From: Planctomycetaceae bacterium
GTDB taxonomy: Bacteria; Planctomycetota; Planctomycetia; Planctomycetales; Planctomycetaceae
Length of the DNA: 64,000 nt
Assembly (NCBI GenBank): GCA_028284485.1
Contig: JANQRQ010000226.1
Span: 1 to 64,000 of the forward strand
Reading direction: 5' to 3'
A program made the translations under genes and the position numbers. The notes beneath the pieces are model-generated. The model searched no databases. It had not been told where the DNA came from and saw only the letters and a list, made by a program, of their open reading frames with translations. Numbering within the stretch: the stretch's first letter is position 1; every line of letters begins with the position of its first letter. Of the stretch, positions 1-64,000 are shown piece after piece.

Positions 1-1
1 C

Positions 2-742
2 AAATTTCAGCGCGATGGGTATGTCATTGTGCGTCAGATGGTTCCATCGTCGATCCGCGAAGCGATGCTGCAGGCCACCTTGAAGGACTTGAATGACGAA
101 GTCCAACCCTTGGAATACGAAGCCGACGTGCATTATCCCGGTGCACCGGTATCGCGTGACTCAATCGGCGGGCGAACGATTCGTCGACTTAAGAACGCCA
201 TCGGACGACATCCTGTTTTTGGAGAGTGGATCGCCCGGCCCGAACTGGTCGGACGTCTGCAACAATTACTCGGTCCGCACGTGGTCATGCCGTTGGCTCA
301 TCACAACTGCATCATGACCAAGCAACCCCAGTACAGTAGCGATACCGAATGGCATCAAGACATCCGCTATTGGTCATTTGAACGCCCCGAACTCGTCAGC
401 GTTTGGACGGCTCTTGGGGACGAGTATCTCGAAAATGGTTGTCTCAAACTAATTCCCGCCACTCACCGCATGACATTCGATCGGGAACGCCTCGATGACG
501 CTCTGTTCCTGATTGCCAATCACCCGGAGAACCAACCGTTGATCGAGGGGCAGATTCATGCGGAATTGCAGCCGGGCGATGTTCTGTTTTTCCATTGCCG
601 GACGTTTCATGCCGCCTCACGCAATCGGACTGCAGAGCCGAAATTTTCCGCGGTATTTACATTCCGCCCTGCAGACAATCCGCCGCTACCCGAAACACGA
701 TCGGCCTCGCAACCGGAACTTTTGCTACCCTCGGCCATTTGA
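2..742 (+). CDS. Phytanoyl-CoA dioxygenase (PhyH) family protein, 5' end cut by window
   Basis: Probable Fe(II)/2-oxoglutarate-dependent oxygenase; the substrate cannot be inferred. The reading frame is open from the first complete codon of the window (KFQRDGYVIV...), and the F-x-R-D-G-Y pattern is the usual N-terminal end of PhyH proteins, so only a short piece of the start is missing. The GTG at 29 is therefore probably internal. The iron site is visible as H-x-D in TEWHQD about 118 residues in, and the distal His lies in the C-terminal stretch FFHCRTFHAASRN. The next gene on the same strand is more than 360 bp away and a repeat lies between, so no operon partner is seen. Family confidence is high, function unknown. 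Confidence 0.85.
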   Translation, partial: KFQRDGYVIVRQMVPSSIREAMLQATLKDLNDEVQPLEYEADVHYPGAPVSRDSIGGRTIRRLKNAIGRHPVFGEWIARPELVGRLQQLLGPHVVMPLAHHNCIMTKQPQYSSDTEWHQDIRYWSFERPELVSVWTALGDEYLENGCLKLIPATHRMTFDRERLDDALFLIANHPENQPLIEGQIHAELQPGDVLFFHCRTFHAASRNRTAEPKFSAVFTFRPADNPPLPETRSASQPELLLPSAI

Positions 743-1110
743 GCTGCATCGACACCTTCCCGCTTTGGCGCCCGAACCTTTCAGGCGTCAACAAAATTCT
801 CGATGGCAAGCCGTTCCCAAAGTTCTGCCAGCCTTTCCATCGTTCATGAATCTGGTATGTTGGCTACTAGAGCGGTTGACTTTTTCTTGTGGCCGTTTCT
901 AGCTCGTGGAAGCCAGCTAACATAGAGCAAAACGCGATTGTCGCGGCCACAAGACAGCGCAATACGCTGTACAAACTCAGCCTCACTAGAACCAGTCCCA
1001 AAACCCGGTTGTGCCTGTTTTCTAGCCTACTATGCGAGTGTCTGTGCGATGCATCAGAGGGTTTTGGGACTACTTCTAGGAGAATCCCTGTTGTGATGGG
1101 AGCGTAATCG
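743..1110. other. Intergenic stretch containing repeat copy A
   Basis: No gene is supported here. Short open frames on both strands overlap one another and have no family resemblance. The middle of the stretch is copy A of the dispersed 103-bp repeat. The last bases before the aldo/keto reductase (TGGGAGCGTAATCG) may supply a weak ribosome binding site. Confidence 0.6.
867..970 (+). repeat. Dispersed 103-bp repeat, copy A
   Basis: The element begins with CTAGAGCGGTTGACTTTTTC and ends in a small hairpin, acagcg-caata-cgctgt. A perfect 10-bp outer inverted repeat (CTTGTGGCCG at 886-895, CGGCCACAAG at 944-953) encloses a second, imperfect one (ctagctc-gtgg-aagccag). The same sequence with scattered substitutions recurs at 23522-23601, 28255-28356 (reverse) and 51309-51410. 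It encodes nothing recognisable. Confidence 0.85.
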
Positions 1111-2142
1111 ATGGCCGACCAACCGAATCGACGCACATTCTTGCAAGCCGGAGTCGCTGCCGGAGTCTCCATGAGCCTTGCAGAATCGTTGTTTTCTCAA
1201 CAGCAGGATAACGGCCAAGGACTGCCGACACGCCCCTTGGGTAAGACTCAAGTTCATGTCTCGATTCTTTGCCTCGGAGGATGGCACATCGGTCAAGCCG
1301 CCGTGGAGTCGGGAGAAGCGGAAGCGATCTCGATCATGCATGAAGCGATCGATAACGGCATGACCTTCTTCGACAATGCCTGGGACTATCACGACGGGAT
1401 GAGCGAAGAACTGATGGGGAAGGCTTTGGCCGACCGTCGCGACAAGGTGTTCTTAATGACCAAGAACTGCGAACGCGATTATGACGGCTCGCGCAAGAAC
1501 CTCGAGGATAGCCTGAAAAGGCTCAAGACCGACCACCTCGATCTGTGGCAATTCCATGAAATGAACTACGACAACGACCCCGATTGGGTCTTCGACCAGG
1601 GAGGCATGAAAGCGGCCCTGGAGGCATTGGAAGCAGGCAAAGTACGCTACATCGGATTTACCGGGCACAAAGATCCACGGATCCACCTGGCGATGCTCTC
1701 GAAGCCACAGCCGTGGACGACCGCCCAAATGCCGATAAATATTTGCGATTTTTTCTACCGTAGTTTTCAGGAGCAAGTTGTTCCGACTTGCCTGAGAAAA
1801 GGGGTTGGTGTAATTGGCATGAAAAGCCTCGGCGGTAGTGTCGACGGACAAAATGGCCGGATCGTCCAGGCGGGACTCGCCGAAGCCAAGGATTGTATCC
1901 GGTACTCGCTGTCCACTCCGGTGACCTCGCTCGTCGTTGGAATTCGAAATCGACGCGACCTGCAGCAAGCCCTCGAAGTTGGCCGCGATTTCGAGCCCAT
2001 GGAACCGGCCGCAATGGCCACTCTGCGGGAACAGGTTCGAATCGAAGCCGGGGACGGGCGGCATGAGCTATTCAAAAGCAGCACGCATTTTGACGGCCCC
2101 CACCACCGCAAACAGCACGGATTTTCCGTCGACCAACAGTGA
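1111..2142 (+). CDS. Tat-exported aldo/keto reductase
   Basis: Predicted NADPH-dependent oxidoreductase of the aldo/keto reductase superfamily, 343 residues. A twin-arginine signal (NRRTFLQAG, residues 6-14, then a hydrophobic stretch to about 30) predicts folded export across the cytoplasmic membrane, a common planctomycete arrangement. The catalytic tetrad can be placed as Asp88 and Tyr93 (TFFDNAWDYHDG), Lys118 (FLMTKNC) and His149 (LWQFHEMN). The C-terminal third carries the expected cofactor-binding region, including VVGIRNRRDLQQAL. The substrate is unknown. It stands alone: a repeat lies upstream and a gap of about 260 bp lies downstream. Confidence 0.9.
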   Translation: MADQPNRRTFLQAGVAAGVSMSLAESLFSQQQDNGQGLPTRPLGKTQVHVSILCLGGWHIGQAAVESGEAEAISIMHEAIDNGMTFFDNAWDYHDGMSEELMGKALADRRDKVFLMTKNCERDYDGSRKNLEDSLKRLKTDHLDLWQFHEMNYDNDPDWVFDQGGMKAALEALEAGKVRYIGFTGHKDPRIHLAMLSKPQPWTTAQMPINICDFFYRSFQEQVVPTCLRKGVGVIGMKSLGGSVDGQNGRIVQAGLAEAKDCIRYSLSTPVTSLVVGIRNRRDLQQALEVGRDFEPMEPAAMATLREQVRIEAGDGRHELFKSSTHFDGPHHRKQHGFSVDQQ

Positions 2143-2401
2143 TTTGCGTCGTGCGGTGTGTTCAAAAATGACGGATTTTGACGTTTTTCCGCAGATTTGA
2201 GACTTTTTTCCGGAAGAAGCGCCTAAGAATTCGTATCTCCACTTAGGGAATTTTCCGCGATTTTCTAGAATAAGTCGCACGCTGGGTCGCAGTTGGAATC
2301 AAATTCCACAATCTCATCGAGTTTGAATCCTACGGCGGTCGACCAACTCGATTAGGGGCGAGCAGACCGCCTAAAGAATTAGCAGAAGGGAGGGCCATCC
2401 G

Positions 2402-2848
2402 ATGAAACGAACGACTTTCACCACATTTGGGGCGATGATTCTGGCAGCCGCCTGTGTCGGCTGCGGGGAAAAGCCGATTGAAATTGCTTCGGTTGAAGGA
2501 ACCATCACCATGGACGGCAATCCATTGCCCGAGGCGGCGGTCATTTTCATACCAGAAATGGGACGACCCGCCGGAGCCGTGACCGACGAAAACGGTCATT
2601 ACGTCCTTACGTTCAGCCGCAATCGCAAAGGAGCCATGCTGGGCTTGAACAGGGTCAAGATCACGACGCTCGCCGACCCCTGGGAGGACGATGACGGCAA
2701 CATGATTGCGGGATCTCCGGAAACTGTTCCGATGCAATACAACGCCAATACCGAACTGGAATTCATTGTCGAGCAAAAGTTGAACATCGCCAATTTTGAT
2801 ATCTCCTCCGAAGGCGAACTTCCCGAAGTGGAAGAAGAGGACTATTAA
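2402..2848 (+). CDS. Carboxypeptidase-regulatory-like lipoprotein, single domain (paralogue 1)
   Basis: Small predicted lipoprotein of 148 residues. The N-terminus MKRTTFTTFG is followed by a hydrophobic run ending in C-V-G-C, with Cys21 the likely lipidated residue. The rest is one domain of about 120 residues starting VEGTITMDGNPLPEAAVIFI, the signature of the carboxypeptidase-regulatory-like/transthyretin-like beta-sandwich frequent in planctomycete lipoproteins. Conserved landmarks are GRPAGAVTDENGHY, GAMLG, PETVPM and a terminal SSEGEL. A good ribosome site (GGGAGGG) precedes the ATG. The same domain recurs in the next gene on this strand and five times in the protein encoded at 6268-8454. 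Its role is unknown; such domains are usually structural or adhesive. Confidence 0.85.
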   Translation: MKRTTFTTFGAMILAAACVGCGEKPIEIASVEGTITMDGNPLPEAAVIFIPEMGRPAGAVTDENGHYVLTFSRNRKGAMLGLNRVKITTLADPWEDDDGNMIAGSPETVPMQYNANTELEFIVEQKLNIANFDISSEGELPEVEEEDY

Positions 2849-3384
2849 ATCACTCGACGTTGGCGATGCGAATCGCAGGATTCACCTGCTTAAGCCGTGG
2901 CAACAAATTGCCACGGCTTTTTTTGTGGGCGCGCCTCGAGGGCAATGGAGTTCAATACGGTCTACGCCGGGATCTGTGCTAACGTCATATAGAAATCTAA
3001 ATTGGCCACTAAACGTTTGATGGAATCAAGTCGTCGCCGCATCCCTCGAAGATTGCAGAACCCCTCTTCAAGAAACTTTCACAATTTCGAATTCGCGGGA
3101 ATAACGACCCGCATAACGGGTTCTATCTCATTGGAAGGTGCAAATTCCTTTGCACTTCTCCGGAAGTGGTCTCCAAACCATCTGATGCATCGTATCGAGT
3201 TTTAAATTGAAAGCTCGAAAACAAGCTCAACCGGTTTTGGGGACTCGTTCAAAAGCGGACAAACACGCGGCCGCGTGAACAGTAGACCACACCGTATATG
3301 CCGAATCGTAAGGCTCCGGTGGTTAGGCTCATTTTCTACAGGCGGATTCCCCGCCTCGCATCTTCTTTAACGGAGGGACGTGTA
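2849..3384. other. Long intergenic stretch between the two single-domain lipoprotein genes
   Basis: Apart from the terminator close behind the first lipoprotein gene, I see nothing convincing. No open frame here resembles a known protein. An in-frame extension of the second lipoprotein gene reaches back to 3298, but it lacks a ribosome site and would bury the signal peptide. Confidence 0.5.
2892..2924 (+). terminator. Rho-independent terminator after lipoprotein paralogue 1
   Basis: A perfect 12-bp stem (AAGCCGTGGCAA at 2892-2903 and TTGCCACGGCTT at 2908-2919) with a 4-base loop is followed by a run of T. It lies 43 bp after the stop codon and implies that the 2402-2848 gene is transcribed on its own. 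Confidence 0.92.
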
Positions 3385-3828
3385 ATGCTGCGCACATGTT
3401 ACGCTTTGACGGGAGCGCTGTTGCTCATCACGGTTTGTATTGGCTGCTCGAATAGCGATATCGAAACGGCGTCGGTCAAGGGAAAAGTCACGATGGATGA
3501 CAAACCGCTCGCCAACGCGTCTGTCGTGTTCATTCCTGAAAATGGGCGACCTGCCGGTGCTAGTACTGATGACGAGGGAAATTACGTTCTGACCTTTAGT
3601 GGCGACCGTCAAGGAGCCATGCTCGGGAAGAACATCGTCAAAATCTCGACGCTGAGTGACCCCAGTGAGACAGAAGCAGGCGAGATTATTCCCGGCACTC
3701 CTGAAACCGTGCCCATACAATACAACGCCGAGACAACCTTGGAATTCATGGTCGAACAGAAGGAGAATATCGCCAACTTCGACCTTTCCTCGGAAGGAGA
3801 AATCGCCGATCACGAGGGCGAAAGCTGA
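3385..3828 (+). CDS. Carboxypeptidase-regulatory-like lipoprotein, single domain (paralogue 2)
   Basis: Predicted lipoprotein of 147 residues and a close paralogue of the 2402-2848 product. I start it at the ATG at 3385, preceded by GGAGGGACG, because this gives a compact signal peptide (MLRTCYALTG, hydrophobic run, then C-I-G-C with Cys21 lipidated). Upstream in-frame starts add a charged tail without a ribosome site. The mature part is one carboxypeptidase-regulatory-like domain with the family landmarks VTMDDKPLANASVVFIPE, GRPAGA, GAMLGKN, PETVPIQYNA and DLSSEGE. Its separate terminator suggests a monocistronic unit. Two such genes close together point to local duplication. Confidence 0.87.
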   Translation: MLRTCYALTGALLLITVCIGCSNSDIETASVKGKVTMDDKPLANASVVFIPENGRPAGASTDDEGNYVLTFSGDRQGAMLGKNIVKISTLSDPSETEAGEIIPGTPETVPIQYNAETTLEFMVEQKENIANFDLSSEGEIADHEGES

Positions 3829-3870
3829 AACCTCGGCTCGAAGCCGAATGCCTGACTAGGCAACATTCGC

Positions 3871-3910
3871 AAAAAAAGGCGTGGCTCACTATTGAGTCAC
3901 GCCTTTTGCA
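3871..3910. terminator. Bidirectional intrinsic terminator
   Basis: The stem AAAAGGCGTG (3874-3883) pairs with CACGCCTTTT (3898-3907) and is extended by GCTC/GAG. An A-run on one side and a T-run on the other make it usable from both strands. It separates the plus-strand lipoprotein gene from the minus-strand sulfatase gene. Confidence 0.88.
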
Positions 3911-3950
3911 ATCGATCGATTCGACATCACGTTATGCAGGTTCAACGGGC

Positions 3951-5405
3951 TTATTCGTATTCCCATTTGAGATGCCAGGGATCCCGTGTCTCGAGTTGCC
4001 ATGCCTGCATTTTCGCCTGGAGTTTTTCCAGAGTTTGTTGGTGGTCCGCCTGAAACGCCAAGTTGTTGACCTCATGCGGATCAGCCGACAAATCGTAAAG
4101 CTCGTGCCGCGGACGATGCAGGTACGCGTAAACAGTCCGCTTGCCGTATAACTCTTCCTTCCGCTTGAGAACTCCTTGCCAAGTCGGCGAAGCATAAAGG
4201 TCGGACGCAAACGGATACGGCAATTGATGCGCAATGTTGAAGATATACTTGTACTTGCCGCTGATAATCACCCGCATGGGGTAATACATCGTAATTTCAT
4301 GAAACGTGTGAGACGCATAGACTTCGTCGAATCCATCAGGATGCTCTTGCCCAACCGCCGATAGGAACGAGCGGCCATGAAATCGGTAAGGCTGCGGCTC
4401 TGCCCGCCGCGGGGGATCCCCGTTCGGGCCGGGAACAATCGGTGGAGCCGGTTTCGGCGTGACACCACAGTAATCGAGAACGGTCGGTGTCACATCGGCC
4501 CATGTCACCTTGGCGTCGGTCTCGATACCAGCATTTTCGCTATCGGGGTTCCGCACGATCAATGGCAAGTTCATCCCGGGTTCGTACAAATTGGTTTTAG
4601 CACCAGGAAACGGAGGACCATTATCGCTGAGGAACATGATCAAGGTGTCGTCCCAATGGCCCGTCTCGACAAGGGCATCGAGCAAAACCCCTAACCCCTC
4701 ATCCAATCGAGAAATCGCCTGGTAGTATTCCGCCAGTTCAGTCCGGCACTCTTCACTGTCGGGCAACCAGGGTGGGACGACAACATCTTCCGGCCGATAG
4801 CGAATCGGCGTGACGCCGGGATAGTAATCGGGATCGTTGTTGTAGTTTGAGAACCCTCCCGGGCCACCGCCACGATGCGGGTCACTCGTGCAAAAGTACA
4901 AAAAGAAAGGTCGATCGTCCTCTTCTTCGATCCACTCCTTGGCGTTTAACGCCATACGGACGGCATTGCGGTTCCCCTGCACTCCCTCGTTGCGGTATTC
5001 CTGGAAGTGATAGGTCCGTTCCGGCGCGAGATGGTACTTCCCAACCGAGCAGGTGCGATAACCGGCTTCGTTGAGGATCACCGGCAATGATTTGACCGAA
5101 TCGTACGTGCTGAAATGGTTGTAGCTGTGAGCATGACCATAGTGACCGGTCGCATGGTTATACAATCCGGTCATCAACACCGAACGGCTCGCGCTGCAAC
5201 TGGCCGATGTGCAATACGCGTCGCTGAAGCGTGTTCCCGAGGCGGAGAGCCGATCGATACCAGGCGTCTTAATTGCCTTGTTGCCATAACAGCCCGCCTG
5301 AAAACCTTGGTCGTCGACGACAAATATGACCACGTTCTTGGCGGCCATCGCCGAATTCGCCGCCACCAATGTGAGTGAAAACACTGCAATCAGGATGCGT
5401 ATCAT
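3951..5405 (-). CDS. Secreted sulfatase, sulfamidase (N-sulfoglucosamine sulfohydrolase)-like
   Basis: Type I sulfatase of 484 residues with a Sec signal peptide ([21 protein letters not shown]). The formylglycine motif is C70-S-A-S-R74 followed by SVLMTG, so the nucleophile would come from Cys70; metal-binding aspartates are in FVVDDQG and FLSDNG. Several blocks resemble mammalian sulfamidase: [22 protein letters not shown], the DPHRGG region, [13 protein letters not shown], and the end [16 protein letters not shown] with WQLETRDPW. By that resemblance the substrate could be N-sulfated or O-sulfated glycosaminoglycan-like sugars, as for SulfAtlas S1_8-type enzymes. Fold and motif are seen; substrate is inference. 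The gene stands alone behind a bidirectional terminator. Confidence 0.88.
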
Positions 5406-5649
5406 GGAATTCCTCGTTGCTGGCCCGGATTTTTCTATCTGTGAACAAAACTTAACATTACAGTTGTAGCCGACTAAGTACTATTTCACAGCATGACACA
5501 GAACAGCTCAAAAGTCGAATGGCGTCTCTTCGCATCTCTTTCGGGCAACGATCCGAAGGTCATGCGGGGGTTGAGCATTGGACGCCCTCGATTAGAAAGA
5601 CTTCCACCAGACTTAGTCGGAATTGATCCTACAGCGGGCCGCATACTCG

Positions 5650-6195
5650 ATGAGTCTTGACGACAGAGATCTCACTCATCTTTCGCTCCGAGGAATCGCA
5701 GTCTACGTGGCGCGTAGCGCCCATCGACTGAGGCCGCTACTCGTACTGCCCGAGGAGGAACGCCAAGCCGGCCAGTACCTCGCCGAATTGGATCGGGCCA
5801 TCGAAGATGCCGAAGCCATCGCAACGCTCGAGTTGTCGGAATTCGCAGGACTCGGGGAGCGCCTGCGCCACGACGTGGCCCACTCCCGGCTGGTGTCTCA
5901 TATCCCGCTCCAAACAGCCGCAAGTACGATTGCAACCGCAATCGCACGCTCTTGTGCGACAACCGAGGCAGTGATCAAAGGCAATGCGCAGACTGCGCTG
6001 TCCTATGCTCAGTTTTCGCTTCGCGCAACCGAGGAAGCTGCTCGTTTGGCGCATGTCGAAGTGACGGTCCTGTCGGCCTTGCGAAATGATTATGTGAGGT
6101 TGCAGGCCGAGACCATAATCGCCTTCCCCGAACTGGGCGAACCGATCGACCCAGGCCCACTTTGGGCGCACGGCGCACCCGACTGGTGGGTGTAA
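5650..6195 (+). CDS. Uncharacterised protein, 181 aa
   Basis: I do not recognise this protein. I start it at ATG 5650 (MSLDDRDLTHLSLRG); a TTG start at 5623 is possible but less likely. The composition is soluble and Ala/Glu/Leu-rich, with long helix-like stretches (RQAGQYLAELDRAIEDAEAIA, then ATEEAARLAHVEVTVLSALR), no signal peptide and no membrane segment. It ends in a Pro/Trp-rich tail (GPLWAHGAPDWWV). The competing minus-strand frame looks less protein-like, with many Arg and Cys. It is isolated between two minus-strand genes. An all-helical cytosolic protein is the most that can be said. Confidence 0.6.
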   Translation: MSLDDRDLTHLSLRGIAVYVARSAHRLRPLLVLPEEERQAGQYLAELDRAIEDAEAIATLELSEFAGLGERLRHDVAHSRLVSHIPLQTAASTIATAIARSCATTEAVIKGNAQTALSYAQFSLRATEEAARLAHVEVTVLSALRNDYVRLQAETIIAFPELGEPIDPGPLWAHGAPDWWV

Positions 6196-6267
6196 GATTG
6201 CGGTTTCAGCCGTGCAAAACGAGTGGGTACACAAGCATCGTGCTGAATTGAAACACGCGAAGAATCT

Positions 6268-8454
6268 TCACTTCTCAGAGTCGAAGATTTCACCATCGGA
6301 CGAAAGATCGAAGTTCACTACGTTCTTCCCTTTTCCGACTGTGTATTTCAATTCCGTCCGTGCGTTGTATTTCATGGGAACGATTTCCGGAGCGCCGGGA
6401 ATAATGTTGCCATCTTGATCTTCCGAGGGGTCGCGTACAGTGGAGATGCGGACCTTGTTTCTTCCGAGCATAGCTCCCAGGCGGCCTCCTGCGAAACTTA
6501 AGACGTAGTGTCCCTTTTTATCGGTCATGGCCCCCGCCGGCCGGCCCAATTCGGGAATAAAGACGATTGACGCATTTGCCAACGGCTTGCCATCCATCGT
6601 GACAGTCCCTTCGACGGGAGCAATCTCAACTTGCTCGGCACGATTCGTCTCGCGGAGGACCTGGAGTTTTTCCTCGGACTCGAACTTGAAGATTTCACCC
6701 TCGGAATCAAGAGCGAAGTCGAGGATATTTTTCCTTTGCTCGACGACGACTTCCAGTTGCGATTCCACATTGTATTTCATCGGAACTGTTTCCGGAGCGC
6801 CGGGAATAATGTTGCCATCTTGATCTTCCGAGGGATCGCGTAAGGTGGAAATGCGAACCTTGTTTTTTCCGAGCATAGCTCCCAGGCGGCCTCTTCCGAA
6901 AGACAAGATGTATTGCCCCTTTTCATCAGTAATGGCCCCGGCGGGCCGGCCCGCTTTCGGGACAAAGACCACCGCCGCCCCAACGAGCGGCTTACCATCC
7001 ATCGTGACGGTTCCTTCGACGGGCGCAATTTCAACTTGCCGACCGCGTTCGCCGTTGCGAACGACAGGAATCTCGCCTTCAGAAGTCATCTGAAAGTCCG
7101 CAATGTTCTTCCCTGTAGTGACGATGAACTCCAATTCGGATTGCGCGTTGTATTTCATCGGTACCGTTTCAGGAGAACCCGGTATTATTGAACCGTCCGC
7201 ATTCTCACTAGGATCGGCAAGAGTGGAGATCCGCACCTGGTTTTTTCCGAGCATGGCACTTTCGCGACCAGGGGGAAATTTCATGACGTAATGCCCATTA
7301 TCATCGGTCATGGCACCAACCGGCCGACCCGATTCGGGGATTAAAACCACCGCCGCGTTCGCCAACGGCTTACCATCCATCGTGATCGTTCCCTCGACAA
7401 AAGTCTTTTCGTCAGATTTGTCTCGTTCGCGTCTACGGACGACGGGCAATTCACCCTTGGAATTCAACGCAAAATCCACCAGGTTCTCCCCCTGTTGAAC
7501 AGTGAATTCCACTTTCGTTGCCGCATTGTAGTTCATGGGAACCGTTTCCGGAGTGCCCGGAATGATGTTGCCGTCGCCATCCTCGAAAGGATCGCTCAAG
7601 GTAGAAATTCGGACTTTGTTAGTCCCGAGAATGGCTCGTTTGCGGCGTGCACTGAAAGTCATTAGATAACGCCCATTTTCGTCCGTCATCGCGCCGGCAG
7701 GCCGGCCCGATTCGGGAATAAATACCACCGATGCCTTCGGCAATGGCCTCCCGTCCATCGTAACCGTCCCTTCGATAGACGTAATTTCAACGTGCCCCTC
7801 GTTTTCGCCCTGACGGATGGCGATCAGTTCACCGTCGGTTATGATGGCGTAGTTCGCGATGTTCTTCCCATTTGTGACAATGAATTCCAATTGCGTTTGC
7901 GCGTTGTATTTCATGGGAATTGTTTCCGGATTACCCGGAATTATTGAGCCATCTTCATCTTTGTAGGGATCGCTCAAAGTGGAAATGCGGACCCAATTTC
8001 TTCCGAGCATGGCTCCCATGCGGCCTCCTCCGAAACTTAAGACGTAATGTCCTTTTTCATCGGTGACGGCACCGGCAGGCCGGCCTGCTTCAGGAAGAAA
8101 GACCACCGCCGCATTCGGCAACGGCTCGCCATCGAGTGTAATTGTTCCTTCGACGAGAGCAGTTTCAAATTTCGCATCGCGATTCGCGGAACGCTGGTCA
8201 GCTTCGGCACCGTCCTCTGGATCGTGGTCACCGTCCGCTTGGCCTACTTCGTCGACATCGTGGCTAGCCTGATCGTCCGCGTGTTTGGGGGCATGTTCCT
8301 CGTCATGAACAACGTGGATATCACGCGATTCCTCAAGCGTTTGGGAATCTTCGAGGCGCGTGTTTACCTCATTTGCCGAGGACTCGCACTCGGCAACCAA
8401 GCCAAACACGGACAGACAAATCAACGACGACAATGCCAAAGACGTGGTCCGCAT
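6268..8454 (-). CDS. Exported protein with five tandem carboxypeptidase-regulatory-like domains
   Basis: 728 residues from ATG 8454 (MRTTSLALSSLICLSVFG), which removes an unlikely charged extension. A signal peptide is clear; the Cys at residue 23 follows Glu (V-A-E-C), so the lipobox is not canonical. Residues 45-92 form a His/Asp/Glu-rich linker. Five copies of the single domain found at 2402-2848 and 3385-3828 then follow, starting near residues 98, 222, 351, 474 and 609, each 120-135 long and each carrying GTxTxDGxPL, GRPxGA, VRIST, a PExxPMxYN block and a terminal DGE/EGE. Charged spacers (for example RRRERDKSDEK) separate the copies. It lies 66 bp downstream of the His-rich lipoprotein gene and is probably cotranscribed. 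An extended surface or periplasmic scaffold is my inference. Confidence 0.85.
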   Translation of the reverse strand: MRTTSLALSSLICLSVFGLVAECESSANEVNTRLEDSQTLEESRDIHVVHDEEHAPKHADDQASHDVDEVGQADGDHDPEDGAEADQRSANRDAKFETALVEGTITLDGEPLPNAAVVFLPEAGRPAGAVTDEKGHYVLSFGGGRMGAMLGRNWVRISTLSDPYKDEDGSIIPGNPETIPMKYNAQTQLEFIVTNGKNIANYAIITDGELIAIRQGENEGHVEITSIEGTVTMDGRPLPKASVVFIPESGRPAGAMTDENGRYLMTFSARRKRAILGTNKVRISTLSDPFEDGDGNIIPGTPETVPMNYNAATKVEFTVQQGENLVDFALNSKGELPVVRRRERDKSDEKTFVEGTITMDGKPLANAAVVLIPESGRPVGAMTDDNGHYVMKFPPGRESAMLGKNQVRISTLADPSENADGSIIPGSPETVPMKYNAQSELEFIVTTGKNIADFQMTSEGEIPVVRNGERGRQVEIAPVEGTVTMDGKPLVGAAVVFVPKAGRPAGAITDEKGQYILSFGRGRLGAMLGKNKVRISTLRDPSEDQDGNIIPGAPETVPMKYNVESQLEVVVEQRKNILDFALDSEGEIFKFESEEKLQVLRETNRAEQVEIAPVEGTVTMDGKPLANASIVFIPELGRPAGAMTDKKGHYVLSFAGGRLGAMLGRNKVRISTVRDPSEDQDGNIIPGAPEIVPMKYNARTELKYTVGKGKNVVNFDLSSDGEIFDSEK

Positions 8455-8520
8455 GGTATCTAACCTTTCGTCAACAAGCTTACCCTTGTCGATCTTGACC
8501 ACGTTCAGAAGCGGCTTATC

Positions 8521-9156
8521 TTATTCGTCGTCGTCCTCTTCGTCGTGGTGGCCTTCCTCATCATGATCATCGCCTTCCTCATGATGACCCTCTTCGTCGT
8601 GGTCGTGGGCGCCGTCCTCTCCTTCATGCTCGTGCTCATGATCGTGTTCTTCGTGAACGACATGCACGTGATGCGATTCGCCGTCGATGATGATATCAAG
8701 TTCCCCTTCCAGCCCTTCATGCTCGTGGAACAAATCAACCAACTCTTCGCTGGCAATTTCGAACCGTGACGACTGACCTTCCGGCTCTCCATCGAGCGGC
8801 ATAGCGGCCAATTTGTACTCCGACTCGGTGCCGTCGACGTCGAACGTGATAACCAGCTCTGTTTCTTCAACGGGATGCCCATTCACGGCTTCGCCGTCGA
8901 GAACATAGATCGTAAACTTATGCGAGTCTTCATCGCAGACAAATTCGACGTGGTACTGATGATCGCCCACCTCGAGCAAAGCGCCGCCGTGCGGGGCTTC
9001 GTGCTCATGATCGTGATGATGACCGTGAGTCTCCTCGGGCGCATCAGAAGCTTCGAATTCCTTGAATTCGTCCGGCTCGTTGGAACTGCAGCCAGTCAGT
9101 AATCCGAATCCCACAAAACAAGTCAACAACGCGAATGCCAATGCGATAGGCCGCAT
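8521..9156 (-). CDS. His/Asp/Glu-rich lipoprotein, probable metal binder
   Basis: Predicted lipoprotein of 211 residues with a canonical lipobox (L-L-T-G-C, Cys23). Just after it is a His cluster (GHHHDHEHEAPHGG), then a globular region of about 100 residues (LLEVGDHQYHVEFV to DIIIDGESHHVHVVHEEHD), and finally a 40-residue tail made almost only of His, Glu, Asp and Gly. Such tails bind Zn, Ni, Co or Cu in metallochaperone-like proteins; here the metal is unknown. It is the first gene of a probable operon with the five-domain protein, whose N-terminal linker shows a similar His/Asp bias. The His-rich globular middle recalls periplasmic metal-binding lipoproteins, but I cannot name a family. 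Confidence 0.8.
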   Translation of the reverse strand: MRPIALAFALLTCFVGFGLLTGCSSNEPDEFKEFEASDAPEETHGHHHDHEHEAPHGGALLEVGDHQYHVEFVCDEDSHKFTIYVLDGEAVNGHPVEETELVITFDVDGTESEYKLAAMPLDGEPEGQSSRFEIASEELVDLFHEHEGLEGELDIIIDGESHHVHVVHEEHDHEHEHEGEDGAHDHDEEGHHEEGDDHDEEGHHDEEDDDE

Positions 9157-9232
9157 GATTATCTTCCTTTCATCCCTAAATCCAATCCTGTTGCGACAGT
9201 GTCGCTGACTGGCGAATCATAGCAAACGACGG

Positions 9233-10882
9233 TCAATGGATGCCATGCATCATCCGCTTAAGTTTTGGCGTCAGAATAGTCAGCAAAACTGCGGCTCCAA
9301 TGGGAAAAATGACCAACAACAAGAAAAATCCAGGGAGTCCGGGAAAAATGAACGTCAATTCACCGGATTCGAGCCTTTTCGAAAATGCGGCCACCAAACC
9401 GCCCAGGAGATTCGCAATCGAAAACGATAAGAACCAGACGCCCATCATCAGCGACTGCAAATGATGCGGTGCCAACTTGGTGATCATCGACAAGCCCACA
9501 GGGGAAAGGCAAAGCTCCCCCCAGGTGTACACGACATAAGTAATAAGCAGCCAATGCGCCCCGGCTTTACCGCCTCCTTGCGCGCTAAAGGCCGCAACCA
9601 CCATGGCCATAAACGCGATACCGAGCAGATACGACCCCAATGCAAACTTCATCGGAGTCGAGGGGTTCATTTTCAACCGATCCAGTTTTACCCACAGCCA
9701 TGCAAAGACTGGTGCAAAGACCAAAATCGCAAATGGATTGGCCGACTGATACCACGAAGCGGGAAATCCGTCGCCGCTAATCATGCCGCCCATCGTCCGA
9801 TCGGTATTCTTCAGGGCAAAAACATTCAGTGAACTGCCCGCCTGCTCAAAGGCTGTCCAAAAGATAATATTCCCCAGAAACGCCAGGATCAGAATGACAC
9901 CGATGCGGTCCCATTCGACTTTCGTCAGGGATTTGGAACTGCTCAACTCCGGATCATCCGGATCGCCAGAGTCGGCTTCGGTCTTCTCAGGCGGCGCATG
10001 CGATGGCGGGAGACCACCATTCGCCAGGTACCGAGGCCGAAAGACCTGGTAGAAGATCAACCCGGCGATCATGCCGACGGCGGCCGAGCCAAATCCCCAA
10101 TGCCAGCCGACTTTTTCTCCCAAGGTTCCCGCAACCAATGGAGAGAATAAGGCTCCGAGATTGATGCCCATATAGAATATCGTAAATCCCGAATCTTTGC
10201 GGGGATCGTCTTTGCCGTAGAGTTGTCCCACCATCACACTGACACACGGTTTGAAAAACCCGGTACCGATAACAATCAGTACCAATCCGCCAACGAAACA
10301 GAGTAGCGCTCCCGGACCCGTCTGCAGCGTCACCGCTTCGCCCGCCGATATTCCAAAGAACTCAGTAAATGCCAACGTGATATGTCCTGCCGCAATGATC
10401 CAACCGCCGATCAACATCGACCGGTGCGTGCCCAGAAACCGATCGGCTAACCAGCCGCCGAATAATGGCGTTAGATAGACGGCCCATGTATAGATGCCGT
10501 ACAGCACGTACGCACTCTTTTCAGTCCAGCCGAACCCAGGATTTGTATTCGGCTTTTGTTCGGTTTCTCCCGCCTCTGCTCCTGCGGATCCCTCCGCACT
10601 CGTCGCCGCGGCCTCATTTGTACTGGCATCCTGGCTCGGTTCGACGGGAAGATATTCCGCTGTGCTTGTAATGAGATACAACACCAGCAAGGCCCGCATG
10701 CCGTAATAGCTGAAGCGTTCCCACATCTCAGTCACGAACAAGACCCACAGGCCTTTGGGGTGCCCGCCGAAATCTTCGACATGGAGGCCTCCGGGATGGG
10801 GGGGATCCGTTCCCAATGCATCCTGCATTTCCTCGATGTGGTGGGGGTCATCCGGCGTCGCGGAGTGTTCATCACTCATCAA
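9233..10882 (-). CDS. POT/PTR family proton-coupled oligopeptide transporter
   Basis: Inner-membrane peptide/H+ symporter of 549 residues (MFS fold). The N-terminal signature E-x-x-E-R-F-x-Y-Y-G is present in VTEMWERFSYYGMRALLVLY and marks the proton-coupling helix of POT transporters. Further hallmarks are GGWLADRFLGTHRSMLIGG and the FTIFYMGINLGALFSPLVAG block of the PTR2 signature. A 40-residue hydrophilic extension rich in His, Asp and Pro precedes helix 1, and a low-complexity loop (DASTNEAAATSAEGSAGAEA) sits between the first helices. The gene lies just downstream of the prolyl oligopeptidase on the same strand, 85 bp apart, so secreted peptide breakdown and peptide uptake may be cotranscribed. 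Confidence 0.92.
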   Translation of the reverse strand: MMSDEHSATPDDPHHIEEMQDALGTDPPHPGGLHVEDFGGHPKGLWVLFVTEMWERFSYYGMRALLVLYLITSTAEYLPVEPSQDASTNEAAATSAEGSAGAEAGETEQKPNTNPGFGWTEKSAYVLYGIYTWAVYLTPLFGGWLADRFLGTHRSMLIGGWIIAAGHITLAFTEFFGISAGEAVTLQTGPGALLCFVGGLVLIVIGTGFFKPCVSVMVGQLYGKDDPRKDSGFTIFYMGINLGALFSPLVAGTLGEKVGWHWGFGSAAVGMIAGLIFYQVFRPRYLANGGLPPSHAPPEKTEADSGDPDDPELSSSKSLTKVEWDRIGVILILAFLGNIIFWTAFEQAGSSLNVFALKNTDRTMGGMISGDGFPASWYQSANPFAILVFAPVFAWLWVKLDRLKMNPSTPMKFALGSYLLGIAFMAMVVAAFSAQGGGKAGAHWLLITYVVYTWGELCLSPVGLSMITKLAPHHLQSLMMGVWFLSFSIANLLGGLVAAFSKRLESGELTFIFPGLPGFFLLLVIFPIGAAVLLTILTPKLKRMMHGIH

Positions 10883-10967
10883 TGTCGCTCCCGATTAAGT
10901 TTACGGCTTTCGATTCCTGATTCGAAAATAGAAGGCATGGGCTCCTGCTGGCATTCCGACCGACGCC

Positions 10968-13097
10968 TTAATCCAACGACATGTCCAGTTCATGGAGTAG
11001 AAATGCCCACAGATCGGCAACCTCCTCAATGATTTTTGCCGTCGGTTTACCGGCTCCGTGTCCGGCACGTGTTTCAATGCGTATTAATACCGGCGCGTCT
11101 CCGGTATGCGCTTCTTGCAGGCGAGCCGCAAATTTGAAACTGTGGCCTGGTACGACACGGTCGTCTGTATCGGCAGTTGTCACAAGTGTCGATGGGTATT
11201 TCGTTCCTGACTTCAAATTGTGATACGGCGAGTACGCATATAACGCCTTGAATTCCTCGGGGTCGTCAGCCGATCCATAGTCGTCCACCCAATATCGTCC
11301 GGCGGTGAACTTGTGAAAACGCAACATATCCATCACACCGACAGCCGGCAGGCAGGCTCCAAACAAATCGGGGCGCTGTGTCATGACGGCCCCGACAAGT
11401 AAGCCACCATTGCTCCCCCCTTGAATCGCGAGCTTTTCGGTCCGAGTGTATTTGTTTTCAATGAGCCATTCGGCAGCCGCGATAAAGTCATCGAAGACGT
11501 TTTGCTTCTGGAGCTTGGTACCGGCTTTATGCCAGGCTTCGCCGTACTCACCGCCGCCACGCAAATTGGCCACCGCCAAGATCCCCCCCATTTCCATCCA
11601 AGCCGCCCGGCTGATCGAGAAACCGGGCGTGAGGGGAATGTTGAAACCGCCATATCCGTACAGCAATGTCGGATTCGAACTGTCGAGCTTCATCCCCTTC
11701 TTAAAGGCCAGGAACATCGGAATGCGTGTTCCGTCTTTGCTCTTGTAGAAAACCTGCTTGACCTCGAAATCGTCCGGATTGAAATCGACTTCCGCACGCC
11801 GGAGCAAATTACTCTTTCCAGTAATAATGTCGTAGCGATACGAACTTGGAGGAGTCGCAAAGCTAGAAAACGAATAGAACGTTTCCGTATCCGTTCGACT
11901 GCCGTTGAATCCGGATGCCGAACCGATTCCCGGGAATTCGACCTCGCGGACGAACTCGCCATTGGTCGTGTACATTTTGACTTGTGTGCGGGCATCCTTG
12001 AGATACTCCGTAATAAACAAGTTACCGACGAACCCGACGCTCGTCAGTGTTTCTTCGGCTTCGGGAACGATCTCGCGGAATTGATCTGGCTGCGGACGAC
12101 GAATATCAATGGCAATCACCCGCCGCTTGGGCGCGTCCAGGTTCGACTTGAAATAGAAGACGGGGCCGTCGTTGCCGATAAACGTATATTCGTAATCGAA
12201 ATTATCGATTAAGTCGATCGGCATGCCGTATGGCTCGGTCAAATCCTTGTAAAGGATGCGATAGCGGTCATCGGTCCCTTTCCAAACGGTAATGATCAGG
12301 TAACGACCGTCATCCGAAACACTCGTGCCAAATCCCCATTCGGGATGATCTGGGCGGCGATAGACCAGCACGTCTTCCGACTGAGGAGTTCCAACTCGGT
12401 GATAAAAGATCTTTTGATTCAGATTAAGATCCTGAAAGGCAGCCCCTTCTTCCGGCTCGTCGAAGCGACCGTAAAAGAATCCTTTGCCATCTTTGGTCCA
12501 TGACGGTTCATTGAATTTCACCCAATTCAATTCATCAGAAAGGACCGTTCCGGAATCGATCTCCATCACTTTCCAGGTGTTCCAATCGGAACCGGCTTCG
12601 GCAATACCGTAAGCAAGGTACTGCCCGTCTTCGCTAAAGGCTGTACCGGACAGCGCCACCGTCCCGTCTTCTGACCAAGTGTTCGGGTCGAGCAGAACGG
12701 TCGGCTCGCCGTCGAGAGTCTCTTGCTTAAAGAGAACGTACTGGTTTTGCAGCCCGTCGTTCTTATAAAAGTAATAGCGGCCACCCTCTTTAAAGGGAGA
12801 CCCGTACTTTTCATAATTCCACAAATCGGTGAGCCGTTTGATGATCGCTTCACGTTCCGGAATGGAATGTAGATAACCGAAGGTCACCTCGTTCTGCATT
12901 CCGACCCATTCGGCAACATCTTTCGATTCGCGGACGTCGTCTTCCAACCAACGATAGGGGTCAGGAACTTTCGTGCCATGATGGTCGTCAACATGTTCCA
13001 CGCGGTGCGTCTCCGGATAGGTGAGAACTTTGTCAGCGGCTGACACCACGGACGTCAACATCAAGACAACTGTCAACACAGCCACGAGTTTCGTCAT
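10968..13097 (-). CDS. Secreted prolyl oligopeptidase (S9A family)
   Basis: Serine peptidase cleaving after proline in short peptides, 709 residues. ATG 13097 has the ribosome site GGGAGGAAAAG and opens a signal peptide (MTKLVAVLTVVLMLTSVVSAA), so it acts outside the cytoplasm. The order is as expected: N-terminal cap (YPETHRVEHVDDHHGTKVPDPYRWLEDD), seven-bladed propeller, then the alpha/beta-hydrolase. Catalytic Ser is in IQGGSNGGLL, Asp in TADTDDRVVPGHS, His in ETRAGHGAGKPT. The stretch GGFNIPLTPGFS with NLRGGGEYGEAWH is typical of S9A. It is probably the first gene of a two-gene unit with the POT transporter. Its promoter lies in the 13098-13383 gap shared with the divergent DUF885 gene. 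Confidence 0.94.
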   Translation of the reverse strand: MTKLVAVLTVVLMLTSVVSAADKVLTYPETHRVEHVDDHHGTKVPDPYRWLEDDVRESKDVAEWVGMQNEVTFGYLHSIPEREAIIKRLTDLWNYEKYGSPFKEGGRYYFYKNDGLQNQYVLFKQETLDGEPTVLLDPNTWSEDGTVALSGTAFSEDGQYLAYGIAEAGSDWNTWKVMEIDSGTVLSDELNWVKFNEPSWTKDGKGFFYGRFDEPEEGAAFQDLNLNQKIFYHRVGTPQSEDVLVYRRPDHPEWGFGTSVSDDGRYLIITVWKGTDDRYRILYKDLTEPYGMPIDLIDNFDYEYTFIGNDGPVFYFKSNLDAPKRRVIAIDIRRPQPDQFREIVPEAEETLTSVGFVGNLFITEYLKDARTQVKMYTTNGEFVREVEFPGIGSASGFNGSRTDTETFYSFSSFATPPSSYRYDIITGKSNLLRRAEVDFNPDDFEVKQVFYKSKDGTRIPMFLAFKKGMKLDSSNPTLLYGYGGFNIPLTPGFSISRAAWMEMGGILAVANLRGGGEYGEAWHKAGTKLQKQNVFDDFIAAAEWLIENKYTRTEKLAIQGGSNGGLLVGAVMTQRPDLFGACLPAVGVMDMLRFHKFTAGRYWVDDYGSADDPEEFKALYAYSPYHNLKSGTKYPSTLVTTADTDDRVVPGHSFKFAARLQEAHTGDAPVLIRIETRAGHGAGKPTAKIIEEVADLWAFLLHELDMSLD

Positions 13098-13383
13098 CTT
13101 TTCCTCCCGGATGTCGATCTCTTCGATGCGGTCCCTCACGGATGAACAGAGCAGGGTGTATTTAAGCCCAGGCGGAACAGAATGGGAAGAGCAGCGGGCC
13201 GATTCGTTCGGCTACATTAGGACATCGCCCTGGACGGCGAAGCATCGGTTTCATTTTCAAACGGAACGATCCATAATCGCGAGTGTCAGCAAATGGCATC
13301 ATGCTCATTCTGTTGTGCGATTGTGGATTGTTAACAATGGAATCTCAAGATCAGCATCTCGTTACCTGAGGAGTCTGCCGCAT

Positions 13384-15150
13384 ATGAACCATACTCGCCT
13401 TGTCGCTGGAATCCTCGGGGTGGCTTGCTGGACAATATCCACCGGAGCAATCCTAGCCGACGAGCAAACGGAATCAGACAAACTGCAGTCGATTTTCGAT
13501 GCCGAATGGGAATGGACTCTTCGCGAAAGCCCGACGTTTGCATCGAGCCTCGGCGACCCGCGTTACAACGCGAAATGGCCCAACCTCAGTCTCGAGGCGA
13601 TTCGACGGCGACATGACCACCGAATCGCTGTGCTGAAACAACTCGATGCGATTGATCAAAACTCGCTCACATCTTCCGATCGACTCAACTACATACTATT
13701 CCGAAAGCAGTACGAGAACGATGTCGAAGCGTACCCGTACGGCTGGCATTTGTTTCCTCTGAACCAGCGAGAGGGCATCCAAGACGCAAACTCGCTCGCT
13801 GATTCACTCAGATTCGATTCGGTCCAAGCCTACGAAGACTGGCTGGCCCGGCTCCGTGTGTTTCCCGAGTACATGGATCAAACAATTGCGCTCATGCGCG
13901 AAGGAATACGGACCGGTCACGTGCACGCCAAGGTCGTGATGGATCGCGTCCCCAACCAAATCAAACGACAAATCGTCGACGACCCGTCGGCGAGCCTGTT
14001 CTTCAAACCGTTTCGCAGCTTTCCCGATGACATTCCCGAGGCGGAGCAAAACCGGCTGGCTGGTGAGGCGAAATCTGCGATTGCTGAAGATGTGGTTCCG
14101 GCTTTCGAACGCATGCAGTCCTTTTTCAACAAAGAATACCTACCGGCGTGCTACGAACGTGTGGGATTCTGGCAAATCGAAAACGGGCGAGAGTTTTATG
14201 CATTACGGGCCAGGCATTTCACGACGACGGATTTGACACCCGATGAAATTCACAACATTGGCCAAAGCGAAGTTCGGCGCATTCGAGAGGAAATGCACAA
14301 GATTATCAAGCAGGTCGGTTTTTCGGGGACCTTCAAGGAGTTTCTCACGCATCTGCGGACAGATCCCAAGTTTTACTACACCGATGCGAACGAACTGCTA
14401 GAGGCCTATCGCGCCATTTCCAAGAAGGTCGACCCGAAGCTCGTCACATTGTTCGGCAGACTTCCACGAATACCGTATGGCGTAGAACCAATCCCTATGC
14501 ACATCGCACCCGACACGACCACCGCCTACTATCGACCACCGTCGGCAGATGGAATGCGGGCCGGAACTTACTTCGTCAACTTGTATCGCCCCGAAGTGCG
14601 GCCGACCTATGAAATCGAAGCGCTCTCGCTGCACGAAGCCGTCCCGGGGCACCATCTGCAGATTGCGCTGTCGATGGAGTTGGATAATCTCCCACCATTC
14701 CGGCGTTTTACCGGCTACACCGCGTTTGTTGAAGGCTGGGGCTTATACAGCGAGAGCCTCGGCGAAGAGTTGGGGCTTTATGAGGATCCCTATTCCAAGT
14801 TTGGACAGCTCACCTATGAAATGTGGCGTGCTGTCCGTCTGGTCGTCGATACCGGTATGCACCATTTGGAATGGCCACGGCAACAGGCAATCGACTTTTT
14901 CGCAGCCAATACTGCCAAGACAATGCTCGACATCGAAAACGAAGTCGACCGCTACATCGCCTGGCCGGGCCAAGCCTTGGCCTACAAGATCGGCGAACTC
15001 AAGATCAAGGAAATTCGCGCACATGCCGAAAAGGAATTGGGCGAAAAGTTCGACGTTCGCCAGTTCCACGATGTGGTCCTCGGAAGTGGAGCCGTCCCTC
15101 TCGACGTCTTGGAAGGAATCGTCAACGATTGGATTGCATCGCTCCAATAA
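13384..15150 (+). CDS. Secreted DUF885 family protein (metallopeptidase-like)
   Basis: 588 residues from ATG 13384, which begins a signal peptide (MNHTRLVAGILGVACW ... AILADEQ). The longer frame to 13021 runs antisense into the prolyl oligopeptidase gene and is rejected. The DUF885 hallmark HEAVPGHHLQ is present near residue 420, in the place of a zinc-peptidase HExxH-like helix, with a downstream Glu in AFVEGWGLYSESLGEELG. Members are predicted carboxypeptidase-like metalloenzymes, but few have been tested. Its divergent neighbours are a prolyl oligopeptidase and a peptide transporter, which fits a role in peptide degradation outside the cytoplasm (inference). Confidence 0.88.
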   Translation: MNHTRLVAGILGVACWTISTGAILADEQTESDKLQSIFDAEWEWTLRESPTFASSLGDPRYNAKWPNLSLEAIRRRHDHRIAVLKQLDAIDQNSLTSSDRLNYILFRKQYENDVEAYPYGWHLFPLNQREGIQDANSLADSLRFDSVQAYEDWLARLRVFPEYMDQTIALMREGIRTGHVHAKVVMDRVPNQIKRQIVDDPSASLFFKPFRSFPDDIPEAEQNRLAGEAKSAIAEDVVPAFERMQSFFNKEYLPACYERVGFWQIENGREFYALRARHFTTTDLTPDEIHNIGQSEVRRIREEMHKIIKQVGFSGTFKEFLTHLRTDPKFYYTDANELLEAYRAISKKVDPKLVTLFGRLPRIPYGVEPIPMHIAPDTTTAYYRPPSADGMRAGTYFVNLYRPEVRPTYEIEALSLHEAVPGHHLQIALSMELDNLPPFRRFTGYTAFVEGWGLYSESLGEELGLYEDPYSKFGQLTYEMWRAVRLVVDTGMHHLEWPRQQAIDFFAANTAKTMLDIENEVDRYIAWPGQALAYKIGELKIKEIRAHAEKELGEKFDVRQFHDVVLGSGAVPLDVLEGIVNDWIASLQ

Positions 15151-15176
15151 CGATTCGGACAAGCCACTCGCCAGGA

Positions 15177-16514
15177 TTAAGGCGAGTCTTCAGACGACTC
15201 GAGGTTGTCGCTCGGACCGGAATCGCTGTCGGTCGGCTGATCGACGGCTGATTCTTCAGCAGAATCAACATCGCGATCGCTGTCTTCGTCTGCCGGTTCA
15301 TCGAAGTCGTCAGCCGGCTGGATTTCGGGAAGTGTATCGGTCTCCTCGAAATCCTCGTCGACGACAACAAACAGCACTTTGACCGTTTTCAAGTCGACAT
15401 TCTCATTTGTTTCTTTGGCGTGAAACTTAACTGGTCGCTTTGCACCCAAAACCGACGGCGACAGTTTCAATTGCATCTGACGCCACGCGTTCGCGGTCGA
15501 AGTGGCAACGTCGGCCTCAATGTCGGCTGCCGCAGCAGACGAGGCACGTTCGCGAGCATCAGCCAATTCCATTGCCTTATCATCGGAAGACAAGCCAAGT
15601 TTGGACACGGCTTCCTCCCCTAACGTGTTGATGGCGATCGGGTCTTCCAAGTGCAATTCTTGGAATTGACTTCCCTCCTTGAGCGCCATCAACGTCGATG
15701 AGAGTTGCTCGCTATTCGTTTCTACGAATACGGCAACCAACTGATCGCTGGCCGACCCCGCCTCGTCAGGTGATTGGCCGCCGGTCTGATCGGGAATGCC
15801 ATTTCCTTGCAGAAGAAGTTGCAATGCCCCCACACCCTCGACACGATCCACAACGGTCAACTTGACCATGGCGATCGTTTCTCCGTTGTGGTCGAGCGCT
15901 TCGACGACATCCCCGACTTGGGCATGACCGAGATCGCTAACGCGAAAACTCAAATCTTTGGAAGCCGCTTCCACACGCGCGTCGCCAAGTTCGCCCGAAC
16001 TCGCTTCGGCCATCGACCGTGAAGCGAATGCGGCCGATTCGCCAGACTCACGAACGTCGCGCGAATCAACCATGGCCAATCTTGTTGAGCCGGGGGATTC
16101 GTTGGAACCGACCGAATCATCAAAGCGGCTCGCCAACTGCGGATCGGCATTCGGAGAGTCCCAGTTGAATGTGACAAACAACGCCACAACGATACAAGCG
16201 GCGATTCCAGTGGCCATGTAACGCAGTACGGGTCGGCGATTCGCTGATTGCGGTGCCGCACCGACAAGCGCCGGTTGGTGATCGGGGAGCAAAGTTGCCC
16301 GTTCGGCAGCCTGCATAACCTGTAGACGGAATTCGTCAGGCAGCGCTCGTTGAGGAAGCTCTTTGAGCAACCCCGATATATCACCGAAACCCTTCAGTTG
16401 ATCACGAACATCATCGGATTCGCGCAGCAGGCGCTCCACCTGCTCTCGCTCTTCATCCGTGGCCTCTGCGTCGAAGAACGCAGAGATCAAATCGTCATCA
16501 AACTGCTTCGACAT
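15177..16514 (-). CDS. Anti-sigma-factor-like single-pass membrane protein
   Basis: 445 residues from ATG 16514 (MSKQFDDDLISAFFDAEATD), which matches the usual start of planctomycete anti-sigma proteins; the longer frame to 16565 runs into a tandem repeat. Residues 1-75 form a helical anti-sigma-like domain (TDEEREQVERLLRESDDVRD) without the H-x3-C-x2-C zinc ligands. One transmembrane helix follows (about 98-117, RYMATGIAACIVVALFVTF). The outer part contains a short beta-rich domain (DVVEALDHNGETIAMVKLTV) and ends in about 60 residues dominated by Asp, Glu, Ser and Pro. No sigma factor gene is adjacent, so its partner is unknown. Confidence 0.7.
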   Translation of the reverse strand: MSKQFDDDLISAFFDAEATDEEREQVERLLRESDDVRDQLKGFGDISGLLKELPQRALPDEFRLQVMQAAERATLLPDHQPALVGAAPQSANRRPVLRYMATGIAACIVVALFVTFNWDSPNADPQLASRFDDSVGSNESPGSTRLAMVDSRDVRESGESAAFASRSMAEASSGELGDARVEAASKDLSFRVSDLGHAQVGDVVEALDHNGETIAMVKLTVVDRVEGVGALQLLLQGNGIPDQTGGQSPDEAGSASDQLVAVFVETNSEQLSSTLMALKEGSQFQELHLEDPIAINTLGEEAVSKLGLSSDDKAMELADARERASSAAAADIEADVATSTANAWRQMQLKLSPSVLGAKRPVKFHAKETNENVDLKTVKVLFVVVDEDFEETDTLPEIQPADDFDEPADEDSDRDVDSAEESAVDQPTDSDSGPSDNLESSEDSP

Positions 16515-16893
16515 CGGTAACCAAGACCCACTCAAAAGGGTAACGCACTCAAAAGGGTAACGCACTCAAGTCCAAACACGGTAGGAACTAACGGCACAGC
16601 CCCCGTCGCGAATGTCGATGCGCACCTAGTATCCTATTTAAGACGCTTAAACCAGGCAATAAGTTCCCACGAAATCTGAATCCGGTCGCCTCCCGCGAAA
16701 GTTATCGTTTGTACAGTAACACGCCCGCAGCCTGACCGAGTTCACTGTCGTGCGGTTGTCATTCCTACCCCACAAATGCCGCGCTGAAAACGTAATCTCG
16801 TTGACTGCCGCACGCATCGCCTCGAAGATGAATCTGGCGGTATCTGACTGGACGGTCGGTCGGCCCTCCCCTCACTCCGGCAGCGAGTTCGAC
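16515..16893. other. Divergent intergenic region with tandem 17-bp repeat
   Basis: The region separates the minus-strand anti-sigma-like gene from the plus-strand membrane protein gene and should contain both promoters. It holds one 17-bp tandem duplication close to the minus-strand start. The plus-strand frame is open back to 16750, so the membrane protein could start at 16828 (ATG) instead of 16894. Confidence 0.5.
16531..16564. repeat. Perfect 17-bp tandem duplication
   Basis: The unit CTCAAAAGGGTAACGCA occurs twice without a mismatch (16531-16547 and 16548-16564), followed by a partial third copy (CTCAAG). On the minus strand it lies 17-50 bp before the start codon of the anti-sigma-like gene, where an operator or leader could sit. 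Confidence 0.9.
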
Positions 16894-17715
16894 ATGCTCA
16901 ATCAGTTTCGCGAGGTCGACAGAATCCTGCGGGGTGAGAAAACCAATCTCCCTGCGCTCCAATCAGGTCGAATCGACATCCAACCGCTACGGTTGGTGGT
17001 GGTCTTGATCATTCTGGGAATCGTTTACGGAGCATGTATGGGGTCATTTGCGGTCTTCCGCGGTGATAACGCCTCGATCATGCAACTGATTGCATCGACG
17101 GTCAAAGTACCGATCCTGTTTCTACTGACATTTCTCATTACGTTTCCATCGCTGTATGTCTTCAATTCCTTGGTCGGTTCGCGGCTGCGCGGCGATCAAA
17201 TCGTCAGCCTATTCGTGGCATCGCAGGCGGTCACACTGGCGTTGCTGGCATCGTTTGGTCCTATCGTGGCATTTTTCTCAGTCAGTACGACCAGCTATCC
17301 GTTCATGATTCTCTTGAATGTGGTTGTCTTCGCAGTGTGCGGATTTTTGGGGCTTCGCTTCTTAATGCAGACTTTGCATCGAATCACTGTCGTCAAGAAA
17401 GCGCTGGTGGTTAACACAACCGACGACGCTGAAACACCGGACGACGCGTCTGAATCGCCAAGTGACGGCCCGACAAAACTGTCGGACGCCGACTTCGGAC
17501 CGTTGGACGAATTAGCCGAACACATGCCGGATGACCAAGTCAAAATCGTGTTTCGGTGTTGGGTCGTCGTATTTGGATTGGTCGGTGCACAAATGGGATG
17601 GGTGCTGCGGCCATTCGTGGGAAATCCCGATATCGAGTTTGATTGGTTTCGGCAACGCGAGTCGAATTTCTTCGAGGCTGTTATCAATACGATCGAGCAG
17701 TTGTTCTCTCGATAA
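16894..17715 (+). CDS. Multi-pass membrane protein, paralogue of next gene
   Basis: Uncharacterised membrane protein of 273 residues. I use ATG 16894 (MLNQFREVDRILRGE); ATG 16828 is an alternative, and neither has a strong ribosome site. About five or six hydrophobic segments are visible: LRLVVVLIILGIVYGACMGS, VPILFLLTFLITFPSLYVF, a QAVTLALLASFGPIVAFFSV segment, PFMILLNVVVFAVCGFLGLR and WVVVFGLVGAQMGWVLRPF. A hydrophilic loop rich in Asp, Ser and Pro sits between the last two. The next gene repeats the same pattern, including YGAxMGS, TFxIxxPS and Q-M-x-W-V-L-R-P-F. No family name comes to mind. Confidence 0.72.
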   Translation: MLNQFREVDRILRGEKTNLPALQSGRIDIQPLRLVVVLIILGIVYGACMGSFAVFRGDNASIMQLIASTVKVPILFLLTFLITFPSLYVFNSLVGSRLRGDQIVSLFVASQAVTLALLASFGPIVAFFSVSTTSYPFMILLNVVVFAVCGFLGLRFLMQTLHRITVVKKALVVNTTDDAETPDDASESPSDGPTKLSDADFGPLDELAEHMPDDQVKIVFRCWVVVFGLVGAQMGWVLRPFVGNPDIEFDWFRQRESNFFEAVINTIEQLFSR

Positions 17716-17817
17716 GCTTTGGCTCCACGAACGATTTTCTCCCTTCGTGTGTCGAGCTCTTGATTTCAGTCGTTCGCGGTTCGGCTTCAGTGACGGCGTT
17801 TCGAGCACGGTGATGGT

Positions 17818-18504
17818 ATGAATTCCCAACCTGTAAGATTCATCGGTCTCTTACGATTCGGTTCACGGGGAATTCCCGCCGATTGGACTCCGAAGCGACT
17901 ATGGAGATTGGCAGTAGCCACGGCCGCGTTGTCGCTGATCTACGGTGCCGTCATGGGCAGTTACAGCGGATTCTCAGGCGATTGGAACGCGCAAATCGTG
18001 TTCTCCGCCGTCAAAATGCCGCTCCTGCTGTTCGTAACATTTGCCATCGCGCTACCAAGTTTCTTTGTGCTCAATACAATCTGGGGATTGCGCGGCGAAT
18101 GGCCTATCGTCATTCGAGCACTATTGGTCACTCAAGCGGCCGTAACGATCCTGTTGGTTTCGCTGTCACCATACGTGGCGTTTTCCTATGCATCGACGTC
18201 GAATTACCAATGGTCGGTCTTTATCAATGGAGTGATGTTTGCCATCGCCAGTTTTGCCGCCCAACTTCTGCTGCGTCGTGAATATGCTGCCCTCATCTTG
18301 ATCGACCGCCGTCATCGCTGGATGCTCTGGTCTTGGATCTTTCTCTATTCCTTCGTGGGAATCCAAATGGCGTGGGTCTTGAGGCCGTTTATCGGTTCAC
18401 CGAACAGCGACACTCGCTTCTTTCGCGAAGATTCGTGGGGCAACGCATACGTCGTAGTGTTCGATCTCGTGCATTCCCTGCTAACGAGCGCCTTCGTGCG
18501 GTAA
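17818..18504 (+). CDS. Multi-pass membrane protein, paralogue of preceding gene
   Basis: Uncharacterised membrane protein of 228 residues, clearly homologous to the preceding gene. Shared landmarks in the same order are IYGAVMGSYSGF, AVKMPLLLFVTFAIALPSFF, RALLVTQAAVTILLVSLSPY, VAFSYASTSNY and FVGIQMAWVLRPFIGSPN. It lacks the acidic loop of its paralogue. It starts at ATG 17818, 102 bp after the previous stop; cotranscription is likely. The following gene on the same strand encodes a large protein of unknown function. The conserved GxQMxWVLRPFxGxP end must matter for function but I know no assignment for it. Confidence 0.75.
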   Translation: MNSQPVRFIGLLRFGSRGIPADWTPKRLWRLAVATAALSLIYGAVMGSYSGFSGDWNAQIVFSAVKMPLLLFVTFAIALPSFFVLNTIWGLRGEWPIVIRALLVTQAAVTILLVSLSPYVAFSYASTSNYQWSVFINGVMFAIASFAAQLLLRREYAALILIDRRHRWMLWSWIFLYSFVGIQMAWVLRPFIGSPNSDTRFFREDSWGNAYVVVFDLVHSLLTSAFVR

Positions 18505-18626
18505 CGACCGATCATGGTGCAGCCGTCGCGTCCGGGACCGTCCGGAGTGGTTTTCCCGAGGCGCGCGATCGGTTACGATTCGAGTCGCGAATCCAATTTA
18601 GATTTCAATGATCCGAGAGGGCAATC

Positions 18627-20480
18627 ATGGCGATGGGGCTTTTCAGTATCGGTTTGATGGAGTTGTTGATCGTCGGTGCCGGCGGCGGATTGTTCGGCAT
18701 GCCGCCCGGTCCTCGTGACGCCGCTTATGTCCAATCCGCCGCAGCGGAATCCCTCATCTATATCGAGTGGGCCGAGCGGTCCCAAGGCACGCCGGGTGCC
18801 CCAGGGATCGATGGGTTCGTAGCCGACCCCGAGATCGACTCCTTCGTCGCCGACTTCGAAAAAGCCTTGCAGTCGATGATCGACACTGAATTGCAAAACG
18901 CTTCTCACGAAGAACAAATCGTGGCGAAGCACACCTATCCGCTCGTCAAATCAATTCTCAATGGTTCTGGCTGTCTGGCCATCGGCTTTGATGAGACAAA
19001 ACTTCAAGCAGCGACAGCTTTGGCTGGACCGGAGGCAGCCATTGTTGGAGTCCAGGCCGCGCTCGTTGTGCATCCCGTTGACCCGGACGATGCTGCGGAG
19101 CATATCCGCGAACTGTTGAACTTGCTGCCACCAGATCTGCGAACGGACAATCTCGATCATCAGCAGTTCCCGCTCCCGGTTCCAGGGGCCCAATTATTCT
19201 TACATCGTCACGAAGACTACTTCATTGTCGCATTCGGAGAAGCAACTCTTGAAACCGTCATCTCCGGCCTTTCTGGCGATTCACCGGGGCTGTCAACCAA
19301 TTCCCGATTCAACCAGGCTATGCAAGCCGTTCTATTGGACAGAACCGCCGGACTGGGTTGGATCGATCTCAAAGGAATCATTCAGACGGTGTCGACGGTC
19401 CTCGGCCCTCAGGGAGCAATGGTTAACGCCGCCGTAGCCATGGCGGGCGCCGACACCATTGATTCGGTCGCTACTTGCAACGGGCTAATAGATGGCCAGT
19501 TTGTTTCTCGTATATTTGTCGACACCGGAGGAAAGACTGAAGGAATACTCAGCTTGGCCGCCGGCCGCGCTATCGGCAATGCCGACCTCAATAAGATTCC
19601 CGCGGATGCCGATCTGGCTGTCGCATTCAGTATCAACCTTTCAAAAGTTCTTACAGCGGCCCGAACAATCGTGGGAACGGCCGACGCCCAATCGTTGGAA
19701 GCCATGAACGGAATGATCGGGCAACTCGAAAACGAACTCGGAATGTCGATCGAAGATGACTTGCTGGAAGCAATCGACGACGTGTGGACCATCTACGATT
19801 CCCCGTCGGCTGGCGGGTTCTTTTTCACAAGTTTGATTGCGGGCGTGAATGTCAAAGACCAGACCAAGGCAGAGCAAACTTTCGCGAAGATCGTAAATTT
19901 GGTTGAAGAATCGGTCCCTGGAGAATTCGGTGGCGACTATCGCCGTGCCGTACTTCTCGAAAATCGAGAATTCAAAGGCCGGACGATTTACTACATCAAC
20001 ACGATTGGCGATGACGATGTGCCGGTGGCCCCCGCATTTTGCCTGGTCGAGGGTCAAATCCTCGTGGCGTTGCACCCGCAGACTATCAAGGCGCACTTGA
20101 CATTTTTGGATTCCGGCGACACAAATTTTGCAGCACAACGAAACCGGGGCCTCCGGGAATCGGACGGCGAATTGATCTGTCTGACCTACTTCGAAACGCG
20201 GACGCTGCTTCGCTATATCACGGCGATTGCACCTTTCGTCGCGCAAGTCATCTTCAGCGAAGCCCAACAGGACGGTTTCGAGATGGATATTTTCTCACTC
20301 CCATCCGCTCGTGCGATTCTGCCCTATTTTCACAATTCCGTTGGCACGGTAACGCGGACGCCGAACGGCCTGATGAGCGAATCGCGTGGCGGTATCCCAT
20401 ATCTGCCAAGTGGATTTCTTGGAGGGATGCTGTTGCCGTTAGTTTATGTCGGCGGGATATCTCCATTCATGATGTTTTAA
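18627..20480 (+). CDS. Large uncharacterised protein (DUF3352-like layout)
   Basis: 617 residues. A short hydrophobic N-terminus (MAMGLFSIGLMELLIVGAGGG) and a hydrophobic C-terminus (GGMLLPLVYVGGISPFMMF) flank a long soluble region with two similar-looking halves, each containing a FCLVEGQILVALHP- or LHRHEDYFIVAFGE-like strand pair. This layout recalls planctomycete DUF3352-like proteins, in which such a strand is followed by a score-like threshold region; the assignment is weak. No catalytic motif is visible. The gene follows the two membrane paralogues and could be their partner, but the 120-bp gap leaves that open. Confidence 0.65.
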   Translation: MAMGLFSIGLMELLIVGAGGGLFGMPPGPRDAAYVQSAAAESLIYIEWAERSQGTPGAPGIDGFVADPEIDSFVADFEKALQSMIDTELQNASHEEQIVAKHTYPLVKSILNGSGCLAIGFDETKLQAATALAGPEAAIVGVQAALVVHPVDPDDAAEHIRELLNLLPPDLRTDNLDHQQFPLPVPGAQLFLHRHEDYFIVAFGEATLETVISGLSGDSPGLSTNSRFNQAMQAVLLDRTAGLGWIDLKGIIQTVSTVLGPQGAMVNAAVAMAGADTIDSVATCNGLIDGQFVSRIFVDTGGKTEGILSLAAGRAIGNADLNKIPADADLAVAFSINLSKVLTAARTIVGTADAQSLEAMNGMIGQLENELGMSIEDDLLEAIDDVWTIYDSPSAGGFFFTSLIAGVNVKDQTKAEQTFAKIVNLVEESVPGEFGGDYRRAVLLENREFKGRTIYYINTIGDDDVPVAPAFCLVEGQILVALHPQTIKAHLTFLDSGDTNFAAQRNRGLRESDGELICLTYFETRTLLRYITAIAPFVAQVIFSEAQQDGFEMDIFSLPSARAILPYFHNSVGTVTRTPNGLMSESRGGIPYLPSGFLGGMLLPLVYVGGISPFMMF

Positions 20481-20631
20481 AAGCCCCAAGACCCGGTGGA
20501 TTAATGACCTGTCTGCGCATCGGTATCCTCACCCCGACGAAGGGGGACAACCATGCAGCACGGTTGGAATATGGTGGTACCAGGCAACTCACAAACAATT
20601 ACTAGGCCAGTCATCTTATAAACAACTTCTT

Positions 20632-22272
20632 ATGCCGACCAAAAACCGAGGAGCTGATCTTGTCGTTCGCGCATTGTCAGTCGCCGGATGCAGACATCTG
20701 TTTGCCCTTTCAGGCAATCAGATCATGCCACTGTTCGATGCCGCGATCGATTCAGACATTCAGCTATTGCATACCAGGCACGAAGCCGCCGCCGTGCATA
20801 TGGCCGATGCATGGGGCCGATTGACAGGCCGCCCGGGCGTCGCGGCAGTCACCGCAGGTCCCGGTTTCGCCAATACCCTTTCCGCTCTCTACGTGGCATC
20901 GGTGGCCGAGTCGCCGTTGGTTTTACTCAGTGGTGCGTCGCCAAATCGACTGGCGGGCCGCGGCGCTTTTCAAGAAATGCCACAAGCCGAAATCGCCGGT
21001 CACGTCGTTAAAGCATCGTGGTCGGCTACCGATCCAGCACACCTTGGCCGTGACATCTCCCGTGCGTTTCGCATCGCCTCTTCCGGCCGCCCCGGTCCGG
21101 TTCACTTAAGCTTGCCGGTCGACCTCTTGGAAGGCGATGTTGACCGACAACTCGCAAAAGATCTCCAGCCGGCTGACTTCCATCCGACACTCAGTTTGAT
21201 GGATGGCCAAACCGCTGAACAAGTTCTCGAAACGCTGCGGCACGCCGAACGCCCGTTAATTCTGACGGGACCAGCGAGTGTGCATGGCGATGACGAGCAG
21301 GGTTTGAGCGAATTAGAGGAACAAATCGGTGTACCGGTCATTCCCATAATTCATCCTCGTGGAGTTGCCGATCCCAACTTAGGCAAGGCCGCACAGGCCA
21401 TTTCTCAGGCGGATGTCGTCATGCTTCTCGGAAAGCGGCTCGACTTTTCGCTTCGCTTTGGTTCCGCGCCGACATTTGATCCTTCCTGTCGTTGGATTCT
21501 GATCGATGCCGATTCCTCCGCAATGACGGAGAACGCACAGGCCATCGGCGACAATCAACGCATCCTGTTGAGTGACTTAGCGGACACACCTCTTGTTGTC
21601 CAAAGATTGGTTCAATTCTCAAATGGCAACCAGCATTCCAATCGAGAATGGCTACAAGAGGTCAAATCCTTTCAGGAGTATCGCCCGGTCGAATGGCAAT
21701 CTTTGAGTTCGTCAAGCGACGGTCCTTTGCATCCGGTCGAATTGTGTCGCGAGGTCCAGAAGTCACTCGACCAGGACGATGACGCCGTCTTGATTGCGGA
21801 CGGCGGAGAATTCGGCCAATGGGCTCAGGCCGGCTTGTCTGCCCAGCACCGAATCATCAATGGTCCATCGGGAGCCATCGGAAGCGCGTTGCCCTTCGCC
21901 GTTGCTGCCCGCTTGGCATTTCCCGAGTCGACGATTGTGACAGCCTTGGGTGACGGAACTTTCGGTTTTCATCCCATGGAGTTCGACACAGCGGTACGCT
22001 ATGAATTGCCGTTCATCGCGCTCGTGGGCAACGATCATTGCTGGAATGCTGAGAATCAGATTCAGTTGCGTGACTTCGGTCCCGACCGACTGATTGGATG
22101 CGAACTTTTGCCGACGCGATACGACCGCGTCGCCGAAGCGATGGGAGGCCACGGCGAGTACGTTGCTAATGTGAACGACCTACCTTCGGCTTGGCAGCGT
22201 GCCCTGCAGTCGTCTCTACCCACCTGCGTCAACGTCGAGATTTCGCGTCATGCGGCTCCCAAGTTCAACTAA
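20632..22272 (+). CDS. Thiamine-diphosphate enzyme, acetolactate synthase-like
   Basis: 546 residues with the three-domain order of ThDP enzymes (Pyr, central, PP). The cofactor-activating Glu is Glu51 in [18 protein letters not shown], followed by the [14 protein letters not shown] block; the central domain begins near [19 protein letters not shown]. The ThDP/Mg motif GDG opens [12 protein letters not shown] and ends 25 residues later in [10 protein letters not shown], where the usual N-N is N-D. It resembles acetolactate synthase and benzoylformate or oxalyl-CoA decarboxylase relatives and is unlikely to be the biosynthetic IlvB, since no small subunit is adjacent and the N-terminal motif is [11 protein letters not shown]. 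The substrate is unknown. Confidence 0.85.
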
Positions 22273-22341
22273 GTGACCGTCGCAATAACGGAACTTTCAA
22301 CCCTGAATGACATTCACTCCGGCCGTTCGTCGACCTGACGG

Positions 22342-22370
22342 AGGGCGGGTCAACAGCCTTGTCGCCCTTT
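22342..22370 (+). terminator. Weak candidate terminator after the ThDP gene
   Basis: AGGGCG (22342-22347) can pair with CGCCCT (22363-22368) around a 15-base loop, followed by only three T. The stem is short and the T-run poor, so this is a tentative call. Confidence 0.35.
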
Positions 22371-22374
22371 AACC

Positions 22375-22425
22375 TTGACACACATAACGCTGCTATGTAT
22401 TTTACCTAATGCTGCTAGGCATTAG
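22375..22425 (+). promoter_or_regulatory. Promoter and probable PadR operator
   Basis: TTGACA (22375-22380), a 17-base spacer and TATTTT (22398-22403) make a near-consensus sigma-70 promoter ahead of the PadR gene. Within the spacer is the inverted repeat ACATA-N7-TATGT, and just downstream of the -10 box is TAATGC-N6-GCATTA (22408-22425). Paired inverted repeats over a promoter are what PadR autorepressors bind. Binding is inferred. Confidence 0.65.
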
Positions 22426-22439
22426 AACTGAGGCTCACT

Positions 22440-22778
22440 GTGATCTCCAAAGAACTTGTCGCCGCATCGTCTCGGCCACTCATTTTGGCCATCCTTTCGA
22501 AGGGAGAGGACTACGGTTATTCGATTATTCAACAGGTTCGCGAATTGTCGGACAACAAAATCGAGTGGACCGAAGGAATGCTGTATCCCGTGCTACACCG
22601 GCTGGAGAAGGAAGGACTGATCGTGGCGACGTGGAAAGAATCCGATTCGGGGCGGAAACGCAAGTATTATCGACTGAGTGCAACAGGCGGCGAATCGTTG
22701 CGCCGCGAGCGTGAGCAATGGTTTGCGGTCCACACGACACTTGGAAAATTATGGGGACGAAGACTGTGTGTCAATTAG
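22440..22778 (+). CDS. PadR family transcriptional regulator
   Basis: Winged-helix repressor of 112 residues, the usual size of the short PadR-s2 subgroup. It starts with GTG at 22440. The family signature is clear: LAILSKGEDYGYSIIQQVRE, then EWTEGMLYPVLHRLEKEGLI and a wing KRKYYRLSATG. The gene overlaps the next one, which encodes a membrane protein with an N-terminal soluble domain; PadR plus such a partner is a common pair in which the regulator controls the membrane gene. The inverted repeats over its own promoter suggest autoregulation. The inducer is unknown. Confidence 0.9.
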   Translation: MISKELVAASSRPLILAILSKGEDYGYSIIQQVRELSDNKIEWTEGMLYPVLHRLEKEGLIVATWKESDSGRKRKYYRLSATGGESLRREREQWFAVHTTLGKLWGRRLCVN

Positions 22779-23470
22779 ACGACCTTGTCGATTCTTGGAA
22801 ACAGCGTGCCAGAGAATGCGAATCGTTGCGATCCAACGATATCCTCGAACTCGAACAGCATCTGCGAGATTCTGTCGATTCGCTTTCCACCACGGGATTG
22901 GATATTCAAGAATCCTTTATCGTGGCCCTGCATCGGATCGGCAACACCGACCAGCTTGGAATCGAGTTCAATAAGACCAACGGTGGTTTCGTTTGGTCCC
23001 GACGAATCTTTTGGATGGTCGGGGGATACATTTTGTTGATGCTAGCCCGATTGACAATCGACGCGTTTGTTGACGCATTTCAACTGGTAGTCAACTCGCT
23101 CGGTCTTACGCCGAAACTTGCTGCAATCTTGGGAGCTTCGTTGACGGTGGCGATTTGGTTAGGACTCCTTCGTCTAATGTGTTCAACGGCTAGCGGGTCG
23201 TCGGCATATCTACGGACACGCATACCGGATTTCAGCCGTTGGTCGGCTATCTGGTTATCGGCAAGCATATTATTAGTGTATGTGGTGGCCTACGCTTCAA
23301 AACTCACTTCACATTTTGTCATGTTTCGATCCCTCGGCACAAACGACTTCAGTCAAATGGCGATAATCAACGCTTACTTTGAAGCCGCATGGAGCCCGTT
23401 GCTATTTCTGATTCTTGTTCTAACCGCGGCGTCACTTAAACGGAGAGTGTTTCACCCGTCGACGGCATAG
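22751..23470 (+). CDS. Membrane protein partner of PadR
   Basis: 239 residues from ATG 22751, overlapping the end of padR by 28 bp, so the two are cotranscribed and probably translationally coupled. Residues 1-75 are soluble and helical (SWKQRARECESLRSNDILELEQHLRDSVDSL, then ESFIVALHRIGN), like the permease-prefix type domain often encoded next to PadR. Four hydrophobic segments follow: FWMVGGYILLMLARLTIDAF, AAILGASLTVAIWLGLLRL, WLSASILLVYVVAYA and SPLLFLILVLTAASL. The role is unknown; sensor or effector of the PadR switch is a reasonable guess. Confidence 0.75.
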   Translation: MGTKTVCQLDDLVDSWKQRARECESLRSNDILELEQHLRDSVDSLSTTGLDIQESFIVALHRIGNTDQLGIEFNKTNGGFVWSRRIFWMVGGYILLMLARLTIDAFVDAFQLVVNSLGLTPKLAAILGASLTVAIWLGLLRLMCSTASGSSAYLRTRIPDFSRWSAIWLSASILLVYVVAYASKLTSHFVMFRSLGTNDFSQMAIINAYFEAAWSPLLFLILVLTAASLKRRVFHPSTA

Positions 23471-23521
23471 CAGGCGAACAATTATTGCATCCTGTCTCGC
23501 AGAGCGATCTTCAATCACTTA

Positions 23522-23601
23522 TGGGCGTTTCTGGCTCGCGGGCGCAAGCTATCATAGAAAACAACGCCGTTGTGGCAGCCACAGGTCACCGGAAGACACT
23601 G
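23522..23601 (+). repeat. Dispersed repeat, copy B (5'-truncated)
   Basis: It matches copies A, C and D from the GGGCGTTTCTGGCTCG block to the terminal hairpin. The CTAGAGCGGTTGACTTTTTC end is missing or eroded and the terminal hairpin is decayed. It lies between two converging genes. Confidence 0.75.
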
Positions 23602-23627
23602 CCGAGTCACCTATTTCAGCGGCCCGA

Positions 23628-25058
23628 TCACGATTCGCCCGCTTCGTGGTCTGCGATTCCCAGCGACTGCATTCGACGGTAGAGCCTTGCACGTGGAATC
23701 CCCAGGAGCTCGGCAGCTTTACTTTTGTTGTATCGGGATTGACGCAACGCGTTTTCGATTTGCTCGGCTTCCGCCGTGGCAAGATAGGCTTCGAGCGGCA
23801 TCGCTTGAGACTCCACTATCGGCCCCAGTTTTTGAGCATCTTCGCCGGTGCGGAATCGAAACGGTAAATGCTTCGGGAGAATCATAGAAGCATCGCAAGC
23901 CGCATGGCTTTCATTGACAACAGTTTCGAGCTCGTCCAAGTTTGCGGGCCAATTGTATTCACGAAATCGATCCCAAACCTCGTCTGAAAAACCAGTCAAC
24001 TGCCGTTCGCTTCGCCGATTTCGCCTTTCCAGAAAATGCTGGGCCAGCGGTTCGATGTCGACACGGCGCTTGCGCAATTCCGGAATCGCAATTTGCAATG
24101 GTGTGATCATGTAATAGAAATCGTCGCGAAGTTGCTCCGCCTCAAATGCCGTTTCAGGTGGGATTAACGACGAAGCCATCAATTGCATATCAGGGCGATC
24201 GGCTTTCGGCTTCTCGTAGGCCGTGACAATGCGTTCCTGCAAATCGCGCGGTAGGGATTCAACATGGGCAAGAAACAGAGTACCGGGACTCAGCGCAGGG
24301 ACGGCAGACATGTCGTCATCCTGCTTGAAGAGCCGAAAGAGAGTGTTCTTTAATGCCAACGCCGATAACCTTCGACAGTCCAACGGCACAAATGCACGGT
24401 TCCCCATCGCACTGTTGTAGTGGATAACACGTGCAAAATGCTCCTTACCAACTCCGCGCGGCCCGCTAAAAGTCACAGGAGAATTCGTCGCCTGGGCGAG
24501 CCCCAGTTGTTGCAGTACGCGGTCCATTGCCTGACTTTGGCAAACTGATGATTCCAACGCGTACTTTTGGCGCAGCGTGATTCGCAGCGATGCCAGCTCC
24601 GCATGCAGTTGCTGCGAATAGGGTACAGGCTCGGCGCTTGTCGAATCGTCCAACGGTAAGACGACGCCAATAACACCGGTAACGCGTCCCTTGTCGTCGC
24701 TTAACGGTGTGAAGTGAACCTGCCGCGATAGAGAGCTTCCATTCCGATGAACAAAATGCGTGGGAACAATGGCGTGTTGTCCGTCGTACACCGAAGGTGG
24801 AGGACACAGGCAACCCGTGATGGAATCGATCACTTCGGGGTCGGCCTCGGTGTTGTAGTGGCACAGCTTTCCCACAACATCGGCTGACAGCCAACCGGTC
24901 AATTGTTCGCAGGCCTCGTTAAAGAACTCGACCTGCCGATTGCCATCGAGAAGAAAAACCGGGGAAGCCACGGAATTGAGGCGCGTCTCCAGTTTTTTGA
25001 TGCGTCGCTGACGGCCGGCCATTACAGTAAGTTTTCCCTTGCAATCGCTGTCGGTCAT
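23628..25058 (-). CDS. PAS - NtrC-like AAA+ - Fis regulator with degenerate motor
   Basis: Regulator of roughly 476 residues with a PAS domain (RLNSVASPVFLLDGNRQVEFF... EQLTGW), a linker helix, an AAA+-like domain and a C-terminal Fis helix-turn-helix (NALRQSRYNKSKAAELLGIP). The AAA+ domain is eroded: Walker A reads SGPRGVGKEH, the GAFTGA loop that contacts sigma-54 is absent (LFRLFKQDDDMSAVP in its place), and Walker B reads GTLFLAHVE instead of GTLFLDEIG. It is therefore unlikely to hydrolyse ATP or to activate sigma-54 promoters in the classic way; DNA binding through Fis is likely kept. The start is uncertain: in-frame starts lie at 25235 (GTG), 25172, 25085, 25058 and 25022, none with a strong ribosome site. 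Confidence 0.78.
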   Translation of the reverse strand: MTDSDCKGKLTVMAGRQRRIKKLETRLNSVASPVFLLDGNRQVEFFNEACEQLTGWLSADVVGKLCHYNTEADPEVIDSITGCLCPPPSVYDGQHAIVPTHFVHRNGSSLSRQVHFTPLSDDKGRVTGVIGVVLPLDDSTSAEPVPYSQQLHAELASLRITLRQKYALESSVCQSQAMDRVLQQLGLAQATNSPVTFSGPRGVGKEHFARVIHYNSAMGNRAFVPLDCRRLSALALKNTLFRLFKQDDDMSAVPALSPGTLFLAHVESLPRDLQERIVTAYEKPKADRPDMQLMASSLIPPETAFEAEQLRDDFYYMITPLQIAIPELRKRRVDIEPLAQHFLERRNRRSERQLTGFSDEVWDRFREYNWPANLDELETVVNESHAACDASMILPKHLPFRFRTGEDAQKLGPIVESQAMPLEAYLATAEAEQIENALRQSRYNKSKAAELLGIPRARLYRRMQSLGIADHEAGES

Positions 25059-25270
25059 TTTCTTGGGGCGGCCCGTCGCAGTCATTATTGTAACAATGTC
25101 ACCCCCAGGAAAACGAACAATCTGATTGAAGTTGGAACGGAATAACGGTTCGCTCGGTGAATGGGTTTGCATTTTCAGCAAGATCGTGAGAGCCTCGGTG
25201 AATAGAAAATCATCCCCCTCATACCGTTTGGACACTTTGTCAGTCGAGCGCAGAATCGAAAGAAGTCGAA

Positions 25271-26677
25271 ATGAGCCGTCGCACCACTCCCCATCAAACG
25301 TCAGTCAACCGGCGCCATTTCATGCAAGGAAGTGCCGCAACATTTTTGACGGCTGCTTCCTATCAACGAGTCCTCGGAGCCAACGAACGGATCGGTGTCG
25401 GATTCATCGGTTACGGACTGATTGGAAAGCGGCACGTAATCGACTTTCAAGAACAGCCTGACGTTAATATGGCTGCAATTGCCGAGGCCCATCATGGGCG
25501 CCTCGCCGAAGCAGCCGATTTCATCGGCGGAAACGTCAAACCGTATGAAGATTTTCGCAAGCTACTCGACGACAGCAACGTTCACGCGGTTGTCGTCTCA
25601 ACCCCCGACCATTGGCACGCGCCGATGACGATGCTGGCCTGCGCCGCAGGAAAAGATGTTTATGTCGAAAAGCCGCTCACATTGTTTGTCCACGAAGGTC
25701 GCTGGATGGTCGACATTGCCAACCATTACGAGCGCGTTGTGCAGGTCGGTACGCAACAACGTTCCGGTCCTCACTATCGACAAGCCAATGAGCTAATTCG
25801 CTCGGGTGCTATTGGGGATGTTGTTTCCGTCAGCATGGGAGCGTTCCGCAACATTATGCCGGGTTATGGCAGCCCCGCCGATGGTTCCCCTCCAGCCGAG
25901 TTCGACTACGACATGTGGTTGGGCCCTGCTCCGTTAAGGCCGTACAATGCCAATCGGGGAATCTATCATTTTCGCTGGTTCTGGGATTATTCCGGCGGGC
26001 AGATGACCAATCTTGGACAGCATTCGCTGGATATCGTGCATTGGATTCTCGAAGCAAATCAGCCGCTCGCGGTAAGCAGCGCAGGTGGCAGATTTTGCTT
26101 GCAGGATAACGGTGAGACCCCCGATACGCAGGATGCCATTATGGAGTATCCGGGATGGACCGCGACCTGGTCGCATCGCGAAGGCAGCCGGGGCCGATCC
26201 GAAACCGGCGGACTCGATTTTCACGGAACGCGGGGGAGCTTGAAGATCTCGCGCGGTGGATTCCAAATTACTGCCGATCGTCGCGTTCATCCTTCAAACA
26301 CCGTCCCGCAATTCACGGGTGCTCATCCGGTCGGTGGTCCCCAAGCAGTCGCAGAACCGGCCGGCGAACGAACGTGGACGAAGCCGATGACCAACGACAA
26401 CGGGGATTCACGAGAACAATTCAAGTTGCACGTGCGAAATTTCCTCGATTGCATGCGAACGCGCCAGCAGCCCGTCTCCGAATTGGAAAGCGGACACCGC
26501 GTGGCAACCGTTTGCCACCTTTCGAATCTCTCGTTGAGGCTGGGACGAAAACTCCGTTGGGACTTTGAAAACGAAACGATCATCGACGATCCGGAAGCGG
26601 CGGCCCTGCTCTCTCGACCGTACCGCGCACCTTGGGACGCGGAGTTGCGAGGGATTGGAGTGCCGACAACTTCGTGA
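25271..26677 (+). CDS. Tat-exported Gfo/Idh/MocA family oxidoreductase
   Basis: 468 residues. A Tat signal (VNRRHFMQGSAATFLTAASY) predicts export of the folded, NAD(P)-loaded enzyme. The Rossmann start is VGFIGYGLIGKRH, and the catalytic EKP triplet is present in VYVEKPLTL. The C-terminal domain has the DMWLGPAPLRPYNANR block typical of planctomycete members that follow with WFWDYSGGQMTNLGQHS. The substrate is a sugar or derivative, not deducible from sequence. It is transcribed divergently from the degenerate NtrC-like regulator and ends 10 bp from the convergent folK gene. Confidence 0.9.
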   Translation: MSRRTTPHQTSVNRRHFMQGSAATFLTAASYQRVLGANERIGVGFIGYGLIGKRHVIDFQEQPDVNMAAIAEAHHGRLAEAADFIGGNVKPYEDFRKLLDDSNVHAVVVSTPDHWHAPMTMLACAAGKDVYVEKPLTLFVHEGRWMVDIANHYERVVQVGTQQRSGPHYRQANELIRSGAIGDVVSVSMGAFRNIMPGYGSPADGSPPAEFDYDMWLGPAPLRPYNANRGIYHFRWFWDYSGGQMTNLGQHSLDIVHWILEANQPLAVSSAGGRFCLQDNGETPDTQDAIMEYPGWTATWSHREGSRGRSETGGLDFHGTRGSLKISRGGFQITADRRVHPSNTVPQFTGAHPVGGPQAVAEPAGERTWTKPMTNDNGDSREQFKLHVRNFLDCMRTRQQPVSELESGHRVATVCHLSNLSLRLGRKLRWDFENETIIDDPEAAALLSRPYRAPWDAELRGIGVPTTS

Positions 26678-26687
26678 AGGACAACGA

Positions 26688-27263
26688 TTACGGCCCTGCC
26701 AAGCAAACATCCGCCCTCAAGCGCATGGTTGGCCCCAGTTTGCGAGCCTCTTCGGCGATCGCGCGCAGCGTTCGACCATTGACCGGGTGGACATACTCGG
26801 GATCGAGTTCCGCCAGCGGGACTGCCACAAACGGACGGGTGACAATTTCCGCGTCGGGAATTTGCAATCCGTCGCCATCGATGATCTCAGAGTTGAACAG
26901 CGAAATATCGAGATCGATCGTACGCGGACCGTTGGGATTCGCCGGATCGCGCTGCCGCTTTAGTTCACGTTCGATCGCCGCAATGGCGGTGCGCCGTAGC
27001 TCAACTGCGGAAAGTTCCGTTTCCAGCAACACAGCAGCGTTTAAGAAATTCGGTTGATCATCGAACCCGACCGGGGCACTTTCCCAGACTTGAGAGACTG
27101 CTTGAATCGCGCCGTATCGGGTGAGTGCAACGTACGCCGCCGGCAAATTGGCCTCGGGCGCGATATTTGATCCGAGCGAAATATACGCGTAGTTCCAGCG
27201 AGCCGCAGAATTATGCGAACTGAAACTTCGCAGGTTTTTGGTCTGCCCGTTCTGCTCAGCCAT
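26688..27263 (-). CDS. folK: 2-amino-4-hydroxy-6-hydroxymethyldihydropteridine diphosphokinase
   Basis: Folate-pathway enzyme transferring pyrophosphate from ATP to 6-hydroxymethyl-dihydropterin. I start it at ATG 27263, 10 bp after the folB stop; longer frames overlap folB. The HPPK order is complete: YAYISLGSNIAPEANL, SQVWESAPVGFDDQPNFLNAAV, then ELKRQRDPANPNGPRTIDLDI, with the paired Asp of the magnesium site in TIDLDIS, and the RPFVAVPLAEL end. It has about 20 extra N-terminal residues (MAEQNGQTKNLRSFSSHNSA). It forms a two-gene unit with folB. Confidence 0.92.
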   Translation of the reverse strand: MAEQNGQTKNLRSFSSHNSAARWNYAYISLGSNIAPEANLPAAYVALTRYGAIQAVSQVWESAPVGFDDQPNFLNAAVLLETELSAVELRRTAIAAIERELKRQRDPANPNGPRTIDLDISLFNSEIIDGDGLQIPDAEIVTRPFVAVPLAELDPEYVHPVNGRTLRAIAEEARKLGPTMRLRADVCLAGP

Positions 27264-27273
27264 GTCGAGCCAA

Positions 27274-27651
27274 TTACGAACCTCCGCCCAGGGAATCGCC
27301 TCTGTCCCGTTCGATCGCAATTCCCACAGACCGGGCGAACCGTAATGCCCCTGGTTTTTCGACGCTGACACGCACTCGTTTTACACGTTCGTCGGTCATG
27401 CAGCACTTCGCAATTTCTTCGGCGAGAGCTTCCACCAAATGAAACCGAGAATTCTCGACAAAGTCGATGATGTTTTTGGTAATCGTGCGGTAGTTGACGG
27501 CGTCGCTGATATCGTCGGTCTCTGCAGCTCGGCGTGTGTCGGTGAACAGAATCACGTTAATCAGCGTGTCCTGCCGATTGTTCCGTTCATCTTCGTTGAT
27601 CCCAATGATCGTTCGTACGAGAAGATCCTTGATTTCAATTCGGTCAAGCAT
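27274..27651 (-). CDS. folB: Dihydroneopterin aldolase
   Basis: Folate-pathway enzyme converting dihydroneopterin to 6-hydroxymethyl-dihydropterin and glycolaldehyde, 125 residues. The fold markers are DRIEIKDLLVRTIIGINEDE near the start, DAVNYRTITKNIIDFVENS with the conserved Tyr, and FHLVEALAEEIAK with the catalytic-site Glu, followed by the RVRVSVEKPGALRFARSVGI strand pair. ATG 27651 is preferred; a GTG at 27663 is in frame. It is the first gene of the folB-folK pair. Confidence 0.92.
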   Translation of the reverse strand: MLDRIEIKDLLVRTIIGINEDERNNRQDTLINVILFTDTRRAAETDDISDAVNYRTITKNIIDFVENSRFHLVEALAEEIAKCCMTDERVKRVRVSVEKPGALRFARSVGIAIERDRGDSLGGGS

Positions 27652-27978
27652 AACGATAAGCACTCACAATCGACTGACGAGGGCCTTTCCAGTAAACCGT
27701 CGTCTCAATGACGGCTGAACTCCCGAATCTGCCGGCAACACACGATTAACGGCTCTTCAAGGCTTGATTTGATAAAGGAATTCAAGTCGAACGCCAATTG
27801 ACAAACAAGGCTTTTCTGAAAATATCTTGCCGAACAGCATTATTGCTAAATTCGATTGTAGGACTCGGCTGCAGCACTGACCACAGAAAACCTCAATCTC
27901 AACACCAACAAGACTGCTGCCGTCGAGCCGGACAAGCTCTCTCTTTAATCGGAATGAAAAGCACTCAGCAAATCAATT
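27652..27978. other. Intergenic region upstream of folB and the cupin gene
   Basis: The region serves two divergent genes. TTGACA at 27798-27803 could be the -35 box of the cupin gene, but no good -10 box stands at the right distance. The same TTG can also open a short frame with a lipobox, listed separately. Otherwise nothing is seen. Confidence 0.45.
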
Positions 27979-27986
27979 ATGGTTGA
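27798..27986 (+). CDS. Possible small lipoprotein (doubtful)
   Basis: A frame of 62 codons starting with TTG has a lipoprotein-like N-terminus (MTNKAFLKISCRTALLLNS, then V-G-L-G-C-S with Cys25). The remainder is short, Gln/Lys-rich and unrecognised. There is no ribosome site, the start is rare, and its end overlaps the cupin start by 8 bp. It could be a chance frame; I rate it less likely than not. Confidence 0.25.
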   Translation: MTNKAFLKISCRTALLLNSIVGLGCSTDHRKPQSQHQQDCCRRAGQALSLIGMKSTQQINYG

Positions 27987-28254
27987 CCAACAAAGCATTT
28001 CTGACAGCTGGGCCGAGCGTGGATTCAGTTGCGACTCGTGGACAGACCCACCCGGTCAACGCTGGGAGGCTTTCACACATGCGACCGATGAAGTTGTCGT
28101 GGTGATGGAGGGAACGATGGAGTTCGAAGTCGATGGCGAGATTCTCCATCCCGCCATTGGCGAAGAGATACTGATTCCGGCGAAGACTTTGCATTCCGCA
28201 CGCAATATCGGATCAACCACCGCGCGCTGGCTGTACGGTTACAAGCACGGTTAA
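27979..28254 (+). CDS. Small cupin-domain protein
   Basis: Single-domain cupin of 91 residues. The two cupin motifs are recognisable in EAFTHATDEVVVVMEGTMEFEV and in IGEEILIPAKTLHSARNIG, which supply His and Glu positions for one metal ion, although the first motif has only one clear His. Small stand-alone cupins act as sugar isomerases, dioxygenases or sensors, so the function is open. Its stop codon TAA is directly followed by repeat copy C. Confidence 0.8.
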   Translation: MVDQQSISDSWAERGFSCDSWTDPPGQRWEAFTHATDEVVVVMEGTMEFEVDGEILHPAIGEEILIPAKTLHSARNIGSTTARWLYGYKHG

Positions 28255-28356
28255 AGCGTATAACGCTGCCTTGTGGCCGCGAGAATTGCGCTTTGTTCAA
28301 TGATCGCCGGTTCCCACGAGCCAGAAACGCCCACAAACAAGAGAAATCCACTCTAG
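28255..28356 (-). repeat. Dispersed repeat, copy C (reverse orientation)
   Basis: Read on the minus strand it begins CTAGAGTGGATTTCTCTTG and ends in the hairpin agcgt-tat-acgct, directly against the stop codon of the cupin gene. Length and hairpin order match copies A and D. Confidence 0.85.
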
Positions 28357-28416
28357 TAATTGCAGGACACGCCACTTGCGAATGATTTGGTTTGCGTGGT
28401 TCGTCTCATCTCAGTG

Positions 28417-28460
28417 CAAAAAGAAAAGGGCCGGCAGCGCTATTCGCGTGCCGACCCAAG
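28417..28460 (-). terminator. Rho-independent terminator of the 28530-29855 gene
   Basis: On the minus strand GGGTCGGCACGCG pairs with CGCTGCCGGCCC around a short loop and is followed by TTTTCTTTTTG. It lies about 70 bp after the stop codon of the Gfo/Idh/MocA gene. Confidence 0.85.
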
Positions 28461-28529
28461 TCGTTTCTTGTTGATCTCGATGAAACGGTCAAACCATTTG
28501 GCGAGTCCGTCAATCGATTCTGTTCACGA

Positions 28530-29855
28530 TTAAACGGCCTTAAAAATGCCAGGTGTCGGAATCGCATAAGCGCCGTTGGCATCCGGCAGGCTTGGCGGAT
28601 TGGCATCCCAGGCGAACTTTTCGGGCATAATGCTGATGTCCGAATTCAGGGCCTCTTCAAACGTGACCTCCTTACCGGAGTAAGTAACCAATCGGCCGAG
28701 AATGGCGGTCATCGTACTCAAAGCGCCGTTTTCGCCTTCGTTGTACGAATGGCCGGCACGAATCGCCGCGAACAAATCATCGTGTTCCTGCTGGTAAGGA
28801 TCGATTTTCTTTTCGCGGTATCGCCATTTGTCGTCGCCGGAAGTAATGCTGGCGCCACTGATATTGGCAACACCCTTGGAACCGTGCGCGTATTCAGAAA
28901 CGCTGTTCCAAACGTTGCGAATATGGCGGCACTCGCTGAACATCGGCGTGCCGTCTTCGTACTCATACTGCACGGCGAAATGGTCAAAAATTTCGCCGTA
29001 CTTGGGATCCGTTCGAACTTGACGTCCACCCATTCCGCGGGCCTTCACCGGGTAACCATCCATCACCCAGTTACAAACGTCGAGGTTATGAATGTGTTGC
29101 TCGACAATGTGGTCACCACACAGCCATGTGTAGTAGTACCAGTTGCGCATCTGGTACTCCATTTCGGAGCTGACTTCGTCGCGTGACTTACGAGGATCCC
29201 AAACACCGCCACCATTCCAATAGCAACGAAGTGCAATGACGTCGCCGATGGCACCATCTTTGATTCGCTTCATCGTTTCGAGATAGGTGTTCTGGTGGTG
29301 ACGTTGGAGTCCAACGCCGACGGCCAAATTCTGCTCTTTTGCGGCACGAACCGAATTCAGCACTTGCCGAACGCCGGGGGCGTCGACGGCAACCGGCTTC
29401 TCCATAAACACATGCTTGCCGGCATTGATGGCCGCTTCAAAATGAATTGGGCGAAATCCCGGAGGTGTCGACAGAATGACCAGATCGACATCGCTGGCCA
29501 GGACCTTTTGGTAAGCATCGAAGCCAGTGAATTTGTGATCATCATCGACCTTTACGCGATCGCTCTTGTCGCCAAGGCTCTTGCTAATTGCTTGCAGGCC
29601 TTCATCGAGACGATCACCGAAAGCATCTGCGACTGCGACCAACTCCACCGGACCTTCGGTCGACAGGGCTTGCCGGGCAGCGCCTCGGCCACGGCCACCG
29701 GCACCAATCAAACCGACTCGAATCGTGTCGTTGCTACCCGCGAAAGCACCGGAAGCAACATTCAGGCTTCCCAGCACACCGGCACCCAGAGCCGCCGCAG
29801 TTGAACCTTTCAGAAAATCCCGACGTGACGCTGAGTGGCTGATGTTTTCTTTCAT
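28530..29855 (-). CDS. Tat-exported Gfo/Idh/MocA family oxidoreductase
   Basis: 441 residues with a Tat signal (SASRRDFLKGSTAAALGAGV). The Rossmann motif is VGLIGAGGRGRGAARQAL, typical of the planctomycete exported subgroup, and the catalytic EKP is kept in VFMEKPVAV. Further typical blocks are VGVGLQRHHQNTYLE, RCYWNGGGVWDPRKSRDEVS and NWYYYTWLCGDHIVEQHIHN, the last containing candidate substrate-binding His residues. Related enzymes act on sugars or cyclitols, but no substrate is deducible. It is monocistronic, with its own terminator. Confidence 0.92.
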   Translation of the reverse strand: MKENISHSASRRDFLKGSTAAALGAGVLGSLNVASGAFAGSNDTIRVGLIGAGGRGRGAARQALSTEGPVELVAVADAFGDRLDEGLQAISKSLGDKSDRVKVDDDHKFTGFDAYQKVLASDVDLVILSTPPGFRPIHFEAAINAGKHVFMEKPVAVDAPGVRQVLNSVRAAKEQNLAVGVGLQRHHQNTYLETMKRIKDGAIGDVIALRCYWNGGGVWDPRKSRDEVSSEMEYQMRNWYYYTWLCGDHIVEQHIHNLDVCNWVMDGYPVKARGMGGRQVRTDPKYGEIFDHFAVQYEYEDGTPMFSECRHIRNVWNSVSEYAHGSKGVANISGASITSGDDKWRYREKKIDPYQQEHDDLFAAIRAGHSYNEGENGALSTMTAILGRLVTYSGKEVTFEEALNSDISIMPEKFAWDANPPSLPDANGAYAIPTPGIFKAV

Positions 29856-30064
29856 GGAAAGCTCTCCGTTCGAATGGACGTGACAGTATGTTGACTTCGA
29901 TTGAAAAAAGGCATTTGGCTCGGCCCGATCAGGTCGGACACGAACATTTCAGGTGACTAATCGACCAGTGTAGATAGTTTGGGCGCATCGACGCCGAAAA
30001 CTCAATCCCCGGAATACAAAAAGTGGACAAAACCAGTGAACAAATCCACCATCAGAGGACCAAA

Positions 30065-31120
30065 TCAGTCGTCGTTTGTGACATCTTCGGCATCGAGTTT
30101 GAGTTTTTCACGAGTCGCCTTATCTGGAACGTTTAGGGGGCGAATCACCCGAAAGCCGACGTGGATCGCGTCTGTGTGATACCAAATACTTTTGGGAATT
30201 TGCGGATCCTGTAACTTCCATTCGTCGCTCGATTCAAATCGGGCTGAGCTGCGCAGTCCGTCGGGGTCGTCGTCCCAAGAACCGCCGCGCACAATTCTCG
30301 GATATAACGTGGTCGGGACGGCCACGGGACTTTCAACGGTTTGGCCCTTCGGGTACTTGCTGTATTGTTCGGGAATGTATTGGTCGAGGACCCATTCCGA
30401 AACGTTGCCATGCATGTCGTACAACCCCCAGGGATTCGGCTTCTTTTGGCCGACCTTTTGATACTGATCGTCGGCATTGTCGTAGTGCCAGCCGAAATCA
30501 TCGAGGTCGCCCGGATCATCACCGAATGAGTAAGCGGTAGTCGTCCCAGCCCGGCAGGCGTATTCCCACTCGGCTTCGGTCGGCAGACGATAGTAATGGC
30601 CCGTTTTCGCGGAAAGCCAGCGGCAATACATCTTCGCGGCTAATTGCGTCATGCAGATCGCCGGATAGTCATCGTGGCCCATCCCGAATGTCATGTCAGT
30701 GTATGGTTTGGTCGGACGGGTAACAGCATCGGCCACCACATCGAGTTCGGTCGGTTCGAGTTGGGCAATTTCCCGGCGTTGAATATCGAGATTGAAACTC
30801 CAAATATCGTATTCGTCCCAAGTCACCTCATGCTTGCCCATCCAAAATGGCTCGATGCGGACTTTCACTTGAGGACCTTCATCGTCGTTGCGGTCCTCTT
30901 CGTCTTCCGGGCTACCCATCATGAATTCACCACCAGGGATGGGCACCATATCAAATGTCACGTCGGTACCGCCGATCTCCTCGGTGTACGGCTTCATCTC
31001 TGCGGCAGACTTCGCTTCGGCGTCATCACCCCGAACGGAACCTGCAAGCATTACCAAAGCAAGCGGCACGAGCAAAGCGGGCACTTGCCAAACGACAACA
31101 CGCGTTTTTACCTTAGACAT
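30065..31120 (-). CDS. Exported SUMF1/FGE-like domain protein, catalytic cysteines absent
   Basis: 351 residues from ATG 31120, which starts a signal peptide ([28 protein letters not shown]). The SUMF1 domain is complete in outline: [59 protein letters not shown] and the final [20 protein letters not shown] with GFRVIRPL. True formylglycine-generating enzymes have two Cys in the segment after RGGS; here that segment has none. It is probably not the activator of the sulfatases in this window. Exported SUMF1 proteins of this type are often accessory binding proteins. It is divergent from apbE (59-bp gap). Confidence 0.88.
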
Positions 31121-31179
31121 CAAGTGGGTACTCCGAAGTGGTGAATCGTTATTCGATTCAAAAGCGATGAGGATTCGAA

Positions 31180-32232
31180 ATGCCGTACGTTGCTTCTTGG
31201 TCGGGGCGAGCAGCCATGCTTGTTGTCTTCCTCTCGGTGCCGAGTATGGTGACAGCAGAGGAGACGTCGCTACGTCTGTTTCAGTACGCACAACGGCATA
31301 TGGGCGTTGACTTTCGGATTTCATTATACGCAGGCAATGAGGCGCTCGCAAATCAGGCTTCCGAGGCAGCGTTCCAACGGATCAAAGTTCTTGATTCGAT
31401 TATGAGTGACTACGATTCGACTAGCGAATTGATGCGTCTTTCGAAGAGTTCGGGTTCCCGGCAAGCTTTGCGGATTAGTCCGGAATTGCAGTATGTGCTT
31501 TGCCGATCAATCGACCTTTCCCAACGTACAAACGGCGCATTTGACGTCACGGTCGGCCCTTACGTCCGACTTTGGCGTCGGGCCCGCAGGCAAAAACGCC
31601 TTCCCGACAGTGACCGACTCGCAGAGGCTGAAGAATCGGTCGGCTGGAGATTGTTGCATCTGCATTCCGGCAACTGCACGGTGTCGCTCGCAAAACCAAA
31701 TATGCGACTCGACCTGGGAGGCATCGCCAAAGGATACGCAGCCGACCAAGCGCTAGACGTGATTCGTCGAAACGGTATCAGCCGTGCTATGATTGACGCC
31801 AGTGGCGATATCGTGATGGGAGCTCCGCCACCGGGACGTCCGGGGTGGCAAATCGGCATCGCTCCACTGGAGAGCCCCGACAGCAGTCCAAGCCGCATGT
31901 TGAGCCTGCATAACTGCGCCGTCGCAACCTCGGGTGACGCCTTTCAGTATGTTGAAATCGACGGCGTGCGCTACTCCCATTTGGTGGATCCCGCGACCGG
32001 CATCGGATTGACCGGTCGTAGCAGTGTCACCGTCGTCGCAACCGATGGAATTACAGCCGACAGCCTGGCGTCGGCCGTAAGCGTATTAGGCCCCGAGCGT
32101 GGATTAGAGTTCATCGAGCGCCATTGTGATGCCGAAACACTGATCGTTGTTGCCGACAAGAATCGTAAGACACCGGTCGAATCCAGCGGGCTGTCGCGAC
32201 TTTACAGTCCACAACTGAAAACTGAGCATTGA
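31180..32232 (+). CDS. apbE: FAD:protein FMN transferase
   Basis: ApbE family flavin transferase, 350 residues, exported by an N-terminal hydrophobic signal ([16 protein letters not shown] after a short charged start). It attaches FMN from FAD to Thr or Ser of target proteins such as Nqr/Rnf subunits. The family blocks are present: [20 protein letters not shown], the [19 protein letters not shown] region, [45 protein letters not shown] and [15 protein letters not shown] with the magnesium-binding residues. No flavoprotein target is encoded near it. Confidence 0.9.
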
Positions 32233-32247
32233 AAACCGAAAACTCGA

Positions 32248-34017
32248 TTATTCAAACGGCCATGCGATCGGTGCAATGACCATCGTAACGGCCCAGACGA
32301 TCAAGCTCAGCGGACCGCCGATTCGCAAATAGTCGCTGTAACGGTATCCGCCCGGACCGTAGACCATAAGATTCGTTTGGTAACCGATCGGCGTCGCAAA
32401 GCTGGCAGCAGCCGCAATCATCACGCTGATGGCAAACGGCATGATGTTGGCATCCAAGTTCTGCGCGGTCGCTACAGCAACAGGAAAGATCAAAACTGCC
32501 GCCGCCTTGGCTGTAATGAGGTTGGTGAACACCATCGTCACAGCATAGATTGCCGCCATGGCAATCAGTGGCTCCTTGCCGGCCAGCCCAACCAATGAAT
32601 TGGCGACCAAGACGGCCGCCCCGCTCTTCTCCATGCCTTGGCCAATGCCCATGCCTGCGCCCATGACGAGCAAAACACCCCAGTCGATCGAACGTTTTGC
32701 TTCAGAACCACGGCAGCAACCGGTGGCAATCATTAATCCGGCTGCCACCATGGCTGCCTTTAACATCGAAAGCAGTCCCAAAAACACGCAGAATACCATC
32801 AACGCCAGAATCAACCGCGCCACCCATGCCAGCTCGTGCCGACGCGGTGCCGAGTCTTCCACCGCACTCACAAGGAAGAAGTCGCGGGAATTCCGCTGCA
32901 GTTCGCGAAACGAACGATGGGCTTCCAGCAGCAGTGTGTCGCCGGGCTGCAGAACAATGTCACCAATCTTTTTGTTCACACGCTGTCCGTCACGTGCAAC
33001 CGCCACAACGGCTGCGCCGTAGCGTCCGCGAAATTTGGCGTCGCGAATGGTCATACCGGCAAACGGACAACTATTGGAAACGACCGCTTCAATCAAAATC
33101 CGTTCCGACCGCGGTCCATCAAGTTGAAAATGCAGATCCGTCGCCGGAATCAGCCCAGGAATATTCCGAAGTTCGACGACCGATTCCACGATGCCGACAA
33201 AAATCAGACGGTCATTGGCCTGCAAACGCTCCTCCGACGAGACCGCCGCAAGAATGTGTCCCTGCCGATCGATCTCCATCAGATACATACCCGCAAGATG
33301 CCGCAGCCCCGCCTCTTCGATCGTCTTGTCAACCAGCGGGCTACCAGACTCGACCAACATTTCCACAGTGAATTCGCGCGGGTCGTCGAGTGGCGTAATC
33401 GCCGGCTTTCGATCAATCAGCAGCCACCGGGAACTCACGACGATGTAGATCAGGCCCAGAACCGTTGCCGGCAAGCCAACCTGCCCGATTTCGAACATCG
33501 ACAAACTGCGGCCGCTCGCTTTGACCAGCAGATCGTTCACAACCAGCGTTGTACTTGTACCGATCAGCGTGCACAGACCGCCCAAAACGGCAGAAAAACT
33601 CAACGGTATCAACAACTTCGATACGGAAAGTTGGTACTTTTTGCACCAGTCAGAAATGACCGGCATCATCATGGCCACCACCGGCGTATTGTTGAGGAAT
33701 GCGCTCGCGAAAGCCGTCGGAAACATCACGCGCGATTGCGCTCTCGAAACCGACTTCGGTTTGCCGAGCAGCATTTGACCTATGAATTCCACCGCCCCAG
33801 TCAGGCGCACCCCTTCGGCAACGACAAACAAAACGGCAACCGTAATGAGACCGGCGTTCGCGAATCCGTGGAAGGCGTCGTCGGGCTCAATCACTCCGGC
33901 TAATAGCAATACCGTCAGGCCGGCCAGCAACACCAAGTCGGCCCCCGCGCGCAAGAACGACAGCGCCAGCACGACGCCTGTTAGCACGCTCAATGTAACT
34001 GCGATTTGCCAATCCAT
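32248..34017 (-). CDS. SLC13 family permease with two TrkA-C (RCK-C) domains
   Basis: Sodium-coupled or proton-coupled anion permease of the DASS/SLC13 group, 589 residues from ATG 34017 (MDWQIAVTLSVLTGVVL). The N-terminal half has the TAFASAFLNNTPVVAMMMPV motif (S-N-T-A-like re-entrant loop), and the C-terminal half repeats it around VFTNLITAKAAAVLIFPVAV. Two TrkA-C domains lie between the membrane halves (FTVEMLVESGSPLVDKTIEEAG and ILIEAVVSNSCPFAGMTIRD). Likely substrates are sulfate, dicarboxylates or similar anions; sulfate would fit the HAL2/CysQ-type phosphatase gene just upstream on the same strand, 10 bp away (inference). Confidence 0.88.
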   Translation of the reverse strand: MDWQIAVTLSVLTGVVLALSFLRAGADLVLLAGLTVLLLAGVIEPDDAFHGFANAGLITVAVLFVVAEGVRLTGAVEFIGQMLLGKPKSVSRAQSRVMFPTAFASAFLNNTPVVAMMMPVISDWCKKYQLSVSKLLIPLSFSAVLGGLCTLIGTSTTLVVNDLLVKASGRSLSMFEIGQVGLPATVLGLIYIVVSSRWLLIDRKPAITPLDDPREFTVEMLVESGSPLVDKTIEEAGLRHLAGMYLMEIDRQGHILAAVSSEERLQANDRLIFVGIVESVVELRNIPGLIPATDLHFQLDGPRSERILIEAVVSNSCPFAGMTIRDAKFRGRYGAAVVAVARDGQRVNKKIGDIVLQPGDTLLLEAHRSFRELQRNSRDFFLVSAVEDSAPRRHELAWVARLILALMVFCVFLGLLSMLKAAMVAAGLMIATGCCRGSEAKRSIDWGVLLVMGAGMGIGQGMEKSGAAVLVANSLVGLAGKEPLIAMAAIYAVTMVFTNLITAKAAAVLIFPVAVATAQNLDANIMPFAISVMIAAAASFATPIGYQTNLMVYGPGGYRYSDYLRIGGPLSLIVWAVTMVIAPIAWPFE

Positions 34018-34027
34018 GACAACGCGT

Positions 34028-35017
34028 TTATTCCGATTCCAATTTCCGCAGAGCCTGCAAGACGTCGTCGTGTAACGGTCCATTCGTTACAACGACGCCC
34101 TTATTCGCTGACAGTTCGTGACCGTGAGTAAATTCCAAAGGCTTGCCGTAAACATCCGTCACAGTGCCGCCCGCCTCTTCCACGACAAGAACTCCGCCGG
34201 CGTGATCCCAAATCTTCTCCGTGTAATCCGGACGGGTCGGCAACCGGAGATAAATGTCCGCCTCGCCTCGTGCGACGACGGCATACTTGGCTTGGCTGTC
34301 GAGTCGAACGGGAGGCTGGGTAATCCCCAGGCTTTCTGCGATCCGGGCCGAAGCGCTATGGGAACTGTGCCCCGATTCGACCGATTCACAGAATCTTGCC
34401 TCGGATGGATTTTCTGTGCGACTCGATTCGACGGGCGAGTCGCCTCTTCCATTTTCCAACACAGTGACATGGCACCCCGCGCCCCGAATCGCTGTAAACA
34501 CCACGCCGGTCATCGAATCGTCGGAGGCATACAGCGGCAAGTTGGGACAGGCCAGCGCCGCGACTTTGATTTCTCCCTGGACGATCAGCGCCAGCGAAAC
34601 GGCATACTGTCCGCCGCGGAGAAATCCTTTCGTACCGTCGATCGGATCAAGCGTCCAAAAACGGTCGCTGTATTCGTGGGCGCCGCCCCGATCAATCCAT
34701 CGGCAAACCTGCTCAGGACTACCATCGATTCCCTGTGCAGCCAACTCACTGCAGACCGCATCGAGGAAAACGCGGTTGTCATCCTGCTGTAACTCGTGCG
34801 AATCTTCCTCGCCGATCACTGGGTCGTCGGGGAACTCCTGTTCCAGAATTCGACAGACGACCGCTTGGCTGCCAAAGTCTGCGACCGTTACCGGGCTGCG
34901 GTCTTTCTTTTCCAAGACCTCTTCCGTAATCGTGCCTTGGATACGCCGGCATAAAAGCGCAGCGGCCTGCACGGCCTTCTCTGCAACTTCTCGCTCCTGT
35001 CCGAAGCCTTCACTCAT
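34028..35017 (-). CDS. 3'(2'),5'-bisphosphate nucleotidase (HAL2/CysQ type)
   Basis: 329 residues from ATG 35017 (MSEGFGQEREVAEKAV). It removes the 3'-phosphate from 3'-phosphoadenosine 5'-phosphate, a by-product of sulfate assimilation, or acts on inositol phosphates. The lithium-sensitive metal site is complete: DPVIGEED, FWTLDPIDGTKGFLRGGQYA and IWDHAGGVLVVEEAGG. The KGFLRGGQYA continuation favours HAL2/bisphosphate nucleotidase over inositol monophosphatase. Its stop lies 10 bp before the SLC13 start, suggesting an operon in which anion uptake and PAP turnover are linked. Confidence 0.87.
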   Translation of the reverse strand: MSEGFGQEREVAEKAVQAAALLCRRIQGTITEEVLEKKDRSPVTVADFGSQAVVCRILEQEFPDDPVIGEEDSHELQQDDNRVFLDAVCSELAAQGIDGSPEQVCRWIDRGGAHEYSDRFWTLDPIDGTKGFLRGGQYAVSLALIVQGEIKVAALACPNLPLYASDDSMTGVVFTAIRGAGCHVTVLENGRGDSPVESSRTENPSEARFCESVESGHSSHSASARIAESLGITQPPVRLDSQAKYAVVARGEADIYLRLPTRPDYTEKIWDHAGGVLVVEEAGGTVTDVYGKPLEFTHGHELSANKGVVVTNGPLHDDVLQALRKLESE

Positions 35018-35158
35018 CGCGCTGAAATCTTCCTTAGTTTTCCAACAAACCCGACCGACATCGCCGGTGATGACAATTCGACGGTCTGGTGTATCGGATG
35101 CAGCAGCCCCGGTCAATTCGATCCCAGCATAATTGACAGCAGGTCGGCCTGAATTGGG

Positions 35159-36208
35159 TCACGACCGTGGCAAATCGATCGGCCGATTCGACTCTGCGCT
35201 ACGAGTGATGGCTTCAGTGAATTCCATGTATTTGACACCCGTCGCGAAGTTCGTGAACACAACCGGCTCTTCGCCGCGGATGGCTCCAATGAATTCTTCC
35301 TCGACGCGCCACCCGCCCTGATCCTCCGGTGCGATGTCAACCAGCCGCAGTTCGGGATCTTCGGCCTGCCCCGCGAATAACTGCTCTTCAGCGCCGAATT
35401 TAACCTTGATGGTCCCCTGCTCTCCGTAGAGGTGTATCTGTCGGCCCGGTCCAAACAAATCGATTCCACTAAAGTGGTAAAGTCCTCGTCCACCGCCCGC
35501 TAACCTTGTGACGGCCTGCAGGCTATCGGGGACGGAAACATCGGTCATGCGACCCGAATCGGCAAGCGGCCGTTCTGTCTCAAAAATCGTCGTTTGCGCA
35601 AAGACCCGGGTTGTCTGAGGCGCCCAACGCATGGCGGTCTCGTGGAGAATTCCCAACGACAAAATGTTTACACCACTAATGTAGCGGTCCTGCCGCCAAT
35701 GCAATGGCTGATTCGAATCCCAAAACGATCCGTCTGCACCTAGCACAACCAGTTCCCGAATCTCCCCCAGAAATCCTTCGTCGATCATGCGGCGAACCAT
35801 CTTGTGGCTTTGAAGCCCGAATGGACTGGGCACAATTTGCGCCACGAGATTGGGATGATCGTTGGCGGCATTGAGCATTTTGTGAGCTTCCGCCACATTC
35901 CGGGCCATGCGCGCCTCGGTCAGAACATGCTTGCCGGCATTGAGGGCCGCGCAAGTGATCTCGCAATGCATATTGGGCCAGGTCCCGATCATGACGGCAT
36001 CGATATCGGGATCGGCGACGAGTTCTTCCCAGTGTGCGTACGATTTCGGAATGTCGTGTGCGTCCGCGGCACGACGCGACGACTCCGCAGTGCGGTTGAC
36101 GACGCCTGCCAACTCAACTCCGACTATCGCGCGAAAACCGGGGATATGTCGTAAGCGCGTATTGGCCCCGGCACCAACGATACCAATCCGAACTGTTTCG
36201 CTCGACAT
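35159..36208 (-). CDS. Gfo/Idh/MocA family protein lacking the EKP motif
   Basis: 349 residues from ATG 36208 (MSSETVRIGIVGAGANTRLRHI), a cytosolic member without Tat signal. The Rossmann motif GIVGAGANTR is intact and the C-terminal domain follows (VQSHKMVRRMIDEGFLGEIREL-like region, then GVKYMEFTEAITRSAE). At the position of the catalytic E-K-P the sequence is VLTEARMARN, so the lysine that normally acts in hydride transfer is missing. It may be a nucleotide-binding protein with another activity or a different substrate chemistry. Its neighbours on the same strand are the bisphosphate nucleotidase and SLC13 genes, 141 bp away. Confidence 0.85.
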   Translation of the reverse strand: MSSETVRIGIVGAGANTRLRHIPGFRAIVGVELAGVVNRTAESSRRAADAHDIPKSYAHWEELVADPDIDAVMIGTWPNMHCEITCAALNAGKHVLTEARMARNVAEAHKMLNAANDHPNLVAQIVPSPFGLQSHKMVRRMIDEGFLGEIRELVVLGADGSFWDSNQPLHWRQDRYISGVNILSLGILHETAMRWAPQTTRVFAQTTIFETERPLADSGRMTDVSVPDSLQAVTRLAGGGRGLYHFSGIDLFGPGRQIHLYGEQGTIKVKFGAEEQLFAGQAEDPELRLVDIAPEDQGGWRVEEEFIGAIRGEEPVVFTNFATGVKYMEFTEAITRSAESNRPIDLPRS

Positions 36209-36641
36209 TTCTGCGAACCTCTTCAATTTGATGAATCTTGCGACCATCCAATTCCGCGACCGTCTGACCGAGTCATTCTATCGTCAACAATTGCGGACTA
36301 CCATACCCCAAAATCGAACCATCCATGGCGAGAGTCGTTCGCAACCGACGCGCCACTTGCAGTCAACGAGAAACATGACCGGTCTCGTCCACATCGAGAG
36401 TAAGCGAGCACCAACACGTACATTGACATTTTCTTCACTCGAAAAAGAAGTGGCCGCAATTCGTGGACAAAATCGTGTAGACTGATCTTGCTTCCATGAA
36501 TTAGGAGCAAACTTGTCAATTTGCGTCTTATCGTGGTCCGTAGTGTTTGGCATTTGGCTAAGAACTGACGAAACAGCAATTCCCGACAACGACAGGTCGT
36601 CATTGTTTTTCGAGTTTTCTCAGTAACTGGAATCCACAGTG
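36209..36641. other. Divergent intergenic region before the sigma-kinase operon
   Basis: The region should hold the promoters of a minus-strand Gfo/Idh/MocA gene and the plus-strand sigma factor gene. Short frames on the minus strand (about 100 codons) have no family likeness. TTGACA at about 36425 lacks a matching -10 box. Nothing else is visible. Confidence 0.45.
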
Positions 36642-37235
36642 ATGGAGCAATCGACGTCGCTCAGCCTGTTGGATCGCGTCTCTAGCGGCACGGACCAGGA
36701 ATCGTGGGACCGGCTCGTTTCGTTGTACAAGCCACTGCTTGAGCGCTGGCTTAGGTCGTATGACGTGCAAGCATGTGACGTCGACGACTTGATACAAGAG
36801 GTGCTCAGCGTTGTGCTAACCGAAGTTAGCTCCTTCAACCATAATCAGCGAGTTGGCGCCTTTCGCAATTGGCTGCGACGAATCCTGGTCAATCGATTGC
36901 GGAACTATTGGCGGTCACGGAAATATGTTCCGCAGGCCAAGGGAAGCGATAGCCTGCTCGACCAAATGCAACAGCTCGAAGACGACACTAGCGAACTGAG
37001 CCGAATCTGGAACGAAGAGCACGATCAGCATGTCATGGCTCGCCTGCTCGAGTCGGTAAGAATGCACTTTCAACCGCTAACATGGGAAGCCTTCCGTCAA
37101 CAGGTCTTCGAAGAGCGTTCGGCTGACGTTGTAGCCGCAGAGTTGAAAATGTCACTCAGTTCGGTGTACGTCGCTCGCAGCCGCGTGCTAAGTACACTGC
37201 GACAAGAAGCCGCCGGATTGGTCGACACGATTTGA
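36642..37235 (+). CDS. ECF-type RNA polymerase sigma factor
   Basis: Sigma-70 family protein of 197 residues with region 2 (LVSLYKPLLERWLRSYDV, DVDDLIQEVLSVVLTEVSSF, AFRNWLRRILVNRLRNYWRS) and region 4 (MHFQPLTWEAFRQQVFEERSADVVAAELKMSLSSVYVARSRV). The L-T-W-E-A-F-R sequence is typical of a planctomycete ECF group. GTG at 36639 and ATG at 36642 are adjacent; I use ATG. It lies 226 bp upstream of a kinase gene with an N-terminal zinc finger, a pairing frequent in planctomycetes, where the finger probably acts as the anti-sigma element. Confidence 0.9.
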   Translation: MEQSTSLSLLDRVSSGTDQESWDRLVSLYKPLLERWLRSYDVQACDVDDLIQEVLSVVLTEVSSFNHNQRVGAFRNWLRRILVNRLRNYWRSRKYVPQAKGSDSLLDQMQQLEDDTSELSRIWNEEHDQHVMARLLESVRMHFQPLTWEAFRQQVFEERSADVVAAELKMSLSSVYVARSRVLSTLRQEAAGLVDTI

Positions 37236-37461
37236 CATCGCCAAACCGAGAGCGGCGAATGAAGAAGTAGCGGCCGAGATTGGACCGCCGAAATAGGTGG
37301 CTGGACATTCGAGCCTCGCGCGATGGGGCCGATAAGTAGCTTCCCAGGAACAAGTTGCAGATTCTTCCGATATTTTGTGTAAGAATTTCGTCGGCTGTGC
37401 ACTTTCCTGATGAAGGTTTTTCCAGTGTTGTTCAAAGGCCTAGGGAGCGGAGAATCATCCC

Positions 37462-40400
37462 ATGCATCCGGATAAAGAGCAATTAGTCGCGTTTGGGTTA
37501 GGACGATTAGAACCAGACAAAGCCGACTCGATCGAGTCTCACTTGCAGGTGTGCCACGAATGTTGCGAAACCCTGCTCGACATCCAGGACGATACTTTTG
37601 TGGCTTTGGTTCGGCGAGCCCCCGACTCGGATCATATCGTCGTCGAACAACCCGTAAGCGAAAACAGTACTCCAACCGAAAGCCGGATCGAAGACGCTGT
37701 TCGAAAGAAGGACACGACCAACGAAACGATTGTCGACTCGGCCAGCGACAAGTCAACAGTCGAGCTTCCTGCGGAATTGGCCAATCATTCGCGCTACCAC
37801 GTTCTGGAATTGATCGGACACGGAGGAATGGGCGATGTGTACAAGGCCAAACATCGCGTCATGAATCGCGCGGTCGCGCTGAAAGTAATTAATCAGGATC
37901 TGGTCCGAAACTCGCAAGCCGTGGAACGATTTCGCCGCGAGGCTCAAGCAGCCGCGCGACTGTCTCATCCCAACATCGTCACCGCACACGATGCCGAACA
38001 GGCCGGCAACGTGCATTACCTCGTCATGGAATTCGTCGACGGGACGAATTTGTCCGACGTTGTTAAAGAACGCGGCCCGCTTTCCGTCTCCGAAGCATGT
38101 GACTTCATTCAACAAGCGACTGCGGGCTTGCAACACGCTGCGAACGAGGGGATGGTCCACAGAGACATCAAGCCACACAACCTCATGGTCACTGGGGATG
38201 CCAAAATCAAGATTCTTGATTTTGGTCTTGCAACGCTCGCTGACCCACTTCAAAAGCCGACCGCTGTGGATCATTCTTCGACGAATGATGGCGCAATTGC
38301 TTCGGGCAATTCCGGTTCACAATCGCTTCCAGAGAAGCAGCATCACCTCACAAGTGCCGGAACGATGATGGGGACACCCGACTACATTTCGCCGGAACAA
38401 GCGGGAGATGCTCGATCGGTCGACATTCGCTCAGATATCTACAGCCTCGGTTGCACATTGTACTTTCTGCTGACCGGCCGTCCTCCTTTTGATGAGGGTT
38501 CTGTTATGGATCGAGTGAAAGCACACGCCGAACGCAATCCGGCGCCGATCGAATCCATTCGCGCTAACGTCCCGGCTGAATTAGCGGACGTGATTCAAAA
38601 AATGATGGCCAAAGAGCCAAACGATCGATTTCAAACTCCCGTCGAGATTGCCGATGCTCTGGCGCCCTTTGTCGATCGGCACCGTAGCGATGATGGCGGC
38701 GGAACGCCTTCTGGACAACCGGCGGCCAGCACTCCCTCCCATTTGCCGCCGCTGATTCCCGTGTATGCGATTGGCTCGCTTTGTACGGTCGCGTTTGTTC
38801 TGTCGTTTGGAACGTTTCAGTCCTTGGTGCCTGATGCACCTTCGTGGCTGTTGTGGTGGTTGTCGATCGGCGGAACACTGTCGTTGCCGTATGGAGTTGC
38901 GATTCTGTTGCTGGCTGATCGAGGAGAACGACGCCAATCTTACCAGGCAGTCACGACGGCAAGCCGGCTCAGTCTATTCCCAATGAACCCCTTTTCAGTT
39001 GTGCTGTTACCGCTGGCAGTTTGGTCGGCGAGCACGTTACGCCGGCCCGAGATCCGGCAGAAGTTCGAAAGTGGCACCTTACCCAAACTCGACGAGGCTG
39101 AATCACGCCGCCGCTGGCCAATGATTGCAGCAATCGTTGCTTCCATTGTGATCGTCTTGTGGGGCGTCATCTTTATCACGACCGACCGTGGAACGCTGGA
39201 GATCGAATCGGTCGACGATTCCGTGCAAATCTTTCTCTCACGAATTACGAGCCAGGATCGCGATCAAGATTCCAACGTCACGGTCGAGACGACATTTGTC
39301 GATACGTTGACTGGTTCGGTCGTAAAAACGCTCCGGTCCGGTGAATACTTCGTGCGTCTTCAGGGAGACGACAACGACTTTGAACTCAGCCGCCAGCAGT
39401 TTGTTTTGAAACGTGGAGGTAAGGTCGTCTTGCGGGTTACACGTAAGGTATCAACCAGTGACACCGCTTCAATTCCGCAACCGGTCGCCACTTCGGAAAC
39501 AAAACAAGCGATCGAAGAATTCGTTGCAGCGGCGCGAAGTGTCACGAACGATGTCGACTGGGAATCGGTCATCCGAACACACGCGCCAATTCTAATTGCA
39601 GACTTGGAATCTGAGAGTGAGGAATTCGGCGAAACCGAGTTCGCATTGATGGCCACAGCCGGTCGCGAAATGGTCGAACTGTTTACCAAACTGCCCGATG
39701 AAGTTCTCGAAGATTTTCAACAAATCGGCTATTTGAAATGGAAGTTCGTGTCACTGGACGAAGCCCGACAGCAGTCAATGCAAGCAGCTTTAGGAAACAT
39801 CATCCGGGCCTCGAAGAATATGGGGTTCCCGCCCGGGTTGCAGGAACGTGCGCAAGAGATGCTACTCTCCGCCGACGTCGGGTATTTGCTGTTATCGATT
39901 CCCAACTCGACTGCTCAAGGCGTTTTCTGGTACGTGCAAATGCCGACCGCCCCCATACCGATGATGATGCCAATCTTCGGCACATCGGCAGATGGCACAA
40001 AAGACCTATTTTCGCGTTCGGTTTACGCGCAGCTTGGCGAACTCGAAGACAAACCATACAGCGACATCAAACCAATGCTATTCGCGGCGGACATGGAGCG
40101 GCTGCAAGGTGCTTGGCAATTTGTTCGCGGAGGTAACAAAGGTGAGCCGGTCTCACCTCGCAAGCTGGAAATTGCCGCCAATGTCTGGCTGATGAAGGAT
40201 CCCCAATCGGGTCAAACCATCGAGCGGATGACCTTCGAGATCGATCCTTCACAAACACCGAAAAAAATCACACTGACTGCCGCGGGAATGCCGCAAGCCG
40301 TCAAGGCGATATACCGATTCGAGGGGGAAGAATTACATTTCGCGGCCCCAGCCGCCCCGACCGGCGAGCGCCCGCTACAATTCGACGAATCAGGTTTCTT

Positions 40401-40941
40401 CGCCATCATGAAGCGGGAAGCCCCAATGGATCGGCAACGGATTCAAGCCGAAGATGCACTTCAAACAATGCAACAGCGTACTACGGGCGATTCACGGATT
40501 GCCTATGTCGTCTGGGCATCCGATGGCAAAGCGGCCCTGCGATTCGGGCAATGGAATGTCGTATTTACGGCGATTGATGCGGACGAGGGGCTCATTGGGA
40601 TGGGAGCCTTTCGCGTGCCGAGGCAGGGTATCGATGACAGCAAACGGACCGGAGGCGGCGCATCCTTCGGAACGGGTGGAACTGAGAATCGCCGGACAGT
40701 GAAAATCGACGACCGTATTGTCGATGGCGAGAGCACAATTTCGGTCAACGACGTGAAATTCAAGATGCTGGGGCGAGCTGAAACTCTCGATTTTGGTGAC
40801 GGGCATCACTACCAAGCCGGCGAATCAATTCTGACGATTGTTGTCGCTGCCGACGGCAAGACACGAATCCAACTCCCGAACCCGCCGTCAGGAGTGGAAA
40901 ACTCCTCTGCAACGGGGGACGCCGCACCAACGGAAAATTGA
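37462..40941 (+). CDS. Ser/Thr protein kinase with anti-sigma zinc finger and TIGR03067-like C-terminus
   Basis: 1159 residues. The start MHPDKEQLVAFGLGRLEPDK is followed by a zinc finger H27-x3-C31-x2-C34 of the anti-sigma type. The kinase domain spans about 115-400 with IGHGGMGDVYKAK, ALKV, HRDIKPHN, DFGLA and the GTPDYISPEQ activation segment. Three hydrophobic segments follow (near SLCTVAFVLSFGTFQ, WLLWWLSIGGTLSLPYG and IVASIVIVLWGVIFI). The C-terminal region contains MERLQGAWQFVRGG, the start of a TIGR03067-like domain. The preceding gene encodes an ECF sigma factor; phosphorylation could release or modify it (inference). A good ribosome site (GGAGCGGAG) precedes the ATG. Confidence 0.9.
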   Translation: MHPDKEQLVAFGLGRLEPDKADSIESHLQVCHECCETLLDIQDDTFVALVRRAPDSDHIVVEQPVSENSTPTESRIEDAVRKKDTTNETIVDSASDKSTVELPAELANHSRYHVLELIGHGGMGDVYKAKHRVMNRAVALKVINQDLVRNSQAVERFRREAQAAARLSHPNIVTAHDAEQAGNVHYLVMEFVDGTNLSDVVKERGPLSVSEACDFIQQATAGLQHAANEGMVHRDIKPHNLMVTGDAKIKILDFGLATLADPLQKPTAVDHSSTNDGAIASGNSGSQSLPEKQHHLTSAGTMMGTPDYISPEQAGDARSVDIRSDIYSLGCTLYFLLTGRPPFDEGSVMDRVKAHAERNPAPIESIRANVPAELADVIQKMMAKEPNDRFQTPVEIADALAPFVDRHRSDDGGGTPSGQPAASTPSHLPPLIPVYAIGSLCTVAFVLSFGTFQSLVPDAPSWLLWWLSIGGTLSLPYGVAILLLADRGERRQSYQAVTTASRLSLFPMNPFSVVLLPLAVWSASTLRRPEIRQKFESGTLPKLDEAESRRRWPMIAAIVASIVIVLWGVIFITTDRGTLEIESVDDSVQIFLSRITSQDRDQDSNVTVETTFVDTLTGSVVKTLRSGEYFVRLQGDDNDFELSRQQFVLKRGGKVVLRVTRKVSTSDTASIPQPVATSETKQAIEEFVAAARSVTNDVDWESVIRTHAPILIADLESESEEFGETEFALMATAGREMVELFTKLPDEVLEDFQQIGYLKWKFVSLDEARQQSMQAALGNIIRASKNMGFPPGLQERAQEMLLSADVGYLLLSIPNSTAQGVFWYVQMPTAPIPMMMPIFGTSADGTKDLFSRSVYAQLGELEDKPYSDIKPMLFAADMERLQGAWQFVRGGNKGEPVSPRKLEIAANVWLMKDPQSGQTIERMTFEIDPSQTPKKITLTAAGMPQAVKAIYRFEGEELHFAAPAAPTGERPLQFDESGFFAIMKREAPMDRQRIQAEDALQTMQQRTTGDSRIAYVVWASDGKAALRFGQWNVVFTAIDADEGLIGMGAFRVPRQGIDDSKRTGGGASFGTGGTENRRTVKIDDRIVDGESTISVNDVKFKMLGRAETLDFGDGHHYQAGESILTIVVAADGKTRIQLPNPPSGVENSSATGDAAPTEN

Positions 40942-41145
40942 GACTTCCTACGTCGCCACCCACGACGGTAGCGCAACGTTTCGCTGGAAATACCCTCTCC
41001 CAGAATTCCACTGATGACGCGAGCCATCAAAATCGGAGCAGTAGACCACTATTTATTCGAAAACAGATCTGGCGCACCAAATCAGCCAGACATCGAAAAA
41101 GAAAACAGTGTCGAAGCCACCAATCAGCGTCGCACGCCGTAGAAA

Positions 41146-42141
41146 TCACGCGACGAACCACGCATCTCCACCTAACACGTACCCACGCGACACGATGTGC
41201 GGAATAATCAACGAACGGGCGCCCTCAGCTCCAACCGCAATAACCAATGGCGTGCCATCGGCGTTCGGCATTTCCTCAGGGCCCGCGATTTGAACGCCAT
41301 GAATGGTTTCGTTGATTTTCCGCTCGTTGACGTCGTAACCATGTCGTACGGCGATGTTTTCAGCCTGCAACCAACGAAGCCAAGGCTTACCTGTTTCGCC
41401 GATGCCCCATACATCGACGCATCGAACGTCGCGCAACGGCCCTGCCCGCAAATGCAATTGGCGACAACGCATAAACGCTTCCATCGAATAGCGAGAATCG
41501 ACTCGCGTCAGCCGGTCCGGATGGTCCGACCAATCGAACAGAACTTCGTGGACCTTGCCAAATCGCATGCCCTGAGCGGCAGCACGCAACATCAAGTCGT
41601 AATCCTCTGGCAAATCGTTGCTACGAAACCCCAGTTCCCAGTACGACCGCCGCGCCAAAATTGTCGGATTCACTAACGGCAATTCAACAAATCGAAGAGC
41701 CGATATTCTCTCGACCTCAACCGTTTCTTCATTGATCCAGCGCACGTAGCGACCCATGGATGGGCTGTCATCCCGCAACTCGTTCACAATGCGGACTTGG
41801 CATCCCACGGCGTCAAGGTTCTGTTCGTTTAGCAGTTGCAGTTGTCTCTCGAGCCGCAGCGGGTACGCAAAATCGTCGGCATCCATTCGAGCAATGATCG
41901 GCGCAACGGCTAGCTCGGTCCCGGAATTTGCCGCCGCGGTGACACCACGATGCGCACATGAAACCAATCTTAAGCGTCGGTCACCGAATTGCTGGATGAT
42001 GGCAACGGTTTCATCCGTTGAGCCATCATCAACCACGATCAGTTCAATATCTCGCAACGTTTGATCGAGTATCGAGCAGATGGCTCGCGCGACCGTGTCG
42101 GCGGCATTGTAGACTGGCAAAACGACAGAGACTTTGGGCAT
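41146..42141 (-). CDS. Glycosyltransferase family 2 with extra C-terminal domain
   Basis: 331 residues from ATG 42141 (MPKVSVVLPVYNAADTV). The GT-A fold is clear: ELIVVDDGSTDETVAII, then IIARMDADDFAYPLRL with the metal-binding D-x-D, and LPEDYDLMLRAAAQG. After residue 240 an added domain of about 90 residues begins VDVWGIGETGKPWLRWLQ, with a G-x-G-x-x-G pattern and a later LVIAVGAEGARSLII, which resembles a nucleotide-binding Rossmann unit of the PglD or CoA-binding kind. The sugar donor and acceptor are unknown. It stands alone. Confidence 0.87.
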   Translation of the reverse strand: MPKVSVVLPVYNAADTVARAICSILDQTLRDIELIVVDDGSTDETVAIIQQFGDRRLRLVSCAHRGVTAAANSGTELAVAPIIARMDADDFAYPLRLERQLQLLNEQNLDAVGCQVRIVNELRDDSPSMGRYVRWINEETVEVERISALRFVELPLVNPTILARRSYWELGFRSNDLPEDYDLMLRAAAQGMRFGKVHEVLFDWSDHPDRLTRVDSRYSMEAFMRCRQLHLRAGPLRDVRCVDVWGIGETGKPWLRWLQAENIAVRHGYDVNERKINETIHGVQIAGPEEMPNADGTPLVIAVGAEGARSLIIPHIVSRGYVLGGDAWFVA

Positions 42142-42395
42142 GCACCCAAACATATCGAAACGTCATTCCGGATCCTACTTCTATAGCATCAGTTTGCCGT
42201 TGCCCATTGTCCCTCCCAGTGTAGCGAATTGCATCTGGCGACTCGGTAGGAGGTGTATCTCACCGATGCGACACGCGTTAACTCGCAACAATGCTGACAA
42301 GTGATGCACGGGAATGTTTCACTGGCCAAAGGTCAGAAACACCGTAGCCTGGGTACATCGTCCCCAAAATTTGGCTGCAAGTCATAATCACATTT

Positions 42396-42452
42396 CTGGA
42401 TTCCCGCCCCCCGCCTTTACGGGGGCAAGCTTACCGCGCGGAAATGACGATG
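42396..42452. repeat. Intergenic palindrome of the TTCCCGC...GCGGAA type
   Basis: The sequence CTGGATTCCCGCCCCCCGCC ... CGCGCGGAAATGACG is a variant of a palindrome that I recall from many bacterial genomes (a core close to GGATTCCCGC...GCGGGAATGAC). Here the loop is GC-rich and the stem imperfect. Confidence 0.55.
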
Positions 42453-42515
42453 TATGTGCCGAGTGATCTCTTCAACTTCGAAGGTTCAGACTCGATTGCC
42501 GGTTTTGCTTTAAAG

Positions 42516-42612
42516 CCCCTCACCCCCGACCCCTCTCCCGACGGGAGAGGGGAGTACCTCGTCAGAGTCGCTTGGCAGCGGGAGAGGTCGGCCGCAGGCC
42601 GGGTGAGGGTCA
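42516..42612. repeat. Intergenic nested palindrome
   Basis: An outer pair CCCTCACCC (42517-42525) and GGGTGAGGG (42601-42609) encloses a perfect 11-bp palindrome CCCCTCTCCCG-A-CGGGAGAGGGG (42530-42552) and a GGCCGCAGGCC hairpin. Sequences of this type are widespread in bacterial intergenic regions. Confidence 0.75.
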
Positions 42613-42630
42613 CGTAACGCGTTCAAAACC

Positions 42631-44091
42631 TCACTCCGCATTCTCATGATGCTCGCGCAGCTTGGTGATCAACCGGCGGGCTTCGTCCCGAACAGACGGC
42701 TCGTTAGAAATATGGCGGACTCGGGTTAACGCGGGTTCAGCCAATCGTCCCATTGCCAAAAGCGTATCCAACAACTCCGCCTGCAGCTCCACCAAATGTG
42801 GGCGATCCGGATTTGCCTGTTTCGCGTGATGGGCACTCTTACGGACAAGTTCCGCAACCTGTTGTTCTTGACTCGGAGTCATGATTTCCATCCGGCCAAC
42901 CAATACGCGAACCATCTCGTCCGGCTGCGGACTAATGTGCAGCGGCAGCAACTCATCGGTCATTGATTGTGGCACCATGTAGAACAACCGCGTTCCCTGC
43001 TCGCCAAACCATGAAGATCGCCACGTTCGGACCATGGCGCTGGCTTCTTTTTCATACAGTCCCTCGGCAATCAGGGCTTTTACAACTTCATTTGTCAGTT
43101 CATCGACGGAACGGGTCTCTTGGGGCAAACGGAGAATCGCCGATTCGCCACCAGAAAGACTCGCATGACGCAGGAACTGGATTTCCTTTCCATTCACGTT
43201 AACGAGAAATAGCGATCGAATATCTCGCTCGCCGCTATTGGTAATCGAGAATTCCTCCGATTGATTGGCCTGCACTTCGAGCGGCAAGTCAAAATTGCCC
43301 ACCCCACGATAAAAGAGGAACTTTTCGAAGTAGTCAGCCTGTGCAACGTTTCTGCTGATGTTCTCCGACGAATGTCGATACTTCATTTGCACGATCGCAG
43401 AATCGGTGTCACGCGCGTACTGATAGTGCGGCACGCCCATGGAATCGGGGACCATCGTTTGCTCCATGTGCCGACCGAATCGCCGAGCCAAGGCGGGATC
43501 TTCGACTTTCGCCTGCAAGGACGTCAGCGGAATAAGATGCAATTCGCCCCAATTCAGCGAAGAGTTTTTCAATTCCGGCACTTTGGCTGCATCCGACGCC
43601 TTCAAAGCGAAGTCATGGTATGCACTACTGAATCCGTTTGCCGCGGTGTGTTTTGGCGCCAATTCGCGAACCGGTGGGTAAAACTCGGTCAACAGCCCAT
43701 CAGGAAAATCAACACTGACGTTCACATCGCGCTCGACATCGGTATAGAAATAGGTCACCGGCGTTTCCATCCGTTGAATCGCGCGGATACTGGTTTTGGT
43801 GAACACCCAACCGGAATGCTTCACTCGGTTAAAAACAAAGTTGGGCAGGTCGTTATCAACAAGTGGGCGAAACTCCAATTTGACGCCGTCCGATCCGGAA
43901 AAGCTCGTGAACGTGCCCCATTCATGCACAATGAGCGGCGAGTCTTGAATCAGTTCGGCATCGAGTGGAATCTGCTTTTCAACGGATTGTTCCTTACTCT
44001 TCTCCCCAGATTGCAGTTGAAAAACACTCCAGCTCACAATTCCGCATGCGACCAATGTCGTCATCCAGCCCCAAGTTCTCTGTTTCACCAT
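42631..44091 (-). CDS. Uncharacterised VHEWGTFTS-family membrane-anchored protein
   Basis: 486 residues from ATG 44091; the second of two adjacent ATG codons, after the ribosome site CAGGAGAGA. A signal anchor spans residues about 9-27 (WMTTLVACGIVSWSVFQL). The mature part begins with LIVHEWGTFTSFSGSDGVKL, a block seen repeatedly in planctomycete and related proteins of unknown function. Other landmarks are a YFYTDVERDVNVSVDFPDG strand pair and the final helical region TRVRHISNEPSVRDEARRLITK. No catalytic motif is known to me. It is divergent from the next sigma operon. Confidence 0.75.
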   Translation of the reverse strand: MVKQRTWGWMTTLVACGIVSWSVFQLQSGEKSKEQSVEKQIPLDAELIQDSPLIVHEWGTFTSFSGSDGVKLEFRPLVDNDLPNFVFNRVKHSGWVFTKTSIRAIQRMETPVTYFYTDVERDVNVSVDFPDGLLTEFYPPVRELAPKHTAANGFSSAYHDFALKASDAAKVPELKNSSLNWGELHLIPLTSLQAKVEDPALARRFGRHMEQTMVPDSMGVPHYQYARDTDSAIVQMKYRHSSENISRNVAQADYFEKFLFYRGVGNFDLPLEVQANQSEEFSITNSGERDIRSLFLVNVNGKEIQFLRHASLSGGESAILRLPQETRSVDELTNEVVKALIAEGLYEKEASAMVRTWRSSWFGEQGTRLFYMVPQSMTDELLPLHISPQPDEMVRVLVGRMEIMTPSQEQQVAELVRKSAHHAKQANPDRPHLVELQAELLDTLLAMGRLAEPALTRVRHISNEPSVRDEARRLITKLREHHENAE

Positions 44092-44288
44092 CATTCTCTC
44101 CTGCAAACAGTCGCGAGATGATCAATTCCTGATGGAGAAGTAGAAACAACAGCGACAGGTGACCGGCCGAAACTGAATGATTCGGCAAAAATGTCGGAAA
44201 ATCGACGGAATCCGGTAGTCTAAGTCTGCAGCGACTGCTACTGGTTTACAGTGTGCACACACAACCGGTTGAACGAGGAGATTTCAAC

Positions 44289-44837
44289 GTGAGCGATGCG
44301 GAATTGGTCCGTCTGGCCATTGACGGACAGCGATCCGCTTATGAACAACTCGTGCGCCGCTGGGGACGACGCATCGTTGCGGTTTGCCGTGCGCGCATCG
44401 GGGTCGGGGCAGCCGAAGACCTGGCGCAGGAAACATTGCTTCGTGGCTGGCAACATTTGAACGAACTCGAACAACCCGAGAAATTCGGTGCTTGGTTGCG
44501 CGGTATCGCTGTCCGGGTCTGTTTGGACTGGTTGAAGTCAGCTGCGGCTCGAAGTCGAACCAGTCAATCCGGATTGCTCGTTCCGATCGAACAGGCGATA
44601 GCCGAAGTCGAATCACCGGATCATGATGCCGCCCGAATCGATGAACAAAAGCGAATCTTATCCGAAATCGACAATCTCCCCGAAGAACTTCGCGAAGTGA
44701 TTTTGCTGTATTATTACGACGACGTCACCTACCAAGAACTAGCCGACCTGTTAGGGGTCGCTCGGGCGACAATTAATGCGCGACTCGCCAAAGCGCGCAG
44801 CATGTTGGCGAGACGACTTTCCTCCCTCGTGAGGTGA
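44289..44837 (+). CDS. ECF-type RNA polymerase sigma factor
   Basis: Sigma-70 family protein of 182 residues. I start it at GTG 44289 because the ribosome site GAGGAG lies 8 bp before it; an in-frame GTG at 44253 is the longer alternative. Region 2 is SAYEQLVRRWGRRIVAVCRARI with AAEDLAQETLLRGWQHLNEL, and region 4 is LPEELREVILLYYYDDVTYQELADLLG with VARATINARLAKARSML. It precedes an anti-sigma gene by only 4 bp, so the two form an operon and are probably coupled. Confidence 0.92.
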   Translation: MSDAELVRLAIDGQRSAYEQLVRRWGRRIVAVCRARIGVGAAEDLAQETLLRGWQHLNELEQPEKFGAWLRGIAVRVCLDWLKSAAARSRTSQSGLLVPIEQAIAEVESPDHDAARIDEQKRILSEIDNLPEELREVILLYYYDDVTYQELADLLGVARATINARLAKARSMLARRLSSLVR

Positions 44838-44841
44838 ACCG

Positions 44842-46341
44842 ATGGACTGTGAACAAATCAAACAACAACTTTCCGAGCAAGTGGACCAACCCCTTGCCAA
44901 CGATTTGCAGGCGGCCGTCGAAGCCCATTTGGCGGAATGTGCCGAATGCCGGGCGTTTCAGGAATCGCTGCAGGCCCTCGATTCGAAACTGCATCAGGCT
45001 TTTCGAGAAGAGCGTCGACGCGCCGACAACGTGGTTGAACAATCGATCGAGAAGCTTCGCCAACAGCCGGAACAGCACACACCCCTCTTTAGTAGTGGTC
45101 GCGTTGGTTGGGGGTATCTGGCGTCGATGGCGGCCGGTTTTTTGTTGGCAGCTTTTCTGTTCGCAGCAAAACCAGAAGCCGAGAAACAACCGGCGATCGA
45201 TAACGACGACGTGACGGACGTGATAATCGATAGTGACGCCAGTCCGGCTCCAACGTCGCCGCCCATTGCTTACGTCAGCTTCGCCACGGGACCAATATCA
45301 ACCGGCCTGCCATCAACGGAATCGTCTTCTTCAACCACCGTTGGAGCCGATCAACAACGATTCGTTTTCGATGCGTGGAGAATGGGTTGCAATGCGGGTG
45401 ATGCCGTGCGCACACCGCCAGGAACATTGTGCGAGGTCGAAACCAGCGCTGGCTGTCGTATTCGAATGAATGAACAAACCGAGGTCGTCTTTCAATCGCC
45501 CGTTGATGTTGAGCTGAAGCAAGGGCAGGTCTGGTGCAGTTCACCGGATGACGCCACACTTCGAGTCGTCGCGCAAAAATCACTGTGGAGCAACAATGCC
45601 GAAACAACCAACACCGAATCTACTGAGGAAACAGTACTTCCGGTCTTTAGTTGCCCGCAAAACTCGACATTGCTGGCTTCAGGATCTTCCGCCCAGGGTC
45701 TCGAGGTTTGCGCGGCCGTGGGAACTGTCGAATTCACAGTTGCCAATCAAACCCATTCCCTGGCAACTGGCAATCGAGCCGAAGTCACCGATCAAGATGT
45801 GACCATTGCTGAAGAAACTTCGGATTTGTTGGCGGCAACCCGCTGGATGCAACCCCTATTGACCCTCAAAGGACACGGAGACGAGGAACTTACCTCACGC
45901 GTCGATGCCATGTTAGCTGGGATAGGGCGCAGTAAGTTGTCGTACCTCCACGAGCGCGAGATACGCACGTTGGGCGAGTACGGCGCACTCCCTTTACTGA
46001 ATTTCGTGCAATCGACTTCCTCAGAGAACGAGTCTGCAAGACGCCAGCGCGCCATGCGCATTCTCGCCGATGTCGCACCAGTCTGGATGGTTCCCGATCT
46101 CATTCGGTTGTTCGGCGATCCTGATCGCGCCGTGGGGAATTCTGCGGCCCTCGCGCTCGCGCGGCTCACGGGAGAACCACCCTTCGGACAGCAGAACCCA
46201 TTCCCCGAGGGCGATGCGGAGCGTACCGATCTCGCCGACCGATTCCAACGGTGGTGGGCGGAAAACGGTTCCGCCTGCCCTGTCCCGCCCGTCAAACTGG
46301 CCACAATTCCGTCGCCGATGACGTCGAAATCAAAACTTTGA
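44842..46341 (+). CDS. Zinc-finger anti-sigma factor with FecR-like and HEAT-like outer regions
   Basis: 499 residues. The cytosolic start carries the zinc anti-sigma motif H-x3-C-x2-C (AHLAECAECRAFQ, residues about 29-40). One membrane helix follows (WGYLASMAAGFLLAAFLFAA). The outer part has a FecR-like segment (RTPPGTLCEVETSAGCRIRMN, then TEVVFQSPVDVELKQGQVWC) and a C-terminal region that looks like HEAT repeats (RQRAMRILADVAPVWMVPDL, then IRLFGDPDRAVGNSAALALAR). It should sequester the sigma factor encoded immediately upstream and respond to an extracytoplasmic signal. ATG 44842 lies 4 bp after the sigma stop. Confidence 0.88.
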   Translation: MDCEQIKQQLSEQVDQPLANDLQAAVEAHLAECAECRAFQESLQALDSKLHQAFREERRRADNVVEQSIEKLRQQPEQHTPLFSSGRVGWGYLASMAAGFLLAAFLFAAKPEAEKQPAIDNDDVTDVIIDSDASPAPTSPPIAYVSFATGPISTGLPSTESSSSTTVGADQQRFVFDAWRMGCNAGDAVRTPPGTLCEVETSAGCRIRMNEQTEVVFQSPVDVELKQGQVWCSSPDDATLRVVAQKSLWSNNAETTNTESTEETVLPVFSCPQNSTLLASGSSAQGLEVCAAVGTVEFTVANQTHSLATGNRAEVTDQDVTIAEETSDLLAATRWMQPLLTLKGHGDEELTSRVDAMLAGIGRSKLSYLHEREIRTLGEYGALPLLNFVQSTSSENESARRQRAMRILADVAPVWMVPDLIRLFGDPDRAVGNSAALALARLTGEPPFGQQNPFPEGDAERTDLADRFQRWWAENGSACPVPPVKLATIPSPMTSKSKL

Positions 46342-46420
46342 CCGCCCAGTGACGCGAATGCTCCTCAGCAGCCGTCACCAGCGCTGCCTCCGCTGATCCA
46401 AAATCTCCTCGCAATTTTTA

Positions 46421-46432
46421 TGAACATGTTCA
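46421..46432. promoter_or_regulatory. TetR operator, distal copy
   Basis: Perfect 12-bp palindrome TGAACATGTTCA, followed by CTTT. It sits just upstream of the -35 box of the TetR gene. The identical palindrome recurs 49 bp downstream. Confidence 0.75.
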
Positions 46433-46440
46433 CTTTCGTC

Positions 46441-46470
46441 TTGACGCGACGGCAGCGGCGCGCATAATAT
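46441..46470 (+). promoter_or_regulatory. Promoter of the TetR-ABC1 operon
   Basis: TTGACG (46441-46446) and TAATAT (46465-46470) are separated by 18 bp. One palindrome lies just upstream of the -35 box and the second begins on the last base of the -10 box, so repressor binding would cover both elements. Confidence 0.7.
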
Positions 46471-46481
46471 GAACATGTTCA
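46470..46481. promoter_or_regulatory. TetR operator, proximal copy
   Basis: Second perfect copy of TGAACATGTTCA, overlapping the -10 box and the probable transcription start, 14 bp before the ATG of the TetR gene and just before its ribosome site (TTGGAGG). Confidence 0.8.
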
Positions 46482-46494
46482 CTTTGGAGGCCGC

Positions 46495-47091
46495 ATGAGA
46501 ATCACTGCCGAAGCCAAGCAAGAAACTCGATCGAGAATCCTGGAGATTTCAAAACGTCTGTTCCGCGACCACGGGTTTGAAGAAACGACTGTTCGCGACA
46601 TCGCACGAGAAGTCGGCATGGCAACCGGTACTTTGTTCAACTACTTCCGGTCCAAGGAAGAAGTTGCCATCGCCTTGGCAGAAGAAGCTCTCGAGAAGGC
46701 CCGACTGCAATTCCGTAGAAAACGTCACCAGGGCGCGACGCTGCAAGAAGATTTGTTCCTGCATGTATCAACCCAGCTTCGCGCATTGAGGCCGATCCGC
46801 CAATTCATAAACCCGGTCATTGAATCAGCCCTGGCGACTCCATTTCCCGAAAGTGGCAGCGAGTCCAGTCGCCGGATGCGAACCGAGCAGATTGAAACAG
46901 TGTCTTCCGTCCTCAATGAACACACCGTCGATCCGGAGCGATGGTCGATGACTGTGCCCATCTATTGGTCACTTTATGTCGGCGTGCTCGCATTTTGGGG
47001 ACACGACTCGTCACCGAAGCAAGAAGATTCCCTGGCCATGTTGGACCAGTCGATCAACATGTTCGTCGCCTGGTTGGAAACTGCCGGGTAA
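46495..47091 (+). CDS. TetR family transcriptional regulator
   Basis: 198 residues, the standard size. The N-terminal helix-turn-helix is LFRDHGFEETTVRDIAREVG with the recognition segment MATGTLFNYFRSKEEV. The C-terminal ligand domain shows no family-specific motif. A ribosome site (TTGGAGG) precedes ATG 46495. Two identical 12-bp palindromes flank its promoter, so it almost certainly represses itself and the ABC1-kinase gene that follows 14 bp downstream. The ligand is unknown; linkage to an ABC1/UbiB kinase suggests a lipid or isoprenoid-related signal (inference). Confidence 0.9.
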   Translation: MRITAEAKQETRSRILEISKRLFRDHGFEETTVRDIAREVGMATGTLFNYFRSKEEVAIALAEEALEKARLQFRRKRHQGATLQEDLFLHVSTQLRALRPIRQFINPVIESALATPFPESGSESSRRMRTEQIETVSSVLNEHTVDPERWSMTVPIYWSLYVGVLAFWGHDSSPKQEDSLAMLDQSINMFVAWLETAG

Positions 47092-47105
47092 AACGTTCCG
47101 TCACA

Positions 47106-48554
47106 ATGGAGATGCCACAAATGGCCCCGAACATTGCCGAACTGATAGCCGCCCTACCCGAAGACACACTCGATGATGTACCGCAAATCTCCGACGATCG
47201 TTTGCATGCAATCTTCGAGCAACTCTCGACGCGGCCCGTACCAGTTGGATCCTTTCAGCGACTATGGGCAATCGGAGGATTGCAGGCAAAGCTGACGTTT
47301 GCGTATCTCGCCTACTACGTGCGGACCTGGTTTCACTCGTCTGATAACAAAGAGCAGCAACTCATCGAGACCAACCTTCGCGCGGCTTTCAAGACATTGC
47401 AGACCATGGGCTACCTGCGTGGTGCCGTCATGAAAGTCGGACAAATCCTGGCCGCGTCCCCCGAGATTCTGCCGGATCAATTCGCCGAATTGCTCGAGAA
47501 GTTGCATTTTGAAGCTCCACCCATGCACTATTCGTTGTTGCGCGAACATGTCGAAAACGAGTTGGGCGACGATCCGGGAGAGATTTTTGATGACTTCGAG
47601 ACGGAGTCATTCGCGGCCGCCTCACTGGGTCAGGTCCATCGAGCAAGATTGAGATCTGGTGAATCGGTCGCGGTCAAGATTCAGTACCCAGGCATCGCGA
47701 GGACCATTCGAACAGACATCGCGAATCTGCGACGCTTACTGTTCCCACTTCGTATTTCCAAGGATTGGGATAGTCTGAATGCTCAATTTGGAGAAGCGCA
47801 AGCCGTCCTCGAATCGGAAACAGATTACGAACAAGAATCGGCCTCGCTAAAAGAAGCCCGCGCCGCGTTTCGAGAAGACGACGGAATTGTCGTTCCGCGC
47901 GTCTACGACCAGTATTCGACGCGCCGAATTCTGACAATGGAACTTGTCGACGGCGACGACTACAAAAAGTTTCTGGCATCGAATCCGTCACAGGAAGTGA
48001 GAAACCGGTTTGGCGAATTGATTTTGCGGACCGGGATGCGCCTCTACTTTTCGCATCGACTGCTGTATTCAGACTTTCATCCAGGCAATTTTCTGTTCCG
48101 CGAGGACGGGCGACTCGGGTTTATCGACTTCGGTGGGTTGCGTCGATTCAACGACGAGGAGTGGGCATTGATGGCCAGGGATGGGTACTTTGCCATGACG
48201 ACTTCAAACCGCCAGGACTTACTCGATTACATCCAACGGAGTTTGATGTTTTCGGATCAGGAAATGGAAGCGCGCCCGGACGTTGTTGGTGTCGTAGAGG
48301 AATGGGCCAACTATTATTGGCAACCGCTGCGGTTCGACGGACGATTCGACTATGGGGACCCGGACTACTTCCGTTTAGGCGCCAGCCTCTGGAAGAAAGC
48401 AGCAAAACTTCGTGTTCTCCGACAGCGACCCGTTAATATCTTCGCCCATCGTTGCAATTTTGAATTGTGCGCGTTGCTGTACCGCTTACGCGCCCAAGTC
48501 GAATGCCGGCGCATCTACGAGGAAGAAATCGAGGCTCTCGGCTGGCTGGTATGA
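47106..48554 (+). CDS. ABC1/UbiB (ADCK) family atypical kinase
   Basis: 482 residues from ATG 47106 (MEMPQMAPNIAELIAALPED). The family signatures are complete: KxGQ in VMKVGQILAASPEILP, the Ala-rich loop and AAASLGQVHRARL, the VAVKIQYPG lysine, DFHPGNFLF and FIDFGG. Members of this family take part in ubiquinone or other isoprenoid-lipid metabolism, usually at the membrane. It lacks the C-terminal membrane helices of UbiB, so it is closer to soluble ABC1 proteins. It is cotranscribed with the TetR gene. Confidence 0.88.
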   Translation: MEMPQMAPNIAELIAALPEDTLDDVPQISDDRLHAIFEQLSTRPVPVGSFQRLWAIGGLQAKLTFAYLAYYVRTWFHSSDNKEQQLIETNLRAAFKTLQTMGYLRGAVMKVGQILAASPEILPDQFAELLEKLHFEAPPMHYSLLREHVENELGDDPGEIFDDFETESFAAASLGQVHRARLRSGESVAVKIQYPGIARTIRTDIANLRRLLFPLRISKDWDSLNAQFGEAQAVLESETDYEQESASLKEARAAFREDDGIVVPRVYDQYSTRRILTMELVDGDDYKKFLASNPSQEVRNRFGELILRTGMRLYFSHRLLYSDFHPGNFLFREDGRLGFIDFGGLRRFNDEEWALMARDGYFAMTTSNRQDLLDYIQRSLMFSDQEMEARPDVVGVVEEWANYYWQPLRFDGRFDYGDPDYFRLGASLWKKAAKLRVLRQRPVNIFAHRCNFELCALLYRLRAQVECRRIYEEEIEALGWLV

Positions 48555-48608
48555 ATGGCATCCGTCGACATCTCAAGATTTCCGGACGGCGCTGTGGATT
48601 TGAGGGAC

Positions 48609-49013
48609 TTACCGAGTCTCCAAGTATTGCTTCCAAGGCGTCCAGTAGAACTTCTCCCAGCCGACGATAACCCCTTCGTAGTCGTGGTCCGGCACATCCA
48701 AATGCACCAGGTCGATCCGGCCGCCGTTTCCTTCGTCGGTAAATGCCAGAATCAATGTCGAATCGATATCATCATCATGAAACAACGCCGATCGCCATGA
48801 CTGCACGATTAACGTCGGGCGCACGACCGCCAGAATTTCTCCCGACAGCATATCTTTAAAGGCCCGAAAGGGTGATCTCGGTTCTCTCCCAATTGTGACC
48901 GGATCTCCGGTAAACGCCGCGTGCGTTTCGGGATCGAGATACATCTCCCACAACTCTTCGGGAGTAGCTGGCAGAACGACACTTTGCTGAATGATGCTTC
49001 TCATATGTGGCAT
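48609..49013 (-). CDS. SRPBCC/AHSA1-like domain protein
   Basis: Small protein of 134 residues with the helix-grip fold of the AHSA1/polyketide cyclase group. Landmarks are QSVVLPATPEELWEMYLDP at the start, HAAFTGDPVTI, then GEILAVVRPTLIVQSWRS and the final helix VGWEKFYWTPWKQYLETR. Such proteins bind hydrophobic ligands or Hsp90-like partners; most are uncharacterised. It converges with the ABC1-kinase gene. Confidence 0.85.
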   Translation of the reverse strand: MPHMRSIIQQSVVLPATPEELWEMYLDPETHAAFTGDPVTIGREPRSPFRAFKDMLSGEILAVVRPTLIVQSWRSALFHDDDIDSTLILAFTDEGNGGRIDLVHLDVPDHDYEGVIVGWEKFYWTPWKQYLETR

Positions 49014-49311
49014 CCGTTTTGTTGGGCAAGGATGTGTGGCGCACGCTCCGTGATATCAGTTTCTCCAGCGGCATGGGTGATGTCCAGCATCCTCTCTGTT
49101 ACCCCATGCACCGATTGGTGTTGCCGTAACTTAGCGCCCGTTTGTGACAAACTTCGTGACGGATGGCAATCAAATTGTTAAGGTTATTGTTAGTGGTAAC
49201 GAGAAGCGATCATCGGCCGAAAGGTCGACTATTCTCCCCTTGATTGCATTTGCGCAGACCAAAGTCGCTTGCCCATTCACGCGGTTGTTCATAACCGCAA
49301 AGGAGTATGCG

Positions 49312-51312
49312 ATGTCTCGTTCCCTCTTCACTTTCGCGTCGCTGCTGTTAATGTCGATTTGGCCGAATTCTCCATTATTTGCGCAGTTCGAACCGAATCA
49401 ACGTTTTCAGTTCCCGCCGACTCAGCGAAACCAATCGCAGTCAACGCAATCTCAGCAAAGCCAGTCTCAGAACAATCAATCCCCCAACAACCAGCAACCA
49501 CGAAGGTCCAATCCCCCGCCTCCCAATTTGCAGGAGCTATTCGAGTATTTCACGCCACAAAACCAGCCGCCGGCGCCGCAACAATTTGGACGATTCCCCC
49601 AGAATCCCAATTCCTATACTCCGACAGACACTTCAGCTTCGCCAACAATCCGAAACTCGCCCCCACCAATTCCCACACCGTCTGATGTCGCAAGCATGAC
49701 AGCGGAACAACAGCGCTCGTTATTACGCGAAGCCGTGCTGCGGCTCGATCAAGAATTAACGGGAATGAACACAGGCAGCGGTTGGAAAAGATTTCTGCTG
49801 ATCGAACAATTGGGAAGCAACCTGTGGAACATCGGTTCGGTCGCTCCGGATCACAATACTCGCGAGTCATTAGTGGCCGTGGCGGATCGTTTTAAATCGG
49901 TCAACGAAAACCCCGCCTACGATCAGATTCAGTCCCTGTGGGGTTTCCAGGTGGTCATCGCAGTCTTATCGGAGTTTGCCGCAGACCCCATCGATCGCAA
50001 AAAGCGCGAGGTCGCTGAAGAATTGGCAAAACTAAGCCGCTCGCTGAGCCGGCTTCACAATGGTTCTAATTGGAATGAGTATCTGCGACTCGACCGATTG
50101 AACAGCCTGGCGATGTCGTCCAAGACATTAGCACGCCCCGATCGGGAGATACTTAAAGAAATCGCTCGTCGATTCCGAGCAGTCTCCGGCAACCCCGATT
50201 ACGACGCAATTGCCCGCCTTTACGGTTTTGACGAAACGCGCCGCAGCCTGGATGAACTCGCTACCGAAGCTGGGCGGACATTAAAGTTGGCAAGCGGCTC
50301 GCTGACACCTTGCCGTGCCACGCAGACCAGACTGCTCGTCGAAGGGCTAGCTCTCAATGCGCAAAGGCTGAATGTGTTACAGCAAGGTCTTAGCGAAGCA
50401 CAACAGGCCTGGTCTGAACTCAAGCCGGACTCAGCTGAAGCCGAGCGGGCTCGAAGAATTCAAGAAATCATTCAAGGCATGGCCGACGACGCCGAAGACG
50501 AGCGCCAGGCACGTGCGAAGAAGATTCGCGAGATCATCGCCGCAATGATCGCCGAGGAGGAAGGAAATGACAGTGCATCAGACGCGGACGATACTGTCAT
50601 GCTGCTGCAATTCGACGAGGACTCAGAAACGGACGAAGAGGATACGGTTATGGTGCTTCAGTTCGATGATGAGCCTGAGTCAGACGCCACGGATTCGGTC
50701 ATGGTGTTGCAGTTTGAGGAGGAGGAAGAAGAAGACTCCGGTACGATTACCCTCCTGCAGTTCTCCGACGTTACCGATGACTCCGACGTTACCGATGACG
50801 AAGACGAACAGGACGAGGAGGAGGACGAGCCCGAATACATTCTGTTGCAGTTCTCAGACGCCCACGAACAGTCGGACAATGAAGAGCCGGAGCATATTCT
50901 CTTTCAATTCTCCGATGTTGAAGATCGAGCGGACGACGAAGAACCGAAGTACCATCTGTTTCAGTTTTCGGACGCCGAGGAGCAGCGGCAGAAAGCCGAA
51001 CAGTCGACGGAACAAAGCACAAGTGAAACCAGCCGGCCGCCGAACATCGTCCTGCGAGATCTGGCGCGAAGTTTCAGCACACTCCTGCACACCCGTCGCC
51101 AGAAAACTGCAGCGGAAGACGCCTGGACGGCAGCCCAATCAGAACCCGACTCGACCGGTGCGGCCGGTACACTCGTTTCGAAAGCTGAGGCGCACTATGA
51201 CGAGGCCGAATCTGACACCGAACAGCGCATCGCCGAAGTGATCCGCATGTTGTACGAACGGAACAAATCGGATTCCGACGAAAACGAGACGCTCGAGTTA
51301 AAGGACGACTAG
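49312..51312 (+). CDS. Secreted protein with seven acidic LQF repeats
   Basis: 666 residues from ATG 49312 (ribosome site AAGGAG). A signal peptide (MSRSLFTFASLLLMSIW...LFAQ) is followed by a Gln/Asn/Ser/Pro-rich region to about residue 120. Residues about 130-310 hold two tandem repeats of about 95 residues, each ending in a RFxxVxxNPxYDxIxxLxGF block. Residues about 425-560 contain seven copies of a hydrophobic core (VMLLQF, VMVLQF, VMVLQF, ITLLQF, YILLQF, HILFQF, YHLFQF) set in stretches made almost only of Asp and Glu. The end is helical and Lys/Glu-rich. I do not recognise a family. Its stop codon TAG is part of the first bases of repeat copy D. Confidence 0.78.
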   Translation: MSRSLFTFASLLLMSIWPNSPLFAQFEPNQRFQFPPTQRNQSQSTQSQQSQSQNNQSPNNQQPRRSNPPPPNLQELFEYFTPQNQPPAPQQFGRFPQNPNSYTPTDTSASPTIRNSPPPIPTPSDVASMTAEQQRSLLREAVLRLDQELTGMNTGSGWKRFLLIEQLGSNLWNIGSVAPDHNTRESLVAVADRFKSVNENPAYDQIQSLWGFQVVIAVLSEFAADPIDRKKREVAEELAKLSRSLSRLHNGSNWNEYLRLDRLNSLAMSSKTLARPDREILKEIARRFRAVSGNPDYDAIARLYGFDETRRSLDELATEAGRTLKLASGSLTPCRATQTRLLVEGLALNAQRLNVLQQGLSEAQQAWSELKPDSAEAERARRIQEIIQGMADDAEDERQARAKKIREIIAAMIAEEEGNDSASDADDTVMLLQFDEDSETDEEDTVMVLQFDDEPESDATDSVMVLQFEEEEEEDSGTITLLQFSDVTDDSDVTDDEDEQDEEEDEPEYILLQFSDAHEQSDNEEPEHILFQFSDVEDRADDEEPKYHLFQFSDAEEQRQKAEQSTEQSTSETSRPPNIVLRDLARSFSTLLHTRRQKTAAEDAWTAAQSEPDSTGAAGTLVSKAEAHYDEAESDTEQRIAEVIRMLYERNKSDSDENETLELKDD

Positions 51313-51410
51313 AGCGGTTGACTTTTTCTTGTGGGTGTTATGACTCGTAGGAGCCAGCTATCACAAACAAAACGCAATTTTCGCGGCCGCAAGTCAGCGT
51401 AATACGTTGT
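51309..51410 (+). repeat. Dispersed repeat, copy D
   Basis: It begins CTAGAGCGGTTGACTTTTTC and ends in the hairpin cagcg-taata-cgttg. The TAG at 51310-51312 is the stop codon of the upstream gene. It is 102 bp long, as is copy C, and copy A is 104 bp. Confidence 0.88.
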
Positions 51411-51442
51411 GGCCCAAACTCTCACATTGCGATCGTTCGGAA

Positions 51443-52381
51443 TCACACGGTAATGACGTGAATCCTAGACATCGCCCGGTCGAGGACGGCCACTTCGTTT
51501 TCGTTGATAATCGCGAGATCAAATCCTTTTCGGCCACATTCGATCGTTCGATTCTCTTCCGCTTGAACCGTCTCAGCAAACATCTCCGGGCCGGCAATCT
51601 GCTCCACGACCCGACCACCAAGGCTGTAGAGCTTGATCCGGGGAATGCCCTGCTCAGCGGTCAAAAGCGAACCACCACCCAGCACGACGAAGCTGACCGG
51701 ATTACAACAACCACTAAACCCGAATAGCTCGCGCGACTTGTGACCGAATCGAGCGAGCAACTTGCCTTCCGGCGAATAAGTTTCGATCCGATGCCGGCTG
51801 GGGTTACCAATTAACAATTCGCCTTCGGCACTCTCGCGCAGATGGAAGAATTCCGCAGGGACATTGGTGGGAGTTAACTTCGACAATTCCCGAACGGCCG
51901 CGTCGGCTCGGCTGACTCTCCACAACGATTGCCGAGAAGCATCGGTGGCAAATAGCGCCTCTTCTTTTGTCACGATACCCGTCACCAGACTCCGGTTCGG
52001 TAGTGAGAAAACTTCGACCGATTCCAGTGTGTCTGCCGAGAGGCGGTGAATCTCCGATCCCATACCGATGAAAAGATCTTGATTTTGATCAAGCACAATG
52101 GCGCGAACCGGTCGGGGCAATGCCCTTTCCATCACGACTCGGCCTGCCTGGCTGACGACTTGCAGCAATCCCTTTTGCTCACCGATCGCGGAGACAACAA
52201 AACCATCATCAGGATGCGCTGCAATTCGCAAAGGATGTCCCGTATCGAGAGAGATCGTACGGTTGAAGCCCTCCGTCGACGGTGAATTGTCAGCCCGAAT
52301 TGTTGACGTCGCCAACATGGCCGAAGCTGCTGCCGACGATGCCAGAAAATCGCGCCGGGTCGAACTGAATGGTTGATTCAT
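51443..52381 (-). CDS. Tat-exported beta-propeller protein with CCNP motif
   Basis: 312 residues with a Tat signal (STRRDFLASSAAASAMLATS). The rest is a series of NHL-like propeller strands (DDGFVVSAIGEQKGLLQVV, QNQDLFIGMGSEIHRLS, EGELLIGNPSRHRIETYSPE). A vicinal cysteine motif FSGCCNPVSF precedes the strand GGGSLLTAEQGIPRIKLYS. The same motif and strand order occur in the first gene of this operon. Its ATG overlaps the stop of the preceding gene (ATGA), so it is translationally coupled as the third gene. Ligand and role are unknown; binding of a metal or redox partner by the Cys pair is possible. Confidence 0.8.
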   Translation of the reverse strand: MNQPFSSTRRDFLASSAAASAMLATSTIRADNSPSTEGFNRTISLDTGHPLRIAAHPDDGFVVSAIGEQKGLLQVVSQAGRVVMERALPRPVRAIVLDQNQDLFIGMGSEIHRLSADTLESVEVFSLPNRSLVTGIVTKEEALFATDASRQSLWRVSRADAAVRELSKLTPTNVPAEFFHLRESAEGELLIGNPSRHRIETYSPEGKLLARFGHKSRELFGFSGCCNPVSFVVLGGGSLLTAEQGIPRIKLYSLGGRVVEQIAGPEMFAETVQAEENRTIECGRKGFDLAIINENEVAVLDRAMSRIHVITV

Positions 52382-54426
52382 CGATCATTCTCCAAAGAAA
52401 TCGCCAGGAGTTGTTTATCGTTTCTGAGATACAAGCGATCGCCAATGATCGCCGGGTGCGACATTGTTTCCGTTTCATCACCAAATGGCTGCCAACGCGA
52501 TACCACCTCGTACGACTCAGAATCGCTGCGAATCAGCAGCAAATCACCAGTCGTGGTAAAGATCAAAACGCGGTTGTTACCCGCAATCAGGGTCGTATGA
52601 TCGTAGAACAAATCGTCGTCCTGAACCCATACGGTCTTGAGATCGTCCTTCAAGTCCAAACAAAACAACTGCCCGTATGCAGTAAGAAAAACTCGGTCGT
52701 CAATGACCACGGGAGTACAGGTATCGGGAGCCGCGTCCAGATTCTCAGCAACCGGTTCCGGTTTGAGGCGGCCCGACTCATCGAATTCATAAAGTCGCGT
52801 CCCGCTATTCTCAGTTGCCACCATCAGCTTATTGTCCCACGCGATCGGGGTACCGACGTTGAAGTCCGACGCATCGGGCGGGATTAACTCCCATAATCGT
52901 TTGCCGGAAGCAACGTCCCAGCCACCCAAGCTGGCCGAGTCGTAACCGATCGCTTGTCGCTTCCGCCCACACGACACGGGGACAAAAGCGGAATACGCCG
53001 CGGCATGCCCGGGAGTTTCCCAAACCGTTTTGCCGTCAAACCGATCGAGGGCCACCATCGAGGCTTGCTCAGCTCCGGGATTGGTCAGCAGTAATCGCCC
53101 TTGAATCAACGGTGGAGTACAGCTTCCCCACGTCAATAGTTCAGTTTGATAATCGCCAACTAGGTTGCGTTGCCAGCGAACGTCGCCCGAAACCAATTCC
53201 ACGCAACTTAAATCGCCCAACGCCCCCTGAAAGTAAACCAGATCATCGACCACTATCGGCATCGCACGCGGCGCATTGGTGTATTGCAGTTGCTTAGGGG
53301 AAGGAACGGCAACATGCCATAGCGGCTTCCCTGTTGTCGCATCAAAGCAACGATACACATCGTTTTGCAATTCCTGGTCTTTATCGGCGGTCAGCACGTA
53401 GTCGGCGCTCGCTGCAATTCCGGAAAGCGCGGGGCCGGTCACATCAGCGCTCCAGATAATCTGCGGTTCTACCGAAAGACGCTGCGGCAGTGATCGCGAC
53501 GTCCCGTCGCCGGCAGGTCCACGCCATTCGACCCAGTTCTCGTCCAAGCCTGCCACTTCAATCGCGACAAAGCCCGACTTCGATTCGAGCTTTGTCATCA
53601 ATTGCAGCTCCTCATTGAGGTGCAGGAAGGCCGATTCCAAGATCGACATTTCGCCGGACGAAATGTTGGAACTCGCAAACAGAGTCACAAACGGAACTGC
53701 GGCCGTCTTGGCAACGATTCTGAGCGAACCCGGTTCGATCTTGCCACACCCTTCGAGCAGCGGTGGCAGATAGTGAGAAATCACAGCCACATCTGCTTCA
53801 CCATCCGCGACGGAATAGACCGCCTCTTCAAGCGAATGTGCAATTTGAACATGCTCGGCATTCCAGATTTGTGCTGATTTTAGTCGATTTATTGCCGCGA
53901 CATGCGATTCCTGATCTTCCTTCGGACCCAAAACGATCCGAGCGTCCTTCAGGTTCGCTGTCGATTGAAATTGGCTTTCCGCAGGGACAAGAAAAATCCC
54001 ATGCAGATCGGTTTCACCATCCCAGTCGGTCAACCGCAGCATCGGAGTCACAGGGAAGTTGGCCTGATCGGCATCATGCTGTACAACGGATGCCTTACCG
54101 ATGATGAGATCAAAGTCTCGCCCGAATCGATCAAACGCCAGGTTGAAACTCTCTTCGTAGAAAACCTGAACCGGGCGGTTCAACGATCGCGCAAGGGCCT
54201 GCTCCAAAGCCCCATAGTCACGCTGCCCACGACCGGGAACACAGGCACAAGACAACGGTGCCGCTAGTGGATCCATGACCAGGATTCGTAACGTGTCAGA
54301 ATCATTTGCCTGTTCAAACTGTGCATGAATTGCACCGGCAAACGCCACCAGCAACAGGGCGCAACCGGCAGGAAACCCGCACCGGATCATTCGCCAATTC
54401 GATTTTGCGCGAGAAAGCTGATTCAC
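52378..54426 (-). CDS. PhnD-like binding domain fused to PQQ-type beta-propeller
   Basis: 682 residues from GTG 54426, which overlaps the stop of the upstream gene (GTGA). A signal peptide (RMIRCGFPAGCALLLVAFAG) leads to an N-terminal periplasmic-binding domain of the PhnD/phosphonate type: YGALEQALARSLNRPVQVFY, FDLIIGKASVVQHDA, KDARIVLGPKEDQESHVAA and EAVYSVADGEADVAVISHY. From about residue 310 the sequence turns into a PQQ-type propeller (WVEWRGPAGDGTSRSLPQR, FDATTGKPLWHVAVP, YDSASLGGWDVASGKRLWEL). The combination is unusual. It is the middle gene of a coupled three-gene operon between two CCNP-motif propeller genes. A sensor or ligand-binding role outside the cytoplasm is inferred. Confidence 0.8.
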   Translation of the reverse strand: MNQLSRAKSNWRMIRCGFPAGCALLLVAFAGAIHAQFEQANDSDTLRILVMDPLAAPLSCACVPGRGQRDYGALEQALARSLNRPVQVFYEESFNLAFDRFGRDFDLIIGKASVVQHDADQANFPVTPMLRLTDWDGETDLHGIFLVPAESQFQSTANLKDARIVLGPKEDQESHVAAINRLKSAQIWNAEHVQIAHSLEEAVYSVADGEADVAVISHYLPPLLEGCGKIEPGSLRIVAKTAAVPFVTLFASSNISSGEMSILESAFLHLNEELQLMTKLESKSGFVAIEVAGLDENWVEWRGPAGDGTSRSLPQRLSVEPQIIWSADVTGPALSGIAASADYVLTADKDQELQNDVYRCFDATTGKPLWHVAVPSPKQLQYTNAPRAMPIVVDDLVYFQGALGDLSCVELVSGDVRWQRNLVGDYQTELLTWGSCTPPLIQGRLLLTNPGAEQASMVALDRFDGKTVWETPGHAAAYSAFVPVSCGRKRQAIGYDSASLGGWDVASGKRLWELIPPDASDFNVGTPIAWDNKLMVATENSGTRLYEFDESGRLKPEPVAENLDAAPDTCTPVVIDDRVFLTAYGQLFCLDLKDDLKTVWVQDDDLFYDHTTLIAGNNRVLIFTTTGDLLLIRSDSESYEVVSRWQPFGDETETMSHPAIIGDRLYLRNDKQLLAISLENDR

Positions 54427-55484
54427 GATTTGATCCGTTCCAAGACACGGACGAAATTGGCCCGGACATCCATCACATAAATGCGGTCGGCGTTCGGTCC
54501 GATTTCGATCGGGATATAACACGACTGTGCTGCCAATCGGCTGCCACGATCGAACTTGGTGGTATCCACGTAGCCGACCAATCCAAGGTACTCGCCATCG
54601 GGTGAATATTTTTTAACGCGGCCGACACCCGACTCGGCCGTGTAGAGCACATTGTCAGCAGCGAAATCGAAATTCACGGGATTGCAACAGGCAGCAAACC
54701 CTTTGATCGATGTGCGGTCGCGGCGCCCCCAACGACCTAGCAATTCGCCATCGAGTGAGAATCGGTTGACGCGGTGCCGCGAGTTTTCCGCAATCAGCAA
54801 TTCCCCATTCCGTATGTCCAAATCGAGATGGGCGCAACAACCGTATTGACGCTCGACGACCTGCTTCGCGCCCGTCAAGTCGCGCTGGAACCGATGGATT
54901 TCTTCCGTCGCCCGCAAACTCCACCCATCGCCGAACGCCAAGAAAACATAATCTTCGTTCGCCGTGATCCCGCTGGCGTGAGCTTCCGTCAAATAGCCAT
55001 CGTACAAATCTGCAAAGCTGATCGAATGCTTGGGTCGACCCGACGCATCGTAGCAGGTCATTCGTCCCATGCCCGCCACGTAGATGTCCCCGTCGGGCAT
55101 GGCATGGACCATCTTCGGGACTTGATCGTCCAGCCGCCATTCGTCGACCACTGTTCCTCGATCGTTGACGAACTTGATGGAATATTGCCGCTCGCCAGGG
55201 GCCGGTCCGCGTGCTCCGCGGCGTCGAATGGAATTTCGCGACGCGGCGTTCGAAGAGACTGCCAACAACAATCGTTGCTGATGGTCCATCGCCATGGTTT
55301 CGATTTTGCCACCCGAGCCAAGTGAGACCTTAATCGGCGCGACCTCAATATGCGTCGGATCACCGCCAGCAGTTGGCGGGACGTCGACGTTAATCGGACG
55401 CCGCTGGGCGTAGGTGGTGGTGTTGCAGAGGATCAACAGAGCCAGAAGGGTCGGCACACAAATCGCCGACGTGCGGAAGGACAT
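54423..55484 (-). CDS. Secreted NHL-type beta-propeller protein with CCNP motif
   Basis: 353 residues from ATG 55484, which starts a Sec signal peptide (MSFRTSAICVPTLLALLILCNTT...YAQ). The upstream extension in the same frame lacks a signal-like start. The mature protein is a propeller with strands such as IKFVNDRGTVVDEWRL, MPDGDIYVAGMGRMTCYDAS, LLIAENSRHRVNRFSLDGEL and NVLYTAESGVGRVKKYSPDG. It contains GFAACCNPVNF, the counterpart of GFSGCCNPVSF in the third gene, and a second Cys pair in YGCCAHLDLD. It is the first gene of the coupled operon. Confidence 0.82.
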   Translation of the reverse strand: MSFRTSAICVPTLLALLILCNTTTYAQRRPINVDVPPTAGGDPTHIEVAPIKVSLGSGGKIETMAMDHQQRLLLAVSSNAASRNSIRRRGARGPAPGERQYSIKFVNDRGTVVDEWRLDDQVPKMVHAMPDGDIYVAGMGRMTCYDASGRPKHSISFADLYDGYLTEAHASGITANEDYVFLAFGDGWSLRATEEIHRFQRDLTGAKQVVERQYGCCAHLDLDIRNGELLIAENSRHRVNRFSLDGELLGRWGRRDRTSIKGFAACCNPVNFDFAADNVLYTAESGVGRVKKYSPDGEYLGLVGYVDTTKFDRGSRLAAQSCYIPIEIGPNADRIYVMDVRANFVRVLERIKS

Positions 55485-56284
55485 GCGAATCTCCGGTGAA
55501 ATCAGCCGATCACGATCGATGACAGTACTTATTAAACCCCGCATTTCTCACGAGGTTTTGCCGAAACAGTTTTGATTCGGTACGCGGCACCAGCCTTCCT
55601 ACCTGCCATTCTATCGGATCGTAGGCGGTATTCACCCCCAAGAGAGGGGATTCTCGCCAGGAACTCTCTCAGCAATGCATTGCCGCAGCATGATTCTAGA
55701 CACCCTCGAGACTTACTGCAGCGGCTGGTGCACATTGAATCGCGTCGAGAACAACTCAAATGCCGCTTCGTCTTTTTTCAGCGTGCTTTAACGTGCCCGT
55801 GGTTGGAGGGCATCGCCCGAGACACGAGGCTTCCTTCCCGTTGCTCTGCCCAGCCCCGGCCACCCATTCCCAATTCTTAACAGTGACAATGCACGAGACC
55901 GAGAGAACAAGTCTTCTCAGCCGACAAAGACTCGATTCGCCCCTTGTGCGTCCGCATCTGCTGCAGTACTTGGCGAACGGTCCGATGACCAAACAATCGG
56001 ACATCATTTGGTCATCAGCGGATCGTGCTCGCCACGCTGCTGGGTCCGCAGGGTAATTTCACCGACGCAGATCGTGCCAAAAGCAACTTGATTCACCGAT
56101 GCCTTCCGTCCACCCTGTGAAGTCCGAATTCACCTGATGCATACGTCGCAGTCCTGACGGCTTCTCGGTTTTTTGTGAATGACGAGAAGAGTTCTCGGGG
56201 CTGATGATTACGGTAAATGGTGCTACTGTAGTTCGATTTATGTTGTGTGGTGGCAACACAACCATTTTTTGCACGCACGGCAAG
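55485..56284. other. Gene-poor stretch, no supported coding region
   Basis: Several short frames on both strands (up to about 100 codons) exist but none resembles a known family and none has a ribosome site. The composition of the best plus-strand frame (from 55760) is unremarkable. The only clear structure is the plus-strand terminator at 56241-56270, which has no obvious gene ahead of it. The stretch may be decayed coding sequence or carry a non-coding transcript. Confidence 0.5.
56241..56270 (+). terminator. Plus-strand intrinsic terminator without a gene upstream
   Basis: GTTGTGT pairs with ACACAAC around the loop GGTGGCA and is followed by CATTTTTTGC. The T-run is on the plus strand only; the nearest gene on the minus strand would not use it. 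Confidence 0.7.
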
Positions 56285-57292
56285 TTAAAGATGGTCCACG
56301 ACCTTAAGGCCCAGAAGTTTGCCCAATTGCTCGGCAGCGCGTCGTGGCTCGTCCGGGGATTCGTCAGGCGGCAGGTCGAGGCTCACGAGATTGATGCGAT
56401 CTCCTTTGAACGAATCCTCGATCAGGTTGATCTCATAACGCGTCACGCGCTCGGGGATTTCCTCTTTGCACAGCTGAAGAGCAACACAATCGACCTGCAG
56501 AACGGATTTCTCGTCATGATTTGAATAGATAATACGAATCGCTCCGTCATTCGTTTCGATGCGAACCGGATAGACATCGGCAGCGGGTTCAACGATCGAA
56601 CGGTCACGGCTGAACGCCCTTCTGTTGATTTCGGCTGCATTTTCGTCAATGACAGACAGCCGGCTCTTGTATCGGCGTTTATGGCCGACTTCCCACGTCG
56701 GCAGGCGATCGACTCGCAGCAGCGAATCGTCCGCCAGAGTGATGACGGCTTGCGTGTAGTTGCGGCTACCCTCGGCTAGGATTCGCGACAAAACATCAAA
56801 GACCCGCAGTGCATCGTCGCTTTGCACCGTGTAGCCAAGATGGGCGACCTCCTGTGTTTCAACGTGACGCAACAAAACGATCTTAAATCCGCGCCAAGTA
56901 CGATGCAGTTCCGTCTTGGCCCCCACTTGGTAATCGACGACAACACTTTGGCGGTTCAGCACAAGACGCGTCGGCAACAGAAAGAAGCCGTATTGAACGA
57001 TGACCTCATCCGCATCTGCCGGTATGCAAACGCTGCGGGGAAAGCACAGTTGGTGAATCACCGCCCAAAGAACCAACCCGACGGGCACGAGGATCACCAC
57101 CTTGGAATCCGACAAAAAAAACAAGAGCCCTGCAAAACCACCACCAACAACAATAACCATCGCCAAGCGACCCAGTTTTGGGCGGACCATCGTGCCTTGC
57201 GCCGTCTGCACGGCGTTGGGGTCAAACATTAACGGTCGCTTGCGAGTCTTGCGGACAAGTCGATTCCAGTCGGTGTTGGTCGGATCGTTCAT
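56285..57292 (-). CDS. Uncharacterised membrane protein, 335 aa
   Basis: The start MNDPTNTDWNRLVRKTRKRPLMFD is basic and hydrophilic; two adjacent hydrophobic segments lie at about 41-60 and 64-86 (LAMVIVVGGGFAGLLFFLS and VVILVPVGLVLWAVIHQL). The remaining 240 residues are soluble and probably cytosolic, with beta-strand-rich stretches (EVIVQYGFFLLPTRLVLNRQ, FKIVLLRHVETQEVAHLGY) resembling the layout of bPH-like/YdbT-type domains, though I cannot confirm this. No catalytic motif is visible. It is monocistronic; the genes around it are remnants. Confidence 0.68.
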   Translation of the reverse strand: MNDPTNTDWNRLVRKTRKRPLMFDPNAVQTAQGTMVRPKLGRLAMVIVVGGGFAGLLFFLSDSKVVILVPVGLVLWAVIHQLCFPRSVCIPADADEVIVQYGFFLLPTRLVLNRQSVVVDYQVGAKTELHRTWRGFKIVLLRHVETQEVAHLGYTVQSDDALRVFDVLSRILAEGSRNYTQAVITLADDSLLRVDRLPTWEVGHKRRYKSRLSVIDENAAEINRRAFSRDRSIVEPAADVYPVRIETNDGAIRIIYSNHDEKSVLQVDCVALQLCKEEIPERVTRYEINLIEDSFKGDRINLVSLDLPPDESPDEPRRAAEQLGKLLGLKVVDHL

Positions 57293-57567
57293 GGTCGATT
57301 ATTCACGTGATCGAAAACCGGAGCGGGCCTCTGCTACTCCGAGCAGAGGCGCACAAGCAGGAATTCCACAACTATGGCAGATATGCGACATCATACTTCC
57401 CACCGATGCTAACGGGGCAAGACCAGTCACGGATCATTCGTTTGTCAACGGATACGTCAAAAACGGCCGTTGTTGTTTGAGTCATGTAGGGTGGGTGCAG
57501 CGCAGCGAAACCCACCGCTCCTGGTGCTGACCTTTTTTGCCCGTGCACGTGATTTGAGTCGTCTGAC
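57293..57567. other. Intergenic stretch with REP-like palindrome
   Basis: Nothing is coded here that I can support. The REP-like palindrome at 57487-57516 lies in its second half, about 50 bp ahead of the RAYT remnant. Confidence 0.5.
57487..57516. repeat. REP-like palindrome next to the RAYT remnant
   Basis: TAGGGTGGGTGCAGCGCAGCG followed by AAACCCACC forms a stem GGTGGGT/ACCCACC. This is the pattern of REP elements that accompany RAYT transposases, here about 50 bp upstream of a RAYT remnant. Confidence 0.65.
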
Positions 57568-57834
57568 GTGATGAGTCGTTGCCTTCGGTCCCACATGGGA
57601 CAGGTGTACTTCTTCACCGTCGTAACCGATCACCGACGACCGATTCTCACCACCGATCTTGGGAGCGGGTGGCCCCGAAAGATTCGCTTTCAGGGCCCAC
57701 GGAGTCGGCAAGAGGCAGCAGAATCGACGCACGATCATTATAGCAATTGATGCGGTCCGACCCATGCGATGACGCAATGACAACCCATCATTTGGACATC
57801 CAACGAGTCGCAACCCGATCGTTTACCGATCAAC
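57568..57834 (+). pseudogene. Remnant of a REP-associated tyrosine transposase (RAYT, Y1_Tnp)
   Basis: The plus-strand frame gives SRCLRSHMGQVYFFTVVTDH followed by RRPILTTDLG, which is the characteristic N-terminal block of RAYT proteins (a G-x-Y-F-F-T-V-V-T strand, then R-R-P-I-L-T). After that the frame is lost; a later stretch reads IIIAIDAV in another frame, as in the region before the His-x-His catalytic motif. That catalytic motif and the whole C-terminal half are missing. It is an inactivated, truncated copy. The nearby REP-like palindrome supports the identification. Confidence 0.62.
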
Positions 57835-58279
57835 ATGATGAATGATCTGATGGACGTTTTGTTCAAAACGGCGGAAAGAACTGTTCACCGATATTAAGGG
57901 CGAGATTCCAATCTGGGTGCGCGTGGTATGCGACGCATCTGCAGATCCCAACCTCATCCGCGAATTCGAGATTGAAATGCTGTCGCCAAATGTAGAACCG
58001 TGCTTGTCATTATTCCGCACGACGGGTGCGTTTTGGATCATGACGGGCGCCCGCCAAGGGAATGTGGAGCGCATACGATCCATGTTTCAACATCCGACGG
58101 ACTAATGGGAGGTCGCGCATCGGGCCGGGCTTGCTGTCGGAATGGGTTGTTCCCCGTTGCGTGTGGATGAGGCCTGGAAGTCCTTAAGCGACACCGGATT
58201 TGCCGGCGAAACCTTGGAAAGTTTGACGGCTTTTATCAGCGGCTACACCGAGGGAAAGGACGATCGACGCGAGGCCTAG
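57835..58279 (+). pseudogene. Decayed gene: frameshift and in-frame stop
   Basis: From 57851 a frame reads through to a TAA at 58103-58105 and then continues, still in the same phase, to TAG at 58277-58279. The upstream part is KELFTDIKGEIPIWVRVVCD and a following SADPNLIREFEIEML stretch; the downstream part is EVAHRAGLAVGMGCSPLRVD and then EAWKSLSDTGFAGETLESLT. A start in another frame at 57835 (MMNDLMDVLFKTAER) suggests a frameshift near 57870. I do not recognise the family. It lies directly behind the transposase remnant. Confidence 0.5.
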
Positions 58280-58280
58280 A

Positions 58281-59708
58281 CTATCCGATCGATCCAGGAA
58301 CTTCGCAGACCGTCAGCCGACGATTCCAAGATTGCACAATGATTTCGTGGACAACGTTGCCGTACACATCGGTCAACCGGAAATCACGCCCGGAATAGCG
58401 ATACGTCAATCGCTCGTGGTCGAGACCCAACAGATGCAGAACTGTCGCGTGCAAATCGTGGATGTGCGTGCGGTTTTCAACCGCTTCATCGCCATATTCG
58501 TCGGTTTTGCCCCAGGTCATTCCGCCGCGCACGCCGCCACCGGCCAACCACATGGTGAAACCTTTGTTGTTGTGGCCACGCCCATCGCCGCGCGGATCGT
58601 CTGGCGTACGACCAAACTCACCGCCCCAAATCACCAGAGTATCGTCCAGCAGCCCACGCTGTTTGAGATCGGCCAGCAACGCTGCGATTGGCTGGTCGAC
58701 CTCCTGGCAGCGGGCCGGCATCAATCGCGCCACCCCGCCGTGATGATCCCAATTGTCGTGGGTCAGTTCGACGAATCGCACACCCCGCTCCACCAAACGA
58801 CGGGCCAGCAGACATTGGCGCCCGAAATCCTGCGTCGGCTGCTTGTCGGCAATTCCATACATCGCGAGCGTGGCTGCGGTCTCACGGGTCAGGTCCATCG
58901 CCTCCGGCATGGCCGACTGCATGCGAAACGCAAGTTCGAACGATTCGATCACGCCTTCTAGCTTTGGGCTCGCCTGCTTGCGTTCCAGTAAATCGCGATT
59001 CATCGACTGGAGAAAATCCAACTGATGTCGCTGTGCCTGGGCCGTCAATCGCGAATTGGTGGTGTTTTCAACTGTCGCCTGTTTGACCGGCTTGCTCATT
59101 GTGCCGATCGGAGTCCCTTGATAAATCGACGGTAAGAAAGCGCTACTGTAATTGCGTGCCCCACCTAATATCACGGGAGGTTTGATCGAAACAAAACCGG
59201 GTAAATTGTGGCTTTGTGAACCCAGGCCATACAGCACCCATGAGCCGATCGATGGTCGATGAAACTGAATGCTACCGGTGTGCAACTGCGTCAACCCAGC
59301 CCCATGCTCGGGGCTGTCGCAGTGCATACCGTTGAGCAGACATAAGTCGTCCGCATGCTTCGCGGTCTGTTGCATCAAGTCGGAAACCCACAAACCACTC
59401 TCGCCGTACTGCCGAAATCCCCATTGCGACCCGAACCACTTTTGTCCGTTTCGTTTGCTAGGTTCTCCGTGGTCGGCATTGAGCTTCGGCTTATAGTCGA
59501 ACGTTTCCATGTGCGACGGCCCGCCGCGCATGCACAAAAAGATGACCCGCTTCGCACGAGGTGCAAAATGTGGACGCTTTGGCGAAAGCGGGTTTGCCTT
59601 TGCGGCAAAAGATTCTTCTGCACAAAGCCCGGCCAGCGCCAACATCCCGAATCCACCGGAAGTGGATTTCAAGAGATCACGGCGTGTTAAATGATTGAAT
59701 TGATTCAT
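58281..59708 (-). CDS. DUF1501 domain protein, Tat-exported
   Basis: 475 residues from ATG 59708 (MNQFNHLTRRDLLKSTSGGF), whose twin arginines and following hydrophobic stretch form a Tat signal. The DUF1501 body has VIFLCMRGGPSHMETFDYKP, SIGSWVLYGLGSQSHNLPGF, LVERGVRFVELTHDNWDHHG and VIWGGEFGRTPDDPRGDGRG, a sulfatase/alkaline-phosphatase-like fold with metal-binding Asp, His and Asn residues. Planctomycete genomes encode many such proteins next to PSCyt-DUF1549-DUF1553 genes. The function is unknown. It is the last gene of a three-gene minus-strand run. Confidence 0.9.
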   Translation of the reverse strand: MNQFNHLTRRDLLKSTSGGFGMLALAGLCAEESFAAKANPLSPKRPHFAPRAKRVIFLCMRGGPSHMETFDYKPKLNADHGEPSKRNGQKWFGSQWGFRQYGESGLWVSDLMQQTAKHADDLCLLNGMHCDSPEHGAGLTQLHTGSIQFHRPSIGSWVLYGLGSQSHNLPGFVSIKPPVILGGARNYSSAFLPSIYQGTPIGTMSKPVKQATVENTTNSRLTAQAQRHQLDFLQSMNRDLLERKQASPKLEGVIESFELAFRMQSAMPEAMDLTRETAATLAMYGIADKQPTQDFGRQCLLARRLVERGVRFVELTHDNWDHHGGVARLMPARCQEVDQPIAALLADLKQRGLLDDTLVIWGGEFGRTPDDPRGDGRGHNNKGFTMWLAGGGVRGGMTWGKTDEYGDEAVENRTHIHDLHATVLHLLGLDHERLTYRYSGRDFRLTDVYGNVVHEIIVQSWNRRLTVCEVPGSIG

Positions 59709-59759
59709 ATGCAACTCAAACGGAATGGCCTTCATCGACCACAAACTGTACTTCGTATT

Positions 59760-62357
59760 CTATTCGAGATAACGAAACTCTGCACTGGCAAACAACGCCT
59801 GACAGAAATTGGTCCAGGCATAGGTCTCCAGACTTATGTGCTGCGCTTCATCATTAACCTTTCGACTGACTTGGCTGCCGGCGGACGCCATCGTCGACTG
59901 CCGACATTCGTCCAAATACATGCAGCTCCGTTCAACTTCAATACGAGTGGGATGCCGTGCAAAAAACTGGAGATAAGCACGTTCGATGCGTTCGTCATCC
60001 TCCGCATAGGAGTCGAGTAACTGGCGCGCAACTCGCTGTGCATGTTCGACCATGAACGGACTATTCATGACAAACAGTTGCTGCGACGCCATCGTCCGTT
60101 CTTGCCGCTTACCGACAATCAAGCTGGGATCGGCAAAATCGAACGTCTCCAGCATTTCCGGTAGCGACATTCGTGCCAATGGCAAATAGACCGTGCGCCA
60201 TGGCCGATTCAAGTCCTCGGGCGTCAGGATGTAGCGGGAGTTCAATTCATTCAGTTGAAATGTCGGGATGGTCGATTCGGCGATCGGTCGGGGATCGAGA
60301 ACTCCACTAATCGACAAAATCGCGTCTCGCAAGGGTTCCGCTTCCAACCGTCGATGATTCGCTCGCCAAATCAACTGGTTTTCCGGATCGACGGCATAAT
60401 TGCGCGGATCGTGATCGCTCGAAAGCTGGTACGCACGACTCAGCACGATTTCGCGGATCATCTGTTTGGTCGACCAACCCTGTCGCTGAAACCGCAACGC
60501 CAACCAATCGAGCAATCCCGGATGCGTCGGCTGTTCGCCGTTGGCCCCAAAGTTGTCGACGGTACGTACCAATCCTTCTCCAAACAGATGCTGCCAGATC
60601 CGATTGACGGCAACGCGTGCCGTTAGTGGATGGTCAGGCGACGTGATCCACTGCACCAACTCCAACCGGCCGCTCGAACCTGGCGGAATAGACAGGGCAT
60701 TACCGACAATGAAGTTCGATAAAAAACCACGTGGCACAACCTCGCCGTGTCGGTCAAATTCGCCGCGGATTCGAATCGCTGTGTTGACCGGTTCCTCAGC
60801 ATCATGGACAGCCATCGCGTAGTCGGGAAATGGTGGTGGATTGTCGACGATTTCAGCCAACTCGGCTTCCAGACCTTCAATCTTGCGATCCCATTCGGCG
60901 ATCTCGACCGAGAATTCTTCAATCGCGGTCAAAATTCCTTGAATCTCACTGTCGGCCTTTATGGCTGCTTCTGTTTTTCCGGCCGAGAGCATTTTCAGTT
61001 TGTTCTCGTGTGCCGACTTGTTGCGCACCACTCGATAACGATCGGATCGAGCAGTATTGCGAATGGCCGTTTGATCGGCAACCGCTTTTTTCCAGGCTTC
61101 GGCCGGGCCGGCCAACTCTTGTGCATGCTCTCCAATTGGCTGAAGTGGACGGTCATGGCCGTATTTGTTGCCCGGGGGTGCGGCTGTCCCGTACATCCAT
61201 TCGGTGCTGGTGAAGATCCCAGCTAGTGCATAGTAATCGCGTGTGGGAATCGGATCGAACTTATGATCGTGACAGCGGGCGCAACTGACCGTTAATCCCA
61301 ACATCGATCGGCTGATTAAATCGATCTGCTCGTCGACCACATCCATCTGAAACCGTTCGGTCTCGGTTTCCATGAACAGTTTCGGTCCCAGCGTCAAGAA
61401 ACCAGTCGCGATGAGTCGCTCGTCGCGACGTTGATACGAATCCGCCGGCATCAGATCCCCGGCAATCTGTTCGCGCAAAAACTGATCGAATGGTTTGTCA
61501 CTATTGAAAGCGTGAATCACATAATTGCGGTACCTCCAGGCATGGCGGTAAATGACATTGCGGTCGCCACCGTTCGTTTCAGCGAACCGTGCCAGGTCGA
61601 GCCAATGCCGGCCCCAACGCTCGCCAAATTGCGGCGATGCCAATAACCGATCGACAACCTGCTCCAAAGCTTCATCGGACGGATCGGCTTCAAAACGCTC
61701 AACAGCGTCCGGTGTCGGGGGAAGACCGATCAAATCGAAATAGACGCGCCGCAATAATGTGTGCGGTTGTGCCGACGGCACTGGTTGCAGATTCTCACGT
61801 TCGAGTCGCGCCAATAGAAAATGATCGATTTCGGAACGAGGCCAGTCGATTGTCTCAACGGAAGGAATGGCAACGCTACGAGGCGGCTCGAAGGCCCAAA
61901 ACCGTTTTCCAGATTCACGAACGTCACTTTCAGTGGGAGTTCGGCTCCGGCGGTTGCGAGGATCCGGCGCGCCGATCGCAATCCACTTTTCGAAGTTGGC
62001 AATGACCGATTCGGGCAACTTGCGATTGGGCGGCATTTCAAACTCGTCATACCGCAATGCCGACAGTAACAAACTCGCTTGGGGATCGTGCGGAACGACA
62101 GCCGCACCCGATGCACCTCCGGCCCGAGCCCCGTCTCGCGTATCAAGCCGAAGCCCCGCCTGCAGTTCGTCCGCATTCTCTGAATGGCATTTGTAACAAT
62201 GCGCAATCAAAACGGGGCGAATCTTCGACTCGAAAAACTCAAGCCCCTTCCGCGAGTCGGCTGGATTGTCGGCCGCCAGACACGAACCGCTTAAGACCAA
62301 CCCAAGACTGAGTAAGGTCCAAACACCGCGGTCCAAGGCGGTGAAGCGGTCGAACAC
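59760..62357 (-). CDS. PSCyt1-DUF1549-DUF1553 protein
   Basis: 865 residues. A signal peptide (LSLGLVLSGSCLAADNPADS) leads to a PSCyt1 cytochrome-like domain with the heme motif CYKCH (residues about 53-57) and EMPPNRKLPE. DUF1549 follows (WPRSEIDHFLLARLERENL, GERWGRHWLDLARFAETNG) with a second SCARCHDHKFDPIPTRDYY motif, then a coiled-coil-like stretch (EIAEWDRKIEGLEAELAEI) and DUF1553 (LTARVAVNRIWQHLFGEGLV, EIVLSRAYQLSS). The protein is secreted, probably with one or two hemes. It is paired with DUF1501 (51-bp gap) in the usual planctomycete arrangement; a link to sulfated-polymer use is suggested by the adjacent sulfatase. Confidence 0.92.
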   Translation of the reverse strand: MFDRFTALDRGVWTLLSLGLVLSGSCLAADNPADSRKGLEFFESKIRPVLIAHCYKCHSENADELQAGLRLDTRDGARAGGASGAAVVPHDPQASLLLSALRYDEFEMPPNRKLPESVIANFEKWIAIGAPDPRNRRSRTPTESDVRESGKRFWAFEPPRSVAIPSVETIDWPRSEIDHFLLARLERENLQPVPSAQPHTLLRRVYFDLIGLPPTPDAVERFEADPSDEALEQVVDRLLASPQFGERWGRHWLDLARFAETNGGDRNVIYRHAWRYRNYVIHAFNSDKPFDQFLREQIAGDLMPADSYQRRDERLIATGFLTLGPKLFMETETERFQMDVVDEQIDLISRSMLGLTVSCARCHDHKFDPIPTRDYYALAGIFTSTEWMYGTAAPPGNKYGHDRPLQPIGEHAQELAGPAEAWKKAVADQTAIRNTARSDRYRVVRNKSAHENKLKMLSAGKTEAAIKADSEIQGILTAIEEFSVEIAEWDRKIEGLEAELAEIVDNPPPFPDYAMAVHDAEEPVNTAIRIRGEFDRHGEVVPRGFLSNFIVGNALSIPPGSSGRLELVQWITSPDHPLTARVAVNRIWQHLFGEGLVRTVDNFGANGEQPTHPGLLDWLALRFQRQGWSTKQMIREIVLSRAYQLSSDHDPRNYAVDPENQLIWRANHRRLEAEPLRDAILSISGVLDPRPIAESTIPTFQLNELNSRYILTPEDLNRPWRTVYLPLARMSLPEMLETFDFADPSLIVGKRQERTMASQQLFVMNSPFMVEHAQRVARQLLDSYAEDDERIERAYLQFFARHPTRIEVERSCMYLDECRQSTMASAGSQVSRKVNDEAQHISLETYAWTNFCQALFASAEFRYLE

Positions 62358-62489
62358 GGCAAGCTCCTTTGGTGGGAGAATCGGGTTGTGTAGTCAGCCT
62401 CTCAATTACCCATCAATCCCTTTAGATGCGTTTGGATCTTACGGCAATTGTGGAAGAATTGAAAGATGATGGTGAATTGCCCCAAGCGA

Positions 62490-63968
62490 TCATTGCCGCC
62501 CGGCTTTCACAACGCCCTCCACGCTTTTGTACCAAGCCCATTCGTCGATCTTGTTGTATTGCTTGCCATCGTGGGTCGACGCGATTTCGTCCTTCAGGCG
62601 TCGGACGCAATCGGGATCAAGAAACGGATCGTTCGTTTGCTCACGCCACTCGGCCAACTGTTCTCGCAGTTCGTTCAACGTGTCAGCATACCGCGAATCA
62701 TCGGCCAGGTTGTGGAATTCGTACGGATCGGCTTCGAGATCATACAGCTGAAATTCCGGCGGTCGCCGCATCTGCTTATAGGCTTTGGGCAAATGCCCTC
62801 CCGCTCTCTCTGTGGCAGCATCAATCTCTTCGTGCGTATACCAGCGTTCTATGGTGAAGCGATAGTCCGGGTTCTCTTTGTTGGGCTGCAAAGACTGGAT
62901 CAGCTTGAATCGCTGCGTGCAGACCGCGCGTTGTGGAAAGTAGTTGTGGGCCGAATGTGTGTGATACTCGGTAAACAAATATTCGCGCCAGCCGTCTTCC
63001 TGTCCGGTCAATAGCGGCAGTAACGAGCGTCCACTCAGCCCCGTAACGGCATCAGCGCTGGTTGCTTCCAAAATCGTCGGCGCCAAATCAAGTGTCGACA
63101 CAAGTTCGCTGCGCACCTGTCCCGACTCAATACCGGTCGGCCAGCGAATGATCAGCGGCACGCGCACGCCACCCTCATAACAAGTCCGCTTACCGCGAAT
63201 GAGGTCGGCACCATGATCGCCAAAATAGATTACAACGGTGTTCTCCGCCTTGCCGGAGTCCGACAAGACCTGCAGAAGATCCCCAACCAAACTGTCGAGT
63301 CGGCTCATACAATTGAGATGATTGGCCGTATCGGCCCGCAATGTCGGCGAATCGATGCCGATGAAGTCGAGGACCTCGACATCTTCTGGTTCGAGAGGAT
63401 CGGCCGGCAAACCGTCGACTTGTTTGATATGCGGGCGATGTGCATCGGGATAGTTCACCGACAAGAAGAACGGTTGGTCATTCTTGTTGATGAACTCCCC
63501 GGCGAACTTGGCATAGTCGCCCATCATTTTGCGACTGAAATTCGCCGACGGAATCTCGTGGAAGTCGAAGGGAAAAGCCGACTCGGGATTGACGTGTAGT
63601 TTACCAATGATGCCCGTGCGATAACCGGCTGCTTGCAACCACGTAACAAGGTTCGGTGTATCCGGTCGGTACATGCGAAACCGCCACGTCGCCAAACCGA
63701 TTTGGCCATTCACGTGTGGGTAAAGCCCCGTCAAATAGGCCGCACGCGATTGACTGCATCCCGCCTGCGGCACATAGGCACGATCAAATCGAACGCCATC
63801 GGCGGCTAACTTATCAAGATGTGGCGTCGAAACCGCCGGTGTGCCGTAGCAGCCGAGCTCAGGACCGTTATCTTCCGAGACGATCACGAGCACGTTCGGC
63901 CGGTCTTCAGCTAGCGCCGCAATTGATGAACTGCTGAACAAGGTCGCGACCAACAAAACGAATCTCAT
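62490..63968 (-). CDS. Secreted sulfatase with C-S-Q-S-R motif
   Basis: Type I sulfatase of 492 residues with a signal peptide (MRFVLLVATLFSSSSIAALA). A ribosome site (AGGAGAG) precedes the ATG. Metal-binding residues are in IVSEDNGPELGCYG and YFGDHGADL; the formylglycine motif reads C-S-Q-S-R in VPQAGCSQSRAAYLTGLYP, where the middle position is usually Pro or Ala. The IIGKLHVNPESAFPFDFH block resembles sulfamidase-like (S1_8) enzymes. It is the first gene of the run with the PSCyt and DUF1501 genes (133-bp gap). The substrate is a sulfated sugar; which one is unknown. Confidence 0.9.
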   Translation of the reverse strand: MRFVLLVATLFSSSSIAALAEDRPNVLVIVSEDNGPELGCYGTPAVSTPHLDKLAADGVRFDRAYVPQAGCSQSRAAYLTGLYPHVNGQIGLATWRFRMYRPDTPNLVTWLQAAGYRTGIIGKLHVNPESAFPFDFHEIPSANFSRKMMGDYAKFAGEFINKNDQPFFLSVNYPDAHRPHIKQVDGLPADPLEPEDVEVLDFIGIDSPTLRADTANHLNCMSRLDSLVGDLLQVLSDSGKAENTVVIYFGDHGADLIRGKRTCYEGGVRVPLIIRWPTGIESGQVRSELVSTLDLAPTILEATSADAVTGLSGRSLLPLLTGQEDGWREYLFTEYHTHSAHNYFPQRAVCTQRFKLIQSLQPNKENPDYRFTIERWYTHEEIDAATERAGGHLPKAYKQMRRPPEFQLYDLEADPYEFHNLADDSRYADTLNELREQLAEWREQTNDPFLDPDCVRRLKDEIASTHDGKQYNKIDEWAWYKSVEGVVKAGRQ

Positions 63969-64000
63969 AAGGATCTCTCCTGATTACTGACGACCATCGG

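Follow-up and report, generated by a model that had tools for sequence, protein, structure and literature searches.

Within the 64,000-nucleotide stretch of DNA that was analyzed (hereafter, the window), a gene on the forward strand (49312 to 51312) encodes a protein of 666 residues. Its reading frame is open to position 51312, and a ribosome-binding-like AAGGAG (49300 to 49305) lies just 5' of the ATG at 49312. The gene stands alone, the upstream neighbor being divergent and the downstream neighbor convergent, and since the neighborhoods of its relatives have no genes in common, we do not propose a partner from gene context. The three convergent downstream genes (51443 to 55544, reverse strand), which are not adjacent to the gene in the relatives, encode an apparently exported protein with no Pfam match, a fusion of a phosphonate-binding part with a PQQ beta-propeller, and an NHL-repeat protein. 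Elsewhere in the window, a perfect 17-bp tandem repeat of 2.4 copies occupies positions 16529 to 16569, and an Rfam search across the window gave no match.

Modular layout of the encoded protein

The protein has a modular layout, consisting of an apparent signal peptide, a spacer, two helical domains, and two hairpins that enclose an acidic array predicted to be disordered (Table 1). The signal peptide (MSRSLFTFASLLLMSIWPNSPLFA) was called by eye and not by a predictor; a hydrophobic leader is found at the N terminus of the relatives as well, and the protein is probably exported. The N-terminal spacer includes a short, conserved amphipathic stretch (49519 to 49557; PPNLQELFEYFTP), with equivalents at the same position in the relatives L057, L058, L053, and L002 (sequences recorded in relatives: GPTAEDILRMLFPPE, GPTPEEIFRLLIPQE, and APQDVQRMLESFLP), which may represent an additional motif for docking or membrane binding.

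Table 1. Coordinates of the features of the window protein, and cores of its array-bearing relatives
Feature	Position	Strand	Residues	Remarks
Apparent signal peptide MSRSLFTFASLLLMSIWPNSPLFAQ	49312..49386	+	1-25	Read by eye
Gln/Asn/Pro-rich spacer	49387..49677	+	26-122	Disordered in the model except for a short helix (73-78)
Two tandem ~97-residue all-helical domains	49678..50292	+	123-327	Conserved part of the family
Helical hairpin 1	50308..50571	+	333-420	Model pLDDT about 66-76
Acidic array with seven cores	50581..50988	+	424-559	Disordered in the model
Core 1	50596..50613	+	from 429	VMLLQF
Core 2	50647..50664	+	from 446	VMVLQF
Core 3	50698..50715	+	from 463	VMVLQF
Core 4	50746..50763	+	from 479	ITLLQF
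Core 5	50836..50853	+	from 509	YILLQF
Core 6	50893..50910	+	from 528	HILFQF
Core 7	50950..50967	+	from 547	YHLFQF
Helical hairpin 2	51040..51276	+	577-655	From the model
G118/L057 (casp40 MAG)				5 cores: VTLLQF, VMLMQF, VIVMQF, VVLMQF, VVLMQF
G040				3 cores: VILLQF, TTLMPL, TTLLPL
G836/L058 (NP86)				4 cores: VTLLQF, VTLLGF, AFVMGL, VKVLPI
G763				7 counted cores: VTVMPL, then six TTVMPL; plus one degraded copy
G440				2 cores: LKLIQP, IYLIQP

The structure models drew solely on the window protein and sequences from related loci, and the AlphaFold2 model of the full protein was built from the window protein and two relatives, that is, from a very thin alignment. In this model, twelve confident helices between residues 131 and 327 form two tandem copies of one six-helix layout, preceded by a short lead helix (123 to 127). 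The double domain of the casp40 relative, modeled separately, reached a mean pLDDT of 91. By eye, the second hairpin resembles the first in an AxxAW...DS... pattern, and helical segments can also be recognized before the array in the relatives G118 and G440. Between the helical parts, the model predicts disorder from residue 416 to residue 575, with a pLDDT below 50 over the array; it contains no stable strands there, and the brief ones at 447 to 449 and 464 to 466 are of very low confidence.

Neither the full model nor the domain model had a Foldseek match in the PDB at an E value of 0.001 or below, and sequence searches of the PDB with the domain and motif profiles were also negative. Furthermore, nothing above chance was obtained in Pfam and NCBIfam with the protein, the domain, the array, or the relatives. 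The earlier note knew of no named family for this form of repeat, and Pfam, NCBIfam, and the PDB sequences bear this out. The helical domain, for its part, defines a solid family of Planctomycetes that has no annotation.

The array and its seven hydrophobic cores

The earlier note had described seven hydrophobic cores ending in LQF or FQF in an acidic chain, and we confirmed all of them within residues 429 to 553. They follow the pattern [VITYH]-x-[LVH]-[LF]-Q-F-[DES], ending in LQF in five cases and in FQF in two, and the next residue is always D, E, or S. The cores start 17, 17, 16, 30, 19, and 19 residues apart, and the Asp/Glu-rich linkers between them measure 10 to 24 residues, in agreement with the 9 to 25 or so previously estimated. 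The 146 residues from 425 to 570 include 57 Asp/Glu and carry a net charge of -53. When the whole protein was shuffled 20,000 times with its composition preserved, [LF]QF[DES], which it contains seven times, arose 0.08 times on average and at most 3 times; shuffling of the region only gave a mean of 0.05 and a maximum of 2. Counts so far below seven indicate that composition does not account for the core pattern.

At the nucleotide level, the seven-codon windows of the cores share identities of 0.43 to 0.76, and their codons vary synonymously (CAA/CAG, TTC/TTT, and CTG/CTT/TTG). The only report of TRF over the array is an 18-bp duplication inside one linker (50763 to 50799), corresponding to six extra residues in the one long gap, and the program detected no DNA-level tandem repeat across either this array or that of G118. 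The synonymous changes and the lack of such a repeat make the cores of the window protein and of G118 look maintained rather than recently duplicated, as far as can be judged from sequence. A search of the organism's own genome with the motif profile retrieved this protein alone, all remaining matches having E values above 0.7, and an array so unique is not a general sorting tag. When 398 genomes of the class were searched with the same profile, we obtained the orthologues and one weak match antisense to an mfd gene, which was set aside as chance.

Distribution of the family and fate of the array

The gene is present in a single copy in its own genome (7.7 Mb, 363 contigs). With a profile of the double domain, relatives were found in 20 of 170 genomes of the same family, an order-level search giving an equal number of genomes, and in 25 of 398 genomes sampled from the class; none was found outside the class in a phylum-wide search of 294 genomes. 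The full-length matches to the family profile, which range from 1e-95 to about 1e-16, are exported-looking proteins, and the window protein fits this family. A scan of genome contigs with the window protein alone as the query returned no relative, and the same scan with an alignment as the query returned JAQCEJ010000141.1 (Planctomycetota MAG casp40-mb.109) and PBSM01000118.1 (Planctomycetaceae NP86).

The array-bearing gene is rare, being present in 2 of the 170 genomes searched in its family. Six such proteins were found in all, the window protein and five divergent relatives that belong to other genera and families, a small sample in which one member is broken in its record. In that member (L054 / L058; G836, NP86), stop codons interrupt the frame in the MAG record, which may reflect sequencing error or decay. 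From 2 to 7 or more copies are present in the relatives, and the core is recast among them as LMQF, T-V-M-P-L, L-L-P-L, or L-I-Q-P, an equivalence of QF, PL, and QP forms that rests on position, spacing, and the tree rather than on alignment score. G118 retains the pattern [VI]-x-[LV]-[LM]-Q-F-[EQS] in its five copies. Q and F are identical in 13 of 13 aligned QF copies from three proteins, partly by construction, as the copies were picked for QF. Proline lies within the cores of four of the five relatives (MPL, LPL, LPI, and LIQP), and glycine occurs in some (LGF and MGL). The charge per residue of the array is -0.39 in the window protein; in relatives whose cores are retained, it is -0.26, -0.13, -0.20, and -0.15. 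The array of G763 is recent tandem DNA (39-bp repeat, 88% match). After it, in the same reverse-strand locus (L055, about 932 to 1090), lies a second tandem array with a 17-residue unit (GKVDPKGPLGKLQLSET), seen in the DNA as a 51-bp repeat of 3.1 copies; a G763 paralogue, also on the reverse strand (L056), carries 12-residue, beta-helix-like repeats (GVKxGDLTxAxG) inside its first helical domain.

In the domain tree, the five intact array-bearing members, which come from three families and show long internal divergence, fall on one side of a branch with a support of 93/94; from these sequences, a single origin of the array is compatible with the data but not proven. About 20 other relatives (G026, genus g72, g32, g66, f7, and others) are exported-looking and have a low-complexity N terminus and the same two helical domains, but these domains lie near the C terminus and are followed by short Pro-rich ends, with neither an LQF array nor a long hairpin region. 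Their spacers are His rich, Gly-Tyr rich, or made of PAPVQK repeats, as observed in L010 to L020 (genus g72), L032, and L037. These sequences suggest that the family could serve as a scaffold, at the surface or in the matrix, whose low-complexity parts are interchangeable. Regarding conservation in relatives, which the earlier note had proposed to check, the pattern is not lost in all orthologues, as five relatives retain arrays; what is not conserved is the copy number, and most relatives with the domains lack the array altogether.

A putative docking tail and its alternatives

The best explanation, and one that we hold with about even confidence, is that the protein is an exported helical scaffold whose tail docks multivalently. 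Its folded part, which anchors or assembles, would comprise the tandem helical domains and the hairpins, and the long acidic disordered segment would display seven near-equivalent short hydrophobic peptides, each of which could dock, in an extended form, into a groove on its binding partner. Candidates for this role are another protein of the envelope or the extracellular space and, in trans, the helical domain of the scaffold itself. Many weak contacts would sum to a strong binding dependent on copy number, and the acidic linkers would maintain the chain in a soluble, extended state and may guide it toward a basic surface. Among the three ideas of the earlier note, namely, calcium binding, a beta-stacked fiber, and partner docking, the last is the best supported, since the cores are kept across genera and families while their number and the linkers vary, and the chain is predicted to be disordered, albeit by a thin-alignment model. 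The protein presents what characterizes docking tails as a class: a short hydrophobic motif that recurs along a disordered region, with a conserved core and a variable number. It follows from the persistence of the cores, while linkers and number change, that the core is the retained element, and charge is not, because acidity falls to its lowest values with the cores kept. The copies within a protein are alike, as expected if all of them fit one site, although recent duplication can produce the same likeness, as in G763. Against docking stand the rarity of the array gene, the relatives that live with the same domains and no array, and the fact that no partner was found for a lone gene whose neighbors differ among relatives.

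The strongly hydrophobic, beta-prone cores of the window protein and G118, the regular spacing of 15 to 19 residues, and the brief strands of the model would also suit self-assembly, in which the cores stack as short beta strands between molecules into a fiber or a functional-amyloid-like matrix and the acidic linkers hold the strands apart until pH or cations screen the charge. We consider this unlikely: the low confidence of those strands, the lack of stable ones, and the absence of a curli-type match in Pfam, or of any known amyloid repeat profile above chance, have weakened the idea of a beta-stacked fiber, and the proline and glycine inside the relatives' cores suit stacked strands poorly, the proline in four relatives being suited instead to an extended docking peptide. 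Equally doubtful is that the array is low-complexity sequence under weak constraint. Secreted proteins of planctomycetes often contain tandem duplications with little function, the number of copies and the letters of the core drift, the array of G763 is recent tandem DNA, the gene is rare, and most family members lack an array; however, neither the window protein nor G118 has an array that is tandemly repeated at the DNA level, Q and F are invariant in the QF copies (with the reservation made above) despite synonymous codon change in the window array, and the array-bearing members group in the tree. Slightly less probable again is that the acidic chain itself is functional, through loose calcium or metal binding or as the charge of a biomineral or matrix, with the cores incidental. 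The net charge of the region and the His-rich and other low-complexity segments of related members, which could bind metals, agree with such a role, but it leaves the regular cores unexplained, and relatives with far lower acidity keep them. Calcium binding in particular is not supported, as DxDxDG, GGxGxD, and DxNxD loops occur in none of the seven cores with their flanks and in none of the relatives, and no EF-hand, RTX, or dockerin-type pattern or Pfam match was found. Finally, the cores could mimic the terminal strand of outer-membrane proteins (aromatic-x-Phe) and interact with SurA, DegS/DegP, or BamA. They do end in x-Q-F, and a C-terminal YxF motif is recognized by DegS (PMC3582582), but we hold this to be very improbable, since the cores are internal, just 2 of the 7 contain aromatic-x-aromatic, which the relatives lack altogether, and YxF is absent from all seven and from the relatives.

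The proposed docking tail resembles two eukaryotic systems. The tail of FAM21 (WASHC2), which binds retromer, has 21 LFa motifs, two of which bind VPS35 and one VPS29 in a multi-site mechanism (PMC7618989); it is likewise long, acidic, and unstructured, and it carries many short motifs that combine hydrophobic and acidic residues. Different from the window protein, which is bacterial, apparently exported, and of a family whose cores end in Q-F or P-L, FAM21 is cytosolic and has Leu-Phe followed by acidic residues, and no sequence relationship between the two is shown. Leu-Phe directly followed by an acidic residue, as in every LFa repeat, was not found in the array, where LF is confined to cores 6 and 7 and precedes QFSD. 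The clathrin-binding tail of AP180/CALM, with about 11 short D(L/I)(L/F) motifs (PMC5004861), offers a similar combination of a helical domain and an unstructured tail with multiple short L/F-containing motifs, and the classical clathrin box pL-phi-p-phi-p loosely resembles LLQFD and LLPLE. However, the helical domains are unrelated and the compartment differs, clathrin-box proteins being cytosolic, against which the apparent signal peptide argues, and the strict box occurs in 2 of 7 cores in the window protein, 1 of 5 in G118, 0 of 3 in G040, and 2 of 4 in G836, hence in most copies of none of them. As strict motif tests fail for FAM21, AP180, SurA, DegS, EF-hand, RTX, and dockerin alike, the resemblance to FAM21 or AP180 would be one of logic and not of membership or ancestry. 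A literature search on planctomycete membrane-coat proteins gave no link to the window protein, and for this reason we do not propose a coat-protein partner.

Within eukaryotic cells, docking tails with multiple copies of a short motif have been studied in detail, and our literature search did not find such an array described in an exported bacterial protein. It is possible to hypothesize, as a speculation with a small chance of being right, that the protein is an independently evolved bacterial envelope adaptor of the FAM21/AP180 design, pairing a folded helical platform with a disordered acidic tail that repeats one docking peptide, which would gather a specific envelope protein by avidity, with peptide and receptor co-evolving from Q-F to P-L between lineages. 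The natural series of copy numbers (2 to 7 or more) and of core letters (QF, PL, and QP) in this small gene family would offer a test bed for avidity and for the co-evolution of motif and receptor.
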